DNA from: Bifidobacterium lemurum
GTDB lineage: Bacteria; Actinomycetota; Actinomycetes; Actinomycetales; Bifidobacteriaceae
DNA length: 64,000 bases
Assembly (NCBI RefSeq): GCF_014898175.1
Contig: NZ_CP062948.1
Location: 2,901,104-2,965,103, forward strand
Reading direction: 5' to 3'
Shown piece by piece: positions 1 through 64,000 of this stretch. Every line of letters begins with the position of its first letter. Within the stretch, counting starts at the first letter, position 1. Position numbers and translations under genes: made by a program. Under the pieces are notes generated by a model. The model did no database searches and was not told the DNA's origin. It saw nothing but the letters and a program-made list of their open reading frames with translations.

Positions 1-1
1 C

Positions 2-409
2 GACAAAGCCCGCGCTAGGAATCCCGAAGCGTTCTTCCCCGCCGCGCTGATCGAGACGGGCGCGTTGAACATCGCCACCGAACTGGCGGACAAACGCAAT
101 CTGCAGGTGTTGGACCGCGACGTGTTCGTGCGCGAGTTCACAAGGATCTACGACGAGTTGGGATATCTGCATCCGTTCAAGGGCGGCAACGCGATGGTGC
201 TACGCATGTTCGGATCGCGGCTCGCGCATGACGCCGGTTGGGATCTCGACTGGGGTTCGGTGACCCGTGAGGGATACAAATCAGCCAAACACGCGGCCTA
301 TCGCGGAGACACCGACGCGCTGGAACGCATGTTCGCGGGCATCGTCCGTCCGGCGAATCCGACCCGCGTGTTCCTGATCGCCGGCTGGGACCAAGGTCCG
401 GCGCACTGA
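2..409 (+). CDS. Fic/DOC-family protein, C-terminal part (5' end outside window)
   Basis: The frame is open from the window edge and ends at a TGA at 407-409, so only the last ~135 residues are visible. Fic proteins transfer AMP or other phosphate-containing groups to target proteins. The segment H-P-F-K-G-G-N-A-M-V-L-R aligns with the Fic signature HPFx(D/E)GNGRxxR. The catalytic His and the last Arg are present, but the metal-binding acid is Gly, GNG has become GNA and the first Arg is Met. Activity of the classic kind is therefore doubtful. The last 15 codons are duplicated just downstream. The family call rests on this motif and the helical context only. Confidence 0.6.
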   Translation, partial: DKARARNPEAFFPAALIETGALNIATELADKRNLQVLDRDVFVREFTRIYDELGYLHPFKGGNAMVLRMFGSRLAHDAGWDLDWGSVTREGYKSAKHAAYRGDTDALERMFAGIVRPANPTRVFLIAGWDQGPAH

Positions 410-468
410 CGGCCCGCGTGTTCCTGATCGCCGGCTGGGACCAGGGGCCGGCGCACTGACGGCCCGCG
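363..468. repeat. Tandem 50-bp direct repeat at the 3' end of the Fic-like gene
   Basis: Copies at 363-412 and 413-462 differ at two bases (394/444 and 397/447) and are followed by six bases of a third copy. The first copy holds the last codons and stop of the Fic-like gene. The second lies wholly after the stop and keeps its own in-phase TGA, so the protein is unchanged. Confidence 0.9.
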
Positions 469-526
469 ACGCCGACCATGAGACCGCGCTCCGCGGTTCC
501 GGACGCGTGTCGAAGACCTTGCACGG

Positions 527-568
527 CGGATGACAAGCGGAACACATGGGCGTGCCGCTTGTCATCCG
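527..568 (-). terminator. Hairpin terminator after miaA
   Basis: A 14-bp perfect stem (527-540 with 555-568) and a 14-nt loop lie 36 bp past the miaA stop on the minus strand. There is no strong U run. Confidence 0.55.
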
Positions 569-603
569 GCATGCGGCACGCTCGCTTCGACGGAATTCCG
601 ACG

Positions 604-1707
604 CTAGCCGATGTCGCCCAGATGATGCTGAACGTACTCGTCGGCGCGCGCGTCGATGGGATCGTAGTCGCCGGCGTCGGCGTGGGCGATGATCGCCATC
701 GCGTTGTCCACCAGACGCGGGTTCAGCGCCTCAAGCCAGTGGATTCTGGGGTCGCGGCCGAACCAGCCCATCTGCTTGCGGGCCAGCCGCTTGGTTTTCT
801 GCGCGATGTCGGAGAAGAGCTCCTCCTCGTCGATCAGCCCGTCCTCGAAGTCGATGACCTGCTGGTATCCGAGCGCGCGACCTGCGGTGACGCCCAACCG
901 CGGACGCAACCGCCGCACCTCGTCGACGAATCCCTCATCCAGCATCCGCCTGGTGCGGATGTCGATGCGGCGGTCGAGCTCCCCACGGTCCAGATCAAGG
1001 CCGATCTGCACGCTGGGAATCACATACCGGTAGCGCGGCAACGTGGCCGAAAACGGGCGGCCCGTCAGTTCGATGACCTCCAGCGCGCGGATGGTGCGCC
1101 GGGCGTTGCGAGCGTCCATATTCGCCGCGGCGACGGGATCCTTGTCGCGCAGCTCGGCGAACAGCGCGCCCGCGCCTTCGGTCCGTTCGCGTTCCTCAAG
1201 CCTCGCGCGGATTTCCGGATCCGTGCCGGGAAAGGAGATGTCGTCGATGGCGGCGCGCGCGTACAGGCCGGAGCCTCCCACAAGAATCGGCCGGATGCCA
1301 CGCGATTTAAGATCGGCGATGGTTTCGCGGGCGAGCGTCTGGAAACGGGCCACGGTCATCGTGTCGTCGGGGTCGATGACGTCGATGAGATGATGCGGCA
1401 CGGCGGCCTGCTCCTCGGCGCTGGGTTTGGCGGTGCCGATGTCCATGCCGCGGTACATCTGGTAGGCGTCCGCGTTCACGATTTCGGCCCGCTCCCCCCG
1501 TTCGGCGAGCCGGCGCGCGATGGCGATGCCCAGCCCCGTCTTGCCCGAGGCGGTGGGCCCGACGATGGAGACGACGCGTGGGGATCCTTCGACTACGGCT
1601 CCGCCTCCGCTCAGGATGACGGAAGAGGAGGAGGCGTCTCCACCCGGGATGACGGGAGAGGAGGGAAGGCCGCCGTCCGGGACGACGGAGGGGCTAGTGG
1701 CGCACAT
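604..1707 (-). CDS. miaA: tRNA dimethylallyltransferase MiaA
   Basis: Transfers a dimethylallyl group to N6 of A37 in tRNAs that read UNN codons; MiaB then acts on the product. The P-loop GPTASGKT lies near residue 50, followed by the [16 protein letters not shown] substrate loop and the ALGYQQ motif. The ATG at 1707 overlaps the miaB stop by 14 bp, so the two genes are translationally coupled. MiaA normally begins just before the P-loop. Here there are about 42 extra residues of low-complexity Ser/Gly/Pro sequence, and the part encoded by 1583-1621 is a copy of the dispersed palindromic repeat arm seen at 60001-60042. No ATG or GTG start is visible between the repeat and the P-loop, so the extension is probably translated. 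Confidence 0.95.
1583..1621. repeat. Dispersed palindromic-repeat arm inside the miaA reading frame
   Basis: The segment begins ATCCTTCGACT and ends CGCTCAGGATGACG, matching the left arm of the intergenic element at 60001-60042. It encodes part of the MiaA N-terminal extension. Two diverged GATGACGG-like pieces follow within the next 70 bp. Confidence 0.8.
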
Positions 1708-3148
1708 GATAGGTCTGCCCGGCCTTCGGGTCGGGGTCGGCGATGAGGTTGTGACGGCCGGCGTGGGTGACGGTGGCGGTGACGAAATCGCCGATTCCGG
1801 GCATCGGCTCGCCTTCGGGCACGCCGATATGCACAAGCACGCCGGTGCGTTCGCGGCCGGTCACGCGGTGCGTGGCGGCGTCCTTCTTGCCCTGTGTGCC
1901 GGTGATCATCACCTCGACGTCCGTGCCTTCGAACTTCTTGAGCTCCTCCTCGGTGATGCGCTCCTGCAGCGCGACCAGACGTTCGAAACGCTCCTGCGCC
2001 ACATCATGCGGTACCTGCTCCATTTCGGCGGCCGGCGTGCCGGGACGCGGCGAATAGATGAAGGTGAACGCGGACGAGAAGCGCGCCTCCTCGACGATGC
2101 GCAGCGTGTCCTGGAAATCCTCCTCGGTCTCGCCGGGGAAGCCGACGATGATGTCGGTGGAAATCTGCGCGTCCGGCATCGCCTCGCGCACCTTGCACAG
2201 GATGTCCATGAACTTGGCCGTGCGGTAGGAGCGGCGCATGGCGCGCAGGATTTTGTCGGAACCCGACTGCAAGGGCATGTGCAGCTGGTGCATCACGTTC
2301 GGGGTCTCGGCCATGGCGGCGATCACATCGTCGGTGAAGGCGGCCGGATGCGGCGAGGTGAAGCGCACGCGCTCCAGCCCTTCGATCTCGCCGCAGGCGC
2401 GCAGCAGTTTGGAGAAGGCGTAGCGGTCGCCGATGCCGTAGCCGAAGGAGTTCACGTTCTGGCCCAGCAGCGTGACCTCCTTGGCGCCGGACTGGACGCA
2501 GTCGCGCACCTCGGCGAGGATGTCGCCGGGACGGCGGTCCTTCTCCTTGCCGCGCGTGGTGGGCACGATGCAGAAGGTGCAGGTGTTGTTGCAGCCCACG
2601 GAGATCGACACCCACGAGCTGACCTTCGAGGCGCGCGCCGTGGGCAGGTCGCTGGGGAAATACTCGAGCTTGTCGGCCACCTCGACCTGCGGCCGGTCGG
2701 TCACACGGTTCTGTTCGAGCAGGCGCGGCAGCGAGCCGATGTTCTTCGTGCCGAACACGGCCGCGATCCACGGCGCCTTGTCGGCGATCCGCTGGCGGTC
2801 GAGCTGGGCCATGCAGCCGCCGACCGCGATCTGCAGATTGGGCCGCTGGCGCTTCATCTCCGCCCACAGGCCCACCGTGCCGTACATGCGTTCGGCGGCG
2901 TTCTCACGCACCGCGCAGGTGTTGAGCACGATCAGATCCACATCGTGCCCGTCGATCTGCTCCTCGGTGGCCGGCACGTAGCCGTCCGCCTCGAGCACGC
3001 CGGCGATGCGCTCGGAATCATGCACGTTCATCTGGCAGCCGAGCGTATGGATCTGGAACAATCCCTTGCCCCGCTCCCCCATGCGCGCGGTCGGCGCGTC
3101 CTGTGCGGTGGCGTTGCGTTCGGTTTCGGTCATCATGTCTTCGTTCAT
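1694..3148 (-). CDS. miaB: tRNA-2-methylthio-N6-dimethylallyladenosine synthase MiaB
   Basis: Radical-SAM methylthiotransferase that adds a methylthio group at C2 of i6A37 in tRNA, the step after MiaA. The N-terminal UPF0004 domain has Cys 38, 78 and 112 for the auxiliary Fe-S cluster. The radical-SAM motif C186-NNT-C190-TF-C193 binds the second cluster. A C-terminal TRAM region follows from about residue 410. The 484-residue length is normal for the family. The ATG at 3148 was chosen, but a second Met two codons into the MM pair (position 5 or 6) is possible because the ribosome-binding site is weak. First gene of a miaB-miaA operon, divergent from the alarmone synthetase. Confidence 0.97.
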
Positions 3149-3265
3149 GACACACCATCCTATCGGCGGGGCTTGTCAGCTCGGCCTCTTCAGCGACCAC
3201 ACGGCTCATTTACAGGAAGGCGGGTATATTGGGAACGAGCGTGTTCACTCGGACGACAATCGGAG

Positions 3266-4003
3266 ATGATCGTGATACTTGACCGCCACAACCGCATGAG
3301 CTCATCCGAACTGCAGGCCCGTCTCAGAGCCGTGGATCTGGGCGGAAGCCAGTTCGGGGTCGATGACATCACCAATTTCATCGACCAGATGCAGGTCTAC
3401 GAGGGTGCGATGTACGAGATCAGCACCAAGCTGGAGATCCTCGACGGCGAGTTCCAGGTGCGGTTCAGCCACGATCCGATCCACCATATGGAACGCAGGC
3501 TCAAATCCATCAACTCCATCGTCGGCAAGCTGGAGCGCAAGGGACTGCCGGTGAGCGTGAACTCCATCCGAGACAACCTGTTCGACGTGGCCGGCATCCG
3601 CGTCATCTGCAACTACCGCGACGACGTGTATTCCGTGTCGAACTATCTGTCCTCGCAGTCGGACATCCAGGTGCTGCGCGTCAAGGACTACATCAAGAAC
3701 CCCAAGCAGAACGGGTACCGTTCGCTGCATGTGATCTACGCGGTGCCGGTGTTCCTCTCCTCCGGCGCGCACTACACGCCGGTCGAGGTGCAGTTCCGCA
3801 CCATCGCCATGGATTATTGGGCGAGCCTGGAGCACGCGCTGCGATATAAGACCGACCTGCCGGACGACAAGCTCGCCGAGCATTCGCAGACGCTGCTCGA
3901 CTGCGCCCGTTCCCTGCAGAACATCGAGGTGCAGATGCAGAACATCCACCGCGACATCAACGGCGCCCCGCAGGTCGAGGAGACCCCGAAAACCACCGAG
4001 TGA
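3266..4003 (+). CDS. Small alarmone synthetase (RelQ/YjbM-type GTP pyrophosphokinase)
   Basis: A single RelA/SpoT synthetase domain of about 245 residues without a hydrolase, TGS or ACT domain, as in small alarmone synthetases. It should make (p)ppGpp from ATP and GTP/GDP. Visible family blocks are RLKSINSIVGKLERKG, FDVAGIRVIC, the YIKNPKQNGYRSLH loop that binds GTP, VEVQFRT and DYWASLEHALRYK. The start may be ATG 3266 or the in-frame GTG 3272, which has a better-placed GGAG. The stop overlaps the GTG of the next gene by 4 bp, so the two are probably co-translated. It lies divergent to miaB across 117 bp. Confidence 0.9.
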   Translation: MIVILDRHNRMSSSELQARLRAVDLGGSQFGVDDITNFIDQMQVYEGAMYEISTKLEILDGEFQVRFSHDPIHHMERRLKSINSIVGKLERKGLPVSVNSIRDNLFDVAGIRVICNYRDDVYSVSNYLSSQSDIQVLRVKDYIKNPKQNGYRSLHVIYAVPVFLSSGAHYTPVEVQFRTIAMDYWASLEHALRYKTDLPDDKLAEHSQTLLDCARSLQNIEVQMQNIHRDINGAPQVEETPKTTE

Positions 4004-4989
4004 CCCGCGGTCTCATGGGCCGTCTAGCATGTCGGCTCATGAGGAGACAGGAATTCACGGGCATGCTGTGCCTGCTGCTGACGGCGATCATCTGGGGATT
4101 CTCGTTCGTCTCGCAGGTCTCCAGCATGGACGCGGTCTCACCCTTGTTCTTCAACGCGACCAGATTCACGCTGGGCGCCTGCTCGCTGGTCCCGGTGATC
4201 GCTCTGATGCGCCGGGGAGAAGGCGCGGACACCGCCGATCGCGCGGACTCCCCCGCCGAACGCCGTTCCCGCCGCCAACGGACCGTGGCCACGGGCATGC
4301 TGTGCGGCGTGCTGCTGTTCGCCGCCGGGACCTTGCAGCAGTACGGCATCCTCTGGGGGCGCTCCGCCGGCCGCGCGGGATTCATCACGGCCCTGTACAT
4401 CGTGCTGGTGCCGCTGTTCGGTCTGTTCCTGCACCGCAGGGTGACCGCGCTGACCGGCGTCAGCGTCATCATCGCGCTTGTCGGCTTCTATCTGCTTTGC
4501 GTCGCCGATGGCTTCGACGCCATCAACAAGGGCGACCTGACCGTTTTCCTCGGCGCGGTGATGTTCGCCGCCCATATTCTCGCGATCGACACGCTGGGTG
4601 CGAAGGTGGAGCCGATCCGCATGTCCTTCGTGCAGTTCGCCACCACCGCGGCATTGAGTTGGGCAGGCGCCGCGATCGAAGGCTCCGTCGATTGGACGGG
4701 CGCCGCCTCATCCTGGGTGGCGATCCTGTATGCGGGCATCGCCTCCGTGGGCGTGGCGTACACATTGCAGGCCGTCGGTCAGCGGCAGGTGCCGCCCACC
4801 CGTTCCGCCGTGATCCTCTCATTGGAATCGCTGTTCTCCGCGGCGGGCGGGGCGCTGCTGCTCGGCGAGACGATGACCGCGCGGGGATACGCCGGCTGCG
4901 CGCTGATCTTCCTCGGCACGATTCTCGCCCAACTGCCGGCCAAAGTGCCGGACGCGCTGCGCCGACCGGACCGACGCACCATGCGCTGA
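4000..4989 (+). CDS. EamA/DMT-family transporter
   Basis: Drug/metabolite-transporter family membrane protein of about 329 residues with roughly ten hydrophobic helices and two internally related EamA halves. The first half has the IIWGFSFVSQ and GRAGFITALYIVLVPLFG segments. The second has SLESLFSAAGGALLLGE, a hallmark of the family. It is presumably an exporter of amino acids or other small metabolites in the cell membrane; the substrate cannot be read from sequence. GTG 4000 overlaps the upstream stop (GTGA); ATG 4015 or 4039 are alternative starts. A charged loop near residues 70-90 is longer than usual. The gene ends before a strong bidirectional terminator. Confidence 0.85.
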   Translation: MTRGLMGRLACRLMRRQEFTGMLCLLLTAIIWGFSFVSQVSSMDAVSPLFFNATRFTLGACSLVPVIALMRRGEGADTADRADSPAERRSRRQRTVATGMLCGVLLFAAGTLQQYGILWGRSAGRAGFITALYIVLVPLFGLFLHRRVTALTGVSVIIALVGFYLLCVADGFDAINKGDLTVFLGAVMFAAHILAIDTLGAKVEPIRMSFVQFATTAALSWAGAAIEGSVDWTGAASSWVAILYAGIASVGVAYTLQAVGQRQVPPTRSAVILSLESLFSAAGGALLLGETMTARGYAGCALIFLGTILAQLPAKVPDALRRPDRRTMR

Positions 4990-5006
4990 CGATCCATCAC
5001 AAAGGC

Positions 5007-5067
5007 AAGGGCCCCGTCGGGAACCGGTCCGAACTTGGGGTTCGGAACGGTTCCCGACGGGGCCCTT
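5007..5067. terminator. Bidirectional hairpin terminator
   Basis: Twenty-base arms 5007-5026 and 5048-5067 are perfect complements, and an inner stem pairs 5028-5034 with 5040-5046. The hairpin sits between the convergent EamA and APC-permease genes and serves both. Confidence 0.9.
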
Positions 5068-5121
5068 ACCTTTCGCCAGGCCGCACGGATGGGGCCGTGG
5101 CCTATGGGCGGACGGGGGACG

Positions 5122-7096
<1,975 letters not shown>

Positions 7097-7097
7097 G

Positions 7098-10157
<3,060 letters not shown>

Positions 10158-10232
10158 TCAGTGTCGTGCGGATCGATGCGCCATGACCGGGCCGCATTCA
10201 CCAGCGTTACAGTTGGTGAGCACCATTGCTGT

Positions 10233-10244
10233 GCAACCGGTTGT
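10233..10244. promoter_or_regulatory. LacI-type operator 1 upstream of ebgA
   Basis: GCAACCGGTTGT, with a 10-bp perfect palindrome CAACCGGTTG and a central CG as in LacI-family operators. It lies 118 bp upstream of the ebgA start. Its centre is 42 bp (four helical turns) from operator 2. Confidence 0.75.
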
Positions 10245-10274
10245 CCTCCACAATAATCCCGTCTCGCCATTTGT

Positions 10275-10286
10275 GCAACCGGTTGC
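10275..10286. promoter_or_regulatory. LacI-type operator 2 in the ebgA/regulator intergenic region
   Basis: GCAACCGGTTGC, a perfect 12-bp palindrome. The shared core with operator 1 extends to TGTGCAACCGGTTG. It is about 100 bp upstream of the regulator start, so one regulator could control both directions by DNA looping. Confidence 0.78.
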
Positions 10287-10385
10287 TCAACGTGGGCGTG
10301 TCGAGGTATGAATATTCATGGCCGCGTAGACGGCGTCTTGAAAACGACTATGCTGGACGGGAACACCGTCACGAAGGGATCGATT

Positions 10386-11402
10386 ATGAGCATCGCCAAA
10401 CGTGGGTCGGTCACACTCGCGGACGTCGCCGAGGAGGCGAAGGTCTCCCGGTCCACGGCGTCCCGCGCGCTCAACGATTCGCCTCGCATCAGCGAGGAGA
10501 CCAAACGACACGTGAGGGAGGCGGCGCGACGCATCGGATTCGTTCCCAACGCGCAGGGGCGCGCGCTGGCCGTCGGCCGCACCGAGACGATCGCCGTGAT
10601 CGTCACCGAGCCGATCGACGAACTGTTCGCCGATCCCACCTACAGCGCGTTCCTCGGGGGAATCACCGAACGGCTCACCGAATCGGCCTATCTGCCGGTG
10701 CTGCTGCAGGCGTCCCGTCCTTCGGAACGCGAGCGTTTCCGCCACCATCTCGAACGCCGGGCCTTCGACGCGGTTATCGACATCTCGCCCTACAAAGGCA
10801 GCGAGGTTTTGGATTCCATGCGCGATCTGAACATCCCCGGCGTGATCGTCGGCCAAATGGACGACCAGCCCTACGAAGGCATCTTCTCCATCGTGTTCTC
10901 CGACGATTTCGAAGGCGCGCAGCTGGCCGCGCAAGCCGTCGCGGAGCGCGGTCGGACGCGGCCCATCGCGATTCTCGGCCCCGCGGACAACCCCGCCTCC
11001 ACGGACCGTCTGGCGGGATACCGTCAGGTGTTCGGCGAGGCGTTGGGCGACGAGCGCGTGCGGTTCACGCAATGGGATTCCTCCGCCGGATTCGCCTCGA
11101 TGATGGAGATGCTGAATCTCACCGACGATTTCGACGCGGTGCTGGCGGGCTCGGACCGCATCGCCGTCGGCGTGATGGAGGCGCTGCGGCAAAGCGGAAT
11201 CGAGGTGCCCGAACAGGTGTCGGTGATCGGATTCGACGACCATCCCCTGTCGAAGGACACCACGCCTCCGCTCACCACCATCCACCAGCCGCTGTACGAG
11301 GAAGGACAGATCGCCGCCGACCTGGCGATGCGCATGATCGACGGGGAACGCCCCTCCACCGTCGTCGAACATATGCGGCTGGTCGAACGCGAATCCCTGT
11401 AG
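10386..11402 (+). CDS. LacI-family transcriptional regulator of the ebg operon
   Basis: A 338-residue LacI/GalR regulator. The N-terminal HTH begins VTLADVAEEAKVSRSTASRA and is followed by the hinge helix region FVPNAQGRALA. A periplasmic-binding-like sugar-sensing domain fills residues 60-335, with the SDRIAVGVMEAL and VIGFDDHPLS blocks near the end. ATG 10386 was chosen because an AAGGGA ribosome-binding site sits about 8 bp upstream and the HTH follows directly; an upstream in-frame ATG at 10308 would add 26 residues. It is divergent from ebgA, and the twin palindromes between them suggest that it represses the ebg operon and itself until a galactoside-derived inducer binds. Confidence 0.93.
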   Translation: MSIAKRGSVTLADVAEEAKVSRSTASRALNDSPRISEETKRHVREAARRIGFVPNAQGRALAVGRTETIAVIVTEPIDELFADPTYSAFLGGITERLTESAYLPVLLQASRPSERERFRHHLERRAFDAVIDISPYKGSEVLDSMRDLNIPGVIVGQMDDQPYEGIFSIVFSDDFEGAQLAAQAVAERGRTRPIAILGPADNPASTDRLAGYRQVFGEALGDERVRFTQWDSSAGFASMMEMLNLTDDFDAVLAGSDRIAVGVMEALRQSGIEVPEQVSVIGFDDHPLSKDTTPPLTTIHQPLYEEGQIAADLAMRMIDGERPSTVVEHMRLVERESL

Positions 11403-11426
11403 AGGCCCTCCCATCGTTTCGAATAC

Positions 11427-11466
11427 GGCAAGCGGCCCGACGGAACCATCCGTCGGGCCGCTTGCC
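11427..11466. terminator. Bidirectional hairpin terminator
   Basis: A 17-bp perfect stem (11427-11443 with 11450-11466) with a 6-nt loop lies between the convergent lacI-family and Bax-inhibitor-like genes. Confidence 0.88.
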
Positions 11467-11498
11467 TTTGCCGAAGACAGGCCGGTATCGGCCGCGAA

Positions 11499-12365
11499 CT
11501 AGTCGCGGTTGCCCAGCAGCTGCAGAATGTACAGGAACATGTTCACGAAGTCGAGGTAAAGGTTCAGCGCGCAGAGGATCGAGATCTTCTTGATCATCTC
11601 CGGACCTTGCGTCTCATAGGCGGCGAACAGCGCGCGCGTCTTCTGCGCGTCGTAGATCGTCATGCCGGCGAACAGCACCAGGCCGAGCGCGCACACGATC
11701 TGGGTCATGCCGTCGACCTGCAGGAACATGAGCACCACCTGCGAGATGATGAGCACGATCAGACCGACCATCAGAATCGGTCCGGCCTTGAGCATGTCGA
11801 ACTTGGTGGTCATGCCGAACATCGTCAGCGCGAAGAAGAACGCGGCGGTGATGCCGAGGGCGATGCCGATCGAGCCGAGGTCGTACACCATGAAGATGGA
11901 GGTCAGGGTGAAGCCCATCAGAGCGGCGTACACATAGAACATGACGCGGGCGGTGCCGGCCTTCATCTTCATGATGCGCGCGCCGAGAACCACCGCCAGG
12001 GCGATCTGCGCGACGCACAGGCCGATGATGCCGATCAGACCGGTGGCCATGATGAAGGAATAGTACGCGCCGGTCATCTGGCCGAGCACAGCGACCACCG
12101 CGGTGACGATCAGGCCGATGGTCATCTCGCCGTAGGCCTTGGTGACGGAGACGCGGCGGGCCTCCTCATAGGAGTAGGCCATCTGCGCGTCCATGGTGGC
12201 GGTGCCGCCCATGCCGTTCGCGGCGTAGGCGTACTGGCCCTGGTTTTGCGCGTATTGCGGCGCCTGCTGGTAATACTGCTGCCCGTATTGGGGCTGGCCA
12301 TACTGCTGGCCGTTGAACTGCTGCGGCTGGTTGCCGTTGCGCTGGGGCTGCTGACCGAATGTCAT
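11499..12365 (-). CDS. Bax inhibitor-1/YccA family membrane protein
   Basis: A 288-residue protein. The first ~65 residues are very rich in Gln, Tyr and Asn (QQYGQPQYGQQYYQQ), followed by seven hydrophobic helices of the BI-1/YccA/TMBIM family. The last helix block has AQKTRALFAAYE and NLYLDFVNMFLYILQLLG. Homologs include E. coli YccA, a modulator of FtsH, and BsYetJ, a calcium-leak channel; the role here is not known. ATG 12365 is preceded by AAAGGAG. The low-complexity head should be cytosolic and disordered. Single gene with its own promoter region. Confidence 0.9.
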   Translation of the reverse strand: MTFGQQPQRNGNQPQQFNGQQYGQPQYGQQYYQQAPQYAQNQGQYAYAANGMGGTATMDAQMAYSYEEARRVSVTKAYGEMTIGLIVTAVVAVLGQMTGAYYSFIMATGLIGIIGLCVAQIALAVVLGARIMKMKAGTARVMFYVYAALMGFTLTSIFMVYDLGSIGIALGITAAFFFALTMFGMTTKFDMLKAGPILMVGLIVLIISQVVLMFLQVDGMTQIVCALGLVLFAGMTIYDAQKTRALFAAYETQGPEMIKKISILCALNLYLDFVNMFLYILQLLGNRD

Positions 12366-12494
12366 AATCGCTCCTTTTGTCGACTTAGCCTCAATCGTAG
12401 TGGACGCCGCCTTACAATTCCATGAAAACTCTCGGCTCGGGGCGAACACGCACGGTTTCATCACGCGTCCGGCCCTCCTTCGTCGCGCGCGAAA

Positions 12495-12528
12495 CGTTCC
12501 CGGCCCGATGGTCTCGGGGCCGGGAACG
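12495..12528 (-). terminator. Hairpin terminator after the DUF5067-like gene
   Basis: A 12-bp stem (12495-12506 with 12517-12528) lies downstream of the minus-strand gene that ends at 12552, followed by GTTTC. Confidence 0.65.
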
Positions 12529-12551
12529 CGCCTCAACGGCCGGCCTTCCGC

Positions 12552-13385
12552 CTAACTTAAAGTGAAGGTGCGGGTCACCTTGGAGTCGTCAGTGATGGAG
12601 AAAAGCGCGGTGACGTCGACGGTGACCGGCGAATCGTCCTGCAGCACGTATCCGAGCGTGACCCTCGTGGTGGCGTTCGGCTGCGCTTCGGCCAGATACG
12701 AGCCGGAATCGTAGCCTTCCGGATTGTCCATGTAGATGGCGGTGCTCAATTCGGCGCCGTTCTGGAACACCTGTGGATTGGCCAACGCCGCGAAGGAGTT
12801 GTTCTTCTCGGTGGTGTTGGTCCACTCGTAGGTGACCAGCACGGTGGCGTTGCCTTCGTAGTCGTTGCCGCTTCGTGCGGCGGAGACGATGCTCACATGG
12901 GCGCCTTCGATATCGCCCTCCCCGTCCTGTTCGCCGTTGGCCGCCGCGGAATCGTCGGCTCCGTCACCGGCGGATGCGTCGGCAGCGTCGTCGGAACCAT
13001 TGTCGGCGTCGGATCCGGCGTTCTGCGAAGTGTCGATGCCTTTGGCCTCTTTGGCGGCGTCGTCGATGGCGCCGACGGTCGCCGACTGGATGGCCAGCGT
13101 CATCGCCACGGACAGCACGCACACCACCGCGGCCGCGATGGCCAGTCCCTTGCCGTGTCTTTTGCCTCGGAAGGTGCCCACGAGGGCCACGATGGCGAAC
13201 ACCGCGCCGATCACGCCCAGGATGGCGGCCAGATTGTTGATGATGGGGATGAAGCTCAATATCAGCGCGATGACGCCCAATACCAGTGCGACGATGCCGG
13301 CCGTGGTGGTGCGGCGCGGTTGGACGGGCGCGGGCTCGCCGGGCATGCCCGCGGCGGGTTGGACGGGCGCGGTGGGAGTGGTCAT
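12552..13385 (-). CDS. Membrane-anchored protein with DUF5067-like C-terminal domain
   Basis: A 277-residue protein. A Pro-rich N-terminus is followed by two or three hydrophobic helices (about 29-100) resembling the DUF4190-type hairpin. Next comes an acidic Asp/Ala/Gly/Ser linker (about 115-160) and a beta-rich C-terminal domain with the pattern NATVLVTYEWTNTTEKNNSF seen in DUF5067 proteins. The C-terminal domain is probably outside the cell. Similar proteins in bifidobacteria and lactic acid bacteria have no assigned function. It is divergent from the two-component system gene by 184 bp and could be one of its targets; that link is inference from position only. Confidence 0.75.
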   Translation of the reverse strand: MTTPTAPVQPAAGMPGEPAPVQPRRTTTAGIVALVLGVIALILSFIPIINNLAAILGVIGAVFAIVALVGTFRGKRHGKGLAIAAAVVCVLSVAMTLAIQSATVGAIDDAAKEAKGIDTSQNAGSDADNGSDDAADASAGDGADDSAAANGEQDGEGDIEGAHVSIVSAARSGNDYEGNATVLVTYEWTNTTEKNNSFAALANPQVFQNGAELSTAIYMDNPEGYDSGSYLAEAQPNATTRVTLGYVLQDDSPVTVDVTALFSITDDSKVTRTFTLS

Positions 13386-13569
13386 CTTATCCTTCTTTCT
13401 CGTGTCGGACGAGGCGAATCTCGTACGATACCGACGCTATCGGCCCGCGCGCGTGCGCGTCAGTGTACGAACGGCCATTTGCGATTGCCTGTTCGGGCAA
13501 CGATGGCCTGCCGATTTTGACCGCATGTCCAATGGCGTCGAGGGCGCGCATGGCAATACAGTGGTTCTC

Positions 13570-15093
13570 ATGACCTCATCAGCGCCACTCCCCCGCCCGC
13601 CGGCAGCGCCGCCGCAGACTTCGCAGAGCCGCCGTCTTCGGCGTTCCATGCCGTGGGTCTTCGGCCTGTCGCAAGACGCGGACGACGAGGTGCCGGTGCG
13701 CACGCGACTGTGGTGCACCGTCGTGATGATTCCCGCCGCCGCGTTCTGCTGCCTGATGCAATGCGCGTTCGCCGCCCAGCGATACATGGACGAGCCCCAA
13801 AACGGCATGTACGTGTGGATGATCGTCAGCACGCTGTTGGCGTTCGTGTTCCCCTTTCTGCTGGTCGCCCGATCGCGCTATCCGGAGCTGGTGTTTTGGC
13901 TGTGCTGCGCCGTCGTGCTGGTATTCCCCTATGATCCGATGCTGCTGTTGATGGCGTTGACCGCGCTGCTCGCCCGTCGCAGTTCCACGAAACGCACGGT
14001 GCGGGTGGTTGGCGTGGCGACCGTCATCGCCGTTGGGGCGCATCTGCGCGACGCCCTCAACACGCCGGAGTCCTCGCTCTGGCACATGATCTTCGCCAAA
14101 CCGCACACCGGTCGCAACGGCGTGCCGCTGGAGATGCTCACCGGAGAGACGCCGGTGGTCGTCACCGCGGTGTGCGTGGCGCTGATCGAAGTGGCGATCG
14201 CCACGTTGATCGGGCTGCATATCCGATCGAGAGCCAATCTGCAAACCGTCAAAGCGCGCGCCGACGCGGCCACGAGCCATGCGGCCACGTTGCAAAGCGA
14301 CCTGAACAACCAGCAGCTGGCCGACGCCATCGCGGCGGAGGCTCACGACACGCTGGCCCACTCGCTGTCGTTGTTGGCGCTGAACGCGAGCGCGCTGCAG
14401 GCGGAAGCCGGCAAGTTGGAGCCGTCCGCGCAGACGCAGCCGCTGGTGCGCCAGTGCGAGGATATCCGCAGGCAGGCGGCCGGCGCGTTGGATGAGGCGC
14501 ATGCGATCATCGACATGCTGAGGCATCCGCAGCGGGCTTGGGAGCAGCTGATTCCCTCCGATGAGACGGCATTGACGCGTGATTCCCTGGACGCGTTGGT
14601 CGGCGACGCGCGCAACGCCGGCATGCGGCTCAACACCTGGATCGACATCCAACAGCTCAGCGCGTTGGATGAGGGCATCGGCAAAATCGCCTATCGCGCC
14701 ATCCAAGAGGGGTTGACCAACGCGCGCCGTCACGCGCCGGACGCTCCGGTCTCATTGGAGGTGACCGCGAACCCCACGCATGGCGTGCATGTGCATGTCA
14801 GCAATCCCGCACCGCCGACGGCCACCGCGAAAACCGGCGCGACGGATTCCACCACACGGGCGACCTCGTCTTCGGCATCGCAGACGACACCCGCCCAATC
14901 TCCCGTCATTCAGGACTCCGCCCGTCCGACTCGCATCATCACCCCGCATGACGGATCACATTCGCATAACGGGCTCGCCGGACTGACGGCCCGCATCGCC
15001 TCCGCGCATGGCGCATGCCGGTATGGGCTCGACGAACGGCTCGTGTTCCACCTCGACGTACGCCTGCCGTGGATTGCGTCGGCACGCCGCTAG
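13570..15093 (+). CDS. Sensor histidine kinase, NarL-type (HisKA_3)
   Basis: About 507 residues. Five or six hydrophobic helices span roughly 48-217, followed by a short coiled coil, a HisKA_3 dimerisation domain and a HATPase domain. The phosphate-accepting His is probably H259 in EAHDTLAHSLS. The ATPase N box is AIQEGLTNARRHA and the G box is NGLAGLTARI. Between them sits an unusual ~50-residue Ser/Thr/Ala/Pro-rich insertion. The start is uncertain: ATG 13570 fits the protein, but ribosome-binding sequence is weak and GTG 13561 or ATG 13525 are possible. It phosphorylates the response regulator encoded 5 bp downstream. The signal it senses is not known. Confidence 0.9.
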   Translation: MTSSAPLPRPPAAPPQTSQSRRLRRSMPWVFGLSQDADDEVPVRTRLWCTVVMIPAAAFCCLMQCAFAAQRYMDEPQNGMYVWMIVSTLLAFVFPFLLVARSRYPELVFWLCCAVVLVFPYDPMLLLMALTALLARRSSTKRTVRVVGVATVIAVGAHLRDALNTPESSLWHMIFAKPHTGRNGVPLEMLTGETPVVVTAVCVALIEVAIATLIGLHIRSRANLQTVKARADAATSHAATLQSDLNNQQLADAIAAEAHDTLAHSLSLLALNASALQAEAGKLEPSAQTQPLVRQCEDIRRQAAGALDEAHAIIDMLRHPQRAWEQLIPSDETALTRDSLDALVGDARNAGMRLNTWIDIQQLSALDEGIGKIAYRAIQEGLTNARRHAPDAPVSLEVTANPTHGVHVHVSNPAPPTATAKTGATDSTTRATSSSASQTTPAQSPVIQDSARPTRIITPHDGSHSHNGLAGLTARIASAHGACRYGLDERLVFHLDVRLPWIASARR

Positions 15094-15098
15094 ACTGG

Positions 15099-15791
15099 AT
15101 GCTTGTGAGCGAAGTGCAGCAAGGCGATCCCATACGCGTCAGCGTCATCGACGACGATCCGATGATCTGCCAGGCAATGAGTCTGATTCTTACCGACTAT
15201 TCCTCGGGGCGCATCCATGTGGTGTCCACGTCCACCGACGGGACGACCGCGGTGGAGCGGGCGGGCAGCGAGCATCCCGACGTGGTGCTGATGGACATCG
15301 CCATGCCCGGCATGGACGGCATCGAGGCGACCCGCATGTTAAGGACCCTCTCCCCCGCGCCGCATGTTCTGATTCTGACGTCGCTGAGCCCGTCCAACAC
15401 GGTCGAAAGGGCGATCGAGGCGGGCGCGGAGGGATTCGTGTCGAAAACCGACGCGCCGGAGGAGATCATCCGACGCGTGTTGGGCGTGTGCGAGGGAACA
15501 CCCCAGTTCAACACCGCGAGCCAGCGTCAGCTGATCGGCGATCTGACGGCACAGCGGCCGCAGTCGCGCCGCGATGAGGCGCGTGCCCTGTTGGACTCGC
15601 CGCCCGAACGCGAACGTGAAGCGGTGGTGCTCGCCGCGGAGGGCTACACCAACGCCGAAATCGCCTCCCGCATGTTCATCTCCGAACGCACCGCCAAAGC
15701 CCACCTCTCATCGGCCTCCGACAAGCTGAGCATGGGCCGTGTGCAGATGGCCCGTTTGGTCGAACGCGCCGACATCCCCGCCCGCCTATGA
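15099..15791 (+). CDS. NarL/LuxR-family response regulator
   Basis: A 230-residue two-domain regulator. The receiver domain (about 13-130) has the acidic pair DDD at 18-20, the phosphorylated Asp in VVLMDIAMPGMDG (D66) and the Lys in FVSKTD. The C-terminal LuxR-type HTH (about 170-228) has EGYTNAEIASRMFISERTAKAHL. It starts 5 bp after the kinase stop and is its cognate partner. ATG 15099 was chosen; GTG 15105 is also possible. Targets are unknown; the divergent DUF5067-like gene is the nearest candidate. Confidence 0.93.
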   Translation: MLVSEVQQGDPIRVSVIDDDPMICQAMSLILTDYSSGRIHVVSTSTDGTTAVERAGSEHPDVVLMDIAMPGMDGIEATRMLRTLSPAPHVLILTSLSPSNTVERAIEAGAEGFVSKTDAPEEIIRRVLGVCEGTPQFNTASQRQLIGDLTAQRPQSRRDEARALLDSPPEREREAVVLAAEGYTNAEIASRMFISERTAKAHLSSASDKLSMGRVQMARLVERADIPARL

Positions 15792-15847
15792 GCGCGAGTG
15801 CACATCACACACAATCGCAGATTGAACTCACGCACGCTAACGGAATG

Positions 15848-16219
15848 CTACCCATCCAACCTCTCGGCATGCGGCAAGAGTTGTTCGAGCAGCCGTTCGG
15901 CATCGTCCGTGGCTGATTCGTAGAGTTTATACACGTCGATTTCGTCGTATTGATGGACGATGACGTTACGTAGAGCCCGCATCTCACTCCACGGTAAATC
16001 AGGATGACCGTCAACGAACTCCTGCGACAGTCTCTTCGCGGATTCCTGCACCTGCATCATATCCATGGCGACCGAGTTGAATCGCATGTGATCGGATTCA
16101 AGTTCATCCGCCGAGTTCACCACGCTGGCATCCTGATGAGCCCGTTCCAGATGTTCCACCAGCCGAATCAATGCCGTGACATCACGGTATTCCTGATTGA
16201 TATGCTGTCGCATGTCCAT
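15848..16219 (-). CDS. hepT: HepT-like toxin (DUF86 / HEPN ribonuclease fold)
   Basis: A 123-residue helical protein with the HEPN motif RX4HXY: R84-N-V-I-V-H89-Q-Y91. HepT toxins are RNases that cut RNA at this motif, and partner MntA proteins silence them by adding AMP to the motif Tyr. The ATG at 16219 overlaps the stop of the upstream antitoxin gene by one base (TGATG), so the pair is translationally coupled. An upstream GTG at 16252 would lie inside the antitoxin frame and is less likely. The gene converges with the response regulator. Confidence 0.88.
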   Translation of the reverse strand: MDMRQHINQEYRDVTALIRLVEHLERAHQDASVVNSADELESDHMRFNSVAMDMMQVQESAKRLSQEFVDGHPDLPWSEMRALRNVIVHQYDEIDVYKLYESATDDAERLLEQLLPHAERLDG

Positions 16220-16719
16220 CACGCGACCTTGACCATATCGGCTTTGGCGCACTCGTAGAACCGACGGCTCGCGCGACTGGTCAACGCATGCTTTTCCAGA
16301 GAATCCAACGACAGCAACGACACCTCGCGGCCCAGCATGCGTTCCAAATCCGTCTTCATCCGTGCGATATCGGGGAGATGCCCCGGCGTATCCTTCCGGT
16401 ATCGGTACATCAGGTCGATGTCGGAATCTGCGTCGGCGTCGCCCCGAGCCATGGAACCATACAGATACATCTCACCGATTCCGTACCGCCGTGCGACCTT
16501 AGAGACGACCATCCGTATCGTGGCTAGTTCCAATACGCTGTCGGTAGCGCCAACCTGACGCAGGGCGTTCTGGTATCGGCGAAGGAAATCCTGTCTAGGA
16601 TTGCCTTCGCGTTCGGCTCGGGATACGGCGGACTGCGTAGTGCCCATCGCCTCGGCGATGTCTTTTTGACTGATGCCTCGTCGTATGCGCTCATCCTTGA
16701 GTTCATCGATATATGTCAT
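16219..16719 (-). CDS. mntA: MntA-like nucleotidyltransferase antitoxin with N-terminal HTH
   Basis: A 166-residue protein. Residues about 5-45 form an Xre-type HTH (RRGISQKDIAEAMGTTQSAV). Residues about 65-160 form a minimal nucleotidyltransferase with an exact GSX10DXD motif (G88-S89, D100, D102). MntA antitoxins AMPylate the HepT active-site Tyr. The fused HTH suggests that the antitoxin also binds its own promoter; a local AT-rich inverted repeat at 16722-16746, next to the ATG, is the obvious target. It is the first gene of the pair, as expected for antitoxin-first operons. Two-domain forms are less common than the stand-alone MNT domain. Confidence 0.88.
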   Translation of the reverse strand: MTYIDELKDERIRRGISQKDIAEAMGTTQSAVSRAEREGNPRQDFLRRYQNALRQVGATDSVLELATIRMVVSKVARRYGIGEMYLYGSMARGDADADSDIDLMYRYRKDTPGHLPDIARMKTDLERMLGREVSLLSLDSLEKHALTSRASRRFYECAKADMVKVA

Positions 16720-16721
16720 GC

Positions 16722-16746
16722 ATATAGCATAGCATATTCGCTATAT
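16722..16746. promoter_or_regulatory. AT-rich inverted repeat at the mntA promoter
   Basis: ATATAGC (16722-16728) and GCTATAT (16740-16746) form an inverted repeat with an 11-bp AT-rich spacer, starting 3 bp upstream of the mntA ATG. It stands out in GC-rich surroundings and could be both the -10 region and the operator for the HTH of MntA. Confidence 0.55.
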
Positions 16747-16752
16747 CTCAGC

Positions 16753-16786
16753 GATGGGCCCGGATAACAGCCCGCACGCGCCCATC
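16753..16786 (-). terminator. Possible terminator after pncA
   Basis: GATGGGC (16753-16759) pairs with GCCCATC (16780-16786) across a 20-nt loop, 32 bp past the pncA stop. The stem is short and there is no U run. Confidence 0.35.
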
Positions 16787-16817
16787 TCACGAGCTCTCCC
16801 GGATCGCGATGTTGCGA

Positions 16818-17432
16818 TTACGAGCGCACGAGTTCGATGTCATTGTCGGACATCTCCTCGCGGGCGACCTGACCGAGTTCGGCGCTGACCGGCACGGTGA
16901 GGTCGGTGAAGACGCGCACATCATAGCCGAGGCGTTGCGCGTCGAGCGCGGTCTCCTTGACGCAATGCGATTCGGCGATGCCGACCACATCCACTTGGGT
17001 CACGTCGGCGTCGGCGAGCGCGGTGGCGAGAGTTCTGCCCGCCTCGGCCTCGGCGGCGACCTCGTCGCGCGTCTGGATGCGGTCGGTGTTGTCTTCGATG
17101 CCTTCGAAACCAGAGTAGGCCGCGGAATACTGGCCTTTCTTGAAGTGGTGCTCGATGTTCAGCGCCTTGACGGCCGGATGCAGTTCGGCGTTCGGCGTGC
17201 CCGCCTTGCCATGGACCGGCCAGGTGTCCACGAAGTCCGGCTGGTCGGACCAATGCCCGCCCGGCTCGATATGCCAATCCTGCGTGGTGGCGATATACGC
17301 GTATTCGTCGCGATGCGCCGCCACATACGCGGCGATGCGCCCGGCCACCGCGTCGCCGCCTTCCACGCCGAGCTCTCCGCCCTCGCAAAAGGTCGGCTGC
17401 ACATCCACCACGATCAATGCCTTGCGTACCAT
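16818..17432 (-). CDS. pncA: Nicotinamidase / isochorismatase-family hydrolase
   Basis: A 204-residue enzyme that should convert nicotinamide to nicotinate for NAD salvage. The catalytic triad is visible as D10 in IVVDVQ, a Lys in HFKKGQ (about 98-99) and C157 in AESHCVKET. Metal ligands are D52, H54 and H60 in QDWHIEPGGH. ATG 17432 was chosen over upstream Mets because AAGGAGG sits 7 bp before it and the Asp motif follows directly. It stands alone. The niacin importer and its NrtR regulator are elsewhere in the window (48.2-50.6 kb), which makes a salvage route coherent. Confidence 0.93.
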   Translation of the reverse strand: MVRKALIVVDVQPTFCEGGELGVEGGDAVAGRIAAYVAAHRDEYAYIATTQDWHIEPGGHWSDQPDFVDTWPVHGKAGTPNAELHPAVKALNIEHHFKKGQYSAAYSGFEGIEDNTDRIQTRDEVAAEAEAGRTLATALADADVTQVDVVGIAESHCVKETALDAQRLGYDVRVFTDLTVPVSAELGQVAREEMSDNDIELVRS

Positions 17433-17489
17433 ATCGGCCTCCTTCTTGCCAACAACCATCATAGCCACGCAAGCACGCGTTTGGGCGAG

Positions 17490-17708
17490 TCACAACGTGA
17501 CACGGTCCCAGAGTTCCGGCTTGGGGATGCCGCGGATCGGCGAGCACACCGCAATCGCAAGCCCGACGATCGCGCAGGCCAACGCGAGCGCCGCCACCGA
17601 ACATTCTGCCACATCCGAATATCCCGCCAGAGGAGATGATCCGGAACTTGCTGCCCATCCGCCCACGCTGAGGACCGTGCCAACGTGGACGTTTCGGCAT
17701 AAACCCAC
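17490..17708 (-). CDS. Possible small single-helix membrane protein or gene remnant
   Basis: An open frame of up to 72 residues (GTG 17708) ends in about 25 hydrophobic residues (VAALALACAIVGLAIAV) and a short charged tail. The N-terminal part overlaps the first palindromes of the array at 17662-18054. It may be the tail of a lost membrane-protein gene, a real small protein, or chance. No family is recognised and no good ribosome-binding site is seen. Confidence 0.25.
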   Translation of the reverse strand: MGLCRNVHVGTVLSVGGWAASSGSSPLAGYSDVAECSVAALALACAIVGLAIAVCSPIRGIPKPELWDRVTL

Positions 17709-18054
17709 AATCCATCCACGTTGATGACCATCAGCGTGGATAATCCGTCAGTTACCACCCATCCTCCCACACTGAGGACCGCGTCAACGTGGACATTTCG
17801 ACATAAACCGACATTCCATCCACGCTACCGATCGTCAGCGTGGACGACCCGTCAGTCACCGCCAATCCGTCCACACTCAGCACCCCGTCAGTGTGGACGT
17901 TTCGACATACACCGACAATCCATCCACGTTGATGGCCAGTAGCGTGGACGATCCGTCAGTTACCACCCATCCGCCCACACTGAGGACCGTGCCAACGTGG
18001 ACGATTCGTCAGCAACCGACCATTCGTCCACGCTCAGCACCTTGCCAACGTGGA
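17662..18054. repeat. Array of eight imperfect palindromes at ~52-bp spacing
   Basis: Eight 26-29-bp hairpin units lie at 17662-17689, 17715-17740, 17765-17793, 17819-17844, 17870-17897, 17923-17948, 17974-18001 and 18027-18054. Each begins with a form of (T)CCCACRCT or TCCACGYT and ends with a form of AACGTGGA, CAGCGTGGA or CAGTGTGGA. Start-to-start distances are 53, 50, 54, 51, 53, 51 and 53 bp. The ~25-bp linkers are also related (GTTTCGACATAAACCGACA alternating with CGATCCGTCAGTTACCACC), giving a ~104-bp higher-order repeat. It fills most of the 680-bp gap between pncA and the gene at 18113. No protein-coding reading is convincing. Confidence 0.9.
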
Positions 18055-18112
18055 TGAATGGGCACCTTCTGTTCAATCATCCACGCCACCGACCATCGTC
18101 GCCCTCACGGCT

Positions 18113-18781
18113 ATGATGAACCGCATGGAAGATCATGCGGACCATACGGACCATGCGGACCATACGCATAAGAGGCACGATCTGGGCGATACGGTATGCC
18201 GGTGGCTGGTGGCCGTGCAGGTCATCGTCACAGTGGCCGGCACCGCATTCGTGCTGATCGAAGGGCTCAGCGAGGACGGCGACCACACGCTGGTGCTGAA
18301 CTTCTGCACCTTCTCCTCAACGGTGATCATCACCTTGATCTCCATCGTGATTCTGTGGACGGAGTTGATACGCGGCTTTTGGACCGTGCTGGCGATGCTC
18401 GTCCTGCCCAGCATCGAGTTCGTGCTCGGATGCGCCGGCGCGACCCTGATGCTGGTGCAGCTGGGTATGCACGGACTGACGATGGTCGGACAGTTCGGTC
18501 TGATCCTCGCGCCGTTCCTCGGATTCCTGAACAATGCGATCCCCACCACGCATCAGGCGATGAAAGACGAGGAGCTCGCCGATCTGCGAGGCGTGCATCG
18601 GGCGAACAAGGACCGCGAGCAGCAGATCCAACGGCTGGCGAAGCACGCGCCGGAACACGAGCTTTCGCCGCGGCCTCAGGCGCAGACCTTCGAAGAGCCG
18701 TTCCGATGGCGGGAGATCATCAAATCCATCGCGCTGGCGCTGGCCGCCTTGGCGTACATCCTCGGATTCCTGTGGCGCTGA
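18113..18781 (+). CDS. Membrane protein with His-rich N-terminus, function unknown
   Basis: About 222 residues. The N-terminus carries alternating His/Asp repeats (HADHTDHADHTHKRHD) encoded by short direct repeats at 18131-18170, which could bind metal ions or simply reflect repeat slippage. Four hydrophobic helices follow between about 35 and 150. Then comes a polar helical stretch with GVHRANKDREQQIQRLAKH and a last C-terminal helix. ATG 18113 was chosen; 18116 and 18125 are in frame and no clear ribosome-binding site separates them. No family was recognised. It lies directly downstream of the palindrome array, so that array may affect its expression. It converges with the MATE gene. Confidence 0.65.
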   Translation: MMNRMEDHADHTDHADHTHKRHDLGDTVCRWLVAVQVIVTVAGTAFVLIEGLSEDGDHTLVLNFCTFSSTVIITLISIVILWTELIRGFWTVLAMLVLPSIEFVLGCAGATLMLVQLGMHGLTMVGQFGLILAPFLGFLNNAIPTTHQAMKDEELADLRGVHRANKDREQQIQRLAKHAPEHELSPRPQAQTFEEPFRWREIIKSIALALAALAYILGFLWR

Positions 18782-18829
18782 CGGCGCAGCCAACAGCATC
18801 CCGCACCCTCCACCGGTCACCGCCATACC

Positions 18830-20236
18830 CTATTCCACGGCATCCGACGAGTTCAGGGCCGAGCGTGTGACGTTGCGCAGCCAGCGATGGCGACGGTAGT
18901 GCAGCAAGGCGGGGATCATCTTGATGCATTCGTCGGTGTTGAGCAGCACATACACCCATATCACCGGCAGATGCCAGACGAACGCGGCCAGCAGGCCGAT
19001 GGGCACGACGATCACCCACATCACGATGGAGTCGCAGGCCAGACCGAAGCGCACATCCCCGCCGGCGGGAAAGATGCCGCCGATGGTCAGTCCCGTCATC
19101 GATTTGCAGGCCGCATAGTACGCGCACACCAGCAGCATCACCGATAGGTAGTCGTGGGCCTGCGGAGTCAGCGAGGCCAGTTCCAGCACCAGCGGACGGA
19201 TGGCGAGGATCGTCAGCCCCGTCAGCACGCCGACGATCGCGGACAGCAGGCAAAAGCGTCGGCCGGCGAGTCTCGCGCCGGCGAAATCGTTGCGTCCGAG
19301 CATATTGCCGACCATGATGCTGCCGGCGTTGCCCATACCGCTGCACATGCACACCAGCAGGTCCTTGACGATGTTGGCGATCGCGTTCGCGGCCACAGCG
19401 TCGGCACCCAGATGCCCCATGATCACGGTGTACATGGTGAAGCCGCAGCCCCATACGAGCTCATTGCCCAACAGCACAATGGTGTACCGCCAGAAATCCT
19501 TGCGCAACGCCGCGTCCGGCCGTGCGATATGCCGCCAACGCAACCGGACCACGCCGATCCGCCGGATCAGCAGCAGCGACCATGCCAATTCGATACCGCG
19601 GGAGATGACCGTGCTGACCGCGGCGCCTTCGACGCCCAGCGCAGGACATCCACCCATACCGTAGATCAACGGCAGATTGAGCGCCACATGGATGACGACG
19701 CCCACGGTGCTGATCATCATGCTGGCCGCGGCCGCGCCGATATTCTTCAGCAGACAGATGGCCATCTGCGATATGCCGATGAACAGGTAGGAGACCGAGG
19801 AGACGCGCAGGTACCGCGCTCCGAGCGCGACCAGTGTGGCGTCGTTGGTCATCAGCGACATCAGGAGTTCCGGCGCGAGCAGCGTCGCCGCGGCGAACAG
19901 TGCGGCCACCAGTCCCGCATACCGCACCACGAAACCGAACACGCGTTCCACCGCTCCTCTGTCCCGCGCGCCCCAATACTGCGCCACCAGCATGCTCATG
20001 CCGAGGATCAACGCGGCGAGGATGAGATTGAAGATGAATTGGAACTGCGTGGCGAGCGAGACGGCGGATAGTTCGTTCTGTCCGACGCCGCCGAGCATGA
20101 GTCCGTCCGCACATGACGACAGCGCCAGCATGAACTGCTGAAACGCGATGGGCAACGCCAGCGTGAACACGTGCGTGAGAAACTCCCGTCGCGGCATCGC
20201 CACCGTCGCGCCGGCGGCGGATTGCGGATCAGACAT
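18830..20236 (-). CDS. MATE-family efflux transporter
   Basis: A 468-residue membrane protein with about twelve helices in two homologous halves, typical of multidrug and toxin extrusion (MatE) proteins. Family features include HVFTLALPIAFQQFMLAL at the start, GMSMLVAQYWGARD in the first half and GMGNAGSIMVGNMLGRND in the second. It should export cationic or other small compounds using an ion gradient. ATG 20236 was chosen since a GAGGGG site lies upstream. It is divergent from an AraC-type regulator with 98 bp between them, so that regulator is a good candidate for its control. Confidence 0.92.
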   Translation of the reverse strand: MSDPQSAAGATVAMPRREFLTHVFTLALPIAFQQFMLALSSCADGLMLGGVGQNELSAVSLATQFQFIFNLILAALILGMSMLVAQYWGARDRGAVERVFGFVVRYAGLVAALFAAATLLAPELLMSLMTNDATLVALGARYLRVSSVSYLFIGISQMAICLLKNIGAAAASMMISTVGVVIHVALNLPLIYGMGGCPALGVEGAAVSTVISRGIELAWSLLLIRRIGVVRLRWRHIARPDAALRKDFWRYTIVLLGNELVWGCGFTMYTVIMGHLGADAVAANAIANIVKDLLVCMCSGMGNAGSIMVGNMLGRNDFAGARLAGRRFCLLSAIVGVLTGLTILAIRPLVLELASLTPQAHDYLSVMLLVCAYYAACKSMTGLTIGGIFPAGGDVRFGLACDSIVMWVIVVPIGLLAAFVWHLPVIWVYVLLNTDECIKMIPALLHYRRHRWLRNVTRSALNSSDAVE

Positions 20237-20334
20237 CGCACAGACCCCTCTCAATAGAAGAAACGTACGTAGTGCTTCGGATACGATAGGAAAGCACTGT
20301 TGAAGAATTGGATTATCTACCGAAGGCAGCTCTG

Positions 20335-21357
20335 ATGGACCACCCGACCGACAGTTCGCCGCGGAACAAGGAATCCGCGACCCAAACCGATGGAGGAGAC
20401 GTTGCCGCAGCATTGCCGTTGATTCCGGTCGAGCCCGCCGACCGTCTGCCCACCGGCGCCGAAGTGGTGCGGTATGACGGTCCGATGTTCTTCTCGTTCA
20501 CCGAGCATTCGCTGCTCAGCCAGTATCCGCATATGCGCGCCGAATGCCATTGGCATGTCGATTTCGAATTTCTGCATGTGATCCGGGGAAGCATGCGGTT
20601 CTTCGTCAACGGCGACGTCGTGCGTCTCGATGAGGGGCAAGCCATCTTCGTCAATTCACGCCAGCTGCATTACGGATTCGACCTGGACGGCCGGGACTGC
20701 GAGTTCGCCTGCACGTTGCTCAATCCGCTGCGTTTCGGCGTTCTGCCGCAACTCACGCAACGGTATATCGCGCCGTTGATGGAGAACCGACGACTGCCGT
20801 ATCTGGTGGTCGATGGTGGACGCGAGGAGGGGCGACGGATTTTGGCGACGTTGGATCAGCTGTTGAGAAGCCGCGTGTACGCCGACGAACTGTCGCCGCT
20901 GACCGTAACCAGCGGTTTCTACGCGCTGGTCAGGGACGTGTTGGCCCTATCCCAAACGGCGCGGCCGACGGACGGCGCGCACCCGCATCTGGCCGCGTTG
21001 AGCGCCATGGTCGAATTCGTGCATGTCCACTACGACCAACCCATCACCTTGGCCCAGATCGCCGAGGCTGGCTCGCTTGGCCGTACCGCCTGCACGACGG
21101 TGTTCCGCCGTTATCTGGATCTCACGCCGATCGAATTCGTCACCGACGTGCGGGTTCGGGCCACCGCGCGACTGCTGACGACCACCGCGCTGCCGGTGAA
21201 CGTCATCGCGTCACGGACGGGATTCGCCTCCGCCAGTTTCTTCACACGCACGTTCCGCACCGTTATGGGCGTCACGCCGTCGCAATACCGCCGGCAATCC
21301 CTTGACAATCAGGCCTCCGACGCGTCGGAAGGCGTGACGGAATCCTTCCATGCGTGA
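20335..21357 (+). CDS. AraC-family transcriptional regulator
   Basis: About 340 residues. An N-terminal cupin-like effector domain (about 45-190) includes ECHWHVDFEFLHVIRG. The two-helix-turn-helix AraC domain (about 230-325) has LAQIAEAGSLGRTACTTVFRR and FASASFFTRTFRTVMGVTPSQY. The sensed ligand is unknown, though the His-rich cupin start suggests a sugar or similar small molecule. ATG 20335 is used; a TTG at 20308 would extend it by 9 residues. It is divergent from the MATE exporter. Its last 49 bp overlap the 3' end of the opposite-strand acetyltransferase gene. Confidence 0.92.
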   Translation: MDHPTDSSPRNKESATQTDGGDVAAALPLIPVEPADRLPTGAEVVRYDGPMFFSFTEHSLLSQYPHMRAECHWHVDFEFLHVIRGSMRFFVNGDVVRLDEGQAIFVNSRQLHYGFDLDGRDCEFACTLLNPLRFGVLPQLTQRYIAPLMENRRLPYLVVDGGREEGRRILATLDQLLRSRVYADELSPLTVTSGFYALVRDVLALSQTARPTDGAHPHLAALSAMVEFVHVHYDQPITLAQIAEAGSLGRTACTTVFRRYLDLTPIEFVTDVRVRATARLLTTTALPVNVIASRTGFASASFFTRTFRTVMGVTPSQYRRQSLDNQASDASEGVTESFHA

Positions 21358-21977
21358 TATTCGGCGGCCTTGCGTTCCCAATACTCGCGGTCCGCGTCGC
21401 CGATCTCGCGCACGACCCGGCAGGGGTTGCCCACGGCCACGCTGTGCGAGGGAATGTCCTTGACGACCACCGAACCGGCTCCGACCACCACGTCGCTGCC
21501 GATGGTGACGCCCGGGCAGACGGTCACGTTGCCGCCGAACCACACGTCATCGCCGATGGTGATGGGCAGCGCGCCTTCGGGCCCGGACGAGCGCACGGCG
21601 GCATCGATCGGATGGTACGGGGTGAGCAGGTTGACACGCGGGCCGAAGAACACGCGGTCGCCGATGGTGATCGGGGCCACGTCGAGGAAGATGCAGTCCA
21701 TATTGGCGTAGAAGTTCCTGCCGACGCTGATGTTGCAACCATAGTCGCAGTTGAACGGCGGTTCGATGAACGCGCCTTCGCCGTATGAGCCGAACAGCTC
21801 CGCGAACAGGGCCTTGCGCTCGTCGAAGGCGTCGTAACCGCTCGTGTTGATGGCGTGCACCAGACGACGCTTGCGCATGTTCAGCTCCTGCAATTGCGGA
21901 TCGTCGGCGACGTAGAGCTCGCCGGCGAGCATGCGTTCGCGCTGGCTGGTGAATTCGAGGATCGATTGCGTGGTCAT
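21309..21977 (-). CDS. Maltose/galactoside O-acetyltransferase-like protein (left-handed beta-helix)
   Basis: A 222-residue member of the NodL/LacA/Maa acetyltransferases, which move acetyl from acetyl-CoA to a sugar hydroxyl. The N-terminal helical Mac domain contains RERMLAGELY. The hexapeptide-repeat helix has ISVGRNFYANMDCIFLDVAPITIGDRVFFGP, here split in the usual way around the catalytic His in TPYHPID, and ends with SVAVGNPCRVVREI. The ATG at 21977 has AAAGGAG upstream. The C-terminal ~15 residues extend past the usual end and overlap the convergent AraC gene by 49 bp. Confidence 0.9.
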   Translation of the reverse strand: MTTQSILEFTSQRERMLAGELYVADDPQLQELNMRKRRLVHAINTSGYDAFDERKALFAELFGSYGEGAFIEPPFNCDYGCNISVGRNFYANMDCIFLDVAPITIGDRVFFGPRVNLLTPYHPIDAAVRSSGPEGALPITIGDDVWFGGNVTVCPGVTIGSDVVVGAGSVVVKDIPSHSVAVGNPCRVVREIGDADREYWERKAAEYHAWKDSVTPSDASEA

Positions 21978-22108
21978 GGCTTGTTGTACGCTCCTTTGCC
22001 AGTTGAATGTCAATCGTTTTACGTATATCGACTCACACAACTCTACCTAGCACAATCCCCCGCCGCAACGGTCAACAGTTGCACTATCTGCCTCATTACT
22101 TGCATTAT

Positions 22109-22321
22109 CTACCGCACATCATCAGTGTTTGTCATATCCTTTCGACAATCGTGCTCAAGATGCCGTAGATAACGCGCCGTGCTCCAATCGCGCCGCATCT
22201 GTTTGAGTTCTTCATCCGACACATCGGTGATAATCGGATCGCCTTCCTTCAGCAATCCCACCTCAGACAAGGCTGCTGTCACGCAAGACGAAAACTGTAG
22301 GAGCGCTGTCTTTCTTGTCAT
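22109..22321 (-). CDS. Small hypothetical protein, coupled to the upstream membrane protein gene
   Basis: A 70-residue, mostly helical, charged protein with no recognised family. Its ATG overlaps the TGA of the upstream gene (ATGA), which supports real translation. The middle reads SDEELKQMRRDWSTARYL and the tail is acidic. The gene is slightly AT-richer than its surroundings. The pair stands between an acetyltransferase and aconitase and does not connect to either by function. Confidence 0.55.
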   Translation of the reverse strand: MTRKTALLQFSSCVTAALSEVGLLKEGDPIITDVSDEELKQMRRDWSTARYLRHLEHDCRKDMTNTDDVR

Positions 22322-22569
22322 TTTCGGGCAACACCGGTTTCGCGCAGGGCTGCTTTGACGGCCGACTTGATGACGCAGTGGTAGAAGGCGCCGACGAAGG
22401 CGAGGGCCACGCCAAGCACACCCAGCGCGATCAGACCCGACTTCTTCGCCTCCGCATCGCCGGAGATCGCGTCGCTGACCACATCGATGAAATCCCGCTT
22501 CTCGGCGGGAGCGTCGTCCATCATGTCGCCGCAGTCGAAGGTGTCGTCATTGAGGGCTTCGTTGGCCAT
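22318..22569 (-). CDS. Small single-span membrane protein, function unknown
   Basis: An 83-residue protein. The acidic N-terminal half has two Cys-Asp/Met-rich stretches (FDCGDMMDDAPAEKRD), then one hydrophobic helix (about 52-70: LIALGVLGVALAFVGAFYH) and a basic tail. ATG 22569 has an AAAGGA site 6 bp upstream; earlier in-frame Mets lack one. Its stop overlaps the start of the next small gene by 4 bp, so the two proteins are made together and may interact. Confidence 0.6.
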   Translation of the reverse strand: MANEALNDDTFDCGDMMDDAPAEKRDFIDVVSDAISGDAEAKKSGLIALGVLGVALAFVGAFYHCVIKSAVKAALRETGVARK

Positions 22570-22696
22570 GTCAGTCCTTTCATAAGGTGAGTTCATCGTA
22601 GACCATTCTTCCACGCAGTCCCATCCTCTCCCCACCCGTTGTCAACGCATGATGACCGCGCAAGACAGCCAACGCATCATCGGCCATCACAACAAA

Positions 22697-22734
22697 CGTG
22701 GGGCCATGGCTCCGAAAGAAGCCATGGCCCCACG
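22697..22734 (-). terminator. Rho-independent terminator after acn
   Basis: A perfect 15-bp stem (22697-22711 with 22720-22734) with an 8-nt loop, followed on the minus strand by TTTGTTG. It lies 29 bp past the aconitase stop. Confidence 0.88.
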
Positions 22735-22762
22735 TCTATCCGCCGTATGTTTGCACGCCGGT

Positions 22763-25471
22763 CTACTGGCGCATGAGGTTGCGCAGCACGTACTGCAGGA
22801 TGCCGCCGTTGCGGTAGTAGTCGGCCTCGCCGGGCGTGTCGATGCGTACCACGGAGTCGAATTCGACCACGGAGCCATCCGTACGTGTGGCGGTGACGTG
22901 AACCGTCTTCGGGGTCACGCCGCTGTTGAGCTCCTCCACGCCGGCGATGTCGTAGGTTTCCGTGCCATCCAGTCCGAGGGAGGCGTAGCTCTCCCCTGCC
23001 GGGAACTGCAGCGGCAGCACGCCCATGCCGATCAGGTTGGAGCGGTGGATGCGTTCGAAGCTTTCGGTGATCACGGCCTTGACGCCGAGCATCACCGTGC
23101 CCTTGGCGGCCCAGTCGCGCGAGGAGCCGGTGCCGTACTCCTTGCCGGCGAGCACGACCAGCGGAACCTCGTTGGCGATGTAGTGCTGCGCAGCTTCGAA
23201 GATCGTGGTCGGCTTGCCGTCGAGGAAGTCGTAGGTGAAGCCGCCGGGCGTGACCTCCTCGCCCACCGAGGCAAGCAGCTGGTTGCGCAGGCGGATGTTG
23301 CCGAAGGTGCCACGCACCATGATCTCATGGTTGCCGCGGCGGGAACCGTAGGAGTTGAAGTTCTTCTGCTCCACGCCACGCTCGGTCAGGTAGCGTCCGG
23401 CGGGGCTTTCCGCCTTGAACGCGCCGGCCGGGGAGATGTGGTCGGTGGTGACGGAGTCGCCGAGCAGGGCGAGCACGCGCGCGCCGTGGATGTCGGCCAC
23501 CGGCTCGGGCTGGGCGCTCATGCCGTCGAAGAAGGTCTGCTTGCGCACGTAGGTGGAGGCGTCGTCCCAGGCGAAGAGCTCGCCTTCGGGCACGTCGAGG
23601 CCGCGCCAACGCTCGTCGCCGTCGAATACAGAGGCGTAGTCCGCGACGAACATCTCACGGCTGACGGTGTCGGCCACGACCTGCTCGACCTCGGCGTTGG
23701 AAGGCCAGATGTCCTTGAGGAACACGTCGTTGCCGTCCTTGTCCTGGCCCAGCGGCTGGGTTTCGAAGTCGAAATCCATCGTGCCGGCGAGCGCGTAGGC
23801 GATGACCAGCGGCGGGGAGGCCAGATAGTTCATCTTGACGTCCGGGCTGATGCGGCCTTCGAAGTTGCGGTTTCCGGAGAGCACGGCGGTGACGGTCAGG
23901 TCGTTCTCGTTGATGGCCTTGGAGATTTCGGGCAGCAGCGGGCCGGAGTTGCCGATGCAGGTGGCGCAGCCGAAGCCGACGAGCTGGTAGCCGAGCGTGT
24001 CGAGATCGTCCTGCAGGCCGGCCTGCCTCAGATAGTCGGCCACGACCTGGGAACCGGGGGCCAGCGAGGTTTTGACCCACGGCTTGGGCTTAAGTCCCTT
24101 GGCGACCGCGTTGCGGGCGATTAGACCGGCGGCGATCATCACGGAGGGGTTGGAGGTGTTGGTGCAGGATGTGATGGAGGCGATGGCCACATCGCCGTTC
24201 TTCACGTCGAAGTCGCCGCGGAAGTCGGTGGACACGGCGACCGGATCGTTCACGGTGCGCTCGGTGGTGTAGGCGGGCAGCGTCTGCTCGAACATCGCTT
24301 TGGATTCGGCGAGCACGATGCGGTCCTGCGGGCGCTTGGGGCCGGCGATGGATGGCACCACGTCGCCCAGATCGAGCTCCAGGTATTCGGAATATCGCGG
24401 CTCCACATAGCCTTCGGCCGTGGTGTCGCCCCACAGCTTGTTGGCCTTGGCGTAGGCCTCGACGAGCGCGACCTGCTCCTCGGAGCGGCCGGTTAAGCGC
24501 AGATAGTCGAGCGTGACGTCGTCGATCGGGAAGATACCGCAGGTGGAGCCGAATTCGGGGCCCATGTTGCCGATGGTGGCGCGGTTGGCCAGCGGCACGG
24601 AGGCGATGCCCTCGCCGTAGAATTCCACGAACTTGCCGACCACGCCGTGCTGGCGCAGCATGTCGGTGATGGTGAGCACCACGTCGGTGGCGGTGACGCC
24701 CTCGGGAATGGATCCGGTGAGTTTGAAGCCCACGACGCGCGGCACAAGCATGGAGATCGGCTGGCCGAGCATGGCGGCCTCGGCTTCGATGCCGCCCACG
24801 CCCCAGCCGAGCACGCCCAGACCGTTGACGGTGGTGGTGTGCGAGTCGGTGCCCACGCAGGAGTCGAGGTAGGCAAGCTTGCGGCCGTCGTCAAGGCCGG
24901 AGTCCTTGGACATGACCACGGAGGCCAGATATTCGATGTTGACCTGGTGGATGATGCCGGTTCCCGGCGGCACGACGCGGAAGTTCTTGAACGCCTGCTG
25001 GCCCCAGCGCAGGAACTGGTAGCGTTCGCCGTTGCGCTGGTATTCGATGTCCATGTTCTGCTCGAGCGCGTCGGCCACGCCGTACTTGTCGATCTGCACG
25101 GAGTGGTCGATGACCATGTCGGCCTGCACCTGCGGGTTGATCACGTCCGGGTCGCCGCCGAGGGCGGACACGGCGTCGCGCATGGTGGCCAGATCCACGA
25201 CGCAGGGCACGCCGGTGAAGTCCTGCATCACCACGCGCGAGGGCGTGAACTGGATCTCATGGCTCGGCTCGGCGTCCGGATCCCAGTCGAGCAGCGCCTT
25301 GACGTGCTCGTCGGTGATGTTGGCCCCGTCGATGTTGCGCACGAGGTTCTCGACGAGCACCTTCAGCGAGTAGGGCAGGTGGTCGACGCCAGGCAGGTCG
25401 TCGATGCGGTAGTAGTCGAAATCCTTGCCTGCGACCTTCAAAGTCGACAGCTGGTCGTCGCGAACGGACAT
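22763..25471 (-). CDS. acnA: Aconitate hydratase A
   Basis: A 902-residue monomeric aconitase that interconverts citrate and isocitrate in the cytoplasm. Bifidobacteria have only a partial TCA route leading to 2-oxoglutarate for glutamate synthesis, and this enzyme belongs there. The Fe-S cluster ligands are in SCTNTSNPS and GCATCIGN. The swivel domain block has [16 protein letters not shown] and [21 protein letters not shown] 25471 was chosen because GGAGGA sits 5 bp before it; an in-frame ATG at 25489 lacks a site. The gene stands alone with its own terminator. In other bacteria AcnA can also bind mRNA; nothing here shows that. Confidence 0.97.
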
Positions 25472-25710
25472 GCTTCCTCCGAGCTTCAATTAACGGCTGT
25501 GATGCTGTTGATTATCCGCTTCGGATGGTACAAGAACGTTACCGACCCTCTGGCGTGTCGGCTTGTTATGTGAGATACTGCACGTCATTTTCCGTGAGGA
25601 ATACGGGCATGCTGCGCGAGGAGCGGGAAGGCCCGTCGGGCTTCATCCGACGAAGTCGCATTTGCGGACCAACCTGTCTTACAGGCAGACCAGCCCGCTC
25701 ATCCCCGCGC
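25472..25710. other. Intergenic region upstream of acnA
   Basis: This 239-bp region must hold the acnA promoter and the end of the P-type ATPase transcript. Weak hairpins are visible (CGTCGG/CCGACG near 25637-25655 and CCTGT/ACAGG near 25672-25684). No gene or clear operator was found. Confidence 0.4.
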
Positions 25711-28194
25711 CTACTCATCCCGTATCTGCATATGCCTCGGCACCAGTCTGGCCACATGCGGGGCGACGAACAGGCAGAGGAAGAAGATGATGGCCGCCCC
25801 CACCAGCGCGAGCAGCGTGGCGACCAACGTGCTGCCGGTGGGCAGATGCAGGGCGAAGAAGCTCGCCACGAAGGGGATGAACATGCCGACCACGCCGGCC
25901 GCGGCGAAGAAGACGACCAGAACCCCTCGCCAACTATTGAGCGGCTGCGCCACCCGGGCGAGCACGAACACGCCCATCACGAACAGGATGATCGCGCTGG
26001 TGGATCGCAGGGCTGCCAGATCGGCGTCGGAGTTGACGATGTCCCATCCCATGATGGGAGGCAGGAACCATGCCGCGCACAGCACCGACAGGCCGGTGGC
26101 CACGCCGCCCGGCAGGGCGAAATGCACGACGCGTTTGAGGAATCCGGGAATGTAGCGGCGCGTGTTCGGCGCGAGCGCGAGGATGAACGCGGGCATGCCG
26201 ATGGTCAGCGCCCCCACATAGGTGATGTGGCGGGGCAGATAGGGATATGGAATCGCCGTGAGCACCACGCCGAGCGAGATCAGCGCGGAGTACACGGTTT
26301 TGACGAGGAACAGTCCGGCGACGCGTTCCATATTGGCCATCACCTGACGGCCGCGCGCCACCACGTCGGGCAGATGGGAGAATTTGGAGTCGACGAGCAC
26401 CACTTGGGCCACGGCCTTGGTGGCGGGGGCGGCGTTGCCCATGGCGATGCCGAGATCGGCCTCTTTGAGCGCCAGCGAATCGTTGACGCCGTCGCCGGTC
26501 ATCGCCACGACGTGGTCTTGCAGGTGCAGCGCCTCGACGATGGCCTTCTTCTGGTCGGGCAGCACGCGGCCGAGCACGTCGACGTTCTCGAGCACGCGGG
26601 CGAGCTCGGCGGTGTCGGCGGGCAAGTCGCGCGCGTCCATGGCGACCGGTTCGCGATCTCCGGTAAGGCGCACCTTGCGGGCGATCGCGCCGACCGTGAC
26701 CGGGTTGTCGCCGGAGATCACACGGCAGCGCACACCCTGCTCGCGGAACCATGCGAGCGTTTCGGCGGCATCGGAGCGGACGCGTTCGGAGCACAGCACC
26801 AGCGCGACGGGAACGCCGGCGGGGTCGAGGCGCGGATTCTCCCCGAAGTCGGCGGGGACGGCCGAGTCGGAGCGTACGATAAGCAGCACACGGTTGCCGT
26901 CGTCGGCATATTCGTTGACTTGGGCGAGGATGTCGCCGTGGTCGCCGTCCAACGCGGAGAGCAGCACCTCGGGCGCGCCCATAGTCCAGGTGAGGTTCCG
27001 GGACGAGTCGAAGGATCTGACGATGGCGCTCCATTTGCGCTCCGAGGAGAACGGGATCCGTTCGGAGACTTCGCCGGCCGTGTAGCCCCGCTCCCCCAGC
27101 CCGGCCAGCACGGCTTGTCCGGTGCCGTTCGGGCTTTGCTCGTTGGCCAGATCGTAGAGCGCCTGCATGGCCGCCCGCTTATCCGTTTCGGCGCGATCGC
27201 CCAGCATGACGAGTTCGGAGAAGGCGATGCCGCCGTCGGTGATGGTGCCGGTTTTGTCGAGGTTCAGGCAGTCCACGCGCGCCAGCGTCTCCACCGACTC
27301 CAACTCCTGCACCAGCGTGTTCTTGTAGGCCAGGCGCATGGCGGCCACCGCGAAGTTCAGCGAGGTGAGCAGCACCAATCCCTCGGGGATCATGCCGACC
27401 ACACCGGCCACCGCGGAGACGACGGCCTGCCGCCATTCGCCGGTGGCGAGCGCCGTCTGCCATCCGCCGACGGTGCCGATCTGCGACCAGACCAGCAGCA
27501 CGCACAGCGGCACCACCAGGAAGGTCATGAATTTCAGGATGGTGTTGATGCCCTTGTTGAGGTCGGAGACGGTTTTCTTGTACACCTTCGCCTGCGCGGT
27601 GAGCGTGGCCGCGTAGGAGTGTTCGCCGACCGCGTTCACACGCGCGAGCGCCAGGCCGGAGACCGCGGTGGAACCGGAATAGACCTGTTCGCCTTCCGAT
27701 TTGCGTACGGTGCGCGATTCGCCGGTGAGCATCGATTCGTCGAGTTCGAGCCCCCAGGTCCGTATGATTTCGGCGTCGGCCGGCACCTGTTCGCCCGAGC
27801 GGATCCACATGAGGTCGTCGAGCACGATCTCATCGTGCGGCACTTCGACGTCCCGCCCGTCGCGGCGGACCAGAAAATCGGAGGCCACGAGAATCGACAG
27901 CCTGTCGAGGGTGCGTTTGGCTTTGAGTTCGGTGACGATGCCGATGCCCGTGTTGACGATGATGACGAAGCCGAACACCGCGTCCCTCCACGACCCGGTG
28001 ATCAGCACCAGCACCATCGCGGTGAGGATGATGCCGTTGAACAGCGTGAACACGTTGGCCCGCACGATGTCGAGCACCGACCGCGAGGTGGAGGTTTTCA
28101 CCTTGTTCGACTGTCCCGATTCGACGCGGGAGGCGACTTCGGCCGAGCTCAGGCCGCTCTGGTCCGTCTGGGGCATGGAAAGACTTGCGCTCAT
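25711..28194 (-). CDS. Cation-transporting P-type ATPase (CtpE/PEGL type)
   Basis: An 827-residue P-type ATPase. It has the actuator motif TGES (157-160), the phosphorylated Asp in DKTGT (D313), the nucleotide-binding domain and the hinge motif MTGDGVNDSLALKEADLG. The M4 helix carries IPEGL (269-273), as in P2-type and CtpE-like pumps that move Ca2+ or Mg2+, rather than the CPx motif of heavy-metal pumps. Mycobacterial CtpE imports Ca2+; the same role is plausible here but not proven. There is no N-terminal metal-binding domain. It is a single gene, separated from its neighbours. Confidence 0.9.
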   Translation of the reverse strand: MSASLSMPQTDQSGLSSAEVASRVESGQSNKVKTSTSRSVLDIVRANVFTLFNGIILTAMVLVLITGSWRDAVFGFVIIVNTGIGIVTELKAKRTLDRLSILVASDFLVRRDGRDVEVPHDEIVLDDLMWIRSGEQVPADAEIIRTWGLELDESMLTGESRTVRKSEGEQVYSGSTAVSGLALARVNAVGEHSYAATLTAQAKVYKKTVSDLNKGINTILKFMTFLVVPLCVLLVWSQIGTVGGWQTALATGEWRQAVVSAVAGVVGMIPEGLVLLTSLNFAVAAMRLAYKNTLVQELESVETLARVDCLNLDKTGTITDGGIAFSELVMLGDRAETDKRAAMQALYDLANEQSPNGTGQAVLAGLGERGYTAGEVSERIPFSSERKWSAIVRSFDSSRNLTWTMGAPEVLLSALDGDHGDILAQVNEYADDGNRVLLIVRSDSAVPADFGENPRLDPAGVPVALVLCSERVRSDAAETLAWFREQGVRCRVISGDNPVTVGAIARKVRLTGDREPVAMDARDLPADTAELARVLENVDVLGRVLPDQKKAIVEALHLQDHVVAMTGDGVNDSLALKEADLGIAMGNAAPATKAVAQVVLVDSKFSHLPDVVARGRQVMANMERVAGLFLVKTVYSALISLGVVLTAIPYPYLPRHITYVGALTIGMPAFILALAPNTRRYIPGFLKRVVHFALPGGVATGLSVLCAAWFLPPIMGWDIVNSDADLAALRSTSAIILFVMGVFVLARVAQPLNSWRGVLVVFFAAAGVVGMFIPFVASFFALHLPTGSTLVATLLALVGAAIIFFLCLFVAPHVARLVPRHMQIRDE

Positions 28195-28262
28195 GACTCC
28201 AGCCTAGCGTGTGTCGGACGTCTCAGCTATCAGCCTATGGGCGGATTCTCATGATAGGGGCA

Positions 28263-28850
28263 TCACTGCTCGAGATTTGTGGTGACCATCAGTTCGCGTT
28301 CGTGCGGATCGTCACGCACGATGGTCATCAGCGCCTCGTCGATGGGCGTGGCGTCCGCGGCGCGGTCGTTGACCTTCCACGCGACCGCGTACAGGGTCTC
28401 GTCGGCGGGCGGCTGCTGGGGGTTGAGCAGGGCCACGGGGATGCCGGCCTCGCGGGCCTGGCCTAAGACCTCGTCCCATGATTGCGCCGTCTCGTCGGTG
28501 ACGGCCAAGCCGCTGACCACCACCACGTCGACCGCGCGGGCGACCATATCGAGCACGGCGTCCTGCGCGGTCTGGGTGGTGTCGTTCACGGATTCCACGG
28601 AGGCGTACGCGGTGGCGATGCCGCCCGTATCCAACGCGTCCAGCACCAGCCGGTCCGTGGCGATGTCGCCGCTGCCGACCAGTCCGGCTTTGGTGTCGGC
28701 CCGCCGGTTCGCGTCATGCTCCACTCGAGGCTCCGTTTCCTTGGCGTCGCCGACCGCGGCGTTCGGCGGCACGCAGGCGGCCAACGACAGCGCCGCGGCC
28801 GCGCACGCCGATGTTCCGAGGATTCGTCTGATCGCTGCTATGGCACGCAT
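28263..28850 (-). CDS. Small lipoprotein resembling one lobe of a sugar-binding protein
   Basis: A 195-residue protein with a signal peptide and lipobox (ALSLAAC near residues 20-26), so it should be attached to the outer face of the membrane. The rest resembles the first lobe of LacI-like periplasmic binding proteins: GLVGSGDIATDRLVLDAL, then VDVVVVSGLA and AGIPVALLNPQQPP. A full binding protein has about 300 residues and two lobes, so this is either shortened or a distinct single-lobe form. It starts 2 bp after the methyltransferase stop and is probably co-transcribed with it. No ABC transporter genes are near. Confidence 0.65.
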   Translation of the reverse strand: MRAIAAIRRILGTSACAAAALSLAACVPPNAAVGDAKETEPRVEHDANRRADTKAGLVGSGDIATDRLVLDALDTGGIATAYASVESVNDTTQTAQDAVLDMVARAVDVVVVSGLAVTDETAQSWDEVLGQAREAGIPVALLNPQQPPADETLYAVAWKVNDRAADATPIDEALMTIVRDDPHERELMVTTNLEQ

Positions 28851-28852
28851 GA

Positions 28853-30112
28853 TCACCTGCGGAATAGGGCGACGGTTTCGACATGGTGCGTCATCGGATA
28901 GATGTCGTAGGCGCGGATATCCGCCAGACGGTAGCCTTGTTCGATCAGGGTGGCGGTGTCGCGGGCGAGGCTGGTCGGATCGCAGGCCACGTAGACGATG
29001 GCCCGTGGGCCGGCCGCGGCGATCTGCCGGCAGACTTTGGCTCGCGCGCCGGCGCGCGGCGGGTCGAGCACCACCACATCCGGATGTTCCAGATGCGCGG
29101 GGACCCGGTTCAGAGTGGCCGTCACGTCGCCGCATCGGGCGTCGACATCGGAAAGATTCATACGACGCAGGTTGCGTTGCGCATGCTTCACCGCGGTTTT
29201 CGCGCCTTCGACGCTGAGCACGCGCGTGCGTTCGGCGATGCGCGTGGCCAGCGGAAGGGTGAACAGGCCGGAGCCGGAGTACAGATCCCACAGGCAGGCG
29301 GCGGTCGCGCCATCCAACTCCCGCTTGACCAGATCGATCACATGGTTGGCGAGCGCCACCGGCGCCTGGCGGTGCACCTGCCAGAAGCCGTTGGCGTCGA
29401 CCTCATAGGCGAAGTCATGCCCGTCGATGCGGGCGATTTCGGTGAGCGTACGCGATCCGGCGGCCAGTTCGCCGTCGACGAGCACGGCGTAGTTCGACCC
29501 GACCACGGCGTTCTCCATACGCGGTTCGGGCACCGAGAGGCGGATCTGCGCGCCCGGCTCGTAGCCGCCGTCCCACACATGCTCCGCCTGGGCCACGTCG
29601 AGCAGCGTTTTAGTGGCCAACGGCATGGTGTTCAACGGCACGCGCACATGCGTGCCTCGCCGGCGCATCGAGGGCATGCCGTTCTCGTCGGCGATCATTT
29701 CGATGCGAGTGCGCCAATGCAGTCCGCCCAGCTCCTCGTCGCCTTCCGCGCGTTCGATGGGCACCGCCACCTCCACATGCCCAAGACGGCTCATCTGCTC
29801 GGACACGGTGACGGCCTTCCACGTGAGCTGCCCTTCCAGACCCACATGCACCAGATCCGCGCCGCCGCAGCCGCCGCCCATCGCCAACGGCCCGGCCAAA
29901 GGCCAGACCGGTTCGACGCGGTCCTTGCTGGCTTCGATCACGTCGACGACCTCGCCGGTCCAGAACCGCTCGTCGCGGTCGCAGGGCTCGTCGAGTTTCA
30001 CCCGCACCAGTTCGCCGGGCAGGGCGAAACGCACGAAGACCACGCGTCCATCGATATGGCCGACGCAACGGCCCTGATCGGCGTATCGTTCGATTCGGAT
30101 TTCGGCTTCCAT
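28853..30112 (-). CDS. 23S rRNA (uracil-5-)-methyltransferase, RlmD/RlmCD/TrmA family
   Basis: A 419-residue SAM-dependent enzyme that should make 5-methyluridine in rRNA or tRNA. An N-terminal TRAM domain (about 1-60) is followed by the methyltransferase domain. The SAM motif is LWDLYSGSGLFTLPLA, the DPPRAGA motif follows, and the nucleophilic Cys is in VYVACDPTSLARD. The Fe-S Cys set of RlmD is incomplete, with only a GGGCGGAD patch near residue 80. Sequence cannot tell rRNA from tRNA substrates. It is followed by a lipoprotein gene after 2 bp. Confidence 0.9.
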   Translation of the reverse strand: MEAEIRIERYADQGRCVGHIDGRVVFVRFALPGELVRVKLDEPCDRDERFWTGEVVDVIEASKDRVEPVWPLAGPLAMGGGCGGADLVHVGLEGQLTWKAVTVSEQMSRLGHVEVAVPIERAEGDEELGGLHWRTRIEMIADENGMPSMRRRGTHVRVPLNTMPLATKTLLDVAQAEHVWDGGYEPGAQIRLSVPEPRMENAVVGSNYAVLVDGELAAGSRTLTEIARIDGHDFAYEVDANGFWQVHRQAPVALANHVIDLVKRELDGATAACLWDLYSGSGLFTLPLATRIAERTRVLSVEGAKTAVKHAQRNLRRMNLSDVDARCGDVTATLNRVPAHLEHPDVVVLDPPRAGARAKVCRQIAAAGPRAIVYVACDPTSLARDTATLIEQGYRLADIRAYDIYPMTHHVETVALFRR

Positions 30113-30175
30113 AGGTTTTCCCTCTCAGCGCTTCGCCGCATATGCGTATGAGGCGGAAGCGTCTTGTCGTGGTGG

Positions 30176-30898
30176 TCAGTCGGAGGTCTCGGCCTCATCG
30201 GCGACGGGTGGCGCCGCCGATGCCTTGGCGTTGTGCCGATGCAGGGGCGTGGCGATGATGAGATAGGACACCCAGATGGCCAACGCCCAGAAGGGGATGC
30301 CCATCAGCAGTCGGGCGGTGCCCAGCAGCGCCACGTTATTCGTCAGATACAACGGCACCTGCACCGCCAGCCGTGCGACGAACAGTCCCATCCACAGGGC
30401 GGTGACGATCATATACGCGCGTTTGAGCGCGGCATCGTCCATCCAGTCGTGGAACCACGCGCGGAAATGCTCGGTGGGCAACTGGCGGATGAATTCGACC
30501 ACCAGTCCAAGTCCCGGAACCCGGGCGATCAGCGACGCCGCCAACAGCACGGCGTACACCGCGTTGGTGAGAAAGCCGAACATGTAGTAGTCGCGCGCCT
30601 CATGCGTGCGCCACGCCCAAATCAGGCAGATGCCCACCGCGACCATGCCGCTGACCGCGCCCATCACGGACTGGCGTTGGATCAGACGGACGATCACCTG
30701 CACCACGGCCAGAGCCGCGGAGACGCCGATCGTCAGATTCAGGTCGGAGGTCACCACGAAGAGCACGACGAACACGAATCCCGGCAGCATCGACTCCACG
30801 ACGCCGCGGGGGCCGCCGATCGCGTCGAGAACGGAGAAGTCCTCGTCGGCGTCGGCGCTCGCCAACGCGCCCAAGCCGGTGCGTTTCGTTTCAGCCAT
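30176..30898 (-). CDS. DUF3159-family membrane protein
   Basis: A 240-residue protein with five or six hydrophobic helices and a soluble N-terminus containing SVLDAIGGPRGVVESMLPGF, the start of the actinobacterial DUF3159 family. The WFHDWMDDAALKRAYM segment sits in the middle. Function unknown. It begins 5 bp after the DUF3710 gene; this neighbour pair is conserved among actinobacteria and suggests a shared envelope-related role. Confidence 0.87.
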   Translation of the reverse strand: MAETKRTGLGALASADADEDFSVLDAIGGPRGVVESMLPGFVFVVLFVVTSDLNLTIGVSAALAVVQVIVRLIQRQSVMGAVSGMVAVGICLIWAWRTHEARDYYMFGFLTNAVYAVLLAASLIARVPGLGLVVEFIRQLPTEHFRAWFHDWMDDAALKRAYMIVTALWMGLFVARLAVQVPLYLTNNVALLGTARLLMGIPFWALAIWVSYLIIATPLHRHNAKASAAPPVADEAETSD

Positions 30899-30903
30899 AT
30901 CGC

Positions 30904-31761
30904 CTAGCGGATTTCGGAGAACATCGGACCGCGGGACAGGGTGGTTTTCACTTCGGTCTGCTGGTCCTGGTCGAACGGGCCCTTGGGCTGGTCGGGGATG
31001 TTCTTGAGATGCTTGTCGTCCGCGTTCTCGCCCTCCTCTCCTTCGGCCTTGGCTTTGGCAGCCTTGCGTTCGGCCGGGGAGACGGGCGGATGCATGGGGA
31101 TGAGGTCGCGCGGGGCGAGCGGCTCCTCGCCGCGCTCCACCACGATGTCGGCGAAGAAACGGTTCAGGGCTTCGGTCTCATCGGCGTCAGCGTCGACGGC
31201 GGCCTTGCCGGAGAAGATGCCGCGCAGCATCCAACGCGGGCCGTCCACGCCGACGATGCGGGTGGTGACGGTGCGTCCGCCCTTGACATGGACGGGAAGC
31301 TTCAGTTCGGTGCCGAATACGCCCTCCGCCTCGCTGGCGGTGGAGTTGGCCTCCAGAAGGTCGGCTCGCACCTCGTCCCACAATCCCATGCTCTTGGGCG
31401 CGGCGAAGGCTTCGATCTCCAAGCTGGAGGAGCCGTAGGTGATGGTGGCGCCGAGGATCTGCTTCGAGGAGCGGTTGGCCTTGATGCGCAGTTCGATGCC
31501 CTTGAGGAACGGCAGATAGTAGGCGCCCAAGTCGAGGTAGTCGTCGTAGTCGGGCACGTCCTCGTCGTTCACGTCCCATGGGCCCCGGGTCTCGCCGCGG
31601 CCTTCGTAGAACGCGGAGGGCTCGGGCAGCACGACGATGCCGTCGACCGATTCGCCGCCTTCGGGTTCGGTGTCCTCGGCCAGTTCGTCGTCGGCCTTCA
31701 CCTCATCGTCGACGACCGCGTCATCCTTGGCCTTCTTCTTGCCGAATCCAAACAGTCCCAT
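30904..31761 (-). CDS. DUF3710-family protein
   Basis: A 285-residue soluble protein. The basic start (GLFGFGKKKAKDD) is followed by an acidic linker and the DUF3710 core, with GPWDVNDEDVPDYDDYLDLG and GPRWMLRGIF. The C-terminus is charged and disordered. Function unknown in any actinobacterium. It forms an operon with the DUF3159 membrane protein, 5 bp away. Confidence 0.88.
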   Translation of the reverse strand: MGLFGFGKKKAKDDAVVDDEVKADDELAEDTEPEGGESVDGIVVLPEPSAFYEGRGETRGPWDVNDEDVPDYDDYLDLGAYYLPFLKGIELRIKANRSSKQILGATITYGSSSLEIEAFAAPKSMGLWDEVRADLLEANSTASEAEGVFGTELKLPVHVKGGRTVTTRIVGVDGPRWMLRGIFSGKAAVDADADETEALNRFFADIVVERGEEPLAPRDLIPMHPPVSPAERKAAKAKAEGEEGENADDKHLKNIPDQPKGPFDQDQQTEVKTTLSRGPMFSEIR

Positions 31762-31938
31762 TGGTTATCCTCGTTTCAGTAGGGCGGTGTGGTGCAACCG
31801 TGACAAGCCTAGCACTTACGCTTGGAAACACCTGAATATTCATCCATCGTCACAACGCTTTGACCATTTCGGCATCGCCGCCGACGGAATCCCGACGTTT
31901 GAAGGTCCATGTGGTTACAGCGTCGTCGGGAACGGTTC

Positions 31939-32796
31939 TCACACGTCGTAGGTGACGCTCAACGGCGCGTGGTCGGACCAGCGGGCCTCGTAGGTGGGAG
32001 CCTTATCGATCACGAAGCCGCGCGCGGTCTGCGCGAGCTCCGGCGTGGCGAACTGGTAGTCGAGACGCCAGCCCACATTGTTGTCGAAGGCGCGTCCGCG
32101 TTGGCTCCACCACGTGTACGGGCCTTGGATCTCGCCGGCAAGGTCGCGCATCACATCCACGAACTCGTACTCCCCCAGCCAACGGTCCACATAGGCGCGC
32201 TCTTCGGGCAGGAATCCGGCGTGCTTTTCGTTGGCCTTCGCGTTTTTGATGTCGAGCGGCGTGTGGGCGATGTTGAAGTCACCGCACAGCACGGCCTGCC
32301 TGCCGCCGCCGGCCGCCTCGTCGCGCAGTTCGCCCAGACGCGCGAGCATCGCGTCGAGGAAGCGGTATTTCTGCTCCATTTTGACCGGATCATCCGTGTT
32401 GCCGGCGTGCACGTACACGCAGGCGACGGTCAGCCCATAGCCCTGCGGCGTGGTCACGTCCGTCTCGATCCATCGTCCGGAGTCCACATCCTCGTCCAGT
32501 CCGGCGAGTCCGTACCGGGTGTCGGTGACGGGCAGGGCGCTCAGCAGGCCGACTCCGGCGCGGCCTTTGACGCGGCACACCTCGTTGACGCGCGTGAGTT
32601 CGCCGGGAGCGGCTATGCGCCCGGCAGCCATGTATCCGAAGGCGAAGGCGTCGTAGATCGGATCAATCTCCTCCTGCGGCGCACGCACCTCCTGCATGCA
32701 CCACACGTCGGGCGTGTTGCGCTCCGCCCATTCCTCGATGCCTTTGCGCCGGGCCGCGCGGATGCCGTTCACATTCGAAGTGGTGATGGTGATCAT
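31939..32796 (-). CDS. xthA: Exodeoxyribonuclease III / AP endonuclease
   Basis: A 285-residue Mg-dependent nuclease of the EEP superfamily that cuts at abasic sites during base-excision repair and removes 3' blocks. Motifs are NVNGIRAA near the start, the catalytic Glu in CMQEVR, GDFNIAHTPLDIKN and the C-terminal SDHAPL. ATG 32796 places the first motif at residue 8, as is usual. It is a single gene between the DUF3710 operon and the opp cluster. Confidence 0.95.
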   Translation of the reverse strand: MITITTSNVNGIRAARRKGIEEWAERNTPDVWCMQEVRAPQEEIDPIYDAFAFGYMAAGRIAAPGELTRVNEVCRVKGRAGVGLLSALPVTDTRYGLAGLDEDVDSGRWIETDVTTPQGYGLTVACVYVHAGNTDDPVKMEQKYRFLDAMLARLGELRDEAAGGGRQAVLCGDFNIAHTPLDIKNAKANEKHAGFLPEERAYVDRWLGEYEFVDVMRDLAGEIQGPYTWWSQRGRAFDNNVGWRLDYQFATPELAQTARGFVIDKAPTYEARWSDHAPLSVTYDV

Positions 32797-32844
32797 GGCA
32801 CACGACCTTAGCAGCGAGACGCGATACCGGCCGCGGATACGAGC

Positions 32845-32879
32845 GGACCCCGGCTCCTCCAATCGAGGAACCGGGGTCC
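32845..32879 (-). terminator. Hairpin terminator after the opp operon
   Basis: Outer stem GGACCCCGG (32845-32853) with CCGGGGTCC (32871-32879) and inner stem TCCTC/GAGGA. It lies 26 bp after the stop of the ABC ATPase gene. Confidence 0.75.
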
Positions 32880-32904
32880 GTCAGAAGACGCCTGGCCGGG
32901 CGGA

Positions 32905-34929
<2,025 letters not shown>

Positions 34930-34941
34930 CGTTTCCTCCGA

Positions 34942-35925
34942 TCAGGCCGTACGGCTCTTGGGATCCAGCGCGTCCTTGACGGCGTCGCCCATCATAATGA
35001 AGGCGAGCACGGTGATGGCCAGCGCGGCGGACGGGTAGAACAGCACGGCGGGGTTGGTGCGCAGCAGGCTGCGGGCGCTGGAGATGTCGGCGCCCCAGCT
35101 GACCACGGTGGTGGGCAGGCCCAGACCGAGGAAGCTCAGCGTGGCTTCGGAGACGATGTAGGAGCCGAGCGAGGTGGTGGCGATCACGATGACCGGCGCC
35201 AGCGAATTGGGCACCACATGGCGCGCGAGGTTGCGCAGCGGCGTGGAGCCGAGCGCCGTGGAGGCCGTGTTGAACTCGAGGTTCTTCGCCTCCATCACGG
35301 AGCCGCGGGCGATGCGGGCGAACGACACCCAGCCGAAGAGCGCCAGCACGAGCACGACCTTCCAGATCGAGGAGGAGGTGCGGAACATCTGCAGCACGAC
35401 GATGGCGCCCAGCAGGAACGGAATCGCGTAGAAGATGTCGGTGATGCGGCTGAGCAGCGCGTCGACCCATCCGCCGAAGAAGCCGGCGAGGGCGCCGATG
35501 ACGCCGCCGACGATGGCGACGATGATCGTGGTCAGGATGCCGACGCTCACCGAGGTGCGCGCGCCGTAGATCACGCGGGAGTACACGTCGCAGCCCTGCA
35601 GGTCATAGCCGAAGGGATGACCGGCCGAGGCCGGATCCTGCGAGAAGTTCAGATCGCAGTAGGTCGGGTCCTGCTTGGTGAACAGCTGCGGGAACAGCGC
35701 CACGATGAGGATGAAGATGATCAGGATGCCCGAGATGATGAACAGCGGGTTCTTACGCAGCGTGCGCCACGCGTCGGCCCACATGCTGGTGGCCGGCGCG
35801 GACTCGTCCACGGAGTCGACCTGCTGCAGCGGGGTCTCGTCGATGGGTGCCACATAGCGCTCCTGTCCGGGCAGAGCCTTGCTTGCGGAGGGGAAAGTCG
35901 AATTGTTCATGGTTTCGTCCGTCAT
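34942..35925 (-). CDS. oppC: Oligopeptide ABC transporter permease OppC
   Basis: A 327-residue inner-membrane permease. A polar ~50-residue N-terminus is followed by six helices of the BPD_transp_1 fold. The EAA-type loop that contacts the ATPase is NTASTALGSTPLRNLARHVVPNSLAP. The segment HPFGYDLQGCDVYSRVIYGARTSL-like (here ...ARTSV) is typical of OppC/DppC. ATG 35925 has GGGGAGGA just upstream. It sits 14 bp after oppB. Confidence 0.94.
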   Translation of the reverse strand: MTDETMNNSTFPSASKALPGQERYVAPIDETPLQQVDSVDESAPATSMWADAWRTLRKNPLFIISGILIIFILIVALFPQLFTKQDPTYCDLNFSQDPASAGHPFGYDLQGCDVYSRVIYGARTSVSVGILTTIIVAIVGGVIGALAGFFGGWVDALLSRITDIFYAIPFLLGAIVVLQMFRTSSSIWKVVLVLALFGWVSFARIARGSVMEAKNLEFNTASTALGSTPLRNLARHVVPNSLAPVIVIATTSLGSYIVSEATLSFLGLGLPTTVVSWGADISSARSLLRTNPAVLFYPSAALAITVLAFIMMGDAVKDALDPKSRTA

Positions 35926-35939
35926 TGTTCCTCCCCTTG

Positions 35940-36866
35940 TCACGCGTACCGGATGCGCGGGTCGAGCACCGCGTAGAGCATATCGACGATCAGGTTGCAC
36001 ACCACGAAGATGAGCACCAGCAGGGTCACCGTGGAGACCACGATGTTGCTTTCGCCCTTGAGGATGCTCTGGTAGAGCAGATAGCCGACGCCATGGATGT
36101 TGAAGATGGTCTCCGAGATCATCGCGCCGCCCATCAACGCGCCGAGGTCGGCGCCCAGATAGGTGACGACCGGAATCAGCGAGTTGCGCAGGATATGGCG
36201 GGCGATCACGCTTTTGTTGCTCATGCCCTTGGCACGGGCGGTGCGCACGTAGTCCTCGGCGATGTTGGAGGAGACCTCGGTGCGGGTCAGTCGGATGATG
36301 TAGGCCATCGACACGGAGCCGAGCACCATGGCCGGCATGAGCAGGTCGATGAAGCCCGGGTCGCTGCCGGCGGTCACGGGCAGCAGGCCCCACTTGACGC
36401 CGACGAAGTACTGCAGCACGAAGCCGGTGACGAAGGTCGGCACGGAGATGAGCAGCAGGGAGACGACGAGGATGACGGTGTCGTACCACTTGCCCTTCTT
36501 CAGGCCGGAGATGATGCCGAAGACCACGCCGAAGATCGCCTCGAAGACGAAGGCCATAAGCGCTAGCTTGATGGTGACGGGGAACGCGCGGCCGATCTCG
36601 CTGATCACCGGCTGTCCGGAGAACGTCTTGCCGAAGTCGAGCGTCAGCGCGTTCTTGAGGAACAGCAGGTATTGGATGACGAACGGCTTGTCGAGATTGT
36701 ATTCGGCTCGAATCTGCGCGGCGACGGCTTCGTTCACCGGCTTGCTGCCGAACATCGCGGCCACCGGATCGCCGGGAAGCGCGAAGACCAGCGCGTAGAT
36801 CAGCAGCGTGGTGCCCAGCACCACCGGAATCATCTGCAGAATGCGCCGCAGGAGGTATCTGCCCAT
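35940..36866 (-). CDS. oppB: Oligopeptide ABC transporter permease OppB
   Basis: A 308-residue permease with six helices. It begins MGRYLLRRILQMIPVVLG, the typical OppB/DppB start. The coupling loop is YVRTARAKGMSNKSVIARHI and the end reads LYAVLDPRIRYA, the family signature. ATG 36866 has AAGGAG 8 bp upstream; the long open frame beyond it is not coding. It is separated from oppA by a terminator-like hairpin and about 250 bp, so it may have its own promoter. Confidence 0.95.
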   Translation of the reverse strand: MGRYLLRRILQMIPVVLGTTLLIYALVFALPGDPVAAMFGSKPVNEAVAAQIRAEYNLDKPFVIQYLLFLKNALTLDFGKTFSGQPVISEIGRAFPVTIKLALMAFVFEAIFGVVFGIISGLKKGKWYDTVILVVSLLLISVPTFVTGFVLQYFVGVKWGLLPVTAGSDPGFIDLLMPAMVLGSVSMAYIIRLTRTEVSSNIAEDYVRTARAKGMSNKSVIARHILRNSLIPVVTYLGADLGALMGGAMISETIFNIHGVGYLLYQSILKGESNIVVSTVTLLVLIFVVCNLIVDMLYAVLDPRIRYA

Positions 36867-37023
36867 GGGCCCTCTCCTTTTCACATGATGTCGTAAGTGG
36901 ATCGGATGACCGTCCCATGCATGCCGCGCGTTCCTCCATGGAACGCGTGACCCGCATGACGGCGGCCAGCCATTGACTGCATGAAAGTGTACCAGTTCAT
37001 AGGACGTATGAAACTGCGAAAAC

Positions 37024-37066
37024 CCAAAACGGGGAAACAAGGACAATCCTCATCTCCCCGTTTTGG
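37024..37066 (-). terminator. Terminator between oppA and oppB
   Basis: A 12-bp stem (37024-37035 with 37055-37066), followed on the minus strand by GGGTTTTCG. It should end or attenuate transcription after oppA, letting oppA be made in excess over the membrane parts. Confidence 0.8.
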
Positions 37067-37118
37067 TTTTCTGATGGTTGTCGTCAGGCCTTGAAATCAG
37101 GGCCTAGACGGCTTCAAC

Positions 37119-38753
37119 TCACTTGGTGAGCTGGTAGTAGATCGGCAGGTTCTTCCAGTTGAAGGCCAGGCCGTTCACGCCGAGGGCGGCGACGCCGTTG
37201 GCGTTGCTGTAGTACAGCGGGACGGCGGGCATGTCCTCGAAGAGGATCTGCTCGGCCTGCTGGTACAGGGCGTTGGCGGACTCGGTGTCGGTCGCGGAGG
37301 CGGCCTCGGTGATCAGCGCGTCGAACTCGGGGTTCTTGTAGTCGCCGTCGTTCGAGCCCAGACCGTCGGCCGCGGACGTGGTGTACAGCGGCTTGAGGTA
37401 GTTTTCGGCGGACGGGTAGTCGGGCTGCCAACCGGTGCGGAAGGCGGATTCCATGGTGCGGTTGGAGATGGACTCACGGAACTCGGAGAAGGTGGCGATC
37501 GGGTTGGTCTCGCACTGGATGCCCAGAGCGTTGGTGATGGAGTTCACGATCGCGTCGTAGATCGGCTTGGCACCACCATCGGCGTTGTAGGCGATGGTGA
37601 GCTTGTCGTTGTCGTTGTCCCACGCGTTGATGGCGTTGGCCTGCTCCCACAGCTCCTTGGCGGCGTCGGCGTCGTAGGTGAGCACCTCGCTGCCTTCGAG
37701 GGAATCGGAGTAGCCCGGCATCGCCGGAGCGGTGAAGTCGGTGGCGGGGGTGCCGACGCCGTTGAGCACCTTGTCGACGATGTTCTGACGGTCGATGGCG
37801 CGGGAGATGGCCTGGCGACGCAGGTGGCCTTCCTCGTCGTCGGCGAAGTGTTCCAGATCGGACGGGAAGGTGAAGGTCTGGATCACGGAGCCGGCCTCGT
37901 TGTAGGCCTGGACGGTCTCATCGGTTTCGAAGGTGGCGGTGGCGGAGGACGGCACGGTCTCCATCACGTCGAGGTTGCCGGCCTGCACGTCGGCGTAGCC
38001 GGCCTCGACGTCGGTGTAGACCTTGAAGGTCACGCCGTCGTTCTGAGCGGGCTGCGTACCCTTGTAGTCGTCGTTCTTGACGAGGGCGATTTCGGAGTCG
38101 TGCGTCCAGTGGTCCAGCTTGTACTGGCCGTTGCCCACCGGGTTCTCGCCGAAGGCCTCCGGGTCGTCGTAGAAGGACTCGGGCAGCGGGGCGAAGGCGG
38201 TGTAGCCCACCTGAATCGGGAAGGTGGAGCTCGGCTCGGTGAGCTTGACGGTGAAGGTGGTGTCGTCCACCACGGTCAGGCCGGAGAGCTGCTCGTCGCC
38301 GGTGAGGTTCGCGGTGTCCTGCAGGGCCTCATAGCCTTCGATGATGTTGAAGAAGCCGGAGTTGACCAGGCCGTTGGCGGCGTTGGCCACGTAGCTCCAG
38401 GCCTTGGTGAAGGACTCGGCGGTGACGGGAGTGCCGTCGGTGAAGGTCCAGCCGTCCTCGAGGGTGATGGTGTATTCGGTGTTGTCCTCGTTGGCCTCGA
38501 TGGACTCGGCGACCTCGTTCTCGGCGTTGCCTTCGGCATCGAAGGCAACGAGCTTGGCGAACAGCAGATCGATCGGGTTGCCGCCGCAGGTCTCGTTGGT
38601 GTTGCCCGGGATCAGCGGGTTCTGCGGCTCGCAGCCGTAGGCGGTGATGATGCTGTCGGAGGCGGCGTCGCCGGAGTTGCTGGCGCCGCAGCCGCTCAGC
38701 AGCAGGCCGGTGGCGCAGACCGCGGCGGCGAAAGCGAGAGCTTTCTTCTTCAT
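37119..38753 (-). CDS. oppA: Oligopeptide ABC transporter substrate-binding lipoprotein OppA
   Basis: A 544-residue SBP_bac_5 family lipoprotein. The signal peptide MKKKALAFAAAVCATGLLLSGC-type ends in the lipobox LLSGC near residue 21. The binding protein then runs to the end with DGWTFTDGTPVTAESF, the usual N-terminal signature of peptide-binding proteins. It captures peptides on the outer face of the membrane and passes them to OppBC/OppDF. ATG 38753 has TAGGAGA upstream. The protein is acidic overall, as expected outside the cell. First gene of the opp cluster. Confidence 0.95.
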   Translation of the reverse strand: MKKKALAFAAAVCATGLLLSGCGASNSGDAASDSIITAYGCEPQNPLIPGNTNETCGGNPIDLLFAKLVAFDAEGNAENEVAESIEANEDNTEYTITLEDGWTFTDGTPVTAESFTKAWSYVANAANGLVNSGFFNIIEGYEALQDTANLTGDEQLSGLTVVDDTTFTVKLTEPSSTFPIQVGYTAFAPLPESFYDDPEAFGENPVGNGQYKLDHWTHDSEIALVKNDDYKGTQPAQNDGVTFKVYTDVEAGYADVQAGNLDVMETVPSSATATFETDETVQAYNEAGSVIQTFTFPSDLEHFADDEEGHLRRQAISRAIDRQNIVDKVLNGVGTPATDFTAPAMPGYSDSLEGSEVLTYDADAAKELWEQANAINAWDNDNDKLTIAYNADGGAKPIYDAIVNSITNALGIQCETNPIATFSEFRESISNRTMESAFRTGWQPDYPSAENYLKPLYTTSAADGLGSNDGDYKNPEFDALITEAASATDTESANALYQQAEQILFEDMPAVPLYYSNANGVAALGVNGLAFNWKNLPIYYQLTK

Positions 38754-39127
38754 ATGGTTTCTCCTATTCATTGGGTTGCGGGGATTCGCACCCCGCTTCA
38801 CGCAAAAATGGGGCTCCGCCGGTTGTGCCAGCGCCACCCCTTTGCTTGATTGATTGTCAATTGTGCCGCACAAGCGCGACAGGCACAATCGCCATCTCGA
38901 AATATGCCCGTTTCATTGCGTCACTTCGGTTTTTGCGCAAGGCTCATAACGAATTCACGCGGAAAACCCACGAATTCCACAGGTTGATATGGCACCTTTG
39001 CCGGAGACATCCGGCGCTGCCGCCGAGACGAGCCTCCACCAATGTTACTGTTATGTTAATTCTCCTTCCATAGAACGTCGCCTTTCGCGCTCCGCGTAGG
39101 CCAATCGCTCACGAAAGGTGCCGCACG
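38754..39127. other. Divergent intergenic region between oppA and the transglutaminase-like gene
   Basis: A 374-bp region that must carry both promoters. TTGTGCC and GGCACAA form a 7-bp inverted repeat with a 14-nt loop at about 38870-38897. An AT-rich stretch with TGTTATGTTAAT at about 39047-39060 may be the promoter of the plus-strand gene. No open frame is convincing. Confidence 0.45.
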
Positions 39128-41740
39128 ATGAACGTCAACGCCTCGAACAATCCCCTTACGCCCATACGCGATACCGACATGCTGTTGCGCATGTTCGCCG
39201 ACGCGCTGGGCCCCTTCGACCTGCGCGACGGGCGCGCGGCTCTGGAGGAGTGCGCGCGCCACGCGGCGATGCTGCGGCGTGAGATGGGCTGGACACGCGC
39301 GTTGCCCGATGACGTGTTCGTGCATTATGTGGCATGGCCGCGGGTCAACAACGAGCGTCTCGTCCCCTGCCGCGAACGGATCTGGACGGAGCTGTGCGGG
39401 CGCGTCCAAGGCTTGGATATGGAGCATGCCGCCATCGAGGCGAACTATTGGTGCGCTGAGCATGTGACCTACGCTCCCACCGACGGGCGGACCATCTCGC
39501 CGGCCGGCGCATTGAACCGCGGCGTCGGCCGGTGCGGCGAGGAGTCGACGCTGCTGGTCACGGCGCTGCGCTCGATCGGCATCCCCGCCCGGCAGATCTA
39601 CACGCCGCGCTGGGCGCACTGCGACGACAACCACGCCTGGGTCGAGGCGCGCATCGACGGCGTATGGCGGTTCATGGGCGCCTGCGAGCCGGAGGAGCGG
39701 CTCGACCGCGGCTGGTTCGACCGCGCCGCCACCCGCGCGATGCTGGTGCATACGCGCGTGTTCAGCGACTATTCGTGCGGCAACGTGAACGTCTCGCGTT
39801 CGGCCGGCGGCGACGGATACGAACTGTTGGAGAACGTGACCGACCATTACGCGCCCGTCACACGGCTTACGGTGCGCGTGACGAAACATGACGGAACGAC
39901 GCCGGCGCGCGGGGCGACCGTGTCGTTCCAACTGCTCAATATGGCCGAATACTCGACGATCGCAGCCCTCGACACGGATGATTCGGGGACGGCGTCGCTG
40001 ACGTTGGGCAAAGGCTCCGTGCGCGTGCACGCCGCGTATGGCGACAGCTTCGCCGAAACGACGCTGGACACGGCACAGGTCTCTTCGGTGATGCTCACAT
40101 TGGACGACGAGTCCCCAGCCCCGGACGGATGGCGGCTGACCGATCTGACCGCGCCTCCCTCGAACGCCTCGCGCGCCCAACGGTTGACCGCCGACGAACG
40201 CGCCTGCGGTGCGGCGCGCGCCGCGCGGGCGGAGGCCATGCGCGTGGCCCGATTGGAGGATTTCGCGCGGCTTTCGAGCACCGGCGACGCCCGTATGGAC
40301 GGGCTTCTGTCCGAGGCCGGCGGCAACTGGCCGACGGTAAGCGCCTTCCTGATCGCCGACGATGACGCCGACCGTCTCGAACTGGTGCGGGCCTTGCGAG
40401 CCAAGGATCTGGCCGATGTGACCGGCATGCAGTTGCGTGACGCCTACGAATGCGCCAAGGTCGTGAGATCCGGCACGTTCTCGCGTTGGCTGGCCGACAT
40501 GGATGACGACGAGGCGCGCGAAATCTGGCGCGAATACGTGCTCAACGCCCGGGTGGACGACGAGGAGCTGACCGAACACCGACTCATGCTGCACAACCGC
40601 CTCACGGCCGACGAGCGGAAGCGCCTGCGGACCGACCCGCAATCGTTGTACCGGATGTTGGCCGATTTGGACGAGTCGATGGCCGGCCCCGGCACGGCAC
40701 CGCCCGATCCGGACGCGGCCGCGTCAGCGCATAACGCGCTTGAGCCCGCGCTGCCGTTGGATATCCGGGACACGCCTTTGCGTCGCGCCATCGCCTTCGT
40801 ACGCGCGTGCCGCGCGCTGGGAGTGCCCGCCAGACTCGACCCCCAGAACCGACTGCCGCAATGCTTCGACGGGTCGGATTGGCGAACCGTTCCGCACACC
40901 CCGCCCAACCGCAAGGATGGAGCCATGTCGCAGGCAATCCCATCACCAACGGCCGCCCCGCCTGCGGTCCTGCGGCTGCGCGCCGGCGAGCGTACCTCGC
41001 CCCGCTACGCCGCGGATTGGACTCTGGGCAGGCTGTGCCAGACCGACCATGGATTGGATTACACATCGCTGGACCTCACCGACCATCCGTGGCATGACGG
41101 ATGCATGACGGTGACGTTGGACGCCGGACGGTATCGCCTCATCACCACCACCCGTCTGCCCAACGGCAACCAGCTGGCCGCTGAGCGCGTGTTCGACGTC
41201 GTCGAAGGCGACGAGGCGGATATCGAACTGCTGTGGCGCGAGCCGCGCGAGGACGAGCTGGTGAACCGCATCGAACTGGAGGAGGTCGCGCTCACCGCGG
41301 ACGATGGCGCGAAACGCACCCTGCGCGGTCTTATGGACGAGCATGGGCGGGCCGGATCGCCGGCGGTGCTGTGCGTGCTCGACGCGAACGGCTCCGAACC
41401 CAGCATCCATGTGCTCGACGAGCTGCGCGCGTATCAGGAGCGCGTCGGGCAGGCGGGCGAGGAGCACGGCCCCACGCTGATCGTCGCGACCTGTCCGGAA
41501 GACACTCCGCCGGCGAAGGCGATCGTCGACCAGCTGGACCGTCTCCTCTTGCCGGTCACGCGCTACGGCTGCGAGGCGGCGATCGCCGAACGGCTGGCGC
41601 GCATCACCTTCGTCGATCCGGAGAAGCTGCCGCTGCTGGTCGTGGCGCATGGCGAGCATGCGAAAACGGTCGCCACCTACGCGTGCAGCGGATACAGCGT
41701 GGGATCCGTGGAGCTGGCCGTCCGCTTGGCCTCTCGGTAA
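39128..41740 (+). CDS. Large cytoplasmic protein with transglutaminase-like and C-terminal thioredoxin-like regions
   Basis: An 870-residue protein without a signal peptide or membrane helix. Residues about 95-200 form a transglutaminase/protease-like core: C136 in GVGRCGEES, H169 in DDNHAWVE and an acid in FMGACEPEERLD (E187 where Asp is usual). A beta-sandwich (about 240-320) of the carboxypeptidase-regulatory kind follows, then a long helical middle. A second short stretch near 575-600 (AIAFVRACRALGVPARLD) resembles transglutaminase helices. The last ~120 residues look thioredoxin-like (PTLIVATCPEDTPPAKAI). Substrate unknown; it may be a protease, an amidase or a cross-linking enzyme. Confidence 0.75.
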   Translation: MNVNASNNPLTPIRDTDMLLRMFADALGPFDLRDGRAALEECARHAAMLRREMGWTRALPDDVFVHYVAWPRVNNERLVPCRERIWTELCGRVQGLDMEHAAIEANYWCAEHVTYAPTDGRTISPAGALNRGVGRCGEESTLLVTALRSIGIPARQIYTPRWAHCDDNHAWVEARIDGVWRFMGACEPEERLDRGWFDRAATRAMLVHTRVFSDYSCGNVNVSRSAGGDGYELLENVTDHYAPVTRLTVRVTKHDGTTPARGATVSFQLLNMAEYSTIAALDTDDSGTASLTLGKGSVRVHAAYGDSFAETTLDTAQVSSVMLTLDDESPAPDGWRLTDLTAPPSNASRAQRLTADERACGAARAARAEAMRVARLEDFARLSSTGDARMDGLLSEAGGNWPTVSAFLIADDDADRLELVRALRAKDLADVTGMQLRDAYECAKVVRSGTFSRWLADMDDDEAREIWREYVLNARVDDEELTEHRLMLHNRLTADERKRLRTDPQSLYRMLADLDESMAGPGTAPPDPDAAASAHNALEPALPLDIRDTPLRRAIAFVRACRALGVPARLDPQNRLPQCFDGSDWRTVPHTPPNRKDGAMSQAIPSPTAAPPAVLRLRAGERTSPRYAADWTLGRLCQTDHGLDYTSLDLTDHPWHDGCMTVTLDAGRYRLITTTRLPNGNQLAAERVFDVVEGDEADIELLWREPREDELVNRIELEEVALTADDGAKRTLRGLMDEHGRAGSPAVLCVLDANGSEPSIHVLDELRAYQERVGQAGEEHGPTLIVATCPEDTPPAKAIVDQLDRLLLPVTRYGCEAAIAERLARITFVDPEKLPLLVVAHGEHAKTVATYACSGYSVGSVELAVRLASR

Positions 41741-41803
41741 GCCGTGCGAACGACGCGCGGGGGCGTTTGATGCGCCCCGTCGCTTCGACTGGCCGAACGC
41801 GTC

Positions 41804-42775
41804 TTACGCGCGGGGGAAGGCCTGTCCGTAGCGGGCTTTGAGCTGTTCGATGGACACATGCGTATACCGTTGCGTGGTGCGCAGCGAGGAGTGGCCGAGC
41901 ATCTCCTGCACCTCGCGCAGATCGGCGCCGCCGTCCAGCAGATGGGTGGCGGCGCTGTGCCGCAGGGCGTGCGGGCTGATGTCGGGCACGCCGGCCTCGC
42001 GCGCGGCCCGGTGCACAACCTCGCGCGCGACGCGTTGGTCGAGCCGTCCTCCACGCTGCCCCACGAACAGCGCGTCGCCGGCATCATCCGGTTTCCGCGC
42101 GCCATGCGAGGAAGCGAGCGCCGCACGGGTCATGGCGCACCGACCGTGCTCCACCCAATCCTGCAGGGCGTGCGAGGCGGGCACGCCGAAGGGCACCACC
42201 CGCTGTTTGTTGCCTTTGCCCATCACCTTCAACGTATGGTTGGCGAAATCCACGTCGGCGACGTTCAATCCCACCAGCTCGGCCACGCGGATGCCGGTGG
42301 CGTACAGCAGTTCGAGAATCGCCGCGTCGCGTAGGGCGACCGGCGCGGTTCCGCGCACGGCTTGCTGCGGCGAAGCCGTGGCGCGCCGCTCGGATGTCGC
42401 CGCGGGAGCGCCCAGCAGTTGTTCGGCCTGCGATTCGGTGAGCACCGTGGGCAGCGTGTCGGGGATTTTCGGCGTCATCAGCGTGGCGGCCGGGTCGGCG
42501 GCGGTGACGCCGTGGTCATGCGCCCATGCGAAGAACCCTCGGACCGCCACCGTTTTGCGTGCCATGCTGCTGCGCGCGTGCGAGCGAGACTCGTGGGCCA
42601 TCCAGCCGCGCAGATCCTCCAATGTGATCTCCGACAGGTTTTCGATGCCCCGCGATTCCAACAATTGCAGGCATTCCCCCACATCGGAACCGTACGCCTT
42701 GCGCGTGTTCTCGCTCAAGCCACGATTCGCTTTGAGATAGGAGAGATACTCGTGCAGCTGTTCATCGAAACGCAT
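41804..42775 (-). CDS. xerC: Tyrosine recombinase XerC
   Basis: A 323-residue tyrosine recombinase that with XerD resolves chromosome dimers at dif. The SAM-like N-terminal DNA-binding domain spans about 1-90 and the catalytic domain about 110-320. Catalytic residues are visible in ATGIRVAEL (Arg), HALRHSAATHLL (His-X-X-Arg), LGHSS (His) and RYTHV (nucleophilic Tyr). A ~15-residue Ala/Arg-rich insertion sits before the first catalytic Arg. A second Xer gene at 53300-54244 lies beside parA/scpAB and is the better XerD; the assignment between the two is by context. Confidence 0.88.
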   Translation of the reverse strand: MRFDEQLHEYLSYLKANRGLSENTRKAYGSDVGECLQLLESRGIENLSEITLEDLRGWMAHESRSHARSSMARKTVAVRGFFAWAHDHGVTAADPAATLMTPKIPDTLPTVLTESQAEQLLGAPAATSERRATASPQQAVRGTAPVALRDAAILELLYATGIRVAELVGLNVADVDFANHTLKVMGKGNKQRVVPFGVPASHALQDWVEHGRCAMTRAALASSHGARKPDDAGDALFVGQRGGRLDQRVAREVVHRAAREAGVPDISPHALRHSAATHLLDGGADLREVQEMLGHSSLRTTQRYTHVSIEQLKARYGQAFPRA

Positions 42776-42874
42776 GGCATCGTCTCCCCTCCCCTGATGT
42801 TCACGGTATCCGCCAGCTTACCCGAGTATTCTGATGAATAGTCGGACATCGTCGTTTCACGAAAGGGGCTTATC

Positions 42875-43126
42875 ATGGCGCTGCCACAGGAGATACCGGC
42901 TGGATCGCGCATTGTGGTGCGGGTGATCGACGGGGTCGACCCGACCGACCATCGCACCAAATTCCGTGATTTCGTGGGGCACGTGCGCGCATGGGACGGC
43001 CGCACGCTCGAGCTGACGCGCGACGCGGCGGCCAACGGATCACGCCCGGCCCAGCGCGTGTCCATCGAAGCCGATGTCATCGCCACCATCAAACCCGTTC
43101 CCGAACGCCCCGACATCCGCCCGTGA
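42875..43126 (+). CDS. DUF6725-like small protein
   Basis: An 83-residue protein with an SH3-like beta-barrel pattern: GSRIVVRVIDG, FVGHVRAWDGRTLELT and a VIATIKPVPERPDIRP ending. Short proteins of this type, and the same module at the N-terminus of some actinobacterial GNAT enzymes, are annotated DUF6725. Function unknown. AAGGGG precedes the ATG. It is divergent from xerC. Confidence 0.7.
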   Translation: MALPQEIPAGSRIVVRVIDGVDPTDHRTKFRDFVGHVRAWDGRTLELTRDAAANGSRPAQRVSIEADVIATIKPVPERPDIRP

Positions 43127-43149
43127 GGTGATGGTCGGTCCCGCAAGTC

Positions 43150-44232
43150 TCACACGCGCGAGCGCACGGACACGCGCATCTCACGGTCGTCCACGACGGC
43201 GACGATATGCTCGCCGCGCAGGGCCGACTCCAACAGCGCTCGCTGCCATCCGTCATGGGGAATCGCCAGCGGTTGCGTCGCAGCGGATTCCGCCTGCCCT
43301 GCGGCGGCATCGGAGATATCCTTTCGCGTGTTCGCCGCCGCCTTGTAGTCCCTGAACGGCTGGCCCGCGGCGAAGAACTCCGTCAATGCGTCCGCGTCCC
43401 CATCATGCAGCTGGTCGGCCACGGCGTTGAGTCGCGTGGCCATATGACGCAGCAGGGTTTCGACGTTGGCCGCGTCCTCTTCGATCATCGCGCGCGTGCG
43501 ATCGGGATCGGTGAGCGCCACGCGCGTCATATCGCGCCATGAGCCGGCGGCCAGCGCGGCGGCGATGTTGCGGATGGGGTCATCCACCAGTTCGTTGATC
43601 AGCGCGGTGGCGACCGCATGCGGCATGTGGGAGATCAGCGCGGCGGCGCGGTCATGGGTGTCGTCGTCGAGGACGATCGCCCTGTCTCCCACCGCGTCGA
43701 CGACGAACCGGGCCACGGCGAGGAAACGATCATACGCCGTGTCCGCGTCGACGGTAATCGCCCACAGGGCATCGTCGTAGAGATGCGGGTCGGCCGCGCT
43801 CCAGCCGGAACGCTCGTTGCCGGCCATCGGATGAGCGCCCACATACCGACTCCCCAAGCCGGCGGCCTCGACCTGTTCGCGCACCATGCCCTTGACGCTG
43901 CCCACATCGGTGAGCGTGACGTTCGGGCATGCGTCCAACAACGGTTTGAGTTCGGCGAGGATGGCGGGCATGGCTTTGAGCGGATTGCACAGCACCAGCA
44001 CGTCGGGGTTCGCGGCCACGAGCCCGGCGAGCGAATCCTCACAGATGATGCCGTCGCGGCGCGCCTGCTCGTACGGATGCGGGCGGTGGTTCCATGCCAC
44101 CACCGTCCGTCCGCGGTCGACCAGTCTGCGGGCGAGCGATCCGCCGATCAGTCCGAGTCCGACCACGCCGATGACGGACGGATCGCCGCCTGATGGCGCT
44201 CGATGTTCGATGGCGTTCGTCTTCTCTACCAC
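43150..44232 (-). CDS. tyrA: Prephenate dehydrogenase TyrA
   Basis: A 360-residue enzyme that converts prephenate to 4-hydroxyphenylpyruvate for tyrosine synthesis. The NAD(P)-binding Rossmann motif is GVVGLGLIGGSLA (about 22-34). Family blocks are DVGSVKGMV, GAHPMAGNERSGW and the catalytic His region ALISHMPHAVATAL. It starts with GTG at 44232, 7 bp inside the pheA gene, so the two are translationally coupled. The C-terminal ~60 residues (after FRDYKAAANTRKD) extend past the core and could be regulatory. Confidence 0.94.
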   Translation of the reverse strand: MVEKTNAIEHRAPSGGDPSVIGVVGLGLIGGSLARRLVDRGRTVVAWNHRPHPYEQARRDGIICEDSLAGLVAANPDVLVLCNPLKAMPAILAELKPLLDACPNVTLTDVGSVKGMVREQVEAAGLGSRYVGAHPMAGNERSGWSAADPHLYDDALWAITVDADTAYDRFLAVARFVVDAVGDRAIVLDDDTHDRAAALISHMPHAVATALINELVDDPIRNIAAALAAGSWRDMTRVALTDPDRTRAMIEEDAANVETLLRHMATRLNAVADQLHDGDADALTEFFAAGQPFRDYKAAANTRKDISDAAAGQAESAATQPLAIPHDGWQRALLESALRGEHIVAVVDDREMRVSVRSRV

Positions 44233-45296
44233 AGCAACTCCCTTCTCACCGCGTCGTCATGGTCGAATCCTTCGGGCAGACGCGCGTCGTCGAGATGCAC
44301 GCCGCCTTGGGGCAGCATCCAATCGTCGACCGGCGGGTTCGGCCGCTCCCGGCGCGGATACACGGCGAGGGTTTTCACCCAGTCGCCATGCTCGGCCACT
44401 TCGGTGAGCACGCTCTGGAAACGCTGCTGCCATGGCGCGGCGTCGATGGTGACGATGAAGCTGTAGGTGCCGTCATGGCCTTTGATCGGGCGGGAGATGA
44501 AGCTGGTCATGTTCAGGCCGGCGTCGCGCAGCACGTCGAGCAGGTCGGCCAGCACGCCGGGTCCGGTGCTTAGGGGAATGAAGGTGATGATGGTCTCATA
44601 TTCGGCCACCTCGTCCTCGCGCGCGTGGGCGAGCAGCTCCATCACCGTCACGCGGGGGGCGAGCACCAGGAACTCGGTGTGGGCGCCCTGGTAGTCCTGC
44701 ACGCCCTTGGCGACGGTGCGCAGACCGTACAGCGGGCCGCAGATGCTTGGGCCGAACGCCATCTGTCCGGGTTCGAGGTCGCGGCAGGCGGCGGCGTTGG
44801 AGCTGGCCGGCTCGGGGACCAGACCGTATTCGGCGATGAAGCGCTTGCATTGGGCGAGGCCGTGCGAGTGCGCGCTGACGGTGGCGCCGCGCAGGGCGCG
44901 GAGAGCGGCGGCGTCGAGTGGTTCGGAGGGTGGGATTCCTCGACTGCGCTCGGAATGACGGGAGGGGGACTCGTCGGAGGGACGGTCGGAACGGTCACGC
45001 ACGAAGGCGTCGAAAGTGATGTCGACGCCGACGCGGGCGAAGCCGGCGATGTCGCGCGAGTCGATCAGAGCGTCGAGATTCGGCACCACATAGCCTTCGA
45101 CGTTGTTCTCCCACGCGATCACACCCCAGGACTCCCCCGATTCCACGGCCCGCATAATCGACGGCACATCGGGCGCGGCAATCAGTTCGGGGCGCGTTCC
45201 CTCACAGAGCGGCGCGAGCATGTCGGCCGCCGTCATGGCGGCCTGATGCGTGAAGGTGCCTTCCGGACCCAAATAGGTCAGCGTTATTCCAGTCAT
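44226..45296 (-). CDS. pheA: Prephenate dehydratase PheA with ACT domain
   Basis: A 356-residue enzyme that converts prephenate to phenylpyruvate. The dehydratase domain begins YLGPEGTFTHQAA and includes WGVIAWENNVEGYV. The ACT domain (about 240-320) starts GPGVLADLLDVL and holds ISRPIKG, the usual phenylalanine-binding region. Two oddities are seen. The TRF motif of dehydratases reads T-E-F (HTEFLVLAP). About 20 residues near position 113-130 (SRHSERSRGIPPSEP) come from a dispersed DNA repeat at 44934-44961, in the loop between the two halves of the domain. Coupled to tyrA. Confidence 0.93.
   Translation of the reverse strand: MTGITLTYLGPEGTFTHQAAMTAADMLAPLCEGTRPELIAAPDVPSIMRAVESGESWGVIAWENNVEGYVVPNLDALIDSRDIAGFARVGVDITFDAFVRDRSDRPSDESPSRHSERSRGIPPSEPLDAAALRALRGATVSAHSHGLAQCKRFIAEYGLVPEPASSNAAACRDLEPGQMAFGPSICGPLYGLRTVAKGVQDYQGAHTEFLVLAPRVTVMELLAHAREDEVAEYETIITFIPLSTGPGVLADLLDVLRDAGLNMTSFISRPIKGHDGTYSFIVTIDAAPWQQRFQSVLTEVAEHGDWVKTLAVYPRRERPNPPVDDWMLPQGGVHLDDARLPEGFDHDDAVRRELLW
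44934..44961. repeat. Dispersed palindromic-repeat arm inside the pheA reading frame
   Basis: GATTCCTCGACTGCGCTC and GGAATGACGG match the right arm of the intergenic element at 46052-46090. The repeat stays in frame and encodes the peptide SRHSERSRGI in PheA. Confidence 0.85.
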
Positions 45297-45381
45297 AGGC
45301 CTCACTGTACCCGTTCACGTCCGCGCCCCGCATCCGGACACCCGCATCCGCGGACATCACCGTCGAGACGTGCGGGCCGGG

Positions 45382-45882
45382 CTATTGATCGTCGTTGGCC
45401 GGCTGAGCATCGTCACGGTGTTCCGCGTCCCGGTCGATGACGGTTCTGGGAGGGACCACGAACCACCGGTCGGGCATCAGCGCCATCGCCACCTGAATCG
45501 CGATCAGACCGTACAGCCAGATGTTTCCCGCGTGTTCGCTGAAGAACGGCAGTTCGGCACTGAATCTGATCACGATCAGCGCGTTGGAGCTGGTGGTGCT
45601 CAGCGCCACACCCCACGCGGTGGCCGACGAGGCAATCAGATGCAGCGCCAGCCCGCTGACGTCGAGCCGGGCCCGCGCGCACCATGCCGACAGTCCCATG
45701 ACCGCGAACGCCAGCGCAAGACCGTAGGGAATATTGGACGACGCGCCCATGCGGTGGGCCAAGGTGCCGATCAGAGCCGAACCCGCGCCCGCAAGCAGGG
45801 TGACGGCGATGCGCACCGCGGCGTTCTGGCGGTGGCTCCATGGCAGCAGGGCGTTCTCGGAGGCGATGTCGGATTGAGTCAT
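45382..45882 (-). CDS. Four-helix membrane protein, function unknown
   Basis: A 166-residue protein with about four hydrophobic helices (AVRIAVTLLAGAGSALIG, IPYGLALAFAVMGLSAW, LALHLIASSATAWGVAL and IWLYGLIAIQVAMALM). The C-terminal tail is charged, ending DAEHRDDAQPANDDQ. The spacing resembles small actinobacterial membrane proteins of the DUF6113 kind, but the match is uncertain. ATG 45882 was chosen at the start of the conserved-looking part; the open frame beyond runs into repeat DNA. It lies between typA and pheA on the same strand, after a terminator. Confidence 0.6.
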   Translation of the reverse strand: MTQSDIASENALLPWSHRQNAAVRIAVTLLAGAGSALIGTLAHRMGASSNIPYGLALAFAVMGLSAWCARARLDVSGLALHLIASSATAWGVALSTTSSNALIVIRFSAELPFFSEHAGNIWLYGLIAIQVAMALMPDRWFVVPPRTVIDRDAEHRDDAQPANDDQ

Positions 45883-45912
45883 ACCCGTCAGTGTAGCGCC
45901 CCCATAACAAAA

Positions 45913-45938
45913 CATCCTCTCTTTTCCAAGAGAGGATG
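45913..45938 (-). terminator. Rho-independent terminator after typA
   Basis: CATCCTCTCTT (45913-45923) pairs with AAGAGAGGATG (45928-45938), loop TTCC, followed on the minus strand by TTTTGTT. Confidence 0.85.
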
Positions 45939-45956
45939 CTGGAAACCTATTCACGT

Positions 45957-46090
45957 CATTCCGGATCACAGACCCGTCATTCTGAGCGGAGCAGCCGTGC
46001 CAACCCGCGTCATCCCGAGCGAAGTCGAGGGATCTCATACTGATATCCGAAGAGATTCCTCGACTCCGCTGCGCTCCGCTCGGAATGACG
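45957..46090. repeat. Cluster of dispersed palindromic repeat arms after typA
   Basis: At least three arms are seen: CGTCATTCTGAGCGGAG (about 45976), GTCATCCCGAGCGAAGTCGA extending to GGGATCTC (46010-46036) and GATTCCTCGACT...CGCTCGGAATGACG (46054-46090). The second and third are inverted relative to each other. They share core words with elements at 1583, 44934, 53267 and 60001. Confidence 0.88.
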
Positions 46091-46116
46091 AAGAAGAACG
46101 ACGGTCGTCAGAATGC

Positions 46117-48042
46117 TCAGCCCTGCTGAGCGTTCTGCCTGCGCTGCTTGGCGCGCCACTTGTACCAGTCCTCGCGGTTGAGGATGATCTTACGCACGCG
46201 GATCGCCTCGGGGGTCACCTCAACGCATTCGTCCTCGTTGGCGAAGTCCAACGACTCCTCGAGGCTCATGCGGATCGGCGGGGTGAGGGTTTCGAGCACG
46301 TCGGCGGTGGAGGAGCGCATGTTGGTCATATGCTTGGCCAGCGTGATGTTCACGTCGAGCTCGTCGGGCTTGTTGTTCACGCCCACGACCTGGCCTTCGT
46401 AGACCGGGGACTGCGGGTCGACGAAGAAGTTGCCTCGCGCCTGCAGACGCTGCATGGCGTACGGGGTGGCGATGCCCTTGCGGTCGCACACCATGGAGCC
46501 GTTCTGGCGGATGGTGATCTTGCCGGCCCACGGCGCGTATCCGGCGGAGATCGACGAGGCGATGCCGGTGCCGCGCGTGGATGAGAGCAGGGCGGTGCGG
46601 AAGCCGATCAGACCGCGGCTCGGCACGGTGAACTGCAGACGCACCCAGCCGGAGCCGTGGTTGGTCATGGAGTCCATGCGGCCCTTGCGGTCGGCCATGA
46701 GCTGGGTGACGGTGCCCATGTACTCCTCGGGCACGTCGATGGTGGTGTTCTCCATCGGCTCGTTGATCACGCCGTCGATGGTTTTAGTGACCACCTGCGG
46801 ACGGCCGACGGTGAGCTCGTAGCCTTCGCGGCGCATCTGCTCGGCGAGCACGGCCAGGGCGAGTTCGCCGCGGCCCTGCACCTCCCAGGCGTCGGGACGG
46901 TCGGTGGGCAGCACCTTGATGGACACGTTGCCGATGAGCTCGCGGTCGAGGCGGTCCTTGATCATGCGGGCGGTGAGCTTGTGGTCCTTGCCTTCGGTGC
47001 CGGCCAGCGGGGAGTCGTTGATGCCGAAGGTCATGGAGATGGCCGGATCGTCCACATGGATGAGCGGCAGGGGCTTCGGATCGGACGGATCGACGATGGT
47101 CTCGCCGATCATGATGTCGTTCACGCCGGCGACGGCGACGATGTCGCCGGGGCCCGCGGAGGTGACGGGGATGCGCTCCAGGCCCTGCGTGCGCAGCAGC
47201 TCGGAGACGCGGAAGTTCGCGACGGATCCGTCCACACGGCTCAGACCGTAGGTTTTGCCCTTCTCCAGCGTGCCGTTGTAGATGCGCACGAGGCCGAGTC
47301 GTCCGAGGAAGTCGGAAGAGTCGATGTTGGCGACATGGGCCTGCAGCGGCTCGCCCTCCTCGTATTCGGGGGCGGGAATGTTGGAGATGATCGCCTCGAA
47401 CAGCGGCTCGAGGTCCTCGTTGTCGGGCAGTCCGCCGTCGGCGGGCTGGTTCACGGAGGCGTAGCCGGCCTTGGCGGCGCAGTAGATCACCGGCAGTTCG
47501 AGCAGCGCGTCGAGGTCGAGGTCGACGCCTTCGTGCTGCACGTCGTCGGCCAGGCCGAGCAGCAGGTCGGAGGCCTCGCCCACGACCTCTTCGATGCGCG
47601 CGTCGGGACGGTCCACCTTGTTGACGCACAGAATCACCGGCAGCTTGGCCTCGAGGGCCTTGCGCAGCACGAAGCGGGTCTGCGGCAGCGGGCCTTCGGA
47701 AGCGTCGACGAGCAGCACCACGCCGTCGACCATGGAGATGCCGCGTTCCACCTCGCCGCCGAAGTCGGCGTGGCCGGGGGTGTCGATGATGTTGAGGGTG
47801 ATGCCCTCGGGGTGGCCGTACTTCTCGGCCAGCGGGCCGGTGTACTGCACGGCCGTGTTCTTGGCGAGGATGGTGATGCCCTTCTCGCGTTCCAGATCGT
47901 TGGAGTCCATCACGCGGTCGGGGACCTCCTCACGCTCGGAGAAGACGTGGGACTGCTGGAGCATGGCATTGACCAGCGTGGTCTTGCCGTGGTCGACGTG
48001 AGCCACGATCGCCACATTACGGATATCACCGCGAACCGCCAT
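46117..48042 (-). CDS. typA: Translational GTPase TypA/BipA
   Basis: A 641-residue GTPase of the EF-G family that acts on ribosome assembly and stress or low-temperature growth. The G1 motif is AHVDHGKTT (about 14-22), G3 is [15 protein letters not shown] and G4 is [12 protein letters not shown] domain II, domain III and the BipA-specific C-terminal domain follow. The length is typical. ATG 48042 starts the [20 protein letters not shown] block used in all homologs. Single gene, followed by repeats and a terminator. Confidence 0.97.
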
Positions 48043-48170
48043 GAAATACCTCTCTTAATTCCTGTTGATTCCTGGGTTCCAGATTGCGCCGGCGAATCGC
48101 CGGCCCCTTACACACAAACCGACACAATGCTACGCGCATTGCGCGACAGCCCTCGAAAACGAAAAAAACC

Positions 48171-48220
48171 GCGCACGCCGCGAGGGGCGGCCATCGAACG
48201 GCGGACCCCACGGCGTGCGC
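48171..48220 (-). terminator. Rho-independent terminator after niaP
   Basis: GCGCACGCCG (48171-48180) pairs with CGGCGTGCGC (48211-48220), followed on the minus strand by GGTTTTTTTCG, a strong U run. Confidence 0.88.
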
Positions 48221-48241
48221 GGGAGACGACAGGAGAACGGG

Positions 48242-49618
48242 CTAATCCTCCAGATCGAGGCCCTTGCGTTCGGGCAGGCACAGGGCCGCGACGCAGGCCA
48301 ACACGAACGCGGCGGCGAAGATGACGAAGGCGACCGTCTTGTCGCCGCCCGACATGGTCAGGAACCACGGCACCAGCAGCGGCGCGATGATGGCGGCCAC
48401 ACGGCCGCAGGCGGCGGCCGCTCCGGCTGCGGCGCCGCGCAGACGGGTCGGGTAGATCTCCGGCGTCACGGCGTAGAGCACGCCCCACGCGCCGAGGTTC
48501 GAGGCGGACAGCAGCATGCCGAACACCAGCACCAGAGCCACGGAACCGGCCTGCGAGAACAGGAAGGCTGCCACGGCGGAGACGGCGAGGAACACACTCA
48601 GGGTTTTGCGGCGGCCCCAGACCTCCACCAGCCACGCGGCGAGGAAATAGCCGGGAAGCTGGGCGATGGAGATCGCCAGGGTGTAGCCGAAGGATTTGGT
48701 CAGAGAACCGAACTGGTCGGCCAGCAGGCTCGGCATCCAGGTGAACGCGCCATAGTAGGAGAAGTTCACGAAGAACCAGGTGGCCCAGATGGCCGCGGTG
48801 CGGGCGATGTACTTGGATCCGAAGAGCTCGCGCGTCCTGATCTTCGGCAGCGGATGCCCCTTGGGGGAATCGACCGGAGCGACGCCCGAGGCCGCTTCGA
48901 AATACCGCACGGCCTTCTCGGCCTCGTCCTCGCGGCCCTGCGCCTCGAGGAATCGCACGGATTCGGGGATGTGCGCGCGGGTGACGATGGCGTACAGCAA
49001 CGGCAGCGCGCCGATGAGCAGCGCCCAGCGCCAACCCCAGTCGCCGGTGTTCGGAATCACGAAGTAGCCGATCATCGCCGCGATGATCCAGCCGACGGCC
49101 CAGAAGGACTCCAACAGCACGGTCATGCGCCCGCGCTGCGCGGTCGGCGAGAACTCGGACACCAAGGTGGAGGCCACCGGCAGTTCCGCGCCCAATCCCA
49201 AGCCGATGACGAAGCGGGCGATGAGCAGCGCGGCCAGGGTCCAGCTGAAGGCCATGCCGGCGTTGGCCAGGCCGAAGATCACCAGCGTGGCGGCGAACAC
49301 GGTTTTGCGGCCCACCCGGTCGGCCACGAAACCGCCCAGGGCGGCGCCGATGGCCATGCCGACGAATCCGATGGAGAGCACCCACGATTTCTCCGTGGCG
49401 CTGAGGTTGAAATGCGGGTCGGCGGCGATGGCGGCGACGACGAACGACACCAGGCCGACGTCCATGGCGTCGAACGCCCAGCCGATGCCGGAGGCGACCA
49501 GAAGTTTGCGATGCGCTTTGTTGAACGGCAGCCGGTCGAGACGCTCGTTGCGGGTGAGCATACCGTCCGCGCGCGCCGCCGCGGGCCGCGCCGATGGCGA
49601 TGTCTGTGCTGTGGTCAT
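48242..49618 (-). CDS. niaP: MFS niacin transporter NiaP-like
   Basis: A 458-residue MFS protein with twelve helices. It follows the NiaP/YceI pattern closely: GIGWAFDAMDVGLVSF near helix 1, GLGLGAELPVASTLVSEF in helix 4 and LLESFWAVGWIIAAMIGYF in helix 5. NiaP imports nicotinate or nicotinamide. The neighbouring upstream gene encodes an NrtR-type regulator of NAD genes, 70 bp away on the same strand, which supports this substrate. With pncA (16.8 kb) it makes a vitamin B3 salvage route. ATG 49618 or 49621 follow an AGAAGGA site; an upstream in-frame ATG (49633) lies in that site. Confidence 0.88.
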   Translation of the reverse strand: MTTAQTSPSARPAAARADGMLTRNERLDRLPFNKAHRKLLVASGIGWAFDAMDVGLVSFVVAAIAADPHFNLSATEKSWVLSIGFVGMAIGAALGGFVADRVGRKTVFAATLVIFGLANAGMAFSWTLAALLIARFVIGLGLGAELPVASTLVSEFSPTAQRGRMTVLLESFWAVGWIIAAMIGYFVIPNTGDWGWRWALLIGALPLLYAIVTRAHIPESVRFLEAQGREDEAEKAVRYFEAASGVAPVDSPKGHPLPKIRTRELFGSKYIARTAAIWATWFFVNFSYYGAFTWMPSLLADQFGSLTKSFGYTLAISIAQLPGYFLAAWLVEVWGRRKTLSVFLAVSAVAAFLFSQAGSVALVLVFGMLLSASNLGAWGVLYAVTPEIYPTRLRGAAAGAAAACGRVAAIIAPLLVPWFLTMSGGDKTVAFVIFAAAFVLACVAALCLPERKGLDLED

Positions 49619-49688
49619 CATTCCTTCTCTCATGGTGGTGTGATATCGATGGGCGGCGTGCCGATGGCGCGCCACGAATGCGGGGCGC

Positions 49689-50579
49689 CTATCCGCGGTG
49701 CGGGACCAGCGCCGAAAGCGGGTCGTCGAAGGCGCGCGCGTCCGATTCGCGCCTGAGCCGCAGTTCCTGATTGATGCGATGGAGCTCGTCGCCGAACAGT
49801 CCGCGCGTCCATGAGGCGGCGTCGCGCTCGGCGCGAGGCACATAGCGGTAGACGGCGGCGGGACGTTGCCGGCCTTCGCGGATCTTCTCCCCCGTGTCCT
49901 CCAGTTCGCCCGAGGCGAGGATCCTGCGGCGGAAGTTGGCCAGATCGACCGTCTGTCCGGCGATGGCCTCGACCACGCCGTGCAACTGGCGCAGGGTGAA
50001 GGTGGGGCCGATGAGACGAGCGACGACGTCGGGATATTCGATGGTCGTACGCAGGCGACGCAGCGCGTAGTCGACGATCTGCCGGTGGTCGAACGCCAGT
50101 TCGGGAAGCTCGTCTTCGGCGAACCACCGCATATCGTCGATGGAATCGGGTGTCCAGGTCTCCGTCCGCCCCACCATCGCCCAGTAGACGACGGTGACCA
50201 TGGGCAGGCCGCCTTGCGAGCGGTCGGGCCCGCCGAAGGCGCGCAGCTGCTCGAGATAGCGCGGAGTCAACGCGGTGGTGGATTCCAACGCCTTGCACGC
50301 GGCGTGTTCCAAGGTCTCATCGGCGCTGACGTCTTCGCCGGGCAGCGCCCACATGCCGAGATACGGCTGTCGGGTGCGGCGCACCAACGGCATCCAGAGT
50401 CGGCGGTGCGGGACGGCCTGCCGCGGAACCGGCGATGTGGTTTTCGACGAGGCGCCGTCATCGGTATCGACGGACGCGGACGAGGCGTCATCGGAGCCCG
50501 GGCCCAGCGCCAGAATGACGACGGAGACGCCGACGTGCGGCGATTGCAGCCGTCTCTCCGAAACATTGCCGATGCCCAT
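49689..50579 (-). CDS. nrtR: NrtR-type Nudix-related transcriptional regulator of NAD metabolism
   Basis: A 296-residue protein. The N-terminal Nudix-like domain (about 12-185) has PYLGMWALPGEDVSADETLE. The catalytic Nudix box (GX5EX7REUXEEXGU) is broken: HAACKALEST stands where REUXEE is required, so hydrolase activity is unlikely, as usual in NrtR. The C-terminal winged helix (about 190-275) has FTLRQLHGVVEAI and FRRRILASGEL. NrtR senses ADP-ribose or related NAD-derived ligands and represses NAD-supply genes. A ~45-residue acidic/Ser insertion (about 28-52) is unusual. It precedes niaP, and a 25-bp palindrome upstream is the likely operator. Confidence 0.9.
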   Translation of the reverse strand: MGIGNVSERRLQSPHVGVSVVILALGPGSDDASSASVDTDDGASSKTTSPVPRQAVPHRRLWMPLVRRTRQPYLGMWALPGEDVSADETLEHAACKALESTTALTPRYLEQLRAFGGPDRSQGGLPMVTVVYWAMVGRTETWTPDSIDDMRWFAEDELPELAFDHRQIVDYALRRLRTTIEYPDVVARLIGPTFTLRQLHGVVEAIAGQTVDLANFRRRILASGELEDTGEKIREGRQRPAAVYRYVPRAERDAASWTRGLFGDELHRINQELRLRRESDARAFDDPLSALVPHRG

Positions 50580-50616
50580 GCTCGCGCCTTTCTATACGGT
50601 CGCGCATGAGCATATC

Positions 50617-50641
50617 ACTTATAGTCATAATGACCATAAGT
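50617..50641. promoter_or_regulatory. Near-perfect 25-bp palindrome, probable NrtR operator
   Basis: ACTTATNGTCAT and ATGACNATAAGT arms around a central base at 50629; 11 of 12 pairs match. It lies 38 bp upstream of the nrtR start. On the minus strand it overlaps a possible promoter (TGGTCA, 16 bp, TATGCT), so binding would block transcription of nrtR-niaP. Confidence 0.75.
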
Positions 50642-50676
50642 AGTGGGCGTGTTGCGAACCCACCGTGAAATCGGCC

Positions 50677-51288
50677 CTATTCCTCGGATTGCGCCTCACG
50701 CAACGCGGATTCCGGACTCGGCATGAACGGTGCCAGCGACGGCAGCTGATCCAAGGATTCCAATCCCATCTTCTCCAAAAACAGACCCGAGGTGACCAGC
50801 AGCGCCGCACGCGAATCGGGATCCGTACCCTCCTCGCGCACCAGCCCGCGCACGGTGAGCGAACGGACCACGCCATCGGAATTCACGCCGCGGATGGCGG
50901 CGATCTGCGCGCGGGTCACCGGCTGCTTGTAGGCCACGATGGCCAGCGCCTCCAACGCGGCCTGGCTGAGGCGGGCGGTCTGCCCGTCGGTCACGAAGGC
51001 GGACACCACCGGCTCGAATTCCAAACGGTTGGCGAACTGCCAGCCACGCGCGGTATGACGCAGTTCGAATCCGCGATGTTCCGCCTCATAGGATTCGCGC
51101 AGCGTCTCCAACGCCCCTTCGACCGCATCCTCGTCCACGGCGAGCACGCGCGCGAGATCCTCCGCCTGCTGCGGCTGGTCAGCGACCATCAGAATCGCCT
51201 CCACACAGGCGTTCAGGCCTCCGGGAAAATCATCCACGGTGAAATCCACGTATTCGGGGCGGCTGGAAGAGGCGTTCTCGCTGTTCAT
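50677..51288 (-). CDS. scpB: Segregation and condensation protein ScpB
   Basis: A 203-residue protein with two winged-helix domains. It binds ScpA and SMC to form the condensin complex that organises the chromosome. Family blocks are EAILMVADQPQQAEDLA and RLSQAALEALAIVAYKQPVTRAQIAAIRGVNSDGV-type in the middle, split here by natural spacing. ATG 51288 begins one base after the scpA stop; a TTG at 51297 is less likely. End of the parA-scpA-scpB run. Confidence 0.94.
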   Translation of the reverse strand: MNSENASSSRPEYVDFTVDDFPGGLNACVEAILMVADQPQQAEDLARVLAVDEDAVEGALETLRESYEAEHRGFELRHTARGWQFANRLEFEPVVSAFVTDGQTARLSQAALEALAIVAYKQPVTRAQIAAIRGVNSDGVVRSLTVRGLVREEGTDPDSRAALLVTSGLFLEKMGLESLDQLPSLAPFMPSPESALREAQSEE

Positions 51289-51289
51289 C

Positions 51290-52147
51290 TTATGCAAAAT
51301 CCCTTTCGCTGATATTCACATCGGACATCTCGTCGTCCACGCCGGGCATCCATCTCAGGTGCAGCGGAGCATACGGCCCGTCCTGCCTGAACTGGACGGC
51401 GCCTTGTTTGAAGAAGGCGAGAACGGCCAGGAACCGGGCCACGATTTCGATGCGATGCTCCGCATCCTCGGTGAGCTGGGCGAAGGTGATCGACTCCCCC
51501 GCCGGCAACGCGCGCAGCCGGTCGCGCACCAGAGCTGATTGGGCGCGCAGGTCGACCAGCGGCACATGCAGCTGGTGGACGCTGACCTGCGAGACGGGCG
51601 CGTTGGCGAACACCTGGGCCGCCAGCCTGGCCAGATCCTCCGCGCCCAAAGTCCAGGCGAGTTCGGGCAGCATGGCCGCCACGGTGTCGTCCACCACGCC
51701 GGGATGGGGGAACCGGCCGGAATTCGCGGCGAAGCGCGCGCGGAAATCATTGGACGCCTGTTTGAACGCGCGGTACTGCAACAGCCTCGCGAACAGCAGA
51801 TCGCGTTCGCGCAGGGCTTCGAGACTCTGCTCGTCGCGGCGCTCGTCCTCGCCGCCCGGCAGCAAGGCGACGCTTTTCGCCTCCACCAGAATCGAGGCGA
51901 CGTCGAGGAATGCGCTGGCCTCGTCCATATCGCGCGCGAAATCCAACGTGCGCGCGTAGGCGAGGAACTCCTCGGTGATGGTGGACAACGACACCTCGGT
52001 GAGCTCCAGCCGATTGTTGGCGATCATGCCGAGCAACGCGTCGAAGGGACCGGAATACACCTCCAGATCCACATGGAATCCGGAAGCCGACTCCGTCTCG
52101 GACGGGACGTCCGTCTGGTCGGCGATCAGCCGTTCGATCTCATCCAT
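51290..52147 (-). CDS. scpA: Segregation and condensation protein ScpA
   Basis: A 285-residue kleisin that bridges the SMC head domains. It begins the conserved part with FHVDLEVYSGPFDALLGMI, then ITEEFLAYARTLDFARDMDEASAFLDVASILVEAKS-type helices (broken up here by spacing) and ends in a winged-helix with RIEIVARFLAVLAFFK. ATG 52147 follows GGGAG at about 12 bp; an upstream ATG (52165) would add 6 residues. One base separates it from scpB. The pair lies after parA. Confidence 0.93.
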   Translation of the reverse strand: MDEIERLIADQTDVPSETESASGFHVDLEVYSGPFDALLGMIANNRLELTEVSLSTITEEFLAYARTLDFARDMDEASAFLDVASILVEAKSVALLPGGEDERRDEQSLEALRERDLLFARLLQYRAFKQASNDFRARFAANSGRFPHPGVVDDTVAAMLPELAWTLGAEDLARLAAQVFANAPVSQVSVHQLHVPLVDLRAQSALVRDRLRALPAGESITFAQLTEDAEHRIEIVARFLAVLAFFKQGAVQFRQDGPYAPLHLRWMPGVDDEMSDVNISERDFA

Positions 52148-52246
52148 GGCGCGCCACGCTCCCATACGTCATACGCGCAACCCGCGCGGAAGGCGCGGAC
52201 GCGACGCGACGGGCCCTCGGGGACGCCGAGCATGCCAGGCGACGCA

Positions 52247-53164
52247 TCAGGCGATGATGCCCCGCGACACCAGCTCGCGCGCCACCTCGCGGTATTCCTT
52301 GCTGGTTTTGTGCCCGGGCGCGAAGATGGTGATCGGAGCGGCGGCCACGGTGGAATCCGGCAGTTTGATGGAACGTGAGATCACCGTGTGGAACACCTTG
52401 TCGTCGAACGCCTCGTAGATGCGCTGCAGCACCTCCTCGCAGTGCAGGGTCTTGGTGAACATCGTCACCAGCACGCCGTACACCTGCAGATCGGGATTGA
52501 TGCGGCTGCGCACCTTGTCGATGGACTGCATGAGTAGGGCCACGCCGCGCAGGGCGAAGAACTCGGCGGCCACGGGGATGATCACTCCATCCGCCGCGGT
52601 GAGCGCGTTGACGGTGAGCAGGCCGAGCGAGGGCTGGCAGTCGATGATGATCACGTCGTATTCGGCCTTGAGCCTGCGCAGCACGCCGGCCAGCACCTGT
52701 TCGCGCCCGACCTCGGTGACCAGCTGCACCTCGGCCGCGGACAGGTCGATGTTCGCGGGGATGATGTCGATGTCCTCGAAGGCGGTGTGGTGCACCACCT
52801 CATGCGGGTCCATGGACGGGTTGAACAACGCCGTGTAGATGGTGTTCTCCACCGTGTTCGCGTTGATGCCCAATCCCACCGTGGCCGCGCCCTGCGGGTC
52901 GAAATCGACGATCAGCACACGGCGGCCGTACTGGCTGAGCGCGCCGGCGATATTGATGGAGCTGGTGGTTTTGCCCACGCCGCCCTTCTGGTTGCACATG
53001 GCGATGACCCGCGCCGGACCGTGCTGACGCAGCGGTTCGGGGGCGGGGAAGGTTTCGTAGACGCGTCCAAGCAAATCCGTAGGCATAGTGTTCACCTTAG
53101 CAATATCCTTCGCCGCCACATCGCCCAAATCGAGCGATCCCTGCGCAAACGTTCCGTCTTCCAC
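52247..53164 (-). CDS. parA: ParA-family ATPase (chromosome partitioning type)
   Basis: A 305-residue P-loop ATPase with the deviant Walker A motif KGGVGKTTSS (K60-S69), FDPQGAATVGLG and DCQPSLGLLTVNAL. No parB is adjacent. The gene heads the scpA-scpB run in the order xerD-parA-scpA-scpB, the usual order in bifidobacteria and related actinobacteria. It may help position chromosomal or other cargo; the true partition ParA is usually near the origin with parB. It seems to start with GTG 53164, though ATG 53086 (MPTDLL) is possible. Confidence 0.9.
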   Translation of the reverse strand: MEDGTFAQGSLDLGDVAAKDIAKVNTMPTDLLGRVYETFPAPEPLRQHGPARVIAMCNQKGGVGKTTSSINIAGALSQYGRRVLIVDFDPQGAATVGLGINANTVENTIYTALFNPSMDPHEVVHHTAFEDIDIIPANIDLSAAEVQLVTEVGREQVLAGVLRRLKAEYDVIIIDCQPSLGLLTVNALTAADGVIIPVAAEFFALRGVALLMQSIDKVRSRINPDLQVYGVLVTMFTKTLHCEEVLQRIYEAFDDKVFHTVISRSIKLPDSTVAAAPITIFAPGHKTSKEYREVARELVSRGIIA

Positions 53165-53266
53165 CCCATCAGCCTATCGTGTCGTCCGGTCCGGCGGCAG
53201 ACTGCCACGCCGAGAACCCCGACTTCGCCCGGCATCGCCGCGGCGATGTCGTGCCGCGCGCGGTCT

Positions 53267-53287
53267 CGAGCGAAGTCGAGGCATCTC
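53267..53287. repeat. Remnant of a dispersed palindromic-repeat arm
   Basis: CGAGCGAAGTCGAGGCATCTC at 53267-53287 matches the word CGAGCGAAGTCGAGGGATCTC of the element at 46016-46036 with one mismatch. It lies just past the xerD stop, between xerD and parA. Confidence 0.6.
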
Positions 53288-53299
53288 CTGTCGGCGGCG

Positions 53300-54244
53300 T
53301 CACCTCGCGCGCGGATGGGCGGTCAGATACGCCTCGATGAGGTTCTCCGGCGCGACATGCGTGTAGATCTGCGTGGTGGTGACGCTGGCGTGTCCCAGCA
53401 GCTCCTGCACGGTGCGCACGTCAGCGCCTCCCTGGATCAGATGCGTGGCGAAGGAATGCCGCAGGGTGTGGGGGTGCAGCGGTTTGGCGATATGGGCGCG
53501 CTCCCCCGCGCCGCGCACGATCTCCCACACCGATTGGCGGGACAGCCGACGGCCCCGCTTGTTGAGGAACAACGCGCGCCGTTCGACGTTCGGTGCGTGC
53601 GCCCGGCGTTCGAGTTCGGGACGAGACCGTTCGAGATAGCGGCGCAGGGCCGCGCACGCGTAGCCTCCGACCGGCACCAGACGCTGTTTGGATCCTTTGC
53701 CCATCAGACGGGCGACCCGCTCGTCAAGGTCGACGTCCTCCAGATTCGCGCCGGTGGCCTCGGAGACACGGCATCCGGTGGCGTACATGAATTCGAGCAG
53801 CGCCTTGTCGCGCAGCTCCACCGGATCGAGGGCGCCGTCTTCGGCGTTCGGAACGACCGGGGCGACCGCGTCGAGCAAGCGCGACACCTCGTCCACCGTC
53901 AGCACGTCCGGCAGGGTGGACGCGCCTTTGGGCGCCTTCACCGAAGCCGATACGTCATCGGACACGACATGCTGGGTCAGGGCGAATTTGTGGAACTCAT
54001 GCACGCTGGCAAGACGACGGGCCTTGCTGCGCGCGCTTTCGCCGGCGTCGTCGAGCGAGGCGACGTAGCGTTCCACGTCATGGCGGGTGATGCGGGAAAG
54101 GTCGTCGATGCCTTGGGTGTCCAGCCAGTCGAAGTATTTGCCGAGATCGGATTCGTACGCCTTCACCGTGGACGGGGCCAATCCGCGTTCCACATCGATA
54201 TGGGCGAGGAACTGCTCGAGCAGCGGCGCGAATCCGTAAGTCAT
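53300..54244 (-). CDS. xerD: Tyrosine recombinase XerD
   Basis: A 314-residue tyrosine recombinase, partner of XerC at the dif site. The N-terminal SAM-like domain (about 5-90) contains LAPSTVKAYESDLGKYFDWL. Catalytic residues are in YATGCRVSEATG (Arg), HPHTLRHSFATHL (His-X-X-Arg), LGHASVTTTQIYTHV (His and the nucleophilic Tyr). ATG 54244 was chosen over an upstream ATG because the conserved domain begins here. It is followed by parA, scpA and scpB, all with roles in chromosome segregation. Confidence 0.92.
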   Translation of the reverse strand: MTYGFAPLLEQFLAHIDVERGLAPSTVKAYESDLGKYFDWLDTQGIDDLSRITRHDVERYVASLDDAGESARSKARRLASVHEFHKFALTQHVVSDDVSASVKAPKGASTLPDVLTVDEVSRLLDAVAPVVPNAEDGALDPVELRDKALLEFMYATGCRVSEATGANLEDVDLDERVARLMGKGSKQRLVPVGGYACAALRRYLERSRPELERRAHAPNVERRALFLNKRGRRLSRQSVWEIVRGAGERAHIAKPLHPHTLRHSFATHLIQGGADVRTVQELLGHASVTTTQIYTHVAPENLIEAYLTAHPRAR

Positions 54245-54311
54245 AGGCTCCAGTGTATTACGGCGGGTTCGACCCGCGATGCCGGGCGATACCACGATGC
54301 CGTCGGATACG

Positions 54312-54348
54312 ATGATGCCCCGCTCGCCACGGACGAGCGGGGCATCAT
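54312..54348 (-). terminator. Terminator after the infC-rpmI-rplT operon
   Basis: A 15-bp perfect stem (54312-54326 with 54334-54348) 15 bp past the rplT stop. Confidence 0.8.
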
Positions 54349-54362
54349 GCCAGAAGAATCGA

Positions 54363-54746
54363 TCAGACCTCGACCGGGGCGTTCACATCCTCGGGCAGGG
54401 CGGCCTTGGCGGCGTCCACGATGGCCTTGAAGGTCTCGGGATCGGACACGGCCAGCTCGGCGAGGGCGCGGCGGTCCAGCTCGATGCCGGCCAGCTTCAG
54501 ACCCTGGATGAAGCGGTTGTAGGTGATGCCCTCGGCGCGGACCGCGGCGTTGATGCGCTGGATCCACAGCTTGCGGAAGTCGCCCTTGCGGGCCTTGCGG
54601 TCGCGGAAGTTGTAGTTAAAGGAGTGAAGCAGCTGCTCCTTGGCCTTGCGGTACAGACGGGAGCGCTGGCCGCGGTAGCCGGAAGCCCTCTCGAGAACGA
54701 CGCGACGCTTCTTGTGGGCGTTCACTGCGCGCTTGACACGTGCCAT
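54363..54746 (-). CDS. rplT: Ribosomal protein bL20
   Basis: A 127-residue basic ribosomal protein, needed early in 50S assembly. Typical stretches are [18 protein letters not shown] at the start and [20 protein letters not shown] in the middle. It is last in infC-rpmI-rplT, 45 bp after rpmI. In other bacteria L20 represses this operon by binding the leader; a similar leader may be present here at 55696-55960. Confidence 0.98.
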
Positions 54747-54791
54747 ATTCTATTCCTCAGCTTTCTTAAAAGTCGTAAATTCCGGTGGGGC

Positions 54792-54986
54792 TCACTTGTT
54801 GAGCATGCGCTTGAGCTTCTTGGCCTGCGGGGCGGCGATCACGGTGTCGGTGGACAGCGCGCGACGCTTGCGGGACGACTTGTGCTCAAGGTTGTGGCGC
54901 ATGGCGCTGCCGACCTGCATCAGCTTGCCCTTGCCGGTGACACGGACGCGCTTGGAAGCGGCGGAATTACTTTTCATCTTCGGCAT
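54792..54986 (-). CDS. rpmI: Ribosomal protein bL35
   Basis: A 64-residue basic protein beginning [20 protein letters not shown], the canonical bL35 start. ATG 54986 has AAGGAGG upstream, and lies 20 bp inside the 3' end of infC, so translation of the two is coupled. Confidence 0.97.
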
Positions 54987-55695
54987 TGCTGCCCTCCTTG
55001 GTGTTGTTCTTCTGTTCGGAAGTCTGGGGTGCGATCTTGGCGTTCGCCTCGGCCATGGCCTGGGCTTGGGCCTCCTGCTTGGCGGCAAGACGCGCGGCCT
55101 GCCGGGCCTGGCGTTCGGCGCGGGACTGGTCGCCGCGACGACGCTGCTCGGACTGGGTGTGCACCTTCTTGCCCTTGGGCGCCAACGTCATGATGATGTT
55201 GCGGCCCTCCTGCTTCGGCTGGGATTCCACCGTGCCGAATTCCTCGACGTCGGCGGCCAAGCGCTGCAGCAGCTCGACGCCACCGATCGGACGGGACTGT
55301 TCGCGGCCGCGCAGCATGATCGTGACCTTGACCTTGTCTCCGCCGTTGAGGAAGCGGGTCACATGGCCCTTCTTCACCTCGAAATCGTGGTCGTCGATCT
55401 TCAGGCGGAAACGGATCTCCTTGATCTCCGCCGTGCTCTGGTTACGGCGGGCCTCACGGGCCTTGATCTTCTCGTTGTACTTGAACTTGCCGTAGTCGAT
55501 GAGCTTCGCAACCGGAGGCTTCGCGTTGGGCGCCACCTCGACGAGATCGAGGTTCGCTTCCTTCGCCAGGTTGAGGGCGACCGCGGTCGCGATGACTCCC
55601 ACCTGCTCACCCTTCGGGCCGATCAGGCGTACCTGCGGGACGCGAATCTCGTCGTTAATGCGTGGTTCGTCGCTGATGATGACTCCAATCCTCAT
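54967..55695 (-). CDS. infC: Translation initiation factor IF-3
   Basis: A 242-residue IF-3 that keeps 30S subunits free and checks start-codon pairing. The N-domain runs about 1-80 ([20 protein letters not shown]), followed by a basic linker and the C-domain ([20 protein letters not shown]). A ~60-residue charged, Ala/Gln-rich C-terminal tail extends past the normal 180-residue core, as in some actinobacteria. The start is ATG 55695, with GAAGGA upstream, not the rare ATT/ATC codon used in enterobacteria. Overlaps rpmI by 20 bp. Confidence 0.97.
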
Positions 55696-55974
55696 GTTCC
55701 TTCAGCGGTGTTCCGGACCGGATCGTCTTCTAAGCTCCGTGTTCATGGCAAGCCGCGACCATCGCGCGTCGCGCGCTCGATCGCATACGGACACCTTGCG
55801 TGCCGTCAGCCGTTCTTCTATCGCGCGCCAAACGCGCCGGAACGGCGAGGCCATTGCCTTGAACCCGAAGCCCTGAAAGGCTTCCAGGTGGGGAATTCCC
55901 GCTTTCTTGATTTCTCAAGCCTTGTCGATATTACCATATGGCCGGACAACCGCGACACACCGCCGGCCCGCGCG
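55696..55974 (-). promoter_or_regulatory. Leader and promoter region of the infC operon
   Basis: A 279-bp region upstream of infC. GAAGCC (55867-55872) and GGCTTC (55879-55884) form a short hairpin, and GGGAATTCCC at 55891-55900 is a perfect palindrome. An AT-rich stretch near 55926-55940 (TAATAT on the minus strand) could be the -10 element. A structured mRNA leader is therefore likely; binding of L20 or IF-3 is inference only. Confidence 0.45.
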
Positions 55975-57645
55975 TCAACTCAGCGCGTCGATCAGACCGG
56001 CGATGCCCTCCTCGCGCAGGATCTCGCGATACGGTTCCGCCTCCCGTTCGATCAGCTGGTCGATGGCGCGCATGCCCAGCACCTCGACCGGCGCCTGGTC
56101 GTCGGTGAGAATGGTCGAATCCGCGTCCGGCTCGTCGACCTCCTCGAACCGCGCGGCCACCTCGTCCATCTCCCATTTGAGTTCGTCGCTGTGCGTGCGC
56201 ATATAGGTGGTGGAGCGCAGCGGAATCGCCTTGGCGTCGCGTTTGATGTCGCTCGCGCCTTTGGTGGACTTGTCCTCGCCGATGGTTTTGGCGAACAACT
56301 CGCGGTTGGTGGTGTTCGGCACGTCGGCGGTGAGCATGTTGCGTTCCCCGAACACGCTGGCGATGGTGTCGGTGAGAGCCTCGTTGATCGAGCCTTCGCC
56401 GTCGGAGATCATGTTCATGTTCACCACCATCACGCCGCCGGGGTTCAGATGCTCCTTGACCATCTCGAAGAACTCGACCGAGCTCATCTGGAAAGGTATG
56501 GTGATGTCCTGATACGCGTCGACCATGATCACGTCGTAGGTCTCGTCGCTGGCGGCGAGCCATGCGCGCCCGTCGTAGGTGGAGACGGGCACGTCGGCCG
56601 GCTCGTCGAAGTACTCCCCGGCCAGTTCGGTGATCTTCTCGTCGATCTCCACGCCGGTGATCTCCATATCAGGGTAATACTGCCTGAGCTGGCGCGCGTA
56701 GGTGCCGGTGCCCATGCCGAGGATCAGGGCGGAGTCGGCGTTGTCGGCGAGCGCGGGGGCGGCGAGGGCCGTGTCGTAGTACATGCCGGTGAGGCCCTCG
56801 TCCTTCATGGTGACGGACTGCACGCCGAACAGCACGTTGGTGGACAGGATCGTGCGGTCGGAGAGGTTCTTGACCTGCAGATAGTTGTAGATCGACTCGC
56901 CCTCGTAGGCGAGGTTCGTCTCCCAGAACGCGAATCCGCTCAGGGGCGAGACGCAGGAGGTGGCCACGAAGACGACCGTGGAGACGACGCAGGCGACGCG
57001 GCGGGCCTTGATCGAGATGAAATAGACCAGGGGGATCAGCAGCAGCACGCCCGAGAAGATCAGGAAGGTCACGAAGGTGCCCACGGCGGGGATGGTCACG
57101 AAGGTGGGCAGGAAGGTGCCGAGGATCGAGCCGATGGTGTTGCATGCGGAAAGACGGCCGACCACGGAGGCGTTGTCCTCGAGCGAGTCGGTGGCGAATT
57201 TGTTCAGGCCCGCGGTCACGGTGCCGAGCAGGAACAGCGGCGGCACGAAGATGACCATGCAGCTGACGAAGGCCGCGACGATGAGGAAGTTGGTCGACAC
57301 GCTTACGATCAGAAGTCCGGAGATGGCCAGGATCACGTATTTGCCGACCAGCGGGATCAGCGCGATCCATACGGCCGCGATCATGATGCGGAAATACAGC
57401 TTGTCGGGATTCGGGTCCTTGTCGGCCCATTTGCCGCCGAACACCGCGCCGAGCGCCAGCGCGATCATGATGGTGCCGATGATGATGGTCCATACGATCT
57501 GGGAGCTGGAGAAGTAGGGGGCGAGCAGACGCGAGGCGCCCAGCTCGGCCGCCATGACGGCCATGCCCGAGAAGAACTCCGTGATGTACAGGAAGATCTT
57601 CGATTTGAGGATCGGCCGTTCGCTGTCCTGCGTCTTCACCGCCAT
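55975..57645 (-). CDS. Membrane protein with C-terminal spermidine-synthase-like domain
   Basis: A 556-residue protein. The first ~240 residues form seven or eight hydrophobic helices in an MFS-like arrangement, with SGMAVMAAELGASRLLAPYF at the start. The rest is an aminopropyltransferase/methyltransferase fold with LGMGTGTYARQLRQYYP, the acidic TGVEIDEKI and MVDAYQDITIPFQMSS. Soluble spermidine synthases are about 290 residues. Proteins with this fused layout are common in actinobacteria and have no proven substrate; true polyamine synthesis is doubtful because the usual putrescine-binding D-x-x-D residues are not all evident. Single gene upstream of the infC region. Confidence 0.82.
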   Translation of the reverse strand: MAVKTQDSERPILKSKIFLYITEFFSGMAVMAAELGASRLLAPYFSSSQIVWTIIIGTIMIALALGAVFGGKWADKDPNPDKLYFRIMIAAVWIALIPLVGKYVILAISGLLIVSVSTNFLIVAAFVSCMVIFVPPLFLLGTVTAGLNKFATDSLEDNASVVGRLSACNTIGSILGTFLPTFVTIPAVGTFVTFLIFSGVLLLIPLVYFISIKARRVACVVSTVVFVATSCVSPLSGFAFWETNLAYEGESIYNYLQVKNLSDRTILSTNVLFGVQSVTMKDEGLTGMYYDTALAAPALADNADSALILGMGTGTYARQLRQYYPDMEITGVEIDEKITELAGEYFDEPADVPVSTYDGRAWLAASDETYDVIMVDAYQDITIPFQMSSVEFFEMVKEHLNPGGVMVVNMNMISDGEGSINEALTDTIASVFGERNMLTADVPNTTNRELFAKTIGEDKSTKGASDIKRDAKAIPLRSTTYMRTHSDELKWEMDEVAARFEEVDEPDADSTILTDDQAPVEVLGMRAIDQLIEREAEPYREILREEGIAGLIDALS

Positions 57646-57830
57646 GCTGGTTCCCTCTCGTATCGTTCGCTATGTGGACTGCGCCCAGATTATCAGCCCC
57701 GCACGCCGGCGCATAGGCGTTGTCTGCACGGCGAACCGGGCGGGTCGGACGAAAAACCGCCTCGGGCATGATGCGTCCCGCTTGTCCGGGATCGTCTCGC
57801 GATCCGCCTCGGACGCGTACACTGGCCGGT

Positions 57831-58601
57831 ATGAGCGATATGGGCAAGGTCTGCGTGGTGTTCGGGGCGGGAAGCTACTACGACGAGATTCCGGTCATTC
57901 CCCAAGGCGCGCTCGTCGTGGCCGCGGACGGCGGTTACGACCATGCGCTTTCGTTGGGCGTCACGCCCGATGTGGCGATCGGCGATTTCGATTCGATCAG
58001 CGGGATGCCGGATTCCCGTCCGGATGGCGGCATGTCGGGCGGCGGGCGCGTGCGCACCATCGCGTTGCCCGCGCAGAAGGACGAGACCGACATGCCGCAG
58101 GCGGTGAAGGTCGGCTGGAACCAGGGCATTCGCGTGTTCCATATCTTCGGCGGTCTCGGAGGCCGGCTCGACCATGCGTTGGCGAATCTGCAGATGCTGG
58201 CCGACATCGCGAGGCACGGCGGCATCGGATTCCTGCATGGCGACGGCAGCGTCGCCACGGCCGTCACGGATGGGGAGATCCGTTTTCCCGCGAACCAGGT
58301 GGCCGCGCGGCGCATGGTCTCCGTGTTCGCGCATTCCGACAAGGCGTTGGGCGTGACGATTCGGGGGCTGAAATACGAGACGGATCCGGTCGATTGGACG
58401 AACAGCCACGCGCTGGGAGTCAGCAACGAGTTCCTGCCCGGCATCCCCTCCTCCATCAGCGTGCGCGAAGGCACGCTGATCGTCACCTATCCCGTGGAGG
58501 CTCCGCAACCTCAATGGCGCAGCGGTGTGGAACAGGACGCGTCCTTCGGAGAGATCGACGACCGCCGGTCCGAACTGCTCTCCCCGCTCTTCCATGGCTG
58601 A
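57831..58601 (+). CDS. thiN: Thiamine pyrophosphokinase
   Basis: A 256-residue enzyme that phosphorylates thiamine with ATP to make thiamine diphosphate. The catalytic region is ADGGYDHAL...TPDVAIGDFDSI, with the GDFDS motif at about residues 46-50, and FGGLGGRLDHALANLQML follows. A loop of about 15 extra residues rich in Gly/Asp/Ser sits between them. The C-terminal thiamine-binding region is present (SHALGVSNEF). ATG 57831 was chosen because the conserved part begins within ten residues. No TPP riboswitch was seen upstream. Divergent from the spermidine-synthase-like gene. Confidence 0.9.
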   Translation: MSDMGKVCVVFGAGSYYDEIPVIPQGALVVAADGGYDHALSLGVTPDVAIGDFDSISGMPDSRPDGGMSGGGRVRTIALPAQKDETDMPQAVKVGWNQGIRVFHIFGGLGGRLDHALANLQMLADIARHGGIGFLHGDGSVATAVTDGEIRFPANQVAARRMVSVFAHSDKALGVTIRGLKYETDPVDWTNSHALGVSNEFLPGIPSSISVREGTLIVTYPVEAPQPQWRSGVEQDASFGEIDDRRSELLSPLFHG

Positions 58602-58661
58602 CGTCGCCGCCCGTGCGGCATTGCCGGCATGACATGGGAGATCCGGCCCGATCGATGCCGC

Positions 58662-58692
58662 ACGACTGCGCAGAGGACGACCGCGCAGTCGT
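58662..58692 (+). terminator. Hairpin after thiN
   Basis: ACGACTGCGC (58662-58671) pairs with GCGCAGTCGT (58683-58692) across an 11-nt loop. There is no clear U run, so this could be a terminator or a structure in the gap promoter region. Confidence 0.5.
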
Positions 58693-58743
58693 TGTGAACG
58701 CTCACGGAAGTTGCGCCTTGAGACTGAAAACACGCGCCAAACG

Positions 58744-58773
58744 TTGCCGTAAGTACAGGCGACGCATTAGAGT
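58744..58773 (+). promoter_or_regulatory. Candidate promoter of gap
   Basis: TTGCCG at 58744-58749 and TAGAGT at 58768-58773 with an 18-bp spacer, giving a 5' leader of about 60 bases before the gap ATG. Confidence 0.4.
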
Positions 58774-58841
58774 AAGGAACGTTGGTAAACAATGGCCGCC
58801 GCGCCACCGTGCGCCAAGGCCTATCCCAAAGGGAGAAATAC

Positions 58842-59899
58842 ATGACAGTTAAGATTGGTATCAACGGCTTCGGTCGTATCGGTCGTCTCGCCTTCCGCCG
58901 CATCTTCGAGCTTCAGGCTCGCGGTGGCCAGGCTGGTGACATCGAAGTTGCCGCCATCAACGATCTGACCTCGCCGGCCGCCCTCGCCTACCTGCTGAAG
59001 TACGACAGCACCCACGGCACCTTCAAGCACGACGACGGCACCCTGGTCGACGTGAAGGCCACCGAGGACTCCATCATCGTCGACGGCAAGGAATACAAGG
59101 TCTACGCCGAGAAGGACGCCAACAACATCCCGTGGGTCAAGAACGACGGCGTCGAGTTCGTGCTCGAGTGCACCGGCTTCTACACCTCCGCCGAGAAGTC
59201 CCAGGCCCACCTCAACGCAGGCGCCAAGAAGGTCCTGATCTCCGCCCCGGCCAAGGACGCCGACACCCCGACCGTCGTGTTCGGTGTGAACCACGACATC
59301 CTCAAGGCCGACGACGTGATCGTCTCCGCCGGTTCCTGCACCACCAACTCCATGGCCGCCATGGTCAAGCTGCTCAACGACAAGTGGGGCATCAAGGCCG
59401 GCTTCATGACCACCATCCACGCCTACACCGGCACCCAGATGATCCTGGACGGCCCGCGTGGCACCAAGTCCGGCCGCGACCTGCGCGCCGCCGCGGTGAA
59501 CACCATCGCCCACTCCACCGGTGCCGCCAAGGCCATCGGCAAGGTCGTCCGGAGGTCAACGGCAAGCTGCAGGGCCACGCCCAGCGCGTGCAGGTTCCGG
59601 ACGGATCCGTCACCGAGCTGACCACCGTGCTGAACGTCGAGACCACCGCCGACGAGATCAACGAGGCCTTCAAGGCCGCGTTCTCCGACACGGACTACTA
59701 CGGCTACAACGATGAGGGCATCGTCTCCGGCGACATCATCGGCGACACCCACGGCGGCGTGTTCGACCCGACCCAGACCGACGTCAACACCGTCGACGGC
59801 GTGACCCTGGCCCGCACCGTGTCCTTCTACGACAACGAGTACGGCTTCACCTGCAACATGGTGCGCACCCTGCTGTACTTCGCCGAGATCTCCGAGTGA
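58842..59899 (+). pseudogene. gap: Glyceraldehyde-3-phosphate dehydrogenase, frame broken by one missing base
   Basis: A GAPDH gene that would encode about 352 residues. The enzyme oxidises glyceraldehyde 3-phosphate with NAD in the lower part of the bifid shunt. The start reads [19 protein letters not shown], with the NAD-binding motif, and the catalytic Cys is in [19 protein letters not shown] precedes the ATG. Near 59549-59551 the frame shifts: GTCGTCCGGAGGTC should be GTCGTCCCGGAGGTC (VVPEV). After this the second frame continues perfectly ([19 protein letters not shown]) to the stop at 59899. This enzyme is needed for growth on sugars, so a sequencing error is more likely than true loss. 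Confidence 0.92.
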
Positions 59900-59943
59900 C
59901 CCGACGCGGTCTGACGACCGCAACGGTTCCCATGGAACTCATC

Positions 59944-59974
59944 AGGAAGCCCTCGCCCACGGCGAGGGCTTCCT
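59944..59974 (+). terminator. Terminator after gap
   Basis: A 14-bp perfect stem (59944-59957 with 59961-59974) with a 3-nt loop, followed by CGTTATT. Confidence 0.88.
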
Positions 59975-60000
59975 CGTTATTACGGTGTTTCCCGGTAAAG

Positions 60001-60100
60001 AGATCCTTCGACTTCGGGCTTCGCCCTCCGCTCAGGATGACGAATAACCATTATCAACGTCATCCTGAGCGCAGGCCGTTAGGCCGGAGTCGAAGGATCT
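60001..60100. repeat. Complete dispersed palindromic element between gap and ispH
   Basis: The arms at 60001-60042 and 60059-60100 pair at both ends: AGATCCTTCGAC with GTCGAAGGATCT, and CGCTCAGGATGACG with CGTCATCCTGAGCG. About 16 bases form the loop. Related arms occur at 1583, 44934, 45957-46090 and 53267. Confidence 0.92.
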
Positions 60101-60123
60101 CAACACGGATAGCCACGCGAAGG

Positions 60124-61107
60124 CTACCGGCGGAGCTCAGATGGTAATACGAAGTGCATATTCTCCTTGATGGTCTCCACCGAGGAGATATCGTCATAGC
60201 CCATGTCCTGCAGGGCCGAGACCACGCCTTCGACGTATTCCTCGGGCACCGACGCGCCCGAGGAGACGCCCACGGCCTCGACGCCTTCGAACCAGGCCGG
60301 ATCAAGCTCGCCCGCGTCGTCGACGCGATGCGCGTCGCCGCGTCCGGCCAAGGCCTCCTGCGCGACCTCCATCAGACGCACGGAATTCGAGGAGTTCGCC
60401 GATCCGACGATCACCACGGCATCGGACCGCTCGGCCACCAATTTCACCGCGGCCTGCCGGTTGCTGGTGGCATAGCAGATATCGGAGCTCGGCGGCTCCT
60501 CGATCCAGGGGAACCGGGCTTTCAAGGCGGCTATCGTCTCGGCCGTCTCGTCGATGCTCAATGTGGTCTGGCTGAGCAGCACCAATTTGGTCATCGGTTC
60601 GAACCGCAGATCAGCGACATCGCCGGCGCGTTCGATCAGATGCACGTGTTCGGGACTCTCCCCCACCACGCCGACCGCCTCGTCGTGGCCCTTATGCCCG
60701 ATGTAGACGATTTCGTATCCCTCGCGCACGAAGCGCAGCACCTCGCGATGCACCTTGCCCACCAGCGGGCAGGTCGCGTCCACGATATGCAATCCCCGCT
60801 CCTCGGCCTCGCGCTTCACCGCGGGCGACACGCCGTGCGCGGAGAACACCACCGGAACGCCGGCCGGGCCGGCATCGTCCGGAATCTCATCCAATTCCTC
60901 GACGAACACCGCGCCCTGCGCGGCCAAGTCCTCGACCACATGGCGGTTATGAACGATCTGCCGGCGCACATACACGGGAGGCAAGCCGTCGCCAAGCCCT
61001 CCCCCACGGGCCGAACTGGCCTTGAGTATCGTCTGCACGGTCAGAATCGCACGATCCACTCCAGCGCAGAATCCGCGTGGATCCGCCAATACGATACGTT
61101 TGCCCAT
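60124..61107 (-). CDS. ispH: 4-hydroxy-3-methylbut-2-enyl diphosphate reductase IspH
   Basis: A 327-residue Fe-S enzyme, the last step of the MEP pathway, giving IPP and DMAPP. The three cluster Cys are visible in ADPRGFCAGVDRA (C14), VDATCPLVGKVH (about C113) and SSDICYATSNRQ. The length is normal. It ends 24 bp before the palindromic element, which may act as its terminator. It is divergent from galM. Confidence 0.95.
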   Translation of the reverse strand: MGKRIVLADPRGFCAGVDRAILTVQTILKASSARGGGLGDGLPPVYVRRQIVHNRHVVEDLAAQGAVFVEELDEIPDDAGPAGVPVVFSAHGVSPAVKREAEERGLHIVDATCPLVGKVHREVLRFVREGYEIVYIGHKGHDEAVGVVGESPEHVHLIERAGDVADLRFEPMTKLVLLSQTTLSIDETAETIAALKARFPWIEEPPSSDICYATSNRQAAVKLVAERSDAVVIVGSANSSNSVRLMEVAQEALAGRGDAHRVDDAGELDPAWFEGVEAVGVSSGASVPEEYVEGVVSALQDMGYDDISSVETIKENMHFVLPSELRR

Positions 61108-61418
61108 CTTGCGTTCGCCTCCTTATCGGTCAGTCCACCAGTGTATCCGCCAAACGCAACCTTCGTACGATATCGAACGCAGTCCTATGTTCCGCGCGCC
61201 ACCGGTATCCGCACGAGCGAATGCCGGCACGCTCGCGCCGCATCCTCCATGGCGATCGGGGACGGAACGCCCAGCCGGTCCTTCCGTCCTCCACTCGTGG
61301 CGTGTCGCGACACCGCCATATGCACGAGCGACGAAACCACGCATAAGGTACTAGACTGTTGCGTTAGCGATAACAATCGTTATCGGACAACGACACCAGC
61401 ACTATGGGAGTGATCATA
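61108..61418. other. Divergent intergenic region between ispH and galM
   Basis: A 311-bp region carrying the ispH promoter, the galM promoter and an 18-bp inverted repeat at 61368-61385. No convincing open frame or RNA structure was found in the rest. Confidence 0.5.
61368..61385. promoter_or_regulatory. Inverted repeat upstream of galM, operator candidate
   Basis: CGATAAC and GTTATCG arms around AATC. Further matching GTTG/CAAC ends lie outside (about 61359 and 61387). It is 34 bp upstream of the galM start, so a repressor bound here would block transcription. Confidence 0.55.
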
Positions 61419-62370
61419 ATGGCATGCACGAACCTGCCTCCGCGCACCGGACAGCAGTACGCGATTTCCTACGGCGACTACCAGGCCGTCGTCACCCAGC
61501 TCGGCGCCACGCTGCGCAAGCTCACCTACCAGGGCAAGAACGTGATCGTGCCGCTCGGCGCCGACGATCCGGTGACCTGCTGCCACGGCCAGATCCTCAT
61601 CCCTTCCCCAACCGCATCGAAGCCGGCACCTACACCTTCGAGGGCACGACCTACACGCTGCCCATCGACGAGCACGACCGCAACACCGCCATCCACGGCT
61701 ACGGATACCGCTCCTACTGGACTCTGGTGAGCCTCGAGGAGGCCAAGGTCACGCTGTCGTGGCGTTCGCCCCATATGAACGGCTACCCCTTCGACATCGT
61801 CGTCACCGCCACCTATGAGCTGAGCGACAAGGGCTGTCCATCACCGTCGCCGCCACCAACCACGGCGACGCGAACGCCCCGTGGGCCCTGGCGATCCACC
61901 CGTGGCTCGACAACGGCTTCAACGGCTATGGCGACGAGATCGACGGACACAACGCCCAATGCTCCCTGACCGTGCCGGCCGACACGCACGTCACCGTCGA
62001 CGAGAACCTCATCCCCACGGGCACCGAGCCGGTGGATGGCACCAAGTACGATCTGCGGACGGCCACCCTCCTCACCGAACAGCCCTTCGACGACGCGTGG
62101 ACCGACCTGCATCACAACGCCGACGGCACCGTGACCGCCACGTTCACCCGCCCCGACGGCCTGACCATCAAGGTGGGCGGCGACGAGACCATCACCTCGT
62201 TCCAAGTGTGCACCGGCACCGGATTCCCCGCCTTCCAGCATCCGGCCGGCACCGCGGTCGAGCCGCAGACCGCCTACGCCAACGCCTTCAACACCGGCGA
62301 GGACCTGATCGTCATCGAGCCGGGCGCCACCAGCGCCACCACGCTGTTCCTCAGCGCGCAGCAGGCCTGA
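61419..62370 (+). pseudogene. galM: Aldose 1-epimerase (galactose mutarotase), frame broken twice
   Basis: A GalM-like gene of about 317 residues that would interconvert alpha- and beta-galactose or glucose. Three frames together give one continuous protein: QLGATLRKLTYQGKNVIVPL, then PFPNRIEAGTYTFEG and AIHGYGYRSYWTL, then HVTVDENLIPTGTEPVDG and ITSFQVCTGTGFPAFQHP. The breaks are at 61601-61609 (one C missing before TTCCCC) and at 61831-61835 (GGGCTG should be GGCCTG with one more C). Both are single-base losses in C/G runs, like gap. The GAL-operon role is not shown; no other gal genes are near. Confidence 0.88.
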
Positions 62371-62391
62371 CGAAGCGTCGCACAGGGCTTC

Positions 62392-62423
62392 GGGCAAACC
62401 GCCGAACGGACGTCCGGTTTGCC
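62392..62423 (+). terminator. Hairpin after galM
   Basis: GGGCAAACCG (62392-62401) pairs with CGGTTTGCC (62415-62423) plus one wobble base. It lies about 20 bp past the stop. Confidence 0.6.
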
Positions 62424-62485
62424 TGAAGTCGCGTCTGTGTGCGATAATCCCGTAGGCTTATTCATCATAAGTAAAGGAGTCCATC

Positions 62486-62560
62486 ATGGGCATGCGCGGA
62501 CGCAAGCGCAAGGATCGTCGTAAGAAGGCCGCCAACCACGGCAAGCGCCCAAACGCCTGA
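62486..62560 (+). CDS. Small basic ribosomal protein bL37-like (24 residues)
   Basis: A 24-residue protein, 13 of whose residues are Lys, Arg or His, that ends NHGKRPNA. This end and the G-R-K-R-x-D-R-x-K-K pattern match the actinobacterial large-subunit protein bL37 seen in mycobacterial ribosome structures. AAAGGAGT stands 6 bp before the ATG and a strong terminator follows 24 bp after the stop, so the gene is a complete unit of its own. It would sit inside the 50S subunit. Confidence 0.85.
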   Translation: MGMRGRKRKDRRKKAANHGKRPNA

Positions 62561-62583
62561 TCTTCACGCGTCAAGAAACGTGG

Positions 62584-62616
62584 AAACCCGCCTGAGCGAA
62601 GCCGGGCGGGTTTTTC
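62584..62616 (+). terminator. Rho-independent terminator after the bL37-like gene
   Basis: AAACCCGCC (62584-62592) pairs with GGCGGGTTT (62605-62613), followed by a TTT run. Confidence 0.88.
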
Positions 62617-62703
62617 GTATTTCATGTCTCCCGGAACAGCGGAACCAACGAGCCTTCGCGCCGCCTCTTCGACACACGCCAGGCTATTTTGCACATGGCC
62701 AGG

Positions 62704-63045
62704 CTATTCCTTGCAGCAGTGGTCGAGCGCGTCGCGCAGACGCGCCATCAGGCACTCGGGTGCCTGTTCGGGGCGCAGATAGGACCGCAGCGCCGCGATC
62801 AGGGCCTGTTCGCGCTCGTCGCAGCATGTGGTCGGGTCGAAACAGTCGCCTGCCCCATCCACGCGGGTGGCTTTGATCACGGTCCGCGACGCGACGCCCG
62901 CACATCCCATACGGGCGGAGTCGTCCGTCTGGTGTCGTGAATCGTGGTCACGGCGGTGATGCGCACGTCCGTATGGGTCACCGTGCCGTCCGCGTCGGTA
63001 TGGGGTGATGGAGATATGACGATGACGTTCGATGGGATCGTTCAT
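62704..63045 (-). CDS. Possible anti-sigma factor (RsrA-like), reading frame doubtful
   Basis: A 113-residue frame directly after the ECF sigma gene, where RsrA/ChrR-type anti-sigma genes normally sit. The C-terminal part (CCDEREQALIAALRSYLR and ARLRDALDHCCKE) resembles the end of RsrA, with Cys pairs. The usual HX3CX2C zinc motif is not seen. Between about 62930 and 62997 a different frame on the same strand has far better third-position GC (reading DADGTVTHTDVRITAV...), so the true protein probably crosses two small frame errors here. Function is inferred from position. Confidence 0.4.
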   Translation of the reverse strand: MNDPIERHRHISITPYRRGRHGDPYGRAHHRRDHDSRHQTDDSARMGCAGVASRTVIKATRVDGAGDCFDPTTCCDEREQALIAALRSYLRPEQAPECLMARLRDALDHCCKE

Positions 63046-63725
63046 GCCCGCTCCCTTCCGCCGATGGCCGCATTGCTGCTTTCATTATCGCGGCTGCGTT
63101 CCGATTGCGCGATAGTGAACCGCGTGGGGTCCGCGTGTCGTATCCGCGCTCTTTGGCGTAGGCGGCGAGCTCGCGTTTGAGCTGCGTGCGGCGCGGTTGA
63201 GGCGGCTCATCACCGTGCCGATCTTGACGCCCTGCTCGTCGGCCACCTGCTGATAGGACTTGCCGTCGATCGCCGCGTCGATGAACACCTGACGGCGTTC
63301 CGGACTGAGTTTGGAGAGCGCGGCCATGATCTCCTCGGGGCGAAGGCGTCGAGATACTCCTGCTCGGCTGATTTCAATCCCTCCGAGGAGTGCTCGGATG
63401 CGGCGTAGATGTCCCAGTCGTCGTATTCGCCGCTGGAATCGTTGGCTCGCTGCGGACGCCGCTTCGCCTTGGCGTATTGGTTGAAATACGCGTTGCGTTC
63501 GATGGTGGTCATCCACGCCTCGAAGTTCGTGCCCGGCTCGAAGGAGTCGAAGGCCTTGAACCCCCTCTCGAAGGTGTCCTGCACCAAATCCTGCGCGTCC
63601 TCGGGGTTGTTGGTCAGCCGCATCGCCTGCCGGTAAAGCACGTCGACGGCGGGCATGGCAAGCTCCTCGAAACGCGCGCGGCGTTCGGCATGGTCTCCGT
63701 CCGTTCTTCGGTCACAATGCACCAT
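62978..63725 (-). pseudogene. ECF-type RNA polymerase sigma factor (SigH/SigR-like), frame broken twice
   Basis: An ECF sigma-70 factor of the SigR/SigH kind, which in actinobacteria answers thiol-oxidative and heat stress. Region 2 reads YRQAMRLTNNPEDAQDLVQDTFERGF and FEAWMTTIERNAYFN (shown in pieces). Region 4 reads LSPERRQVFIDAAIDGKSY and QGVKIGTVMSRLNRA. The frame shifts near 63337-63340 (run of G on the plus strand, one base short, after LDAFAP) and near 63189-63192 (one G short, before RTQLKRELAAYAKERGYDTR). Both are single-base losses. The end coordinate assumes the corrected third frame runs to the TGA at 62978, overlapping the next gene. Confidence 0.85.
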
Positions 63726-63848
63726 TGTAACCCGTCGAGCGGAGGCTTCTGCCCCTTCGTCGACTCCGAATCCCCACTACCACCAAAAACGCACATGCCG
63801 GCGGGTAGAATGGCTCTTCGATATAACCGGTAAGGGAGAAAAAGAACC

Positions 63849-64000
63849 ATGGCTTTGACACTGGCTACGGCCACCGAACTGCTCAAGCGTCACCACCTGC
63901 TCCGTGAGATCGTTCAGGGCGATATCTGGACGATGGACGCCAGCCGGATACCTCACTCCGATCGGTCTTTCGACTCCGTCACCTACGACACCCGGCAGGT
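63849..64000 (+). CDS. murE: MurE-like UDP-N-acetylmuramyl-tripeptide synthetase, N-terminal part
   Basis: The first ~50 residues of a gene that runs off the window. AAGGGAG precedes ATG 63849. The start reads ALTLATATELLKRHHLLRE and then SDRSFDSVTYDTRQV, which matches the UDP-sugar-binding YDSRxV motif at the N-terminus of MurE. MurE adds the third amino acid (Lys or another diamino acid in bifidobacteria) to the cell-wall precursor. Too short to exclude another Mur ligase. Confidence 0.6.
   Translation, partial: MALTLATATELLKRHHLLREIVQGDIWTMDASRIPHSDRSFDSVTYDTRQ

Follow-up and report, generated by a model that had tools for sequence, protein, structure and literature searches.

The arrays described here find their closest likeness in REPs, BIMEs and REPIN clusters: dispersed intergenic palindromes that occur as single copies and in ordered tandem clusters (available text of PMC3116915 and PMC3733652). 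As far as the available text of these sources goes, the units of ordered REPIN clusters are nearly identical (PMC3116915) and a GTAG or CGTC tetranucleotide stands at one end of the REP or REPIN hairpin (PMC3733652). In contrast, the units of the present arrays have diverged at about one third of their positions, no constant tag is seen in them by eye, the length of the linker is nearly fixed, and the carrier genomes have no match to Y1_Tnp. What we report is a set of evenly spaced palindrome arrays, larger than first described, that belongs among the clustered intergenic palindromes. Known bacterial families of intergenic palindromes are recognised mainly by sequence, whereas here geometry appears to be better conserved than sequence. 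A literature search found no title or abstract describing such arrays, though most subscription papers were outside its reach.

The DnaA box is TTRTCCACA, and DnaA-box clusters such as datA carry repeated TTATCCACA-type boxes. Like the present arrays they place repeated short sites in a non-coding stretch, and the half-sites are similar at seven of nine positions; the arrays differ in their consensus, in the inverted pairing of the sites and in their strict phasing near 52 bp. Plasmid centromere arrays and iterons (parC and tubC, for example) also carry repeated sites at helical spacing, to which dimers bind cooperatively. Such binding would be a putative property of the arrays described here, which differ in having many chromosomal copies, unrelated neighbour genes and no partition gene among 28 scanned proteins. 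CRISPR arrays share partly palindromic repeats and regular spacing, but the present arrays lack a near-identical repeat and their intervening stretches are homologous to one another; with cores and linkers both forming diverged homologous series, they are not classed as CRISPR arrays.

An array of eight palindromes at fixed spacing

Within the window (the whole stretch of 64,000 nucleotides of Bifidobacterium lemurum DNA that was analysed, from the genome labelled G000) the array extends from 17663 to 18085. It occupies the divergent gap between a gene for an isochorismatase-family protein on the minus strand and a gene for a His-rich putative membrane protein on the plus strand, the latter without a Pfam family at E 0.001. 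Eight palindromic cores of 26 or 24 bp are each followed by a linker of exactly 27 bp, and the array ends in half a ninth core:

16818..17432, minus strand: flanking gene, isochorismatase-family protein (PF00857), directed away from the array
17663..17688, unstranded: core 1 (26 bp)
17689..17715, unstranded: linker 1 (27 bp)
17716..17739, unstranded: core 2 (24 bp)
17740..17766, unstranded: linker 2 (27 bp)
17767..17792, unstranded: core 3 (26 bp)
17793..17819, unstranded: linker 3 (27 bp)
17820..17843, unstranded: core 4 (24 bp)
17844..17870, unstranded: linker 4 (27 bp)
17871..17896, unstranded: core 5 (26 bp)
17897..17923, unstranded: linker 5 (27 bp)
17924..17947, unstranded: core 6 (24 bp)
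17948..17974, unstranded: linker 6 (27 bp)
17975..18000, unstranded: core 7 (26 bp)
18001..18027, unstranded: linker 7 (27 bp)
18028..18053, unstranded: core 8 (26 bp)
18054..18080, unstranded: linker 8 (27 bp)
18081..18085, unstranded: terminal half-core CCACG (ninth, half only)
18125..18781, plus strand: flanking gene, His-rich putative membrane protein (alternative start GTG 18050)

Half-cores also terminate the arrays at L009, L010 and L029.

The original prediction had described eight regularly spaced palindromes lying 50–54 bp apart. Their number and regularity are borne out, and the loose range gives way to a stricter rule: start-to-start distances are exactly 51 or 53 bp, in alternation, because core length itself alternates (26, 24, 26, 24, 26, 24, 26 and 26 bp in order). 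Between core centres (17675.5, 17727.5, 17779.5, 17831.5, 17883.5, 17935.5, 17987.5 and 18040.5) there are six steps of exactly 52.0 bp and a final step of 53, because two 26-bp cores adjoin there. A real period of about 104 bp, also proposed, agrees with the result of Tandem Repeats Finder (17654–18032, period 104, 3.6 copies, score 485). The division of the units into odd and even subfamilies holds for the window array, where identity is 0.73 between linkers at lag 2 and 0.60 between those at lag 1, but not for most of the others among ten arrays compared. Cores of 26 and 24 bp alternate in other arrays too, in several of them along only part of the array.

Each unit of ~52 bp contains one dyad-symmetric core of the form CCACGCTGA-n-TCAGCGTGG. 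The palindromes are imperfect (self-complementarity of 46–83% among the window cores) since constancy is confined to the outer CCAC[GA]/[CT]GTGG halves and the middles vary. A strict core pattern matches the window five times and none of 100 shuffles (mean 0.00, maximum 0). A coding repeat was rejected, the period of 104 not being a multiple of three and no listed open reading frame covering the whole array; a phage or plasmid origin was likewise rejected, with zero matches in a phage collection and zero in a plasmid collection. A separate 9-bp tandem repeat (CATACGGAC) at 18134–18166 of the window codes for the His/Asp-rich start of the flanking membrane protein; its version in the sister species (G031) differs by substitutions.

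Arrays at dispersed sites in the same genome and in relatives

A DNA search of the window's own genome returned ten matches at three places, to which pattern and model searches added more. G000 contains at least six array sites, at ~297, 562, 1212, 1587, 1701 and 2919 kb, the last being the window array; the 1587-kb array is a short one whose linkers measure 27 and 23 bp. A lone unit lies near 525 kb. Ten arrays are found in the sister species, at ~823, 1052, 1201, 1249, 1402, 1794, 2259, 2293, 2509 and 2865 kb, together with a lone unit at 2490 kb (L093).

The wider genus was represented by a set of 112 congeners. BLASTN gave matches in only two of these, G000 and G031. A sequence-only model, R1, built from 20 two-unit pieces, matched 17 of the 112 at E 0.01, strongly in G000 and G031 alone. 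Periodicity analysis of the weak model matches revealed 104- or 52-bp periods in G005, G010 and G008 (two places each), and a gapped pattern found arrays in G053 that repeat mainly at 102, 52 and 154 bp. By lineage the periods are thus 104 bp in G005 and G010, 52 bp in G008 and 102/52 bp in G053. Confirmed arrays are present in six of the 112 congeners (G000, G005, G008, G010, G031 and G053), which is a lower bound. Fourteen further weak R1 loci (L050–L061, L067 and L068) showed no 52/104 period peak and are not counted as arrays; one of them, L057, belongs to the carrier G053.

In the four carriers other than G000 and G031 the linkers are different, but the core half-site, around CACGCTGA, is similar, though degenerate in one of them. 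The core around ACGCTGA..TCAGCGT recurs in G005, G053 and part of G008, and is degenerate in G010. Linkers in G005 are 27 bp long and of another sequence; those in G053 are either 26 bp with a CCACRTGTGG middle (19 linkers) or 27 bp with CCATGGCATGG-like middles (4 linkers). Near a G005 array there is another tandem repeat, unrelated to it and of period 135 (L075:2166–2570).

A strict unit pattern was also applied to 396 sampled genomes of the order, 22 of them from the same genus. Eighteen matched, G000 three times and the others once each; the single matches outside G000 are about as many as in the reversed control, and we read them as chance. No arrays were recognised in the 374 sampled genomes of other genera with this pattern, whose strictness is such that it caught just three of the many G000 units. 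A pattern scan of named genomes, which may omit records close to the window's genome, gave 11 stretches, none of them array-like by model R1.

Linker length and conserved positions

Spacing was counted in 15 arrays of G000 and G031 as the gap between a right half and the next left half, with no spacing imposed; the loci were chosen by similarity to the array, and the census therefore describes recognisable arrays. The gap is 27 bp in 78 of 91 cases and 26 or 28 bp in none. Of the 13 remaining gaps, four exceed 27 by one unit (three of 80 and one of 78), as expected from a missed half-site. Core lengths shown in the census, out of 95, are 26 bp (44), 24 bp (24) and 25 bp (4). When gaps of 17–37 were allowed, the forward matches had a gap of 27 in five of six cases in G000, 11 of 11 in G031 and three of three in G005; G053 had a gap of 26 in 11 of 12, the other one being 27, and the one match in the carrier G010 has a gap of 37. 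Among the forward matches listed for genomes without confirmed arrays, a hand count gives gap 27 in nine of 42, several of these being the same sequence in different species. Exceptions to the spacing are one 28-bp linker next to a degenerate half (L032) and one 23-bp linker in the 1587-kb array, which is outside the 15.

The sequence of the linkers differs at about one third of positions: mean identity is 0.66 within arrays and 0.61 between arrays (ten arrays), against 0.25 for letter-shuffled linkers. G000 and G031 were also compared over eight intergenic pieces nearby, where a hand count gives 19 indels against 157 substitutions. A single badly aligned piece accounts for 12 of these indels; leaving it out gives 7 per 108. 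At either rate, linkers so diverged should show several changes of length, and just two are seen, which speaks for DNA geometry. This is an argument from rates and not a formal test, since the units share ancestry. MAFFT alignment of two orthologous array pairs places a single gap inside each array, of 51 bp, that is, a whole unit. BLAST of the window array against its orthologue instead gives four small gaps (2–4 bp) in core centres and none in linkers, where MAFFT has only the 51-bp gap.

Whole-unit change is also what an ordinary functionless tandem repeat, its length kept by unit-wise recombination, would produce, and copy number does shift by whole units at two aligned shared sites. We nonetheless judge this explanation quite improbable: the units are not homogenised, positions are unequally conserved, and lineages that differ in their linkers share a related half-site and period. 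Linker identity is hardly higher inside an array (0.66) than from one array to another (0.61), so that most arrays are not recent tandem amplifications. As to the pattern expected of a simple satellite, a clearly closer likeness of units inside an array than across arrays, these two values lie near each other, and among those examined near-identical stretches occur only in the 562k array (92% at lag 208), L075 (94% at lag 104) and L066 (93–94% at lags 117 and 169). Spread by unequal exchange, one of three readings first offered, accordingly stands in one respect, the two aligned shared sites differing from the sister species by one whole 51-bp unit each, and falls in another, because recent tandem amplification fails for most arrays.

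Certain linker positions scarcely vary. In a profile of 70 linkers from G000 and G031, T3, G4, G8 and C34 are present in all 70, G13 in 69, C25 in 66 and C30 in 61; others are free to vary, and variation elsewhere consists mostly of transitions. Some of these conserved positions are symmetrical about the linker centre, with G8 opposite C30 and G13 opposite C25. The half-site YCRTCCACG resembles the DnaA box, and TTATCCACA-type clusters were seen at L012 and at the B. pseudolongum locus L042; an array of this kind might titrate the initiator in the manner of datA. That the arrays are such clusters is nevertheless exceedingly improbable. Where the box carries T, their consensus carries C (61 of 70, with T in nine), and its final position is G (58 of 70, with A in 11); both DnaA-box clusters seen show no 52-bp phasing by eye. 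The arrays were not assigned to the DnaA-box clusters, the 70-linker profile being different from the TTATCCACA-type box. The cluster at L012:2690–2800 (1416 kb in G000) is itself a compact, TTATCCAC-type DnaA-box-like cluster with both orientations, upstream of what appears by eye to be the start of a response regulator. A similar cluster is present in B. pseudolongum (L042), and L037 and L039 match the same pattern.

Folding and pairing of the palindromes as RNA

The palindromes could instead be transcribed, forming an array of hairpins (in 3′ or 5′ untranslated regions, for example) that protects, terminates or sequesters. The window array folds better than shuffles on both strands (z −10.9 on the minus strand, −6.8 on the plus), as do most of 26 arrays (25 shuffles each). 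Mismatches are one-sided in some arrays: counted on the plus strand, those of the window linkers comprise 30 A.C and 3 G.T, hence G.U on the minus strand, a bias for which transition-biased, strand-asymmetric mutation could account. Although both strands fold well, paired columns do not covary, and the hairpin reading raised in the original prediction finds no support in this check. Within-array shuffling puts linker pairing below the shuffles on both strands (z −3.2 to −3.5), the 26-bp cores at −1.1 to −1.7 and the 24-bp cores at +0.5 to +0.9; pooled pairing shows no excess save at two inner pairs of the 24-bp cores, which overall are not different within arrays. RNA hairpins, moreover, need no fixed 27-bp linker, and neither a terminator-like nor a promoter-like site was found in 17380–18200. 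We regard a transcribed array as unlikely. A known RNA family was rejected, the only Rfam matches at E up to 1 being two sub-threshold plant miRNA matches. The minus strand of window 17654–18060 folds far better than the plus; several other arrays are also one-sided, and neither replication strand nor gene direction gave a consistent rule (by eye).

Comparison with the sister species

Ten sites were compared between G000 and G031. Units are present in both genomes at four: window/2865k, 562k/2259k, 297k/2509k and 525k/2293k. The possibility raised at the outset, that the palindromes would not be conserved between strains, was followed in the sister species only, where they are conserved at the shared sites. 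No array was found at the G031 flanks corresponding to the G000 arrays at 1212k and 1701k, with a possible half-core-like remnant at 1701k (by eye), nor in G000 for the G031 arrays at 1052k, 1201k and 1249k; for the lone G031 unit at 2490k, the placement comes from its flanks only. The G031 arrays at 823k, 1402k and 1794k are unplaced in the G000 stretches compared, and the G000 array at 1587k was compared with a subset of G031 loci only.

Such differences are what one would see if the arrays were built from a non-autonomous mobile repeat: an inverted repeat of ~47 bp (CTCAGCGTGG-N27-CCACGCTGAG), multiplied and moved by a putative enzyme, like a REPIN cluster but without a RAYT transposase. 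The 1201k array faces a short site in G000, the 1249k array lies inside a 578-bp difference, and the 525k/2293k site carries a single unit in G000 but seven in G031. Single units exist. L010 and L029, which are non-matching loci, share 584 collinear bp at 75% identity that include the array and a transposase zinc-ribbon fragment recognised by eye. Five of 14 G000/G031 sites lie less than 500 bp from a tRNA gene, as does one of two G008 sites; none of the 11 sites of G053, G005 and G010 does. We consider this explanation possible yet doubtful. No target-site duplication was recognised by eye at the 1201k site, where, as to the pattern expected of a MITE, the array stands against ~10 bp of other sequence (by eye). 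Most units are old and divergent, recent amplification being slight apart from the exceptions named above (the 562k array, L075 and L066), and a linker of nearly invariant length is not something that selfish spread would predict by itself. The RAYT domain (Y1_Tnp, PF01797) matches in seven of the 112 genomes, none of which is one of the six array carriers; the control was positive in five of 14 well-known genomes. No constant GTAG or CGTC tag was seen by eye at the hairpin ends in the unit listings. Because the six carriers gave no Y1_Tnp match, the tags are absent by eye and the units are not near-identical, we do not file the arrays as REPs or REPINs. If they are mobile all the same, they would represent a REPIN-like repeat with an enzyme not yet known.

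Zinc-ribbon-like degenerate fragments lie directly beside arrays at L010:3733–3945 and L029:3505–3719 (by eye). Insertion of the isolated unit at L093 was rejected, since the alignment with G000 shows no clean empty site. The same locus contains (L093:2209–2250) a dispersed repeat of ~42 bp (GATCCTTCGACTC...CGGGATGAC) with ~40 matches in the window's own genome, a family distinct from the arrays.

A putative protein-binding platform

The reading that we favour, at a probability of roughly 0.45, is that the arrays are double-stranded DNA sites, about five helical turns apart, for a putative dimeric DNA-binding protein, with selection keeping the half-sites and their spacing. A multi-site binding platform had been among the three readings first proposed, and it is the one that best fits the rigid spacing, the near-invariant dyad-symmetric positions and the dispersal of the arrays; binding itself is predicted from sequence. 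Linkers of nearly fixed length set the dyads 52–53 bp apart, or about five helical turns. One sequence-specific dimer would bind each dyad, and neighbouring dimers, lying on one face of the helix, might bind cooperatively or polymerise; selection would hold half-sites and spacing while other positions drift. The role may, more tentatively, be chromosomal (nucleoid organisation, boundary or titration) rather than the control of single genes, because the arrays adjoin many unrelated genes. No recombinase or DNA-binding Pfam family recurs among 28 neighbouring or nearby proteins, which are part of all array neighbours; the families that do recur, ABC transporters (three) and MFS transporters (two), are common ones.

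Several observations count against a binding platform. Because the linker consensus differs from lineage to lineage, the protein would need to have co-evolved; arrays are confirmed in six of 112 congeners and their presence differs between sister species, so the function would be dispensable. The 28-bp linker (L032), the 23-bp linker (1587 kb) and the gap of 37 in G010 break the spacing, in some arrays one strand folds far better as RNA than the other, and when BLAST compares the window array with its orthologue, four gaps fall inside core centres. A broader proposal, which we offer as a tentative one, is that of a hitherto undescribed chromosomal element of the genus in which the ~52-bp period and the CACGCTGA-like half-site are conserved and the linkers turn over by lineage: a putative co-evolving reader protein would assemble on one face of the DNA and organise or mark the chromosome, often where gene content changes. 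If a protein does read the arrays, they would define a new chromosomal DNA-binding system, for which presence and absence in sister species is a natural experiment.

At five of the ten sites compared (window/2865k, 562k/2259k, 1212k, 1701k and 2490k) a length difference of ~2.6 to 17.5 kb between G000 and G031 lies right beside the array. The largest such difference in one 19.9-kb stretch of the window against G031 is ~570 bp, which serves as a comparison and not as a proper baseline. Opposite the 1701-kb array of G000, two very large adjacent open reading frames (2228 and 3020 codons; L104:2595–18452 in G031) occupy most of 17.7 kb.
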